Positions 1 through 27,922 of a DNA stretch of 27,922 nucleotides are shown piece by piece. Location of the stretch: IMG/VR virus record IMGVR_UViG_3300025153_000019, positions 1-27,922 of that record; one strand, written 5' to 3'. The notes under the pieces were generated by a model, which was not told the DNA's origin, made no database searches, and saw nothing but the letters and a program-made list of their open reading frames with translations. This DNA comes from a virus. How positions within the stretch are numbered: the first letter of the stretch is position 1; each line of letters starts with the position of its first letter. A program made the translations under genes and the position numbers.

Positions 1-162
1 GAATATCACATTATCAGTTGTGATTTGGATTGAAAATCTATCTTCATCTTGATGATGGATTTGCGCATTTGCAATCCCGAAAATAAGTGCGAATGCGATT
101 ATTACAATTAGCAAAAATGTTTGATTTGCTTTTTTCGGATTAATTGGGTCTGGTCTATTCAT
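1..162 (-). CDS. Partial small protein with N-terminal membrane or signal segment
   Basis: This leftward reading frame is cut by the left window edge; 54 residues are visible. It begins MNRPDPINPKKANQ, followed by a hydrophobic stretch at about residues 15-33 (TFLLIVIIAFALIFGIANA) that could be a signal peptide ending at A-N-A or a membrane anchor. After it the chain turns polar. The start overlaps the stop of the upstream gene by 8 bases, typical of translational coupling. The family is not recognised. The start choice rests on the overlap and on the ATG preceding the hydrophobic segment. Confidence 0.6.
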   Translation of the reverse strand, partial: MNRPDPINPKKANQTFLLIVIIAFALIFGIANAQIHHQDEDRFSIQITTDNVIF

Positions 163-397
163 TGTCTATTACGAATTTAATATTAAAAATTGTTTTTGTT
201 TCTCTAAATTTCTTCACTCCGTTGTAGGATAGATTATTTTCTTTGGCATAATCAGGAATTGTTTGTAAGTTTAGATACTTGCCAACTGATTCAATGAATT
301 GAACTAAGTCATTATTTGTGAAATTACCATCATACATTTTATCGTCTAAAAATGATAACAATTTTTGTCCGTTGCTTGATATTGTTGGCTTTGTCAT
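155..397 (-). CDS. Hypothetical protein, 80 residues
   Basis: A small leftward gene just outside the cassette array, between the lone core at 433 and the partial gene at the left edge. The protein is soluble and mixed-charge, with no membrane segment. The C-terminal half (about residues 47-70, DYAKENNLSYNGVKKFRETK) looks like a helix-turn-helix-sized unit, but that is only an impression. It overlaps the next gene by 8 bases, so the two are probably one operon. The function is unknown. Confidence 0.6.
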   Translation of the reverse strand: MTKPTISSNGQKLLSFLDDKMYDGNFTNNDLVQFIESVGKYLNLQTIPDYAKENNLSYNGVKKFRETKTIFNIKFVIDNE

Positions 398-404
398 GTT
401 GGTG

Positions 405-439
405 CAATTTATTGAATTACGGTTAGTAAGTAGTTATCG
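405..439 (+). other. S0: lone recombination core without hairpin arms (attI-like candidate)
   Basis: GTTATCG at 433-439 followed by CTAATTGCTAC is the same cassette-edge sequence found after attC S7 at 5691. Its complement precedes S1 (GCGATAAC, 1618-1625), so it marks the left end of cassette C1. Unlike S1-S14 there are no long inverted arms to its left, and the base before GTT is A rather than C. Both points resemble a primary attI site rather than attC. It could also be a decayed attC. Confidence 0.45.
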
Positions 440-640
440 CTAATTGCTACCACCACGTTCTAAAACGACTTTCACAATTAGAAACTTGTTATTTTCAAAC
501 TGATTTTCTTTTTTTTGAGAAAACACATAACTCAATGATTTCTCTTGTTTTTCGTCAAATCCGATGCTACGGCAAAGGATAGGTAAAGAACCGAACAACC
601 TATATTGCTCGGTTTCTTTAGTTTTTAAAATGAATGGCAT
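440..640 (-). CDS. Hypothetical protein, 66 residues (cassette C1)
   Basis: A small basic protein of unknown family with a polar, lysine- and glutamate-rich middle and a short hydrophobic C-terminal strand. It lies 2 bases downstream of gene 643-840 and should share the promoter at 892-922. Its stop codon sits directly beside the lone recombination core at 433-439, as cassette genes elsewhere in the array end next to their boundary. I see no catalytic or metal-binding motif. Confidence 0.55.
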   Translation of the reverse strand: MPFILKTKETEQYRLFGSLPILCRSIGFDEKQEKSLSYVFSQKKENQFENNKFLIVKVVLERGGSN

Positions 641-642
641 TT

Positions 643-840
643 TTAAAATAATTCAAAACCATTAGTAATTAATTCGTCTGTACTAGATAGAGTTATTTCA
701 AAAATACCTGTTTCGTCTTCAACTTTAAAAAAATTGATTTCACTGTTTTTTAATTTAGTAATAGCATCGTTGATTGAAACGTTTTCTGCCATCACTTCTG
801 CTCCATAATTTTCGTCGTAAGTGTAAGTTGTAATTGTCAT
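643..840 (-). CDS. Hypothetical acidic protein, 65 residues (cassette C1)
   Basis: This is the first gene behind the leftward promoter at 892-922. The product is small, acidic and probably compact, with no membrane segment or recognisable motif. It is followed after 2 bases by gene 440-640. Its leader, about 45 nt from the predicted transcription start to ATG, is clearly related to the leader of gene 2234-2398, although the two proteins are not obviously similar. The function is unknown. Confidence 0.6.
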   Translation of the reverse strand: MTITTYTYDENYGAEVMAENVSINDAITKLKNSEINFFKVEDETGIFEITLSSTDELITNGFELF

Positions 841-891
841 AATTTCTAGGTTTTTGAATTTGCCGTGTAAATCACTTCCTTAATTCTTTAG

Positions 892-922
892 CAAATATAT
901 AACATATTTTCTAATAAACAAC
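892..922 (-). promoter_or_regulatory. Leftward Bacteroidota-type promoter in cassette C1
   Basis: Read leftward, the -7 element is TATATTTG (complement of 892-899) and 19 bases upstream lies GTTG (complement of 919-922), close to the -33 consensus TTTG. The leader downstream (about 845-890) is roughly 80% like that at 2405-2447, including an AAGGAAGTGAT block. The promoter would drive 643-840, 440-640 and possibly the genes beyond the array edge. Confidence 0.65.
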
Positions 923-950
923 ACTTTTTATAAAATATTTTAATTATTTT

Positions 951-1670
951 CTAAAATAACTTTTGTTGTGCAACGTGATTATTAATTCTTTGCATTGCTT
1001 TATCAAAATATTTTTTGTCTAATTCACACGCTGTAAGCTCAAATCCGTAATCGTGGCAAGCGATGGCTATACTTCCAGAACCTAAATGCGTATCGAGTAT
1101 TTTATATCCTTGTTTTGCGTAATTTTCAAGGATGTATTTATATAGGTCAACAGGTTTTTCAGTTGGGTGAATCCTTCCTCCAAATTCATTATTACAATGA
1201 ATGGTATTATATCTAAAAAAGTCAACTCTTGTTTTAAAAGAAGTAAAAGCGATTTCGCCATCTGAAAAACGAACTCCTTTCCCCATTTTTTTATCCCAAA
1301 CTATTACGCAAGGATTTGGTGGAATTAACCCAGAAAAATATTGACCTCCCCAAATAATATAATTTTTAGAAACTCGAAATAATTCATCGAAATATTTTTT
1401 ATTCGGTCTGTTTCCTAATGAAAAACCAGTAACTCCACCTCTATCAATTTCCGCAACAGCATAACCAACAGGTACAAATTTTTTATTAACAGTGCAATAT
1501 TTATTTCCTTCCATTCCATAAGGCGGATCAACTATTGCAAGGTCAAAGTAATTATCAGGATAACGAGCCATAAGAGCCATATTATCCTCACACGTTATTT
1601 TTAACGACCCACAACTAGCGATAACAGCCGTTTCAAGCAATTGCGGGATTTCGGTTTTATTTTCAAGCAT
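951..1670 (-). CDS. DNA methyltransferase (N4/N6 amino type), cassette C1
   Basis: A 239-residue site-specific DNA amino-methyltransferase that would transfer a methyl group from S-adenosylmethionine to adenine or cytosine. The catalytic DPPYG is at residues 48-52, near the N-terminus. HPTEKP (about 167-172) and the SAM-binding DTHLGSGS (about 194-201) follow near the C-terminus, the permuted order of beta-type enzymes. It is clearly paralogous to the enzyme at 5717-6433; both start the shared part with TAVIASCGSLKITCEDNM and end with HVAQQ.LF. The ATG at 1670 lies inside the loop of attC S1, so about the first 17 residues (MLENKTEIPQLLETAV) are encoded by the recombination site. No partner restriction enzyme is visible, so protection of phage DNA from host restriction is the likeliest role (inference). 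Confidence 0.85.
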   Translation of the reverse strand: MLENKTEIPQLLETAVIASCGSLKITCEDNMALMARYPDNYFDLAIVDPPYGMEGNKYCTVNKKFVPVGYAVAEIDRGGVTGFSLGNRPNKKYFDELFRVSKNYIIWGGQYFSGLIPPNPCVIVWDKKMGKGVRFSDGEIAFTSFKTRVDFFRYNTIHCNNEFGGRIHPTEKPVDLYKYILENYAKQGYKILDTHLGSGSIAIACHDYGFELTACELDKKYFDKAMQRINNHVAQQKLF

Positions 1671-1755
1671 AAGGCTTAATTTTAAGTTTGGGTATTATTT
1701 GTTATTTTTAGGTCTTGAATCCCCGCAACTGCGTGAAGCGGCGGGAGCGTTAGCA
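1619..1755 (+). repeat. attC-like site S1
   Basis: The inverse core CGATAAC ends at 1625 and the core GTTAGCA is at 1749-1755. The arms GCCGTTTCAAGCAATTGCGGG (1627-1647, one more base in the pair) and 1722-1742 are complementary apart from a few mismatches. The long loop is about 90% identical to that of S7 and contains the start codon of the leftward methyltransferase. Confidence 0.8.
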
Positions 1756-1756
1756 C

Positions 1757-1960
1757 TTATTTTCGAGAACGAGTACTTACAACGAGTTCGGATTTACGAA
1801 TAATGCAAATTTCATTCTCGAAAGGCGTTTCAAAATTCCATCTATCAAGTGTAAATTTTGATATTCCTATTTCGTGAGTATTACATAAGATTGTCAAATC
1901 TCCGTAATAAAAATGCGTTCCATTTTCTTTAAACTGAATATGATATAATTTCTTATTCAT
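1757..1960 (-). CDS. 67-residue conserved cassette protein, paralogue of 3656-3859
   Basis: Unknown family, but it has a close paralogue in cassette C4 (3656-3859). Both contain FYYGDLTILCNT at about residues 17-28, SKFTLDR, and an ending with FENE.CIIRKS and STRS.K. This conservation supports a real protein. Two cysteines (about residues 26 and 53) and several aromatic residues are shared, and there is no membrane segment. It overlaps the upstream gene by 8 bases and its stop lies one base from the core of S1. In both cassettes the paralogue is the last gene of a three-gene set. Confidence 0.75.
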   Translation of the reverse strand: MNKKLYHIQFKENGTHFYYGDLTILCNTHEIGISKFTLDRWNFETPFENEICIIRKSELVVSTRSRK

Positions 1961-2174
1961 ATCTTAAAACTTTTGGGAACATCGTACTTTCTTCTGCTTT
2001 ATCATCAAACCATTTAACGCAGAGCAATCTCCATTCAATTAACCAAATATGTTTTTGAACTTCTTGGGAGAGGTATTTTACTTTATGGGTTTGCTCTTTA
2101 TTATTCCACAAACGCCATAAAATTTTAGTCCATTTAGACATCCAATCTTGATAGTATTTTAAATCTTTTTTCAT
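1953..2174 (-). CDS. Hypothetical tryptophan-rich protein, 73 residues (cassette C2)
   Basis: A small basic protein with eight tryptophans, some spaced like one face of a helix (W12, W15, W20, W23). No known motif is recognised. It is the middle gene of cassette C2 and overlaps the 67-residue gene by 8 bases. An inverted repeat (2175-2227) separates it from the upstream gene 2234-2398. The matching position in cassette C4 is taken by gene 3862-4074, which is not obviously similar. Confidence 0.6.
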   Translation of the reverse strand: MKKDLKYYQDWMSKWTKILWRLWNNKEQTHKVKYLSQEVQKHIWLIEWRLLCVKWFDDKAEESTMFPKVLRYE

Positions 2175-2227
2175 TGTTCATTATTTTTTTATGTTCATTG
2201 TCAATGAACGTTAGTAAAAAATGAACA
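2175..2227. repeat. Nested inverted repeat between two cassette genes
   Basis: The outer arms TGTTCATT (2175-2182) and AATGAACA (2220-2227) enclose the inner arms GTTCATTG (2193-2200) and CAATGAAC (2202-2209). It could be a processing hairpin or a protein-binding site in the leftward transcript. GTTAGTA at 2210 resembles a recombination core but has no matching partner. Confidence 0.5.
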
Positions 2228-2233
2228 GCCTAA

Positions 2234-2398
2234 TTAAAGGCTGTCATTATAATCATCTGCGAAGTCAGACGCTTTGTCTAAATTCATAGACTTAAATACC
2301 ACTTCGGTATCTTTGTCTTTAGCAGTGATACTTAACATATCTTGCTCGTCAGTAACATAAGCAGAAGAACCATCGAAAATAACATAATGTAAACTCAT
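2234..2398 (-). CDS. Hypothetical acidic protein, 54 residues (cassette C2)
   Basis: A short complete leftward frame reading MSLHYVIFDGSSAYVT and ending DDYNDSL. It is strongly acidic with no cysteine and no membrane segment; the family is unknown. It is the first gene behind the palindromic promoter at 2448-2473 and shares its leader sequence with gene 643-840. Both start with short beta-like segments and have similar size and charge, so they may do similar jobs, but I see no clear homology. Confidence 0.6.
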   Translation of the reverse strand: MSLHYVIFDGSSAYVTDEQDMLSITAKDKDTEVVFKSMNLDKASDFADDYNDSL

Positions 2399-2447
2399 AA
2401 CTCGTAGTGTTTAGAAATTGCCGTGAATATCACTTCCTTATTTCTTT

Positions 2448-2473
2448 TACAAATATAGTGATTAATATTTGTA
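2448..2473 (-). promoter_or_regulatory. Leftward promoter overlapped by a perfect palindrome (cassette C2)
   Basis: TACAAATAT, 8 bases, ATATTTGTA form a perfect inverted repeat. The left arm contains the leftward -7 element TATATTTG (complement of 2450-2457). Exactly the same arms and spacing recur at 4333-4358. A repressor bound to the palindrome would cover the -7 box. Confidence 0.65.
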
Positions 2474-2532
2474 TAAACATAATTAAATTACAAAAATAAA
2501 TGTTAAAATTTGTAAATCGTAATAAAAACAAG

Positions 2533-2664
2533 TGCTAACACTCGTTTTGTGCTATTGCAAGTCTTGTGGTTTATTCACATTCACGTTCCGCATCAACTTT
2601 ATTTGTAGCCGAAAATATCCAATTCCGAACTTTGCAACAGCCACAAAGCGAGGGGACGTTATAA
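2533..2664 (+). repeat. attC-like site S2
   Basis: The inverse core TGCTAAC (2533-2539) is followed by A, and the core GTTATAA (2658-2664) is preceded by GAC. The arms from 2541 (CTCGTTTTGTGCTATTGCAA) and 2632-2652 pair with small mismatches. The loop resembles that of S3 (CGCATCAAC, then CCGAAAAT). Confidence 0.8.
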
Positions 2665-2697
2665 GGCAGTTTAGAGAACCGAAAAACATAAGATAAA

Positions 2698-3135
2698 ATG
2701 GATAAAACATATTTAAAAGAGATTGCCGAAAAATATGAAATAGCACAATATGAAAGAGAAAAGTCTAATTTTGCATACTTTAAATCCATTTCCACGCTTT
2801 CTGTTGCTTTAATTGGTTTATTAATTGGATTAAAAGCGTCTCCGATACCGAATCTATATGCGAAAGTTGCCTTTCTGATAACAATAATTTTAATCGCACT
2901 ATGTATCCTTTTCTCATTAGCAACTCAGTTCTACGAAGTAGTTTTTTGCAATCAGTTGGTTGAATTAAGAAAAAATCAACTACTAAAATATATTGAGAAC
3001 CCAAACGGAAATAACGTGAGAATAGACAAAACAGAAGGATCAAAAGTTTATAAATTTTGCGAAAAAATGACATTTTTGAGTTTGATATTATCCATAATAT
3101 CATTGATTTTTTATGTGTATTTTTTAGAATTTTAA
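2698..3135 (+). CDS. Small integral membrane protein, 145 residues (cassette C3, opposite orientation)
   Basis: The only rightward gene in the array. After a charged N-terminal helix (residues 1-25) there are hydrophobic segments at about 31-47, 54-76 and 122-143, giving two or three membrane passes. The region 78-120 is polar and probably cytoplasmic. This layout, a soluble helix followed by a membrane hairpin, recalls SLATT-type effector proteins of bacterial conflict systems, but that is only an architectural resemblance. It has its own terminator at 3245-3278 and starts 34 bases after the core of S2. No TAnnTTTG box is clear upstream. Confidence 0.75.
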   Translation: MDKTYLKEIAEKYEIAQYEREKSNFAYFKSISTLSVALIGLLIGLKASPIPNLYAKVAFLITIILIALCILFSLATQFYEVVFCNQLVELRKNQLLKYIENPNGNNVRIDKTEGSKVYKFCEKMTFLSLILSIISLIFYVYFLEF

Positions 3136-3158
3136 CCATAATAATTAATTTAAATTAT

Positions 3159-3193
3159 GTTTCCGACTTAAAAACGGTGCGGAAGCGAAACCG
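3159..3193 (+). repeat. Short pseudoknot-like element, copy A
   Basis: GTTTCCG (3159-3165) can pair with CGGAAGC (3180-3186), and CGGT (3175-3178) with ACCG (3190-3193), an H-type pseudoknot pattern. A related copy lies at 3482-3513. Both are preceded by AAATTAT and followed by AAAATGA. It lies between the membrane-protein gene and its terminator. Confidence 0.4.
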
Positions 3194-3244
3194 AAAATGA
3201 TGAAATAAAATATCAACATTATTATTAGATTTTAATTGCGGTTA

Positions 3245-3278
3245 AAACCTAGTTTGTTTACCCAAACTAGGTTTTTTT
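3245..3278 (+). terminator. Rho-independent terminator behind the membrane-protein gene
   Basis: AAACCTAGTTTG (3245-3256) pairs perfectly over 12 bp with CAAACTAGGTTT (3263-3274) around a 6-base loop and is followed by a T-run to 3278. It terminates rightward transcription inside cassette C3, which keeps the one rightward gene from reading into the leftward genes of C4. Confidence 0.85.
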
Positions 3279-3481
3279 GAGGCATCTTGCCTACTGAGAT
3301 AATCTAAGTTTAACTTTTAATGTTGTGAAAACATGGAAACAATTATTGCTTTAGCATTCGTATACTTAATTGTGTGCGAAGCCAAAAAATGAAAACAGAA
3401 ACCAAAATATAAAACTAATTATACAGAATTTAATTAAATCTATTATTTCTTTTTTATTCATAACTAAAAGTATAAAATTAT

Positions 3482-3513
3482 GTTTCCTTAATATCGGTGG
3501 AAACACGAAACCG
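3482..3513 (+). repeat. Short pseudoknot-like element, copy B
   Basis: GTTTCC (3482-3487) pairs with GGAAAC (3499-3504), and CGGT (3495-3498) with ACCG (3510-3513). The stem 1 sequence differs slightly from copy A (3159-3193) but pairing is kept. The stretch 3279-3527 around it holds no convincing gene, only this element and a very short frame at 3333-3392. Confidence 0.4.
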
Positions 3514-3527
3514 AAAATGAAACCGCC

Positions 3528-3654
3528 TTATAACAGCTGTCTGTGGCTATTGTGGGATTTAGTGGAATTACCGTTTCGCATCAACATTCTGCAAAACCGA
3601 AAATTGAAAGGTTACGAACTCCCACAACAGACCACAGGCAGCGGGACGTTATCA
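3528..3654 (+). repeat. attC-like site S3
   Basis: Inverse core TTATAAC (3528-3534), A, then the arm GCTGTCTGTGGCTATTGTGG from 3536. The opposite arm runs to 3642, and GGGAC precedes the core GTTATCA (3648-3654). Pairing is broken by few mismatches. The TTATAA sequence matches the core of S2, defining cassette C3. Confidence 0.8.
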
Positions 3655-3655
3655 C

Positions 3656-3859
3656 TCATTTTGCAGAACGTGTGCTGGTAACATAGAACGACTTCCGAAT
3701 GATACAGGTTTCATTCTCAAAAGGTTCTATAAAATCGTACCTGTCAAGCGTGAATTTAGAAACACCAATGTTTTTCCACGTATTACAAAGTATCGTTAAA
3801 TCACCGTAATAAAAATTAAATCCGCTTTCATTAAACTCTATGTGAAATATCTTTTTCAT
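3656..3859 (-). CDS. 67-residue conserved cassette protein, paralogue of 1757-1960
   Basis: Paralogue of the product of 1757-1960, sharing FYYGDLTILCNT, SKFTLDR, FENE.CIIRKS and the ending STRS.K over the same length. The family is unknown. It is the last gene of cassette C4, two bases after gene 3862-4074, and its stop overlaps the cassette edge next to S3. The conservation of both protein and cassette position suggests that C2 and C4 descend from one multi-gene cassette whose other genes were exchanged. Confidence 0.75.
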   Translation of the reverse strand: MKKIFHIEFNESGFNFYYGDLTILCNTWKNIGVSKFTLDRYDFIEPFENETCIIRKSFYVTSTRSAK

Positions 3860-3861
3860 AA

Positions 3862-4074
3862 TTATATTTCTTTAAAAGCTCCATTATTTACAGGATTAAT
3901 ACCGTTATTAATTAACTCTAAGCAAGTAATGGCTCTTTCGCAACTTAATACTTTCCTGTCTCTTTTTTCTCTTGCCTCTGGGTATTGTTCACAATCCCAA
4001 TTTGACAAACATTCTTTTAATTGCCTTCTTTCTGTTTTAAGTATGTCTAAGGCGTGTGTCATTGATACGTTCAT
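3862..4074 (-). CDS. Hypothetical helical protein, 70 residues (cassette C4)
   Basis: A small charged, mostly helical protein (MTHALDILKTERRQLKECL, then repeated E/K/R positions) with three cysteines, of unknown family. Translation may start at residue 1 or at the second methionine (MTHALD, residue 5). It is the middle gene of the C4 operon, 2 bases from each neighbour, driven by the promoter at 4333-4358. A similar small helical protein pattern is common in phage accessory regions but gives no function. Confidence 0.6.
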   Translation of the reverse strand: MNVSMTHALDILKTERRQLKECLSNWDCEQYPEAREKRDRKVLSCERAITCLELINNGINPVNNGAFKEI

Positions 4075-4076
4075 AA

Positions 4077-4289
4077 TTAATTTACTTTTTTGTTATACAT
4101 TAAAAAATAACATTTTCTTGCTACATAAGAAGCATCTAAATGCGTAGAGATTAACAAATTTTGAACTCTTACTGATAAGTAAGTATCAAAATGAGTATCA
4201 TAAACAGATACTTCTAAATCACTTACTTCAAGAGCGATCAATTTGATGTTCTTTGCAGTTAATCCTGATATAGTTTGAAAATGTGTCAT
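4077..4289 (-). CDS. Hypothetical protein, 70 residues (cassette C4)
   Basis: First gene of the C4 operon. The start MTHFQTISG at 4289 was chosen because the in-frame ATG further upstream (4337) lies inside the -7 promoter box and would not be transcribed. The protein alternates hydrophobic and charged residues (IKLIALEVSDLEVSVYD), suggesting beta structure, and has a basic C-terminus. No known family is recognised. Confidence 0.6.
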   Translation of the reverse strand: MTHFQTISGLTAKNIKLIALEVSDLEVSVYDTHFDTYLSVRVQNLLISTHLDASYVARKCYFLMYNKKVN

Positions 4290-4332
4290 AGTGAGTAAGT
4301 TTAAGATAATAACTTCGTTGTTGTTATCTGAG

Positions 4333-4358
4333 TACAAATATAAGCATTAATATTTGTA
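4333..4358 (-). promoter_or_regulatory. Leftward promoter overlapped by a perfect palindrome (cassette C4)
   Basis: TACAAATAT (4333-4341), 8 bases, ATATTTGTA (4350-4358). The leftward -7 element TATATTTG is the complement of 4335-4342. Arms and spacer length are identical to the element at 2448-2473, which drives the related cassette C2. Confidence 0.65.
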
Positions 4359-4417
4359 TAAACCTAATTAATTTACAAATATTATTAATAAAAATTGTAA
4401 ATAAATAAAAAAACGAG

Positions 4418-4506
4418 TGATAACAAGCGTTTGGAGCAAGTTGCAGAAACATTTTCTTTCTATTCACGATTGCGGTGGCAACCTGCACCAAGCGCAGCCG
4501 TTATAG
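4418..4506 (+). repeat. attC-like site S4
   Basis: Inverse core TGATAAC (4418-4424), core GTTATAG (4500-4506). The arms GCGTTTGGAGCAAGTTGC and the complement of GCAACCTGCACCAAGCGC pair with three mismatches. The loop contains TATTCACGATTGCGGTGGC, shared with S9. Confidence 0.8.
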
Positions 4507-4512
4507 GCAAGA

Positions 4513-4725
4513 CTACGATTCCGTTTTAAAGTCACCATCTGCATCGCAATGAACAGGAGGATAACCTAATTTTCTCAATGTATAATGCCTAAAAGGTCTG
4601 TTTATTGCAAACATTATAACTTTTGCGGGTATTCCGAAAATTACCACAATCATTATCCAATATCCGCAAAACCTCCAAAATCCTCCGCTAACTGATTCTA
4701 TTATTATTTGATGTATTTCTTCCAT
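4513..4725 (-). CDS. Small single-pass membrane protein, 70 residues (cassette C5)
   Basis: One hydrophobic segment at about residues 16-40 (FWRFCGYWIMIVVIFGIPAK) with an acidic N-terminus and a basic region after it, predicting one membrane pass. No family is recognised. It is the sole gene of cassette C5, with the leader GATTAATTAAnnACTAAATA before ATG that recurs in C6 and C13. The stop lies 6 bases from the core of S4. Small membrane proteins in phage accessory DNA sometimes act in superinfection exclusion, but nothing here proves that. Confidence 0.65.
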   Translation of the reverse strand: MEEIHQIIIESVSGGFWRFCGYWIMIVVIFGIPAKVIMFAINRPFRHYTLRKLGYPPVHCDADGDFKTES

Positions 4726-4769
4726 TTTATTTATTAATTAGTATTTAGTTGTTAATTAATCCGTCCAGC

Positions 4770-4848
4770 CTATAACAGCAACTACAAGCCAGTAGCCGAA
4801 ATATAGCAACCGCATAGGCTACCGTCTTGTAGTTGCGAAACGTTAGTA
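4770..4848 (+). repeat. attC-like site S5
   Basis: Inverse core CTATAAC (4770-4776), A, arm GCAACTACAAGCCAGTAGCC; loop GAA to CCGCATA; arm GGCTACCGTCTTGTAGTTGC; GAAAC; core GTTAGTA (4842-4848). The loop motif GCCGAA...GCATAGGC is shared with S6, S10, S12 and S13. Confidence 0.8.
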
Positions 4849-4860
4849 GCAAGACTACGT

Positions 4861-5163
4861 TTACTTCTTCCAATTGAGAAATATATCCGCAATACGATTT
4901 AAACGCCATTCACTTTGTTTTTCTTTAATAGTCATTGGATATGGTTCTTTAGTAGTATCATATACTTTACTGTCAACCAAAGAAGCCTTGAAGCTATCAA
5001 AATATATTTGATGGTATTCAACGGGTATTTTACTAAAATCGGCAGTATGTTCTATTTCTAGTTGTGTATTTGTCCCAACTATTTCTATAACGCTTTTTGA
5101 AGTAACTTTACCAGTTCCCTTCATTGTTATTTTTGATTGTAATTCTGAATTTATTTCTAACAT
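4861..5163 (-). CDS. Hypothetical protein, 100 residues (cassette C6)
   Basis: A soluble protein with alternating hydrophobic and polar residues in the first 45 positions (beta-rich) and a helical, tryptophan-containing C-terminus (EWRLNRIADIFLNWKK). The family is unknown. It is the only gene of cassette C6, with the shared cassette leader between the R'' core of S6 and its ATG. Its stop is 12 bases from the core of S5. It has no promoter of its own that I can see, so it probably depends on leftward read-through. Confidence 0.65.
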   Translation of the reverse strand: MLEINSELQSKITMKGTGKVTSKSVIEIVGTNTQLEIEHTADFSKIPVEYHQIYFDSFKASLVDSKVYDTTKEPYPMTIKEKQSEWRLNRIADIFLNWKK

Positions 5164-5193
5164 AATATTTAGTTTTTAATTAATCCGTCCAGC

Positions 5194-5272
5194 TACTAAT
5201 AGCAGTCTTGACTTACCAGCCGAAAGTGTGTTAGCGTATAGGCTGGCATTTCAAGGCTGCGAAACGTTATGC
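5194..5272 (+). repeat. attC-like site S6 (degenerate inverse core)
   Basis: The inverse core reads TACTAAT instead of TACTAAC (5194-5200), although its flank still matches the core of S5 (GTTAGTAGC). The arms GCAGTCTTGACTTACCAGCC and GGCTGGCATTTCAAGGCTGC pair with several mismatches. The core is GTTATGC (5266-5272), preceded by GAAAC. Confidence 0.7.
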
Positions 5273-5278
5273 CTAATA

Positions 5279-5518
5279 CTACGATTCTGACTCAACATAC
5301 TTATTTTTAAATTGTTCAAACCATTTTTCAAAAGCATCATTTATTGATGATGTAATATTTGAAGCAAATCCCGCACAAAATGCCTTTCTCATATTTTCCT
5401 CACTATAACTTCTTTGTTCTTGCCATTTTACTCCTTCAAGAAAGGGTGTTCTATGACCTCCTTCTCTACCTCCGTAAGAATACCTTTTAGATGCTTCTTC
5501 AAGTGTTTCTAATTTCAT
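5279..5518 (-). CDS. Hypothetical protein, 79 residues (cassette C7)
   Basis: A polar protein with the glycine-rich segment YSYGGREGGHRTPF near residues 13-26 and a helical C-terminus. It resembles small accessory proteins of Bacteroidota phages, with no known activity. The start MKLETLEEA at 5518 follows an A-rich leader. An in-frame ATG at 5611 inside the loop of attC S7 would add 31 residues (MLGNKEINPQLLETAV...), including the same peptide that begins the methyltransferase at 951-1670; both starts are possible. It is the only gene of cassette C7. Confidence 0.6.
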   Translation of the reverse strand: MKLETLEEASKRYSYGGREGGHRTPFLEGVKWQEQRSYSEENMRKAFCAGFASNITSSINDAFEKWFEQFKNKYVESES

Positions 5519-5559
5519 ATTTTTTATTTTATTATTAATATTTACTTTTGCCGTACTAG

Positions 5560-5697
5560 GCATAACAGCCGTTTCAAGCAATTGCGGGTTTATTTCTTTA
5601 TTTCCAAGCATCGATCTTTAATTTTAAGTTTGGTTACTATTTGTTGTTTTTGGGTCTTGAATCCCCGCAACTGCGTGAAGCGGCGGGAGCGTTATCG
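5560..5697 (+). repeat. attC-like site S7
   Basis: Inverse core GCATAAC (5560-5566), core GTTATCG (5691-5697). The arms are the same family as S1 (GCCGTTTCAAGCAATTGCGGG and its mismatched complement ending GAAGCGGC), with a loop about 90% like S1. It contains a leftward ATG at 5611 that opens into the next cassette gene. Confidence 0.8.
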
Positions 5698-5716
5698 CTA
5701 ATTGCTACATTCGTTT

Positions 5717-6433
5717 TCAAAAGAGCGATTGTTGCGCAACGTGATCGTTAATTCGTTTCATTGCGTTGTTATAATATTCTGCATCAAGTTCGCACGCTGT
5801 AAGGTCGTATTTGTAGTCGTGACAAGCAATTGCAATTGATCCTGAACCTAAATGCGTATCTAAAATTTTATCCCCTTCATTTGCAAATGTTTTTAATATA
5901 AATCTGTATAATTTTGTAGGTTTTTCAGTTGGATGAATCCTATCTTTTCCCCCTCTTAAATCATTAAATGCACTACAAATGAATTTCTTACTGCTTTTTT
6001 TAAATGAAGTCCAAGCAAATTCACCATCTGCAAAATGTGAACCATCACCATTTATTTTATCCCAGAACACCCAACAACCACTAACGTCTAAACAATCAGT
6101 AAAGTAATTACCACCCCAAACGATTTGATTTTTAGAAACTCTTTTTAGTTCGTTGAAATATTCTTGTGTTGGCTTAATATCCCATTGCTTTGCTTTATGT
6201 TTCGGTGCTGTCTTATAACTATTTGGGCGTGTAGGTTTAGTTATCTTCATTCCTATTTGCATAATTCCGTATGGCGGGTCTACAATAGCTAAATCAAAAT
6301 AATTGTCAGGGTAACGAGCCATAAGATCCATATTATCCTCACATGTTATTTTTAACGACCCACAACTAGCGATAACAGCCGTTTGGCAAGATTGGGTATC
6401 TGAATTAACTGAATTACTGTTTTGTACTTTCAT
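5717..6433 (-). CDS. DNA methyltransferase (N4/N6 amino type), cassette C8
   Basis: A 238-residue amino-methyltransferase with DPPYG at residues 52-56, HPTEKPTKLYRF at about 167-178 and DTHLGSGSIAIA at about 193-204, the permuted order of beta-type enzymes. It is paralogous to 951-1670; the N-terminal TAVIASCGSLKITCEDNM and the C-terminal LTACELD and HVAQQ.LF are shared, while the central target-recognition part differs, so the two probably methylate different sites. The ATG at 6433 lies in the loop of attC S8, so roughly the first 20 residues come from the recombination site. It is the sole gene of cassette C8. Anti-restriction is the likely role (inference). Confidence 0.85.
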   Translation of the reverse strand: MKVQNSNSVNSDTQSCQTAVIASCGSLKITCEDNMDLMARYPDNYFDLAIVDPPYGIMQIGMKITKPTRPNSYKTAPKHKAKQWDIKPTQEYFNELKRVSKNQIVWGGNYFTDCLDVSGCWVFWDKINGDGSHFADGEFAWTSFKKSSKKFICSAFNDLRGGKDRIHPTEKPTKLYRFILKTFANEGDKILDTHLGSGSIAIACHDYKYDLTACELDAEYYNNAMKRINDHVAQQSLF

Positions 6434-6502
6434 TGTTTAGTCTTAAATTTAATTATTTGTTTTTTATTTATTCCCAACCTCGCCAAGCGGCAAGCGTTAG
6501 GG
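6370..6502 (+). repeat. attC-like site S8
   Basis: Inverse core CGATAAC (6370-6376), A, arm GCCGTTTGGCAAGATTGGG; the opposite arm CCCAACCTCGCCAAGCGGC is followed by AAGC and the core GTTAGGG (6496-6502). The right end AAGCGTTAG is identical to that of classical resistance-cassette attC sites. The long loop resembles that of S11. Confidence 0.85.
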
Positions 6503-6510
6503 ATAACCGC

Positions 6511-6744
6511 CTATATTGTAGATTCATCCTCTTTTAACCACACTTGCACGTCACCTCGCATATCTGTTGTTATGCCTATTTTTGTTTTGCACCCTTTACA
6601 ATTTTTATAAATTAAACCTTTTTCGCTTTTATAAAGTATATCGTAATAATCAGCTTCTGTATGCGGACATTCGCATTTTGGGCATTTAAAATCAGCATCA
6701 CAAATCGTTAACAGTCCATTTGGTATTTTAATAGTTCTTGACAT
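6511..6744 (-). CDS. Zinc-ribbon protein, 77 residues (cassette C9)
   Basis: Two CxxC pairs, CPKC (about residues 20-23) and CKGC (about 48-51), separated by about 25 residues containing histidine and tyrosines, form a classic zinc ribbon. Such modules bind DNA or RNA or act as adaptors. The N-terminus (MSRTIKIPNGLLTICD) is beta-like and the C-terminus acidic. The start at 6744 follows an A-rich leader; an in-frame ATG at 6789 lies in attC S9 and is less likely. It is the sole gene of cassette C9. Confidence 0.7.
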   Translation of the reverse strand: MSRTIKIPNGLLTICDADFKCPKCECPHTEADYYDILYKSEKGLIYKNCKGCKTKIGITTDMRGDVQVWLKEDESTI

Positions 6745-6780
6745 TAGTATATTTTTAAAAATTAATATTTCGTGGTATAT

Positions 6781-6869
6781 CCCTAACATACGCTTGTAGC
6801 TATATGCAGAAACTCCCTGCTTTTATTCACGATTGCGGTGGCATACAGCTACAAGCTTTTCCGTTATGG
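6781..6869 (+). repeat. attC-like site S9
   Basis: CCCTAAC (6781-6787), spacer ATAC, arm GCTTGTAGCTATATGC; arm GCATACAGCTACAAGC with a single mismatch, spacer TTTTCC, core GTTATGG (6863-6869). It is the best-paired site of the array. The loop carries TATTCACGATTGCGGTGGC as in S4. Confidence 0.85.
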
Positions 6870-6873
6870 CTCA

Positions 6874-7266
6874 TTATAAAGAACCACCGTGCTTAATTAC
6901 AAAATAGAGTTTATCAGGTTCAGCACCCCAATCAGGATTTCCTGTTCTTATTTCAATTCCTTTGTGTTCTAGTTTTAAAATTCTTTCGGGATCTCCTGTT
7001 TTTGGGTAACCTAAAGTTATTGTGTTTTGAGTAAATTTTTTAAAACCTCCTTGATACTTTATTATTTCAGGTAATGATTCTGAAAAAAAACCTGTGATAC
7101 GTTCTCTACCATCTGTAGCAAGCCTATCATTCCAAAATCTTAAGTCGGCATTATCAACCAATCTATTAGCCCAATAAGGTGTTATTTCTCTGTAATCTTC
7201 GGTTTTTATTCCCGCCTTGGTCATTTCAAACCATTTAGTTTTTAATGATAATTGTAAATTTTTCAT
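6874..7266 (-). CDS. ASCH-like domain protein, 130 residues (cassette C10)
   Basis: The N-terminus LQLSLKTKWFEMTKAGIKTEDYRE matches the opening of ASCH-type (PUA-like) proteins found in phages, where a K-W-F-x-M...G-x-K-x-x-x-Y-R-E pattern precedes the barrel. The length fits a single domain. ASCH folds bind RNA or modified nucleotides, so a role in RNA or base metabolism is possible, but the substrate cannot be read from the sequence. It is the sole gene of cassette C10; the leader TTAATTAACTAATAAATA resembles those of C5, C6 and C13. Confidence 0.7.
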   Translation of the reverse strand: MKNLQLSLKTKWFEMTKAGIKTEDYREITPYWANRLVDNADLRFWNDRLATDGRERITGFFSESLPEIIKYQGGFKKFTQNTITLGYPKTGDPERILKLEHKGIEIRTGNPDWGAEPDKLYFVIKHGGSL

Positions 7267-7300
7267 ATATTATTTATTAGTTAATTAATCAAGAACGAAG

Positions 7301-7379
7301 CCATAACACACGATAAGTGCTATTTGCCGAATGTAGGTTTCCGCATAGGCAAACAGCCCCTATCGCGGTAACGTTATGT
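7301..7379 (+). repeat. attC-like site S10
   Basis: CCATAAC (7301-7307), arm CGATAAGTGCTATTTGCC, loop GAA...CGCATA, arm GGCAAACAGCCCCTATCG, then CGGTAAC and the core GTTATGT (7373-7379). It is very similar to S13 and S14. Confidence 0.8.
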
Positions 7380-7407
7380 GAGATTGCTCCAAATCAATTT
7401 CATAAGA

Positions 7408-7965
7408 CTATTTCGCCATCAAATCGGCTAACTCTTTTTGCTTTCTGATAATTTCTCTTTGTTTAAAATCTTCTTTGTTCAAATCATAATATTTTTTTAT
7501 AATTGAATCGTAATTATTAAATACTTCTTTTGCATTTTCTAATTTAAAGTAAAGGCTTTTGTTTGCACTATCACAATAATCAGGATTAAACGATTTTAAT
7601 TCAAAAAAGAATTTTTCAAAGAAAATAGTTGGATAATCTCCACCAAAAATATATGCTCCAGTAGGATAACTAAATTTAATAAGTCTTTCTCCTTTTGGTT
7701 TTTTACCGTTATCCTCCCAACTTATAGTTGTTCTTTCGCTATCAATAAAAGTTAAATGAACGTTGTTTTTTAATTCTTGATATTGAATGTTATTTATTCT
7801 TTTTTCATCAATTTCAAGTCCGTAAACTTCTCTTAATTCAAGTCCGAATAAATGGTTATTGGCTTTTAATTCTAAATCTTGAAAATCAAAATTTAATAAA
7901 TCTTTGTTTTTACGAGCAATTTTTAAAATGCTATCATAAACTTTTTTTGTTTCTTGTAATTTCAT
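7408..7965 (-). CDS. Hypothetical protein, 185 residues (cassette C11)
   Basis: The largest unknown in the array. The N-terminal third is helical and charged (ETKKVYDSILKIARKNKDLL). The middle (about residues 65-125) is aromatic and beta-like with FSYPTGAYIFGGDYPTIFFE, and the C-terminal 50 residues form a long charged helix (DFKQREIIRKQKELADLMAK). No catalytic motif is seen. ATG at 7965 was preferred to the GTG one codon upstream. It is the sole gene of cassette C11. Confidence 0.65.
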   Translation of the reverse strand: MKLQETKKVYDSILKIARKNKDLLNFDFQDLELKANNHLFGLELREVYGLEIDEKRINNIQYQELKNNVHLTFIDSERTTISWEDNGKKPKGERLIKFSYPTGAYIFGGDYPTIFFEKFFFELKSFNPDYCDSANKSLYFKLENAKEVFNNYDSIIKKYYDLNKEDFKQREIIRKQKELADLMAK

Positions 7966-7994
7966 CACGTTTTGTTTTAAAAACCCACAACCTC

Positions 7995-8126
7995 ACATAA
8001 CAGCTAGTAAGCAATAGTTGGGTATCGGGTTTGATTTATTAATTGTTTTGTACTTTTATTATTGTTTCTAGTCAGAATAATTGTGATTTTTAACCCCAAC
8101 CATCGCCTACTAGCATAACGTTATCA
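7995..8126 (+). repeat. attC-like site S11
   Basis: ACATAAC (7995-8001), arm AGCTAGTAAGCAATAGTTGGG; opposite arm CCCCAACCATCGCCTACTAGC, then ATAAC and the core GTTATCA (8120-8126). The long loop is related to S8, but the loop ATG of S8 is ATA here and the frame is closed by stops. Confidence 0.8.
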
Positions 8127-8143
8127 GCAACCGTTGGAGTCGC

Positions 8144-8368
8144 TTATAATTCGTTTTCTTTTCTGAATATTTCCATAAGTTCACTTATTTCGTAAAGTCT
8201 TGACTCATCTTTTTTGTGAGTCCAAATTCTTAAACATAAAGTGCAGTTTTGTATTAACCATTCCTGAAATTCAATAGCGAATTTTTCTGCAATTTTAATA
8301 CAACCGTAAGTATATATTTGATTGTCACAGTAATTTCCGTCTGATTCAAATTGTTCTTTTAAAGTCAT
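8144..8368 (-). CDS. Hypothetical protein, 74 residues (cassette C12)
   Basis: A small acidic helical protein with three or four cysteines (YTYGCIKIAEKFAIEFQEWLIQNCTLC), resembling widespread short phage proteins with an EKFAIEFxEWL helix whose role is unknown. It is the sole gene of cassette C12, starting about 36 bases from the inverse core of S12 behind an A-rich leader and ending 18 bases from the core of S11. I see no own promoter. Confidence 0.65.
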   Translation of the reverse strand: MTLKEQFESDGNYCDNQIYTYGCIKIAEKFAIEFQEWLIQNCTLCLRIWTHKKDESRLYEISELMEIFRKENEL

Positions 8369-8403
8369 TTTTAATATTTTTAAATTAATGTTTAGTGGTA
8401 TGC

Positions 8404-8480
8404 TGATAACAGCTAGTACAACTCACCGCCGAACCTACGCAACCGCACAGGCGGCGTGATGTACTAGCTAGGCGTTATCA
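8404..8480 (+). repeat. attC-like site S12
   Basis: TGATAAC (8404-8410), arm AGCTAGTACAACTCACCGCC, loop GAACCTACGCAACCGCACA, arm GGCGGCGTGATGTACTAGCT, AGGC, core GTTATCA (8474-8480). Confidence 0.85.
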
Positions 8481-8486
8481 GGAATA

Positions 8487-8729
8487 CTACGTTAATGCTT
8501 TTTCAAGAGCTTTTTCAGCAGCCTTAATAAACATTCTTACCGCTATACTTTCTTTATTTGGTAATGAATTAGCAAGTCTTAAACCGTGTTGTAACGCCTC
8601 TAAAATATCAGGCGATGCAGCGATTAGTTTGGCGTTTATATCTTTAACTTTGCACCCTTCGATATTGAACTCCAAGCCAGAATAAGCTACTTTCCATTCT
8701 CCTTTTGTTCCTTTAAATTCTGTTTTCAT
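8487..8729 (-). CDS. Phage accessory protein with AKLIAASPDILEAL motif, 80 residues (cassette C13)
   Basis: The N-terminus MKTEFKGTKGEW and central AKLIAASPDILEALQHGLRL match a small protein type very common in tailed phages and prophages. Its function is unknown; it has a short beta-hairpin followed by two helices. The start at 8729 was chosen because the upstream in-frame extension runs into attC S13. It is the sole gene of cassette C13, with the leader GAATTAATTAAAACTAAATA close to those of C5 and C6. Confidence 0.75.
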   Translation of the reverse strand: MKTEFKGTKGEWKVAYSGLEFNIEGCKVKDINAKLIAASPDILEALQHGLRLANSLPNKESIAVRMFIKAAEKALEKALT

Positions 8730-8760
8730 TATATATTTAGTTTTAATTAATTCGTACTCC

Positions 8761-8839
8761 TGATAACCCACGATAAGGTCTATTTGCCGAATTTATGTTA
8801 GCGTATAGGCAAACAGCCCCTATCGTGGGAACGTTGTGC
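8761..8839 (+). repeat. attC-like site S13
   Basis: TGATAAC (8761-8767), arm CCACGATAAGGTCTATTTGCC, arm GGCAAACAGCCCCTATCGTGG, then GAAC and the core GTTGTGC (8833-8839). Two of its three arm mismatches are A-C on this strand, which become G-T wobbles on the other, so the bottom strand folds better, as in integron attC sites. Confidence 0.8.
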
Positions 8840-8857
8840 GAGATGCTGTTGGAGCGG

Positions 8858-9154
8858 CTAAAGATACCATCTATCGTTTCTTCTTACTACTGAATTTCTT
8901 TCAATAGATATAACTTCTCCAGTTTCTTCATCAATAAAATTTTCTTTCCACGTTACTTTTCCTATCAAAACATCTTCGTAAACTTTTTTTCTATTTTCAA
9001 ATCTTGCTATTTTTTCTATTTTTTCAGAATATTTCCGATGTTTATCTGAAATTTGAATAGATTCAATTTCTAATAAACAGTTTTTGTTTTTTAACTCTTT
9101 AATTTTAAGATTGTTTAATCTTATTTTTTCTGCTAATCTTTCTCTTTTTGTCAT
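8858..9154 (-). CDS. Coiled-coil hypothetical protein, 98 residues (cassette C14)
   Basis: A basic N-terminal half dominated by a charged coiled coil (MTKRERLAEKIRLNNLKIKE through about residue 60), followed by a beta-like tail with EETGEVISIERNS. The function is unknown. The start at 9154 follows an A-rich leader; the in-frame upstream extension enters attC S14. It is the sole gene of cassette C14, the last complete cassette next to the phage core. Confidence 0.65.
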   Translation of the reverse strand: MTKRERLAEKIRLNNLKIKELKNKNCLLEIESIQISDKHRKYSEKIEKIARFENRKKVYEDVLIGKVTWKENFIDEETGEVISIERNSVVRRNDRWYL

Positions 9155-9192
9155 GTTTTTAAATTTTGATTGTTGATTAAAAAAGCACCACC

Positions 9193-9273
9193 GCATAACA
9201 CACGATAAGGTCTATTTGCCGAAGCAACTTTGTAAATAGGCAAACAACAGCCCCTATCGTGGGATCGTTATCA
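9193..9273 (+). repeat. attC-like site S14 (right end of array)
   Basis: GCATAAC (9193-9199), arm CACGATAAGGTCTATTTGCC, arm GGCAAACAACAGCCCCTATCGTG with a small insertion relative to S13, then the core GTTATCA (9267-9273). No matching TGATAAC occurs further right, so this is the last site of the array. Confidence 0.8.
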
Positions 9274-9281
9274 GGAATTAT

Positions 9282-9512
9282 CTAAACGAGTTCTAATTCA
9301 CATATTTTTAACCATCGTACTTGGCTATCATTTACTAATAACCAATCATTATCTTCTACGATTATTGTAGGCTCTAACAATACTTCGGTTTCTAAGTCTT
9401 TTCTAACTTTTTCAATTAAAGATTTTCTATCGTTAGAAATCCAATTATTGTAAACACTCCACTCTCTTACGAATGGCAAATCAATTGATTTTATAAAGTA
9501 ATATTTCTTCAT
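9282..9512 (-). CDS. Hypothetical protein, 76 residues
   Basis: A small soluble protein with several tryptophans and an acidic middle (DLETEVLLEPTIIVEDNDW). The family is not recognised. It lies to the right of the last attC-like site and has no such site on its own upstream side, so it belongs to the phage backbone or to a cassette that lost its site. Translation starts at ATG 9512; the TTG at 9518 is a weaker alternative. It should be transcribed from the promoter at 9726-9756 after gene 9561-9707. Confidence 0.6.
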   Translation of the reverse strand: MKKYYFIKSIDLPFVREWSVYNNWISNDRKSLIEKVRKDLETEVLLEPTIIVEDNDWLLVNDSQVRWLKICELELV

Positions 9513-9560
9513 TGACAAATATTCTTATTTTTAATGATTTGTGAATTTCTTTCGTTTTTA

Positions 9561-9707
9561 TCATTTTTTACTTTTAATATCATTTTGGTATGGTTTAGAA
9601 AGCTCATTCACTATTGATTCAATTTCGATCGGGATTAACTTTAGTTTTGTTTTTCCTAAAAACTTTTTTTTGCGACCTGCGTTACGTTCATTGTGTATTT
9701 TTTTCAT
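9561..9707 (-). CDS. Small basic protein with NERNAGRKKK N-terminus, 48 residues
   Basis: First gene of the leftward transcription unit, directly behind the promoter at 9726-9756. The lysine-rich N-terminus (MKKIHNERNAGRKKK) followed by a short strand and helix (LIPIEIESIVNELSK) resembles small DNA-binding ribbon-helix-helix-like proteins that are frequent in Bacteroidota phages. A role in regulating the divergent promoters is possible but unproven. The start at 9707 was chosen because the upstream extension enters the promoter. Confidence 0.6.
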   Translation of the reverse strand: MKKIHNERNAGRKKKFLGKTKLKLIPIEIESIVNELSKPYQNDIKSKK

Positions 9708-9725
9708 AATTATATTTTTATTGTA

Positions 9726-9756
9726 CAAATATAATATTATTAATTTAACTAGCAAA
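9726..9756 (-). promoter_or_regulatory. Main leftward promoter
   Basis: Leftward -33 TTTG (complement of 9753-9756), exactly 19 bases, then -7 TATATTTG (complement of 9726-9733). It matches the Bacteroidota sigma-ABfr consensus fully. It drives genes 9561-9707 and 9282-9512 and, by read-through, probably the cassette genes that lack promoters. Confidence 0.8.
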
Positions 9757-9797
9757 ATTAATTAATAATTTATAATTAATATAAATAACGTTTTTAA

Positions 9798-9828
9798 TTT
9801 GCACACTTAAATTAAAAACATATATTTG
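9798..9828 (+). promoter_or_regulatory. Main rightward early promoter
   Basis: TTTG (9798-9801), 19 bases, TATATTTG (9821-9828). It matches the consensus fully and mirrors the leftward promoter 42 bases away. The first rightward gene starts at 9857. The intervening AT-rich DNA (9757-9797) is where a regulator could act on both. Confidence 0.8.
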
Positions 9829-9856
9829 CACTATAAACTTTTAAAAACTTCAAATT

Positions 9857-10009
9857 ATGATTAATTCAAATGAATGTTGGGAAGGATACCCACCAGAAGA
9901 AAAAGAAAACGAATGTGAATATTGCGGTGAACCTTGTGATGTGCGTTTCTGCTGTAAAGAATGTGAAATGGCATATATTTCCGATAATACAGATAGAAGC
10001 GATGACTGA
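9857..10009 (+). CDS. Small zinc-finger-like protein, 50 residues
   Basis: First gene of the rightward early unit. Cysteines are arranged as C-E-Y-C-G-E-P-C and F-C-C-K-E-C over residues 20-37, enough for one zinc-binding knuckle, in an otherwise acidic chain. It resembles short zinc-finger proteins near phage control regions. It overlaps the next gene by 8 bases. An alternative frame starting at 9870 covers the same DNA but is less plausible because the cysteine pattern is lost. Confidence 0.65.
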   Translation: MINSNECWEGYPPEEKENECEYCGEPCDVRFCCKECEMAYISDNTDRSDD

Positions 10010-10214
10010 TATAGAAAAACACGAAAAAGCGATTAGAGTATTACAAGCAATTGACACTACAACTAATAGGATCTTTAGAAAAGAATCTGACTTGAAAAAA
10101 TATGGTGAGAATGATATTTTAGGATGGGCCAAATGGGAAGCTAAAAAAATTGAATCACTGAAAAAAGTAAAAGAAAAATTAATTAATTATTATAATAAAA
10201 ACTTTAAAATATGA
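10002..10214 (+). CDS. Hypothetical helical protein, 70 residues
   Basis: A charged helical protein (MTDIEKHEKAIRVLQAID, later KKIESLKKVKEKLINYYN) with no known motif. The start at 10002 overlaps the preceding zinc-finger gene by 8 bases and the stop overlaps the next start by 4 bases (ATGA), so translation is coupled through all three. It is probably an early phage protein of unknown role. Confidence 0.65.
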   Translation: MTDIEKHEKAIRVLQAIDTTTNRIFRKESDLKKYGENDILGWAKWEAKKIESLKKVKEKLINYYNKNFKI

Positions 10215-10402
10215 GCGCACAAGAACAACATCAAGATTTTTTAATGCTTCAAATAAAAGCGTTACAGACCGAAAATGAAAGGTTAAACAGCGAACTTAGA
10301 AAAGTCAAAGAAGTGGCTTTTAAAGTGCAATTAACTGACCCGAACTTTGACAAACCACTTTCTGAATTGGAAGTAAATTATCAAATAGTAAAACCAAATT
10401 AA
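10211..10402 (+). CDS. Coiled-coil hypothetical protein, 63 residues
   Basis: The N-terminal half is a heptad-like coiled coil (LMLQIKALQTENERLNSELRK), which may mediate dimerisation. The C-terminal part is short and extended. The family is not recognised. It overlaps the upstream gene by four bases and is followed 7 bases later by 10410-10607. Confidence 0.65.
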   Translation: MSAQEQHQDFLMLQIKALQTENERLNSELRKVKEVAFKVQLTDPNFDKPLSELEVNYQIVKPN

Positions 10403-10409
10403 TTATATT

Positions 10410-10607
10410 ATGAAAAAAAATGCACCTTATGTTAAAAAGTATGTGAATGGAGTTTTAGTAAATCCTATCACAAAAGAAAATCCTTACTTAAACGCTCCTA
10501 ACGTTTCCTTTAAGAAAATGCTTGAAAGAGCAAAAAATTCTACTTCAAGATTTTGGGAACAAAATAGAAATAAATTTTTTACAGGCAAATCAATTGTAAA
10601 ATATTAA
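10410..10607 (+). CDS. Hypothetical basic protein, 65 residues
   Basis: A highly basic small protein (KKNAPYVKKYVNGVLVNPIT at the start, later MLERAKNSTSRFWEQNRNKF) that could bind nucleic acid. No family is recognised. It belongs to the tightly packed early operon, with 7 and 2 bases to its neighbours. Confidence 0.6.
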   Translation: MKKNAPYVKKYVNGVLVNPITKENPYLNAPNVSFKKMLERAKNSTSRFWEQNRNKFFTGKSIVKY

Positions 10608-10609
10608 CT

Positions 10610-10795
10610 ATGGAATCATTCGCAATTATTATCGGTGTGGCAATCATCGTGCTATTAGCTTGGGGAATCAGGCTAATTAGAATTGACCTTGAAAGAACCG
10701 AAAAGGAAATTGACAAACTTGTTCAGGAAAACCTGAACCTGATGTACGAGAATCACGAACTTAAAAAACGAATTAGAACTAATGGAATCAAATAG
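10610..10795 (+). CDS. Small membrane-anchored coiled-coil protein, 61 residues
   Basis: Residues 3-22 (SFAIIIGVAIIVLLAWGIRL) form one membrane segment, followed by a charged coiled coil (LERTEKEIDKLVQENLNLMY). The layout, an N-terminal anchor with a cytoplasmic helix, resembles phage spanin- or Rz-like proteins and also many early membrane peptides; its place in an early operon argues against lysis. Confidence 0.65.
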   Translation: MESFAIIIGVAIIVLLAWGIRLIRIDLERTEKEIDKLVQENLNLMYENHELKKRIRTNGIK

Positions 10796-10868
10796 AGAGT
10801 TGTTCCTTGAAATGCGTGAACAAGAAGAAACTAACAAAAAAGAAAACTATGAATATTTATCAAATTGA
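10782..10868 (+). CDS. Possible 28-residue peptide overlapping both neighbours
   Basis: The frame MESNRELFLEMREQEETNKK ends at 10868. It overlaps the preceding gene by 14 bases and the next by 20. The residues form a plausible charged helix and the dense overlaps suit this operon, but the frame is short enough to be chance. Confidence 0.35.
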   Translation: MESNRELFLEMREQEETNKKENYEYLSN

Positions 10869-11334
10869 ACAGGATTATCTTTCGTTATCAGAACAGATAA
10901 TTGAAGCAGGAGGCGAGTTATCTCCAGAGATTGAAACCTCCCTTGCAATAAATAAAGAACAATTGCAAAACAAAGGCATATCGTACGGCTATGTGATTAA
11001 ATCTTTAGAAAGCGATGTTAGTGCTATTGACGAAGAAATTAAGCGTTTAAACGCTCTTAAATCGAGCCGTAACAAAACAGTTGATTTATTGAAAAACACA
11101 ATTAAAGATGCGATGCAAATGTATGGGATCGAAGAAATCAAAACCGCTACTTTGAAAATTAACTTTAGAAAGTCAGAAAGTGTAGAAGTTGAAACTGATA
11201 TAATTGATGATGAGTATTGCAATTTCAAAACAGTAAAAACTCCAGATAAAACAAAAATTAAAGAAGTTATCAAAAATGGCGATGCGGTTATCGGAGCTTC
11301 TTTAAATATTAATTGGAATATTCAAATTAAATAG
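10849..11334 (+). CDS. Siphovirus Gp157-like protein, 161 residues
   Basis: A helical coiled-coil protein typical of the siphovirus Gp157 family: an N-terminal helix pair, a long central coiled coil (about residues 45-95), and the C-terminal pattern VKTPDKTKIKEVIKNGDAVIGASL that characterises the family. Members sit in phage recombination and replication operons next to ssDNA-binding proteins, as here, and one member has been linked to phage resistance in Streptococcus. The ATG at 10849 (MNIYQIEQDY) was chosen over a longer frame that starts inside the overlapping small genes. Confidence 0.8.
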   Translation: MNIYQIEQDYLSLSEQIIEAGGELSPEIETSLAINKEQLQNKGISYGYVIKSLESDVSAIDEEIKRLNALKSSRNKTVDLLKNTIKDAMQMYGIEEIKTATLKINFRKSESVEVETDIIDDEYCNFKTVKTPDKTKIKEVIKNGDAVIGASLNINWNIQIK

Positions 11335-11405
11335 TTATCTTTACTAAATCATAATCCAGTTGGATGGGGTCGCCAACGTAATTCGACCTCTTAAATAAAT
11401 ATATT

Positions 11406-12089
11406 ATGAGTACATCAAATCGTAGAAACGCCTTCGTTTCTCCAAGTTCAAATCCAGCAACTAAGTTTATTGACTGGAAATCCAATGACAAACAGTTTTC
11501 TTACTACGACAAGGAAACTAAATTACAAGTTCCAATTCCTTTACCGTTTAAATTCATAGCTCTCGATGAGATGCACACCGTTAAGGGATGGTCCGATAGT
11601 TGCCAAAGCGCAATTTATTCCAACGAGGTTAAATTCATTTCAAAAGAAATTATGACGGTCAAACCTTTTAAAGGAAATGAAATTGCAAAAGGGCTTTATT
11701 CTGAAATTAAAGAGAAAGTAAAAGCTGCAGGAGCGCACTATGTAAAATCAATTTACATTATGCTCGAAGATGGTTCACTTGCCAACTTGCAACTCAAAGG
11801 TGCATCGTGCCAATCTTGGGGTGACTTCACAAAAAAGAACCGTTCACGATTACCAGATGAATGGGTTACGGTTAAAAGTTCAACAGAAGGTAAAAAAGGA
11901 GCTGTAAAGTATTATACTCCAGATTTTGAGTTTGACAAATCACTTTCTGAAACAGAAATGGATCAGGCAGATGAAGCTTTTGGAATTTTAGAAGTGTACC
12001 TGAAAGCGTATCTTGTGAAAGCTGAACCAGGTGTTGCAGAAGCTCCAGAAGAATCTGATCCAGTTGACGAAGATGAATTAGAGTTTTAA
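11406..12089 (+). CDS. Probable phage single-stranded DNA-binding protein, 227 residues
   Basis: Position after the Gp157-like gene and before the primase, plus an extended acidic C-terminus (EESDPVDEDELEF), suggest an ssDNA-binding protein: acidic tails with a terminal phenylalanine recruit replication partners in such proteins. The body (about residues 25-150) is beta-rich with aromatic residues. It is not a clear bacterial SSB homologue, so this assignment rests on context and tail. It is followed by a strong terminator. Confidence 0.6.
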   Translation: MSTSNRRNAFVSPSSNPATKFIDWKSNDKQFSYYDKETKLQVPIPLPFKFIALDEMHTVKGWSDSCQSAIYSNEVKFISKEIMTVKPFKGNEIAKGLYSEIKEKVKAAGAHYVKSIYIMLEDGSLANLQLKGASCQSWGDFTKKNRSRLPDEWVTVKSSTEGKKGAVKYYTPDFEFDKSLSETEMDQADEAFGILEVYLKAYLVKAEPGVAEAPEESDPVDEDELEF

Positions 12090-12140
12090 TAATACCATCA
12101 GTTTGTGTTTGACTATTTGTCTAGCCACAGACACAAACTT

Positions 12141-12167
12141 AAAACCACCTTAACGGGTGGTTTTTTT
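12141..12167 (+). terminator. Rho-independent terminator after the early operon
   Basis: AAAACCACC (12141-12149), 6-base loop, GGTGG and a seven-T run (12156-12167). A second hairpin, AGTTTGTGT with ACACAAACT (12100-12139), lies just before it. It separates the early operon from the primase unit. Confidence 0.85.
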
Positions 12168-12200
12168 ATGCTAAAATGTTTTTTATATCAAAATATTTAT

Positions 12201-12292
12201 TATATTTGTATTGCTGCAACAATTTAAGAAGACATTAATCTAAAAGGGATAATGAAACCAACGTTGCAGTAGGTGGATTTATCCCTTTTTTT
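12201..12292 (+). ncRNA. Promoter plus pseudoknot leader RNA, copy 1
   Basis: The -7 box TATATTTG (12201-12208) is followed almost at once by the structure. Stem 1 pairs CTGCAAC (12214-12220) with GTTGCAG (12263-12269). Stem 2 pairs GGGATAA (12246-12252) with TTATCCC (12279-12285), extendable outward, and is followed by a T-run. The stems interleave as an H-type pseudoknot. Linkers are 25, 10 and 9 nt. It precedes gene 12311-12574. Related copies lie at 16609 and 18708. Confidence 0.7.
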
Positions 12293-12310
12293 AATTTAAT
12301 TTAATTTATT

Positions 12311-12574
12311 ATGAAGTTATTTATTACCAATCAAAAGGAGTTTAAAGATATGTTTGATAGCGAGGATTTACGAAATTCTACTAGAAACTATCTTACAAGT
12401 AGTCAAATTCATAAAAAGACTTTTGCTATTTTATATGAAGCTGTTAATAAAGACGGGAACATTCCTATCGGAATTACTCTTAATTATAGTGACGGAGAAG
12501 GTATTGTTATTTTTATTTTTCAAAATAAAAAAGACGATGTTTATTTTTATGAATATTCTGGCACGGGTTCTTAA
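12311..12574 (+). CDS. Hypothetical protein, 87 residues, behind pseudoknot leader
   Basis: A small acidic protein, helical in the first half and beta-like after residue 50 (IPIGITLNYSDGEGIVIFIF). The family is not recognised. It is the first gene behind the pseudoknot leader copy 1 and lies 2 bases before the primase gene, so the leader probably controls both. An overlapping frame at 12354-12590 has no such context and is rejected. Confidence 0.65.
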   Translation: MKLFITNQKEFKDMFDSEDLRNSTRNYLTSSQIHKKTFAILYEAVNKDGNIPIGITLNYSDGEGIVIFIFQNKKDDVYFYEYSGTGS

Positions 12575-12576
12575 TT

Positions 12577-14865
12577 ATGGAAAAAGATAAACTAAAGTTA
12601 TTTTGGGAAAACTTTTCTTTAATAACAGTTTCAGACAACAAAGTTCCAAACTTTCCTTGGAAATCTTGCCAAACAGAAAAACAAACCCTTAAAAGTTTTA
12701 TTAAGAATTTTGAATATAAGGGTGGTATAATAAAAAAAGACGGAACAGAAATTCTTGCAACTACCAACTTCGGGATAGTTACAGGCTTTGATTTTCTTGA
12801 AGTTGTTGATATTGATTTAAAAGTTTTATCAACAGCTAAAGAACAGGTCGCTTTTTGGGATGAGTATTTAGGATATTTGAAAGATAATATTTTAGATTTT
12901 GACGACAAATTTGTAGTTTATAAAACTAAAAACGCAGGTTATCACATTCTTTATAAATCAAAAAGAGTTGAAGGGAATCTTAAACTTTCAAAACTTAAAG
13001 GGCATAAAGAAGCCATTATTGAAACTAGAGGAATTGGTGGTTATGTCTTTACTTATCCAGAGAATAAAGTTTCAAAGAAAAACTATCATCAAATTGAGTT
13101 TATATCTGATGATGATAGGGAAATTTTAATGAGTTTTTCTAAAATGTATGATTACATTAATGAAATCCCAATAGAGCCTGTTAGAGAGAAAAAAATTTAT
13201 AAAGAAGGCGACATTACCCCCTGGGATGATTATAATCAGAAAACAACTATTTTTGATGTTGTAGGACCTGAATTTTCAATAGTTGCTAATCAAAATAAAA
13301 GATATGTAATTAAAAGACAGGGAGGAACTTCTCCTCATTCAGGATATATTTTTAAAGATACTGGTTGTATGTATCTTTTTTCAACAGGAACAAATTACCC
13401 GCACGAAAAATTAATAACTCCTTTTCTTGCCTATGCTTTTAAAAATCATAATGGTAATTTTTCAGAAGCATCTAAAAAACTTTATGAACTAGGTTTTGGG
13501 ACTCGATTTGTTAAAAAGGAACTAGAGCCTGAAAAAAAAAATGTCTTAGAGAAAGAAGAAAACATATCTATAAATGAGGATGATCTTAAATTTCCTTTAG
13601 ATATATTTCCTAAATCAATTCAATCTTACATTATTGAATGCAATGAAACTTTAGATAGTTCCGTTGATTATATGGGATGTGCTGTACTTTGGCTTATTTC
13701 TTTAAGTATTGGCAATTCAATGCAAATAGAAGTAAAAAGAGGGTGGAATGAAATAGCTACATTATGGCTTTCAATAGTTGGAAAAGCTGGTATTGGTAAA
13801 ACCCCTTCCATTTCAAATATTATATTTCCACTTGAAAAAATAAACAATAGAGAAATAGCCAACTTTATAAAAGAATATGAGAAATACGATTTTTATGCTA
13901 AACTGTCTAAAAAAGAACAAGAGGAATATCCAGAGGTTACAAAACCGAAAAAGAAACAGTTTATTGCAAATGATATTACTCTGGAAGCGTTAGTTGATTT
14001 ACATCAAGAAAGCGACAATGCAGTAGGTGTTTTTAAAGATGAATTAGCTGGTTGGTTCAAAGATATGAATAAATATAAGCAAGGCTCTGATTTAGAGTTT
14101 TGGCTCTCTTGTTGGAGCGGAAAATCAGTAAACCTAAATAGGATTACTAGAGCAGGTTCTTTTGTTGCAAAACCCTTAATATCTGTCTTAGGAGGTATTC
14201 AACCAACTATATTTAGTAGTTTTTATACTGATGAAAACAAAGAAAATGGTTTTATGGACAGGATGCTGTTGTCATATCCTGAATTAACTGTTGAAACTTA
14301 CAACGACAAAGAAATGAATTATGAAACTATACAATGGTACAGCGACACTATAATTTCATTTTTTGAAACTGTTAAAAATAAAATCATAAAAAGGGATGAG
14401 GATCAAAAGATACAGCCTATAATTATTCGTTTTGGAAAAGAAGCTAAAAAAGAATGGATTAGGATTTTTAATAATATTACTGAAACACAAAATTCTGATA
14501 TGGAAAATGAGTATATGAAATCAATGCTCCCAAAACAAAAGTCATACATTCCTAGATTTGCATTATTAATACACTCTTTTAACGCAATAGGCGAAACGAA
14601 TTATAACTTTGAAGAAGTATCAAAAGAATCAATTTTAAAGGCTGAAAAGCTGTCAAAATACTTTATTGCAATGGCTAAAAAAGTAAAATTAGATAGTGTT
14701 GAGGTTTCAGATTTGAAACAAGTTATCAAAACTCAAAACGGTAAAACAACCTTAGAAAAGTTAAAATCTATAGCTGAATTGAATCCAGACTTCAATAAAT
14801 TGAAAACGGCTGAACTTCTAGGAATTTCCCGACAACAAATATATAAACTAATGAAAAAAGTGTAA
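12577..14865 (+). CDS. Phage primase/helicase with prim-pol-like and DUF3987-like domains
   Basis: A 762-residue replication protein. The N-terminal part (about 35-200) looks like a bifunctional primase-polymerase domain, with the acidic pair in VVDIDLK (about 77-83) and HILYKSKR further on. The C-terminal part is DUF3987-like: Walker A GKAGIGKT (about 402-409), then FKDELAGWF as a Walker B-like segment and GGIQP about 45 residues later. The last 30 residues contain a helix-turn-helix (TAELLGISRQQIYKLMKKV). It would prime and unwind phage DNA. Its stop codon lies inside the first repeat of the origin-like region, and the terminal helix-turn-helix is a candidate to bind those repeats (inference). 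Confidence 0.85.
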   Translation: MEKDKLKLFWENFSLITVSDNKVPNFPWKSCQTEKQTLKSFIKNFEYKGGIIKKDGTEILATTNFGIVTGFDFLEVVDIDLKVLSTAKEQVAFWDEYLGYLKDNILDFDDKFVVYKTKNAGYHILYKSKRVEGNLKLSKLKGHKEAIIETRGIGGYVFTYPENKVSKKNYHQIEFISDDDREILMSFSKMYDYINEIPIEPVREKKIYKEGDITPWDDYNQKTTIFDVVGPEFSIVANQNKRYVIKRQGGTSPHSGYIFKDTGCMYLFSTGTNYPHEKLITPFLAYAFKNHNGNFSEASKKLYELGFGTRFVKKELEPEKKNVLEKEENISINEDDLKFPLDIFPKSIQSYIIECNETLDSSVDYMGCAVLWLISLSIGNSMQIEVKRGWNEIATLWLSIVGKAGIGKTPSISNIIFPLEKINNREIANFIKEYEKYDFYAKLSKKEQEEYPEVTKPKKKQFIANDITLEALVDLHQESDNAVGVFKDELAGWFKDMNKYKQGSDLEFWLSCWSGKSVNLNRITRAGSFVAKPLISVLGGIQPTIFSSFYTDENKENGFMDRMLLSYPELTVETYNDKEMNYETIQWYSDTIISFFETVKNKIIKRDEDQKIQPIIIRFGKEAKKEWIRIFNNITETQNSDMENEYMKSMLPKQKSYIPRFALLIHSFNAIGETNYNFEEVSKESILKAEKLSKYFIAMAKKVKLDSVEVSDLKQVIKTQNGKTTLEKLKSIAELNPDFNKLKTAELLGISRQQIYKLMKKV

Positions 14866-15117
14866 ACAACTGTAAACAGTTTACACTAAAAGGTTACAGT
14901 AACTTCTTAGTGTTTATAAGGGCTAACAGCGAAAAGTGTAAACGTTTACAGTTTACACTAAAATAAAAATAAAAAAAAATAAATAAAAAAATATTTTTTA
15001 AAATTAAAAAAAGTGTAAACTGTTTACACTTTCAGCCGTTAGACCCTATAAACATTGAAAAAAAAGTGTAAACACCACTGTAAACTGTTTACACTTTTGT
15101 TTACACTTGTTTACACT
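14858..15117 (+). other. Origin-like region: GTAAAC repeats around an AT-rich core
   Basis: Thirteen copies of GTAAAC or its complement lie in 260 bp, mostly as AGTGTAAAC or GTTTACACT, several back to back (for example 14871-14885 and 15012-15030). The segment 14909-14943 is repeated inverted at about 15022-15056 with mismatches, flanking an A/T-only tract (about 14960-15010). An AT-rich unwinding tract between inverted iteron clusters next to primase and helicase genes suggests a replication origin. Dense operators for a regulator are the alternative. No gene lies here. Confidence 0.7.
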
Positions 15118-15125
15118 TTTAAATT

Positions 15126-15320
15126 ATGAATCCATTTGAAAATATTAATACAAATATAGATGAACAATCAAGAATCAGAGGAACAATTGAAAGTGAAATT
15201 AGAATCTTTGAGAAGCGAATATTATCAATTAAAAGAGAAATCGATAATCTTGAAGGACTTGTTGAAATCAACACCTACTATTCGGACAAAAAAACGGAAA
15301 ACTTCTTATACATAAATTAA
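15126..15320 (+). CDS. Small coiled-coil protein, 64 residues
   Basis: The first ATG after the origin-like repeats opens a frame whose middle (RGTIESEIRIFEKRILSIKREIDNLE) is a coiled coil. It stops 2 bases before the helicase start. A second frame (15160-15315) over the same DNA encodes another plausible coiled coil, so the true product is uncertain. The function is unknown. Confidence 0.5.
   Translation: MNPFENINTNIDEQSRIRGTIESEIRIFEKRILSIKREIDNLEGLVEINTYYSDKKTENFLYIN
15160..15315 (+). CDS. Alternative 51-residue coiled-coil frame
   Basis: Starts MNNQESEEQLKVKLESLRSE and ends in a lysine/arginine-rich tail (TIRTKKRKTSYT). It lies in the +1 frame within 15126-15320. The acidic coiled coil plus basic tail looks as protein-like as the longer frame. 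Only one, or both, may be translated. Confidence 0.4.
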   Translation: MNNQESEEQLKVKLESLRSEYYQLKEKSIILKDLLKSTPTIRTKKRKTSYT

Positions 15321-15322
15321 TT

Positions 15323-16603
15323 ATGAAACTACGAGACTATCAAATTAGACTTTCAAATGAAGCCACAGATATTTTAAAAATACATAAAATAGTTTGTCTA
15401 TGTATGGAAGTCAGAACTGGCAAAACTTTGACGGCTTTGCAAGCTGCTCAAAATTACGGTGCTAAAAATGTTTTGTTCGTTACTAAAATAAAAGCATTTT
15501 CGTCAATTCAATGGGATTATGATCAGATGGATTATGATTTTAAATTGAATATCATAAATAAAGAAAGTTTACACAAAGTTGAAGGCAATTTTGATTTAAT
15601 CATATACGATGAATTTCACGGTTTTTCAGCATATCCGAAGCCGTCAGTATATCAAAAGTTAGCTAAAGACAAATACAGTCATTTACCTATGATTTTGCTG
15701 TCAGGAACACCAACACCTGAAAGCCACTCCCAATGGTATCATTCATTTCAATTGTCAGATAACAGTCCATTCAAAGAATATTCAAACTTTTATAAATGGG
15801 CAAAGGATTTTGTTAATGTGAAAATTAAACATCTTGGATATGCTCAAGTCAATGATTATTCAGATGCGGATATTCGACACATCGAAAGAAGAATTAAATA
15901 TTTTGTTTTGACTTTCACGCAAGCCGAAGCAGGCTTCACATCAACAGTAAACGAAATGGTGTTGGAAGTTGAAATGTTACCAATTACTAACCAAATTATT
16001 GGAAGATTGAAACGAGATTTAGTAGTTAAAAATTCAAATAATCAAATTATATTGGCTGATACTGGTGTAAAGTTGATGCAGAAAATACATCAATTAAGTT
16101 CAGGAACGGTTCTTTTTGAAAATGGAACGAGTAAAGTTATAGATTATAGTAAAGCAGAATTTATAAGAGATAACTTTTCAGATAATAAGATAGCTATATT
16201 TTATAAATTTAAAGAAGAATGGAACGCTTTAAAAACTATTCTAGGGGATAAATTAACTAATAATTTAGAAGAATTTAATAATAGCGACAAATGGTTTGCA
16301 GGACAATTTTTAAGCTCAAGAGAAGGAATAAGTTTGAAAGCAGCCAAATATTTAGTTTATTATAATATTGATTTTTCAGCCACTACATATTGGCAAAGCA
16401 GGGATAGATTGACGGAAAAAACAAGGCTTGAAAATCAAATTTTTTGGTTATTTTCAAAAGATAATGGAAAGAATAAATCAATTGAAAGTCAGATTTATAA
16501 GTCTGTTCTAGGAAAACGTGATTATACTTTGTCAATATTTCGTAAAGATTTCGGTGTAAATTCAGAAAAATTTAAACAAATACCTAGTAGATTTAAAATA
16601 TAA
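15323..16603 (+). CDS. Superfamily 2 DNA helicase (SNF2/DEAD-like), 426 residues
   Basis: Helicase motifs occur in order: Q-motif-like RDYQIRLSNEA at the N-terminus, motif I EVRTGKT (about 29-35), motif II DEFH (about 95-98), motif III LSGTPTPE (about 126-133), and motif VI-like WQSRDRLTEKTR (about 355-366). The protein is short for the class, as phage SNF2-type helicases often are. It would use ATP to move along or remodel phage DNA in replication or recombination. The VRR-NUC nuclease is its usual neighbour in phages; here the two are separated by an HNH gene. Confidence 0.85.
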   Translation: MKLRDYQIRLSNEATDILKIHKIVCLCMEVRTGKTLTALQAAQNYGAKNVLFVTKIKAFSSIQWDYDQMDYDFKLNIINKESLHKVEGNFDLIIYDEFHGFSAYPKPSVYQKLAKDKYSHLPMILLSGTPTPESHSQWYHSFQLSDNSPFKEYSNFYKWAKDFVNVKIKHLGYAQVNDYSDADIRHIERRIKYFVLTFTQAEAGFTSTVNEMVLEVEMLPITNQIIGRLKRDLVVKNSNNQIILADTGVKLMQKIHQLSSGTVLFENGTSKVIDYSKAEFIRDNFSDNKIAIFYKFKEEWNALKTILGDKLTNNLEEFNNSDKWFAGQFLSSREGISLKAAKYLVYYNIDFSATTYWQSRDRLTEKTRLENQIFWLFSKDNGKNKSIESQIYKSVLGKRDYTLSIFRKDFGVNSEKFKQIPSRFKI

Positions 16604-16608
16604 TTTTG

Positions 16609-16701
16609 TATATTTGTCTTTGTAGAGTGGAAGCTACAATTTAAGACATTATAAAAATCCAATACTGATAGAGACTTCCACCTCTTGATGTATTGGTTTT
16701 T
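16609..16701 (+). ncRNA. Promoter plus pseudoknot leader RNA, copy 2
   Basis: -7 box TATATTTG (16609-16616). Stem 1: GTGGAAG (16627-16633) with CTTCCAC (16675-16681). Stem 2: CCAATAC (16659-16665) with GTATTGG (16690-16696), followed by TTTTT. Linkers are 25, 9 and 8 nt. The ATG of the HNH gene (16708) follows 11 bases after stem 2. The promoter box lies just after the helicase stop. Confidence 0.75.
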
Positions 16702-16707
16702 ACTTTT

Positions 16708-17226
16708 ATGGAAGTTTGGAAAGATATTATAGGTTTTGAAAATTTTTATTCAGTAAGTTCTACTGGTAGGGTAAAAAGTTTATCAAGAGAAGTTTTTCAC
16801 ATTAAAGGAAACTTGAATTTAAATGAAAAAATATTAAAACAAGGTTTATCATCTAATGGATATTTATCGGTTTCTTTTACTATGTTTAGAAAACAAAAAA
16901 CCTTTAATATTCATAGATTAGTGGCTGAAGTCTTTATTAAAAATGAACTTAATAAAAAAGATGTAAATCATATAGATGGAAACAAATTTAATAATAATGT
17001 TTATAATTTAGAATGGAGTACTAGAAGTGAAAACTTAATTCACGCATATTTGATTGGTTTAAAAGAAAGAGGTGAAAAACACCCTAATGCTAAACTTACA
17101 GAAAAACAAGTCTTACAAATAAGAAGTATTAAAAGTGTATCTCACGAAAAAATTGCTATTGACTATAATGTCACTAGGAAATGTATTAGTAAAATATTAA
17201 ATAGACAAACTTGGAAACATTTATAA
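16708..17226 (+). CDS. HNH homing endonuclease (NUMOD4 + HNH), 172 residues
   Basis: Residues 1-50 (MEVWKDIIGFENFYSVSSTG, then RVKSL) are a NUMOD4 module. HNH motifs follow: HRLVAEVFI (H69), VNHIDGNKFNNN (H88, D90) and NLEWSTRSEN. The C-terminal 50 residues carry a helix-turn-helix for DNA recognition (HEKIAIDYNVTRKCISKIL). It is a free-standing homing endonuclease gene inserted between the helicase and the VRR-NUC gene, with its own promoter and pseudoknot leader. The start at ATG 16708 is preferred to an upstream TTG that lies inside the leader stem. Confidence 0.9.
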   Translation: MEVWKDIIGFENFYSVSSTGRVKSLSREVFHIKGNLNLNEKILKQGLSSNGYLSVSFTMFRKQKTFNIHRLVAEVFIKNELNKKDVNHIDGNKFNNNVYNLEWSTRSENLIHAYLIGLKERGEKHPNAKLTEKQVLQIRSIKSVSHEKIAIDYNVTRKCISKILNRQTWKHL

Positions 17227-17227
17227 T

Positions 17228-17506
17228 ATGGAATCACAAATACAAAGGAAGATTATAATACAACTAGAAGTAGCAGGTTACTTCGTGGTTAAATTAATTA
17301 AGACCAACAAAAATGGCATTCCTGATTTATTGGCGGTCAAAGAAAAACGGACAATATTTATAGAAGTAAAACAAGAACACGGAAAACTATCAGAAATTCA
17401 AAAACATCGTATCAATGAAATCAAATCAAAACAAATCGAGTGCTACACATGGACAAGTTTCGGAATCAATTTTGATAAAGGAGACCCGTATATATTTAAA
17501 CTTTGA
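17228..17506 (+). CDS. VRR-NUC domain nuclease, 92 residues
   Basis: A single VRR-NUC domain of the PD-(D/E)xK superfamily: GIPDLLAV with D33, then FIEVKQEHGKLSEIQ with E46 and K48, the catalytic D...ExK arrangement. Phage single-domain VRR-NUC proteins are structure-specific nucleases coupled to SNF2 helicases. The gene starts 1 base after the HNH stop, so it probably now depends partly on the HNH promoter. Confidence 0.88.
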   Translation: MESQIQRKIIIQLEVAGYFVVKLIKTNKNGIPDLLAVKEKRTIFIEVKQEHGKLSEIQKHRINEIKSKQIECYTWTSFGINFDKGDPYIFKL

Positions 17507-17702
17507 AACACAAAATTCAAAATTAGGTCGTCCGTTCCGTTTAAGTGGAACTAGAAAAAATTTACAGCTCCCAGAAAAATGGATAGACAAGGTTTTAAAA
17601 AACCATTGGATTCATTCCTTTATTTATTTGGACGAACAAGGTGGATTTTTTGAAGTTGAAATAGATTATTACGATAAGTTTGTTTCTCTTACTAAAAAAT
17701 AA
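17415..17702 (+). CDS. Hypothetical protein, up to 95 residues
   Basis: The C-terminal part (about residues 35-95: KLGRPFRLSGTRKNLQLPEKWIDKVL, then FEVEIDYYDKFVSLT) looks like a genuine small phage protein. The only ATG in frame (17415) overlaps the VRR-NUC gene by 92 bases, and a TTG at 17472 is the alternative, so the start is uncertain. No function is recognised. Confidence 0.55.
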   Translation: MKSNQNKSSATHGQVSESILIKETRIYLNFETQNSKLGRPFRLSGTRKNLQLPEKWIDKVLKNHWIHSFIYLDEQGGFFEVEIDYYDKFVSLTKK

Positions 17703-17737
17703 TGCAAACTTTTTAACCGAGTTGTTGAAATAATTTA

Positions 17738-17745
17738 TAACTTTG
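17738..17745 (+). promoter_or_regulatory. Possible promoter -7 box before the glycosyltransferase gene
   Basis: TAACTTTG fits TAnnTTTG and lies 5 bases before ATG 17751, so the transcript would be nearly leaderless. No good -33 TTTG is found at the right distance. Confidence 0.35.
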
Positions 17746-17750
17746 AAACA

Positions 17751-18698
17751 ATGAAAAAATTAGCAATATACATAAGCAATTACAACGTAATTGGAGGAGT
17801 TGAAAGGTTTGTAGAGAATTTTTGTAAAAGAATGTCAAAACATTACGATATTACTTTTTTTTATGACTGGTGCGAAAATGAAAATATGCTATTAGAAATG
17901 TCGGAGTTTGTCAATGTAATAAAAATTGATAAAACAAAAACATATACTTTCGATTATTTTGTAAACAGCACGGCTTGGGGATTCGAACCATACAATAACA
18001 TATTAGCAGCTAAATCAATTCAAGTCGTTCACGCTGATTATCGCCACGTTATTGCAACTTGGAATTTTAAATACAACAAGCATAAAAACACGACCCATCA
18101 CGTTTGCGTTGGGGAAATAGTAAAAGAAGCTTTTGAGGAGGCCACACCTTACAAATGCGACGCTGTTATTTATAATCTATTAGACAATACCATAAAGTTA
18201 GAAAAGAAGCTTAAAAACGATGTTTTATATTTGGTTACTTTGTCAAGACTTTCAGGCGAAAAAGGTTTTAAAAGAATGTTGCAATTGGCAAATCAATTGG
18301 AATCAAAAAATATTCCGTACATTTGGAATGTTTACGGGAACACATCCAGTAATTTTGCAAAAGGAATAGTTAATTCATTCTCAAAAACAAACGTAGAATT
18401 CAAAGGAGTTACCCGGGAACCGTTCAAAGAAATTAACAAAGCTGACTATTTAGTCCAGCTTTCAGATACAGAAGGATTTGCTTATAGTGTTTTTGAGGCA
18501 ATGCAATGCAGAACACCATCTATAATAACTCCTTTTGCAAGTGGTAAAGAACAAATTACCCACGGAGTAAATGGTTGGATAATCCCATTTGATATGCAAA
18601 ACATAGATTTTGAAAGTATATTAAGAAAAGATTTGGATGCACCAAAATTTAAAGAACCTGGATCAGAAAAATCTTGGATAGATTTTTTAAGTAAGTAG
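17751..18698 (+). CDS. GT4-type glycosyltransferase, 315 residues
   Basis: A GT-B fold enzyme of family 4. The N-terminal NVIGGVERFVENF (about 12-24) is the donor-domain glycine loop. The C-terminal half has LSRLSGEKGFKRML and the nucleotide-sugar binding segment SDTEGFAYSVFEAMQCRTPSIIT (about 237-259) with the E-x7-E-like pair. It would transfer a sugar from an activated donor. It lies between replication genes and the packaging module, with an HNH gene after it. Phage glycosyltransferases modify DNA, virion proteins or host surface glycans; the acceptor cannot be told here. Confidence 0.85.
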   Translation: MKKLAIYISNYNVIGGVERFVENFCKRMSKHYDITFFYDWCENENMLLEMSEFVNVIKIDKTKTYTFDYFVNSTAWGFEPYNNILAAKSIQVVHADYRHVIATWNFKYNKHKNTTHHVCVGEIVKEAFEEATPYKCDAVIYNLLDNTIKLEKKLKNDVLYLVTLSRLSGEKGFKRMLQLANQLESKNIPYIWNVYGNTSSNFAKGIVNSFSKTNVEFKGVTREPFKEINKADYLVQLSDTEGFAYSVFEAMQCRTPSIITPFASGKEQITHGVNGWIIPFDMQNIDFESILRKDLDAPKFKEPGSEKSWIDFLSK

Positions 18699-18707
18699 AA
18701 TTTTTTG

Positions 18708-18799
18708 TATATTTGTCTTATAGGAGTGGACGCCTAATTAACAATTTTATAAAATTCCAACACAGATAAAGACGTCCACCTTTTGAAGTGTTGGTTTTT
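18708..18799 (+). ncRNA. Promoter plus pseudoknot leader RNA, copy 3
   Basis: -7 box TATATTTG (18708-18715). Stem 1: GTGGACG (18726-18732) with CGTCCAC (18773-18779). Stem 2: CCAACAC (18757-18763) with GTGTTGG (18788-18794), then TTTTT. Linkers are 24, 9 and 8 nt. Relative to copy 2 there is one compensatory change in each stem (A-T to C-G in stem 1, T-A to C-G in stem 2). Confidence 0.75.
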
Positions 18800-18805
18800 A
18801 ATTAT

Positions 18806-19309
18806 ATGGAAATTTGGAAAAGTATTTTAGGTTATGAAGGTTTTTACGAAGTATCTAATTTAGGCAATATAAAAAGTTTGAATTATAATAATACTAAAAA
18901 AGAAAACGTTTTAATGCAAAACATTGGAAGTAACGGCTATTTTGTTGTTAGTTTATCTAAAAACAATATTAGAAAACAAAGAACTGTACATCAAATTGTT
19001 GCTGAGAGTTTTTATAATCATATTCCTAATGGAAATAAATTAGTTGTAAATCATATTAATTTTATTAAAACAGATAATAGATTAGAAAATTTAGAAATAG
19101 TAACTAACAGAGAAAATTCAAATAAAAAACATATTAAAAGCACATCTAAGTACACAGGTGTTTGTTGGCATAAACAACATAATAAATGGGTGGCTCAAAT
19201 TGTAATTAATAGCAAAGTAAAACATTTAGGATATTTTTTAGACGAGTTAGAAGCGAGTAGATCTTATGATAAAGCATTAAAATACTTATTAGAAAATGGT
19301 AAAACTTAA
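18806..19309 (+). CDS. HNH homing endonuclease with AP2 domain, 167 residues
   Basis: NUMOD4 at residues 1-50 (MEIWKSILGYEGFYEVSNLG), HNH region at about 60-105 (VHQIVAESFY, VNHINFIKTDNRLENLE with H83), and an AP2 DNA-binding domain at about 115-165 (KYTGVCWHKQHNKWVAQI through ASRSYDKAL). It is a free-standing homing endonuclease related in layout, though not identical, to 16708-17226. It has its own promoter and pseudoknot leader, and its 3' end overlaps the next gene by 14 bases. The ATG lies 11 bases after stem 2 of the leader. Confidence 0.9.
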   Translation: MEIWKSILGYEGFYEVSNLGNIKSLNYNNTKKENVLMQNIGSNGYFVVSLSKNNIRKQRTVHQIVAESFYNHIPNGNKLVVNHINFIKTDNRLENLEIVTNRENSNKKHIKSTSKYTGVCWHKQHNKWVAQIVINSKVKHLGYFLDELEASRSYDKALKYLLENGKT

Positions 19310-19454
19310 AGTACTCATTTCTTTCTTCGATATTGAAGGTGGATTCAAAAGATTAAAGAATTCAGAATTTGAATGCTCTAAAAAAAGAGCAAAAGAATTA
19401 TTGAATTATAAAGATAAATTAGTAGAAATTTTAGAGATAAAGAAAGTTGAATAA
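19296..19454 (+). CDS. Small phage protein, 52 residues, upstream of terminase
   Basis: The frame MVKLKVLISFFDIEGGFKRL with ECSKKRAKELL and an acidic-basic tail resembles a common short phage protein found near head and packaging genes (a basic strand, a polar turn, then S-x-x-R-A-x-x-L-L). No activity is known. It overlaps the end of the HNH/AP2 gene by 14 bases, which places the HNH insertion directly in front of it. Confidence 0.65.
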   Translation: MVKLKVLISFFDIEGGFKRLKNSEFECSKKRAKELLNYKDKLVEILEIKKVE

Positions 19455-19469
19455 TCAATACTTATTTCA

Positions 19470-19745
19470 ATGGCAGGTATAGGAGGTAAAACAATAGGCG
19501 CAGGTCGTAAAAGCAAAGTAGATGAAGAAAAGGTTAATAATATTTTTATTAATGCCTTAAAATCATTGTACGATGTAGAAAACGATAACGAAGCGAAAGA
19601 GAAGTTTGTAAAAGAAACATTGTTATCTTCTCAAAGAGGTCAAATTTTTATAGCGGAACATCTATTTGGAAAGCCAAAAGAAACAGTTGATCAAAATGTA
19701 AACATTAATAGTTTTGAATTAAAAGATATTATTAAATTCAAATGA
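19470..19745 (+). CDS. terS: Probable terminase small subunit, 91 residues
   Basis: Position directly before the large terminase, with a 4-base overlap, and a glycine/arginine N-terminus (GGKTIGAGRKSKVDEE) followed by helices match small terminases of this type, which recognise phage DNA for packaging. At 91 residues it is shorter than many family members. A classic helix-turn-helix is not obvious, so the call relies mainly on position. Confidence 0.65.
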   Translation: MAGIGGKTIGAGRKSKVDEEKVNNIFINALKSLYDVENDNEAKEKFVKETLLSSQRGQIFIAEHLFGKPKETVDQNVNINSFELKDIIKFK

Positions 19746-20953
19746 TAGTTTTAAATAAAAAGTATGAAGTATTGTTCGAAAACGATACTCGTTATTTTAT
19801 TTTAACAGGTGGGCGTGGATCTAGTAAATCATTTGGGGTTGGTACTTTTACCAACCTTTTGTCATTTGAATCAGGTCATAAAATTCTATTCACAAGACAA
19901 ACAATGACTTCCGCACACTTGTCAATTATTCCAGAGTTTCAAGAAAAGATTGATTTAATGGAACTAAATCCTTTTTTTGATGTAAGAAAGTCTGAAATAA
20001 TTAACAATCAATCAGGAAGCGAAATAATATTCAAAGGAATTAAAACCTCATCAGGTGATCAAACCGCAAATCTTAAATCATTACAAGGCGTTACCACTTG
20101 GGTATTGGATGAAGCGGAAGAGTTGACAGACGAAACTACTTTTGATAAAATAAACCTTTCAATCAGGCAAAAAGGCAAACAAAACCGAATTATATTAATC
20201 CTAAATCCTGCTACAAAAGAGCATTGGATATACAAGAAATTCTTTGAAGATAGAGGAGTGCAAGAAGGATTCAATGGAATAAAAGACGATGTGACATACA
20301 TTCATACAACATACTTAGATAATATTGATAACCTTGACCAATCATTTATAAATGAGGTCGAGCAGATGCAAATTAAAAACCCTGAAAAATACAAGCATCA
20401 AATCCTTGGCGGTTGGTTAAACAAAGCCGAAGGTGTTGTATTTACAAATTGGCGCATTGCAGATTTCGAGGAGCATTCGGTTTCAGTATTCGGTCAGGAT
20501 TACGGATTTAGCATTGACCCCACAACATTAGATAAAGTTTCAATCGATTCAAAAAACAAGCGTATCTTTGTAAAAGAATATCTTCACGCTTCGGGATTGA
20601 CAACCTCGCAAATATTTGAAGAGAATAAAAGGCACGCTGTTAAAAGTTTAATCGTGGCGGATAGTGCCGAGCCTCGTTTGATTTCAGAATTGAAAAGCCG
20701 TGGATTAAATATCAAAGGAATTGAAAAGCCTAAAATTATTGACAGGATTGCATTGTTACAAGATTGGGAGATAATAGTTGCCCCTTCTAGCATAAACATT
20801 ATTAAAGAATTGAACAACTATGTTTGGCACGACAAAAAAAGTCAAACCCCGATAGATGATTACAATCATCATCTTGACCCGATAGGGTATGTATTCTGGG
20901 ATTTAATAGGAAAACCAAAACTAAAACGTACGGGCGGTGGATATATCAATTAA
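19742..20953 (+). CDS. terL: Terminase large subunit, 403 residues
   Basis: The ATPase domain has Walker A GGRGSSKS (residues 23-30), Walker B TTWVLDEAEEL (about 118-128) and a coupling segment ILNPATKEHW. The C-terminal nuclease has FGQDYGF (about 250), LIVADSAEPRLI and the final DDYNHHLDPIGYVF, supplying the metal-binding aspartates. This is the Terminase_3/PBSX-like type. It cuts and pumps phage DNA into proheads. Its 3' end overlaps the next gene by 17 bases. Confidence 0.93.
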   Translation: MIVLNKKYEVLFENDTRYFILTGGRGSSKSFGVGTFTNLLSFESGHKILFTRQTMTSAHLSIIPEFQEKIDLMELNPFFDVRKSEIINNQSGSEIIFKGIKTSSGDQTANLKSLQGVTTWVLDEAEELTDETTFDKINLSIRQKGKQNRIILILNPATKEHWIYKKFFEDRGVQEGFNGIKDDVTYIHTTYLDNIDNLDQSFINEVEQMQIKNPEKYKHQILGGWLNKAEGVVFTNWRIADFEEHSVSVFGQDYGFSIDPTTLDKVSIDSKNKRIFVKEYLHASGLTTSQIFEENKRHAVKSLIVADSAEPRLISELKSRGLNIKGIEKPKIIDRIALLQDWEIIVAPSSINIIKELNNYVWHDKKSQTPIDDYNHHLDPIGYVFWDLIGKPKLKRTGGGYIN

Positions 20954-21470
20954 TCAACAACTACAGCAAATAAATCAAGATGATTTTAATTTCTTGGTAA
21001 AAAATGGCAAACGTTCAAGTATTTTACTTAATTTTGAATTCGATAGTTTAATTTATTGCAAGTGGAGTTTCGTTAAAGAAACTTTGCCACAGCTATTTTT
21101 AAAGAATGATTTTGAACAATTGTTTTATTTGATGCTGAAAGATAGAGGGTTATTTCCGTTCTTTGTTGAAGTTCAAAGAATAAAAGTTAATGAAGCAATA
21201 TCATTTATCCTTTGGTTAATTGACGAAATGAAATCGATAAATGAACTTGAAAGCCAATATTTAAAAAGTGACCCTGATATTAAAATGTTGCAAGCTGGTA
21301 TTAATAAGTTAGACCAATTTGGAATATTAAACACCTTGGACAATTTGGCGAAAGGCGATGTTTTAAAATACAATGCAATTAGGCAAATGCCATATAATGT
21401 AATTTTCGATAAGCAATATATGGAAGTGGTTAAAAGTGATATTGAAAAGAAATTAAGTAAAATTAAATAA
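20937..21470 (+). CDS. Phage structural or assembly protein, 177 residues
   Basis: A helical protein starting at GTG (20937) inside the terL end. The C-terminal half (DPDIKMLQAGINKLDQFGIL, LAKGDVLKYNAIRQMPYNVI) resembles small tail assembly or chaperone proteins located before tape measure genes in Bacteroidota phages. It is not a portal protein by size or motif, which is unusual right after terL. It is followed immediately by 21471-21962. Confidence 0.6.
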   Translation: MDISINQQLQQINQDDFNFLVKNGKRSSILLNFEFDSLIYCKWSFVKETLPQLFLKNDFEQLFYLMLKDRGLFPFFVEVQRIKVNEAISFILWLIDEMKSINELESQYLKSDPDIKMLQAGINKLDQFGILNTLDNLAKGDVLKYNAIRQMPYNVIFDKQYMEVVKSDIEKKLSKIK

Positions 21471-21962
21471 ATGGATATAGTAGCATTCTGGAAGCAGCAA
21501 ACTGATATTTGGAACGAACAAGAAAAATGCGGTTTGTGTTGGGAGTTTTCAGCCCCACTTGTTGCGAGCCAAATAAACATAGTTCAAAATGAAACCTGCT
21601 GCGTAAAGATATTTTTAACGGATGTTAAGTTCCGGGAAGATAAAGTTTTAAATGCAGTTACAGGATTGACTACTTCTAAAAAATGTATTTGGAATTTTTC
21701 GTTATATGCCTTGGTAAAAGAAAACCTTGGAGTTAATAATTACAACGAAATCAAAGGTCATCCCGTGGATGAAAGCAAATGGAATACTATATTTTATCCT
21801 TTGATAAATTGCCTTGGTTGCGATAATCTTTTAGACTTATGCACTATTTTAGGTAAACAAATACAGGTAACTCAAAACGGAGACGCTCAATTGATTCACA
21901 ATTATTTAGATGAAAATTATAACGGATGGAAAATAAATTATACTTTTAGTGAGATTACCTGA
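21471..21962 (+). CDS. Hypothetical phage protein, 163 residues
   Basis: An aromatic- and cysteine-rich protein (eight or more cysteines, including KCGLCWEF and NCLGCDNLLDLC) with a central pattern NYNEIKGHPVDESKWNTIFYP that I associate with proteins of the tail modules of Bacteroidota phages. No enzymatic motif is seen. It sits in the tightly packed structural operon, overlapping the next start by 14 bases. Confidence 0.6.
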   Translation: MDIVAFWKQQTDIWNEQEKCGLCWEFSAPLVASQINIVQNETCCVKIFLTDVKFREDKVLNAVTGLTTSKKCIWNFSLYALVKENLGVNNYNEIKGHPVDESKWNTIFYPLINCLGCDNLLDLCTILGKQIQVTQNGDAQLIHNYLDENYNGWKINYTFSEIT

Positions 21963-22413
21963 TGAAATAATAATACAAACAATGCAGGGAGTTGTTGACA
22001 ACTTCTTGAAACCTAAATTTATTTCTTTGGGAATGAACGCCACGGGAAAATGGTTGGAAAGTTTGGAGGCAAAAGCCGTAAATGGTAATGGCGAAATATG
22101 GGGGATGGATTATTCATATTGGTTAGCACACGGAAGAAAGCCCGGAACAATGCCACCAGTTAGTAAGTTGATACCTTGGGTAAATGCAAAGTTTGGAATA
22201 GGTGGTAAAGAAGCGATAGGCATAGCGTGGGCGGTTGCAACTAAAATAAAGAATGAAGGCACAAATTACTATCCAGATGGCACGGATTTATTGGAAGTTC
22301 TAAATAGTGATCAGGTTAAGAATTATATTTACTCACAATTTAAAGAGGGAATCACGGTAGAAATAAACAAAATACTAATAAAGCAATTAAATGATAATTT
22401 CGCACACTCTTAA
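21949..22413 (+). CDS. Tail completion or head-tail connector-like protein, 154 residues
   Basis: The central YWLAHGRKPGTMPPVSKLIP (about residues 64-83) followed by AWAVATKIKNEGT is typical of HK97-gp10-like or related tail completion proteins, where the AxGRxPG loop precedes a basic helix. It starts at GTG 21949 overlapping the upstream stop; ATG 21982 is the alternative. It overlaps the next gene by 23 bases. Confidence 0.65.
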   Translation: MRLPDEIIIQTMQGVVDNFLKPKFISLGMNATGKWLESLEAKAVNGNGEIWGMDYSYWLAHGRKPGTMPPVSKLIPWVNAKFGIGGKEAIGIAWAVATKIKNEGTNYYPDGTDLLEVLNSDQVKNYIYSQFKEGITVEINKILIKQLNDNFAHS

Positions 22414-23248
22414 TAACAATGGTTATTTTATCAATAATGAAATTTGGTTTGAAATAACAGCAGACTTGCCAGTTACTTATTTTCGTTTGGTATTTATGAA
22501 TTTATCGAATTCAAAAATTAGTACACAGTTTATCTCATACACCAATCCAGATAATAAAGTTTTCATTAATATTCAATCGATTGTTAAAAGTCTTTTTGAT
22601 GTTCCAAATGGCTCCACAAATAACGCTGGCAAGATTCAAATATCAATTACCACAAATGAAGGCACTAATCTAACTTTCACAAAAGATTTTATCCGTGGAG
22701 GAAAAAGAGTAAACGATACCAATCAAACTATATCACCAAACCAAACATTAAGACTTTCGGCTAATTTACCAGTATGGTCTGGATTCCCAATTTCAGATTA
22801 TTTCCTTTCTAGTTTATATTTGATTCAAGAGCAGCTTTTGGCTGATGTTACGAATATTGATTATAAACGAATCAAAGGATGCAATAATATTTATTTAAAA
22901 TTCCTTAATCAAAAAGGCGGATATTCGTATTGGCTATTTGAAAGTTATTCAGAAAAAGAAACATCTTCAAACCTTGGGTATTTAGTAAATTCAAAAACAA
23001 ATAACCTTTTAGATTTAGGAAACCAAAGCAAAAGCGATTTACAAATTTACTCTAAGATTCCAAAAGAATATCGAGACTATGCAAAGGACATAATTATCAG
23101 TCCAGACATTTACGCATATCAAAATGGAGGTTGGAAAAAGATATTTTCAAAAGGAAATAGCGTTGAGTTTGACAACATCAAAAAAGTTTACGTTACCAAT
23201 TTAAACATTGACTTGAATTATCGTTTTAACCCGAGCTTATTATGGTAG
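22391..23248 (+). CDS. Phage tail structural protein, 285 residues
   Basis: A beta-rich protein with many asparagine, threonine and aromatic residues, including RLSANLPVWSGFPISDYFLS and YLKFLNQKGGYSYWLFE. It resembles distal tail or baseplate components of Bacteroidota phages by composition and position. Its end overlaps the next gene by 7 bases. No enzymatic motif is visible. Confidence 0.6.
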   Translation: MIISHTLNNNGYFINNEIWFEITADLPVTYFRLVFMNLSNSKISTQFISYTNPDNKVFINIQSIVKSLFDVPNGSTNNAGKIQISITTNEGTNLTFTKDFIRGGKRVNDTNQTISPNQTLRLSANLPVWSGFPISDYFLSSLYLIQEQLLADVTNIDYKRIKGCNNIYLKFLNQKGGYSYWLFESYSEKETSSNLGYLVNSKTNNLLDLGNQSKSDLQIYSKIPKEYRDYAKDIIISPDIYAYQNGGWKKIFSKGNSVEFDNIKKVYVTNLNIDLNYRFNPSLLW

Positions 23249-25152
23249 AGTTAATCGTGAACAATAATAAAATAGAACTATCGAAAGAAACATCGATAAA
23301 ATACACCAAGCAAATATCCGACATCTTTGATATTGCCAGCGTATCCTGTTCGTTTACTAATTCATTTGATTTCGACAAGTCGCCATCCAATAGCCAAACT
23401 ATGCAACAACTTGGAATGAGCGGAGACAGTTCAATTATTCCTTACCAAAAGAACAATGCTATTTTAAAAGTTGATGGTTTTGATTTGATTTCGCAAGGTT
23501 GGTTTGATGTTTTGCCAACAGAGGAAAATTACAAAGGCAGAATCATCGATGGAATGATTGATTTTTTCAAAGCCATTGAAAATAAAACAATGGGAACTGA
23601 TTTGAACCTATCGAATTTCAATCACGAAAAATTATTATCTACTGTAATTGCAAGTTTTACAAATGAGTACTACAATTATTTAGTCGCCGACTATGGAGGT
23701 AAAAATATGATTCTTGATAAAATAAACATTGATTATTTAGCACCTTCCTTTTCAGTACGCAAACTTTGGGAGTTGATATTTACTACTTTTAATTTTAATT
23801 GCAATTACACCAATCTTTCTTATTTAGACGGATTATACATAACATACCCTAAAGATGTTTCAGAAGGACAAACAAATGAATTGATTGCAACGCTGATAAA
23901 GAATCCATATACAACAAGGGCAATGACATATATTGGAAACAATAATTATTCTCCAGTTGTACAGTATTTTTGGGATTCTAATGTAATAACAGAAGGTTCT
24001 TTAATTAGTAATTGGCAATATGTTATTCCAGAAACTACATCTTATTATTTCGATTTAACCGTGGCGATGTATTGCTATTTTAGAAGAGTGAATTATTACA
24101 ATAGGCAAATTGACGTTCAGGTTGAAATTTTGAAAAACGGAATTAAAATAGGCTCACTTATAAGTAATTTTGTTGAAAGCGATACGACTGGAGAGGAAAG
24201 AAATACAGCTTTTAATATATCTTGTGACGCAGGAGATGTAATAGAATTATCAATTTGGGTACCTGGCTATTTGGTATTTAGAGGAGTCGGATTCAAACCG
24301 TTTGAATGGAAGCATCAAAAAACAGATTTTAAGATTTACAAAACTGATCTTGGAACTACTACTTTAGAAAATGAATTAAAAGATTTTTCAATACGAGATT
24401 TTATAAAAGAAAGTCTTTGGAGAACAGGATTAACTCCAGTTTTAAATAAAAATACAAATGAAGTTGATTTCATTACTTTGGATAGTAGATTGGATTTTGA
24501 TAATGCACAAGATTATTCACACTGTTTTATTAGTAGAAAAAGCGAAAGTTATCAAAGTGACTACGCTCAAAAAAATATATTCAAGTTAAAAAAGAACATC
24601 GACACAGATACTACAGGAGATGGTTATTTATACGTTCCAAATGTAAATCTACAAGATGAAAAAACTTTAGCACAATCAAAAATATATGCGCCTGATAAAA
24701 AAATAGTCACTTCATTTGGTTCTTTTTCAACAAACCAATACAAGATTTGGGAAACAGAAACAAAAGACAATGATGGTGTAATTGAAATAAAATACAAAGG
24801 ATTGTCAGGTCGTTTCTATTTTTTAAGAAAAGAAGTCTTAGCAGGTTCATTCGCTTTGGTTTCTGAAAAATTAATTGACACAGCTACAGTAACATCGTTA
24901 CCTATTGCAATTAATACGGACACTTTATTCGAGGAGGCTATTTATAAAAACTATGCTGAATATCAAAAGATATTTACTAACTTTCGAATTCACAACATAG
25001 ATTTAGCAATGACCGTAAACGATTTTATGGGTTTAGATTTAGCGTTACCCGTATATTTTAAACAGGAAAACGCGTACTATATTTGCAATAAAATATCTTA
25101 TGAAGACGGCGGAAAATCAACAGGCGAATTTATTAAAATAAACAAATTATAA
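23242..25152 (+). CDS. Large tail-tip/baseplate-like protein, 636 residues
   Basis: The N-terminus (VELIVNNNKIELSKETSIKY, then FDIASVSCSFTNSFDFDKSP) and the later FKIYKTDLGTTTLENELKDF and FIKESLWRTGLTPVLNKNT match a type of large phage structural protein I recognise from Cellulophaga and Flavobacterium phages. Such proteins act like tail hubs or tips. The chain is beta-rich with no membrane segment. It precedes the tape measure gene by one base; in many siphophages the hub follows the tape measure, so the order differs. Confidence 0.65.
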   Translation: MVELIVNNNKIELSKETSIKYTKQISDIFDIASVSCSFTNSFDFDKSPSNSQTMQQLGMSGDSSIIPYQKNNAILKVDGFDLISQGWFDVLPTEENYKGRIIDGMIDFFKAIENKTMGTDLNLSNFNHEKLLSTVIASFTNEYYNYLVADYGGKNMILDKINIDYLAPSFSVRKLWELIFTTFNFNCNYTNLSYLDGLYITYPKDVSEGQTNELIATLIKNPYTTRAMTYIGNNNYSPVVQYFWDSNVITEGSLISNWQYVIPETTSYYFDLTVAMYCYFRRVNYYNRQIDVQVEILKNGIKIGSLISNFVESDTTGEERNTAFNISCDAGDVIELSIWVPGYLVFRGVGFKPFEWKHQKTDFKIYKTDLGTTTLENELKDFSIRDFIKESLWRTGLTPVLNKNTNEVDFITLDSRLDFDNAQDYSHCFISRKSESYQSDYAQKNIFKLKKNIDTDTTGDGYLYVPNVNLQDEKTLAQSKIYAPDKKIVTSFGSFSTNQYKIWETETKDNDGVIEIKYKGLSGRFYFLRKEVLAGSFALVSEKLIDTATVTSLPIAINTDTLFEEAIYKNYAEYQKIFTNFRIHNIDLAMTVNDFMGLDLALPVYFKQENAYYICNKISYEDGGKSTGEFIKINKL

Positions 25153-25153
25153 A

Positions 25154-27922
25154 ATGGCAGAGGTTATAAATTTAGCGGCTTTTCAATTAGATACGTCAAG
25201 ACTTCAAAGTAATCTTGACCAGTTGCAAGATACTTATTTTGATTTGCGTAAAGAGCAAAAAGCATATACTGACCAATCGAAAGAAGTTCAAAAGCAAATT
25301 GACGGATTGGCAAAGTCTCAAAAAGTATTGACTGATTCCGCTGCCGATAATTCAGAGGCTATTGCTGCCAATGATAAAGAAATGCAAGGACTGCTTAAAA
25401 CTCAAAAAGACTTGTACAAGTCAGAGCAAGGATTGGCAACTCAAATGGGTACTGTTAAAAAAGAAATTAATCAAACCACAACACAATTAAGAGCGTACCA
25501 AGATGCAGAAGGGAAAACCAACTCTTTAATTGATTTAGGTAATGCAGCATTGAGTCGTCAGATTAAAAATAAGAACGATGCACGTGCTGCCAATATCGCA
25601 TTGAACAACGTGGCTAATCAATTAAATCCAAATATAGCAGAAGAAGCAAAATTGTTGGTACAGTTGAACGCTCAAATGGATAAGAACACGAATTTCATAA
25701 AAGAAAATAGTTCAGAGACAGCAAAACAAAAAATGAATATCGGTAATTATTCAAGTGCATTAGAAGGATTGGATGGTGTTTTAGCAAAGTTTGGGATTAA
25801 TGGACAGGAAGCACGTACCGTTGTTTCTGGGTTTACTTCCGTTGTTTCAAAAGCTGGAAATGACATAGTTGATTATTCTAATAGCGCAATTAAAGCAACA
25901 GCCTCAACTTTAGGTTTTAAAACAGCTTCGCAATTAGCTTCACAAACGCAAGCAACACAAGTAGTAGCAACCGAAGCTCAAACAGTTGCTAATGCAGGAC
26001 TTGCAACAACTACGGTAGGAGTTACAGCCGCCACAACAGCGTCGACTTTAGGATTAAAAGCATTTACAATTGCATTGGCAAGTACAGGAATTGGTTTAAT
26101 TGTTATCGCTTTGGGTGCGTTATTTTCTTACTTGAAAGATTTAGATCCATTGCTTGACAAAATAGAACAAGGATTTGCAGCAGTTGGCGCAGTTGTTCGT
26201 GTTTTAGGAAGCGCAATTGCCAATTTATCATTTGACGGTTTGGGAGAAAGTATGAGCAATGCAGCCGATGATGCGATTAAATTAAAAAAGGCTCAACAAG
26301 ATTTGCAAGACATACAAAATAGTCAAGAAGTTGCTAATGCCAAAGCATCACAACAATACGACGAATTGATTTTAAAAAGCAGAAATAGAACTTTGACCGA
26401 AAAAGAAAGGATTGCTTTTTTACAACAAGCCGAAAAAATAGAAACGGCAAACTATACACAAAGGCAAAATTTAGCAACAGCAGAATTAAACCAAGCTATT
26501 AAAAACGCACAAATAAAAGGGCAACTTTCTAGTCAGGAATTAAAAAACCTTCAAAGAAATACGTTAGCGTACGGTACTTATTTATTGAATGCTGGCAAAA
26601 TAACAGCGGAAGATTTGGAAAATATTAAAAAAGCTGAACTTGGTAAAATTGCCATCGATGCTGAAAGCACTAAACGCTTAGAAAAAAATCAGAACTTCCA
26701 AGATAAGCTTTTTGAAGATGCTGAAACAAAAAGGCAAAAAGCAATCCAAGATAAACAAGCAGAAGTTGATAAACAAAAACAACTAGACCAAGAAACAATC
26801 GATCGAGCCTTAGAAAAGTCACAAGCTGAAATAGATTTATTTATTGCGCAACAAGGATTTAAGAAAAAAAGTTCACAAGATGAAATTAAATTTAATAATG
26901 CTTTATTGCAAAAAGAACTGTCCGATTTAAAATTGCAGTTAAAAAATAAAAAGATTTCACAAACTGAATACGAGGCTGAATTATTAAACTTAAAAAACGA
27001 AACCGCTTCAAAAAATGTTGAAATTGTTTTAGAAAATGCGTCTTTGGAAATAGATGCTCAATTACAAAAGAACGCTACTATTTTAGCAAACGATCAATAT
27101 TTATCCGATGAACAATTGCGAATTAAACAAGAAGCGTTATACGGACAAATGCTTTTAGAAATGGATTATCAAAATCTATTATTGCAAAACGGAAAAATAA
27201 ATCAGGCCGAATATAACGAAGCTATAAACCGATTAAATGAAGAAAATCGTTTAGCAAATATTGAACTCACAAATCAAAACAAAGCATCTGAACAAGAAAA
27301 GCAATTAATAGATTTAGAGAATAAAAAGATTGTTGATGAAGAAAACTTCATTTTACAAGCTGAATTAGATAAAGAGAGAAACGCAATTAAGCTAGAGCAG
27401 GAATTAGAAACCGCTAAAAAATCAGGCGCAGACATTCAATTGATAAAAGACAAGTACGCTCAAATGGATAAAGACATTGACACGTCAGTTATGACTAATA
27501 AGCTAAATTTAGCCAGTCAAACATTTGGACAATTAGCGTCTATTTTAGGGGAAAATTCAAAAGCAGGAAAAGCAGCCGCAATCGCACAAGCAACAATAGA
27601 TACTTATTCGGGAATAAATTCAGTATGGGCTACAAAGTCGATACTACCTGAACCATTTGCAACAGCTCAGAAATTAATTAGTACCGCTGTCGTGGCAAAG
27701 TCTGGATTTGATTCCGTTAAGAAAATAACAGCAACAAAACAGCCAACGTTTAAAAAGGCGGCTTATGCAAGTGGTGTTATCGGGTTGCGCGGCGCAGGAA
27801 ATGGAACGAGCGATGACATATCAGCAAACCTATCAGCAGGCGAAAGTGTTATAAATGCACGTTCAACTTCAATGTTTGCCAATGAATTGTCCGCTATAAA
27901 TCAGGCAGGTGGAGGTGTGGGA
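25154..27922 (+). CDS. Tail tape measure protein (3' end cut by window)
   Basis: At least 923 residues in one open frame to the window end. There is long coiled coil at about 15-110 and 370-800, an alanine/threonine-rich stretch at about 255-300, a hydrophobic segment at about 300-322 (FTIALASTGIGLIVIALGAL), and a near-C-terminal LSAGESVINARSTSMF motif typical of tape measure proteins of Bacteroidota phages. It sets tail length and implies a long-tailed (siphovirus- or myovirus-like) virion. Little of the C-terminus is probably missing. Confidence 0.85.
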   Translation, partial: MAEVINLAAFQLDTSRLQSNLDQLQDTYFDLRKEQKAYTDQSKEVQKQIDGLAKSQKVLTDSAADNSEAIAANDKEMQGLLKTQKDLYKSEQGLATQMGTVKKEINQTTTQLRAYQDAEGKTNSLIDLGNAALSRQIKNKNDARAANIALNNVANQLNPNIAEEAKLLVQLNAQMDKNTNFIKENSSETAKQKMNIGNYSSALEGLDGVLAKFGINGQEARTVVSGFTSVVSKAGNDIVDYSNSAIKATASTLGFKTASQLASQTQATQVVATEAQTVANAGLATTTVGVTAATTASTLGLKAFTIALASTGIGLIVIALGALFSYLKDLDPLLDKIEQGFAAVGAVVRVLGSAIANLSFDGLGESMSNAADDAIKLKKAQQDLQDIQNSQEVANAKASQQYDELILKSRNRTLTEKERIAFLQQAEKIETANYTQRQNLATAELNQAIKNAQIKGQLSSQELKNLQRNTLAYGTYLLNAGKITAEDLENIKKAELGKIAIDAESTKRLEKNQNFQDKLFEDAETKRQKAIQDKQAEVDKQKQLDQETIDRALEKSQAEIDLFIAQQGFKKKSSQDEIKFNNALLQKELSDLKLQLKNKKISQTEYEAELLNLKNETASKNVEIVLENASLEIDAQLQKNATILANDQYLSDEQLRIKQEALYGQMLLEMDYQNLLLQNGKINQAEYNEAINRLNEENRLANIELTNQNKASEQEKQLIDLENKKIVDEENFILQAELDKERNAIKLEQELETAKKSGADIQLIKDKYAQMDKDIDTSVMTNKLNLASQTFGQLASILGENSKAGKAAAIAQATIDTYSGINSVWATKSILPEPFATAQKLISTAVVAKSGFDSVKKITATKQPTFKKAAYASGVIGLRGAGNGTSDDISANLSAGESVINARSTSMFANELSAINQAGGGVG

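Follow-up and report, generated by a model that had tools for sequence, protein, structure and literature searches.

Intrinsic-terminator attenuators and the expression platforms of riboswitches consist of a 5′ leader in which a hairpin and a U-run stand ahead of the gene. In the Guanidine-II (mini-ykkC) riboswitch, two successive hairpins are in loop-loop contact through invariant ACGR tetraloops. In phages, the P4 CI and P1 c4 RNAs combine a leader ahead of replication genes with loop complementarity and premature termination, c4 antisense RNA being listed in PMC2864571. HK022 putL is formed of two stem-loops located directly past the phage early promoter, spans ~70 nt and pairs from +3 (PMC9378689). 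Finally, Flavo-1 (RF01705) is a structured Bacteroidetes RNA without known function.

Here, we report on a leader RNA present in a 27,922-nucleotide stretch of viral DNA (hereafter the window; IMG/VR record IMGVR_UViG_3300025153_000019). This leader also places a hairpin and a U-run ahead of its gene, but it differs from attenuators and riboswitch platforms in that neither an antiterminator nor a ligand-type core was seen, and that the terminator loop would be captured by the loop of an upstream hairpin. As HK022 putRNA, it is a promoter-proximal phage RNA with two stem-loops in early or replication operons; putRNA, however, has a conserved sequence and a triplex stem, no terminal U-run is described for it, and a text search of PMC9378689 returned neither kissing loop nor pseudoknot. 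While its two consecutive hairpins recall Guanidine-II and other loop-loop RNAs, its hypervariable loops show covariation along 6-10 bp, the length of the loop-loop helix across leaders. In contrast to P4 CI and P1 c4 RNAs, the complementary strand is provided by the same pair of hairpins and not by a separate RNA. The earlier note on this DNA had proposed to search Rfam, flavobacterial motifs included: no copy matched any model, Flavo-1 or other (window at E<=1, eight related loci at E<=5).

Three leader copies and their fold

The three copies, A, B and C, announced by the earlier note are present with the order, pairings, T-runs and start codons that it gave, and the genes behind them are those that it named (Table 1). 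It had described a pseudoknot of two 7-bp stems. The RNA is indeed pseudoknotted, not as a simple two-stem pseudoknot but as a kissing complex of two hairpins, P1 and P2, joined loop-to-loop. Indeed, its "stem 1" is the K:K′ helix between the P1 loop and the apical loop of P2, and its "stem 2" is the base of P2, with the U-run directly 3′; the fold is thus a loop-loop pseudoknot. In copy A, this base extends to 11 bp. P2 of copies B and C is interrupted by a tandem G-A internal loop.

Table 1. Features of the three leaders in the window
Feature	Position	Strand	Remark
Copy A promoter box TAnnTTTG, TATATTTG	12201..12208	+	consensus position -12 to -5 from PMC9723704
Copy A P1 (ATTG/CAAT), K CTGCAAC at 12214-12220	12210..12223	+	closely similar leaders in relatives L032, L033
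Copy A P2 (base AAAAGGGATAA/TTATCCCTTTT, inner P2b ACC/GGT), K′ GTTGCAG at 12263-12269	12242..12289	+	terminator score d=+9.6
Copy A U-run; first four bases able to pair with A's at P2 base	12286..12292	+	
87-aa ORF, family unknown, 3′ of leader A	12311..12574	+	ATG 12311
Prim-Pol/DUF3987 primase-helicase, main gene of unit A	12577..14865	+	DUF3987 E=1.9e-55
Copy B promoter box, TATATTTG boxes	16609..16616	+	
Copy B P1 (TTGTAG/CTACAA), K GTGGAAG at 16627-16633	16620..16639	+	
Copy B P2 (base CCAATAC/GTATTGG; internal loop UGAU/UGAU; P2b AGAG/CTCT), K′ CTTCCAC at 16675-16681	16659..16696	+	
Copy B U-run	16697..16701	+	
NUMOD4 + HNH_3 endonuclease gene, 3′ of leader B	16708..17226	+	ATG 16708
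Copy C promoter box, TATATTTG boxes	18708..18715	+	
Copy C P1 (TAGG/CCTA), K GTGGACG at 18726-18732	18721..18736	+	
Copy C P2 (base CCAACAC/GTGTTGG; internal loop AGAU/UGAA; P2b AAAG/CTTT), K′ CGTCCAC at 18773-18779	18757..18794	+	
Copy C U-run	18795..18799	+	
NUMOD4 + HNH_3 (+AP2) endonuclease gene, 3′ of leader C	18806..19309	+	ATG 18806

In copy A, RNAfold recovered P2 without P1; both hairpins were recovered in copies B and C. P1 by itself is weak, with a median energy of -3.1 kcal/mol against -10.4 for the kissing helix. The length of the linker does not track that of the coaxial stack (Spearman -0.23). Both RNAfold and inspection gave P1 and P2 only, with K:K′ compatible with both, and no mutually exclusive antiterminator fold.

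Covariation and distribution of the leader

The earlier note saw strong covariation between three unrelated transcription units. While the leader is common to several units, copies B and C are HNH leaders and paralogues of each other, 79% identical over the leader and the gene start, so that copies A-C by themselves give little covariation. It is the relatives that provide it: in a 62-sequence alignment, 98.6% of cells are paired and compensatory changes are found at 14/22 pairs. The note had taken a lack of further compensatory copies as a refutation; many were found. In related phage DNA, all 67 untruncated HNH-type leaders, collected with a motif that left the upstream loop free, carry the exact 7-nt loop complement, as against 1/3078 in a swap control. 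Kissing complementarity is thereby exact in 67/67, and in 93/94, and a loop pairs much better with its own partner than with swapped ones (median score 19 vs 10).

A sequence-independent parser, which demands neither T-run nor ATG, extended the family to ~80 clusters with 76 different K sequences. At a score >=50, chance gave 2/1286 as compared to 140 real leaders, and the first descriptor matched four times in 4560 shuffled boxes. Simple chance and DNA inverted repeats are ruled out by the shuffles, the swap control and the strand-specific features of the leaders (promoter upstream, U-run and ATG downstream). Judging from these alignments, the kissing-hairpin fold is under selection, with sequences almost wholly different between phages. 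P2b and the GA loop are conserved within the HNH class but not between classes. Across the 80 clusters, we found no universal unpaired motif or RNAP-contacting sequence, and a conserved ligand-binding (riboswitch) core is absent between classes. The Pistol-type ribozyme has a similar topology; no conserved catalytic core was found across the clusters and this candidate was rejected. No identical K was found within one genome, either in the eight genomes with paired HNH-type leaders or among the higher-scoring leaders listed; from K frequencies, 0/8 is expected by chance at ~0.07, which is not significant, and avoidance of identical K inside a genome is thus suggestive only.

Since only the fold is kept, the family is invisible to sequence search. 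A near-DNA search of the window against named phages retrieved no leader, the HNH matches there being coding only. Among 397 Flavobacteriaceae genomes, the R1 search, which sees mainly the HNH class (the large searches were run with strict filters), matched a single prophage-like contig bearing a phage primase gene, and a host-genome RNA was discarded on this ground. No such RNA was found among the papers searched.

Promoter, U-run and candidate functions

The gap between the TAnnTTTG box and P1 peaks at 4-5 nt. In Flavobacterium psychrophilum, this box occupies -12 to -5 (PMC9723704), which would place P1 at about +1/+2. RNA synthesis is expected to begin on the first base of P1 and not 3′ of it, a start 3′ of stem 1 being the second refutation named by the earlier note. 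From its sequence context, the leader is a predicted cis-acting, 5′-terminal element behind a sigma-A-type promoter. The genes downstream encode replication and recombination functions (primase/helicase, SSB, recombinase, HNH). The coding region usually begins 8-30 nt past the leader (ATG 8-29 nt after P2 in 65/73), although in some leaders the ATG is 42-119 nt away from P2.

The earlier note offered an attenuator, a translational switch or a stable small RNA; among these, the terminator or attenuator is best supported. TTTT lies within -2 to +8 of P2 in 70/80 clusters, though the search did not require it, whereas AAAA does so in 1/80 and TTTT in shifted windows in 6-14/80. Most leaders thus have the hairpin directly followed by a U-run that characterises intrinsic terminators, and in the HNH class G/C pairs are nearly invariant at the P2 base beside U5; in one subclass, the U-run begins ~5 nt past the stem (GGGCATTAACTTTTT). 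The U-run is also retained where inserted cassettes put the start codon 60-110 nt away, which makes it more than a translation feature. Like the fold, it is under selection as judged by sequence comparison. An E. coli-type terminator score, a scale not calibrated for Bacteroidota, is positive in 31/80 clusters and in 5% with the tail shuffled. Most P2 are below threshold (median d -5.5; -6.9 for copy B, -14.6 for copy C), while the phage's own ordinary terminator, at ~12141-12164, scores +19.9.

We weighed several functions against this evidence. A 5′-end mRNA stabiliser, whose locked P1-K-P2 rod would block 5′-dependent RNases, the U-run being an unstructured stretch between the rod and the start codon, is unlikely. 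The position of P1 matches the protective geometry, and a 5′-terminal hairpin protects E. coli ompA-type messages in this way; the dependence of the weak P1 on the kissing helix and the drift of sequences under a shape-based function also agree with it. However, neither the G/C pairs abutting the U-run in 70/80 clusters nor the retention of the U-run far from the start codon is predicted. A put-like antiterminator, by which the nascent RNA would remain on RNAP and let it resist pause and termination sites throughout the operon, would explain a placement and size as those of HK022 putL, with P1 near +1 of a phage promoter, and P2 with its U-run could act as a pause for loading. We regard it as quite unlikely: putL and putR share sequence whereas K differs between almost all clusters, no universal unpaired motif is present, and the architecture of putRNA is different, as described above.

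The hypervariability of K, the absence of identical K within a genome and the placement before a replication operon, as in P4, could be expected of a trans-acting RNA, a terminated ~95-nt leader that would accumulate and act on further leaders, or on phages entering the cell, through loop kissing whose specificity is encoded by K (P4/P1 C4-like immunity). Yet K and K′ belong to one RNA and are mutually satisfied, the lack of identical K is not significant and most carriers show no lysogeny context, which makes this function improbable. We likewise give little credit to a translational element. Most start codons are close to P2, and initiation in Bacteroidota is SD-independent and structure-tuned (PMC6847099), but leaders with a distant ATG exist and the U-run sits where highly translated F. 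johnsoniae mRNAs prefer A.

We infer, at somewhat less than an even chance, that the leader is a promoter-proximal attenuator or leaky terminator. Transcription would begin at the first base of P1, which would fold first and expose K; K would then capture the K′ loop strand as the terminator-like P2 emerges. With the rod thus locked, RNAP would undergo pausing or termination at the U-run in some of the rounds. Read-through, under the control of the RNA alone, of conditions or of some factor, would decide on full access of RNAP to the replication/recombination unit. HNH cassettes, bringing their own leader copy, would join the same expression programme. A function by shape would leave the paired sequences free to drift as long as they remain complementary. 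That K:K′ is compatible with P2 and no antiterminator fold was seen leaves no obvious switch, which counts against an attenuator, as does the lack of an evident need for capturing a terminator's loop. The mostly sub-threshold P2 scores and the displaced U-run of one subclass also count against it.

A leader for replication units of Bacteroidota phages

Phages of Bacteroidota abound in water and gut, and little is known of their regulation. The leader is a strongly covarying RNA found mainly on their replication and recombination units, and a fold kept while the sequence differs points to an undescribed RNA switch. Tentatively, it may represent an undescribed, widespread phage leader family in which a +1 hairpin kissing a terminator-type hairpin governs host RNAP entry into replication operons; with geometry alone conserved, the loop sequences would split into codes orthogonal to one another, and the leader would travel with mobile HNH genes and bring them into the expression programme of the phage. 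The leader would predict RNA polymerase stop sites in these phages and may serve as a test system for the effect of a loop-loop helix on a terminator, for which isolates are at hand: Flavobacterium phage vB_FspP_elemoA_7-9A, Olleya phage Harreka_1 and Bacteroides phage BS-TP2.

Fold of the three leaders

The DNA analysed is the 27.9-kb window of an IMG/VR virus record. An earlier note had claimed that the same order of elements precedes three transcription units, and this order was borne out at each of the three positions, always after a TATATTTG box and with every pairing checking (Table). As RNA, the proposed stem 1 lies within the loops of two hairpins, P1 on the 5′ side and P2 on the 3′ side; since 7 bp are formed between the two 8-nt loops, the leader is a kissing-loop pseudoknot. 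RNAfold, which is blind to the kissing pairing, returned P1 and P2 for copies B and C and P2 for copy A. In copy A, P1 has only 4 bp, is absent from the RNAfold prediction and shares one base with the kissing strand (CTGCAAC into CAAT), in which copies B and C differ.

Copies B and C share 79% identity across the leader and gene start, both precede NUMOD4-HNH genes and are paralogues. Taken by themselves, the three copies therefore support the claimed strong covariation only thinly, and further copies were required.

Table. Coordinates in the window, or in related phage loci (L-numbers)
Feature	Position	Strand or orientation	Description
Copy A	12201-12311		box at 12201
Copy B	box at 16609		
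Copy B, P1			TTGTAG[A-GTGGAAG]CTACAA
Copy B, P2	3′ of P1		CCAATAC UGAU AGAG[A-CUUCCAC]CUCU UGAU GUAUUGG UUUUU
Copy C	box at 18708		
Ordinary intrinsic terminator	about 12141-12164 (region 12131-12170)		ACCACC/GGGTGGTTTTTTT, immediately upstream of leader A
Repeat array	14860-15116	both	ten GTGTAAAC, immediately 3′ of the primase gene
ORF	951-1670	-	DPPYG and HPTEKP motifs by eye
ORF	5717-6433	-	similar to the preceding ORF, same motifs by eye
Leader, Flavobacterium phage vB_FspP_elemoA_7-9A	L150:14695		then small ORF and annotated replication protein
Leader, Olleya phage Harreka_1	L352:30070		then small ORF and annotated replication protein
Leader, Bacteroides phage BS-TP2	L353:11163		adjoins repressor gene
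gp35, Nonlabens phage P12024L	L350:21405-21884		annotated as sigma-70 region 2 protein

Covariation and a fold-defined family

Viral contigs provided relatives of both the HNH protein and the DUF3987 primase. A first descriptor found about 90 candidate sites in them (overlapping boxes counted) versus 4 in 4560 shuffled boxes. Viral contigs were also scanned with a DNA pattern covering the HNH-class P2 tip only, with variable loop positions open and the upstream half free: an exact 7-nt complement was present upstream in 67/67 distinct untruncated leaders, in seven different sequences, whereas swapped loops gave 1 exact match in 3078. The promoter box was found in 65 of these 67 leaders. With a broader pattern the complement was exact in 93/94, the sole exception differing at a G-U-forming position.

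Once such relatives are added, strong covariation does hold. In an alignment of 62 leaders the full structure is paired at 98.6% and both-sided changes affect 14 of 22 pairs, amounting to 227 cells; shuffles gave 65 such cells and slid structures no more than 22. The kissing helix is 100% paired, three of its seven positions varying on both sides and four being invariant. A covariance model built without the kissing pairs (R1) recovered additional, weaker leaders; a complementary loop pair was present in all seven distinct ones inspected, a check that is only partly independent because R1 retains some loop sequence.

A parser relying on the box, P1, the kissing strand and P2, and requiring neither U-run nor start codon, identified 140 leaders with a score of at least 50, versus 2 of 1286 shuffled boxes. 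These fall into 80 sequence clusters, among which 76 different kissing sequences occur. The kissing pairing is perfectly Watson-Crick in 69 of the clusters; chance appears to account for a few clusters at the low end of the score range. Loops paired with their own partner reach a median score of 19 versus 10 when swapped, and 0.8% of swaps attain the own median. By inspection, P2 recurrently contains a non-canonical internal loop, either tandem G-A (UGAU/UGAU) or, in either orientation, AGUA/GAA-like.

Promoter, U-run and mode of action

Box-to-P1 spacing peaks at 4-5 nt in the parser leaders. In Flavobacterium psychrophilum, the box is located at -12 to -5 and the median 5′ UTR is 24 nt (PMC9723704); P1 is thus expected to begin at about +1, and the kissing leaders are unusually long. 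TTTT directly follows P2 in 70/80 clusters (AAAA in 1/80; TTTT at shifted positions in 6-14/80), the U-run being offset from P2 in some leaders. The classical E. coli terminator score is above 0 in 31/80 clusters versus 5% with shuffled tails, so P2 resembles a terminator, in most cases a weaker one than the ordinary terminator of this phage (Table). The latter lies immediately upstream of leader A and would shield the primase unit from transcription entering from upstream.

Altogether, these results establish that the fold with its kissing helix and the U-run are both under selection, and that the leader sits close to its promoter. We tentatively propose, with somewhat less than even confidence, that the leader would work as a leaky attenuator of transcription. 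What speaks most for this is that the U-run abuts P2 and is retained even where the start codon is 60-110 nt away behind inserted cassettes. Against it stand, above all, terminator scores that are only modest and the lack of an alternative fold. The leader may instead be a put-like antiterminator, HK022 putL likewise comprising two stem-loops, at +2 to +74 (PMC9378689), or it may be a 5′-end stabiliser, a trans-acting RNA or a translational element.

Downstream genes and distribution

The start codon lies 8-29 nt 3′ of P2 in 65/73 leaders. First and second genes encode primase-helicases (DUF3987/Prim-Pol, BT4734/PriCT, Toprim/DnaB), ResIII/DEAD helicases, DUF3127 (annotated as SSB in P12024L), ERF, YqaJ, DNA methylases, HNH and VRR_NUC. 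Structural families are missing from the 25 most frequent downstream families, in a gene sampling biased by the retrieval of loci via primase and HNH classes. Phages with multiple leaders carry two to four each.

The leader-gene relationship holds in isolates too (Table). No convincing leader was found in P12024L, the nearest isolate by terminase, whose gp18 unit begins with a simple GTATC/GATAC hairpin. The 397 Flavobacteriaceae genomes searched with R1 yielded a match on a single contig, already known for its phage primase gene; the HNH-class form is therefore essentially phage-borne.

Other elements were noted. The GTGTAAAC array (chance 0.76 for the whole window) is a candidate iteron origin; the primase C-terminus is helix-turn-helix-like, and TTTAAACC- or GTGTAAA-type repeats occur within the primase loci of several relatives. 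Five loci (L180, L188, L197, L217, L251) have a near-identical leader followed by differing small-ORF inserts at one fixed point (TATAACG), possibly an integron-like phage cassette site driven by the leader; the L197/L251 insert contains an attC-like imperfect palindrome. The two minus-strand ORFs look, by eye, like putative DNA methyltransferases.

Rfam membership was also checked, and no Rfam family matches. A literature search, which did not extend to the principal 2017 survey of RNAs of this type, found nothing comparable. We class the leader with a known kind, the cis-acting leader RNAs. Its distinctive features are a +1 hairpin kissing a terminator-type loop and a near-complete sequence turnover with a constant fold, and it is used mainly on replication and recombination units.
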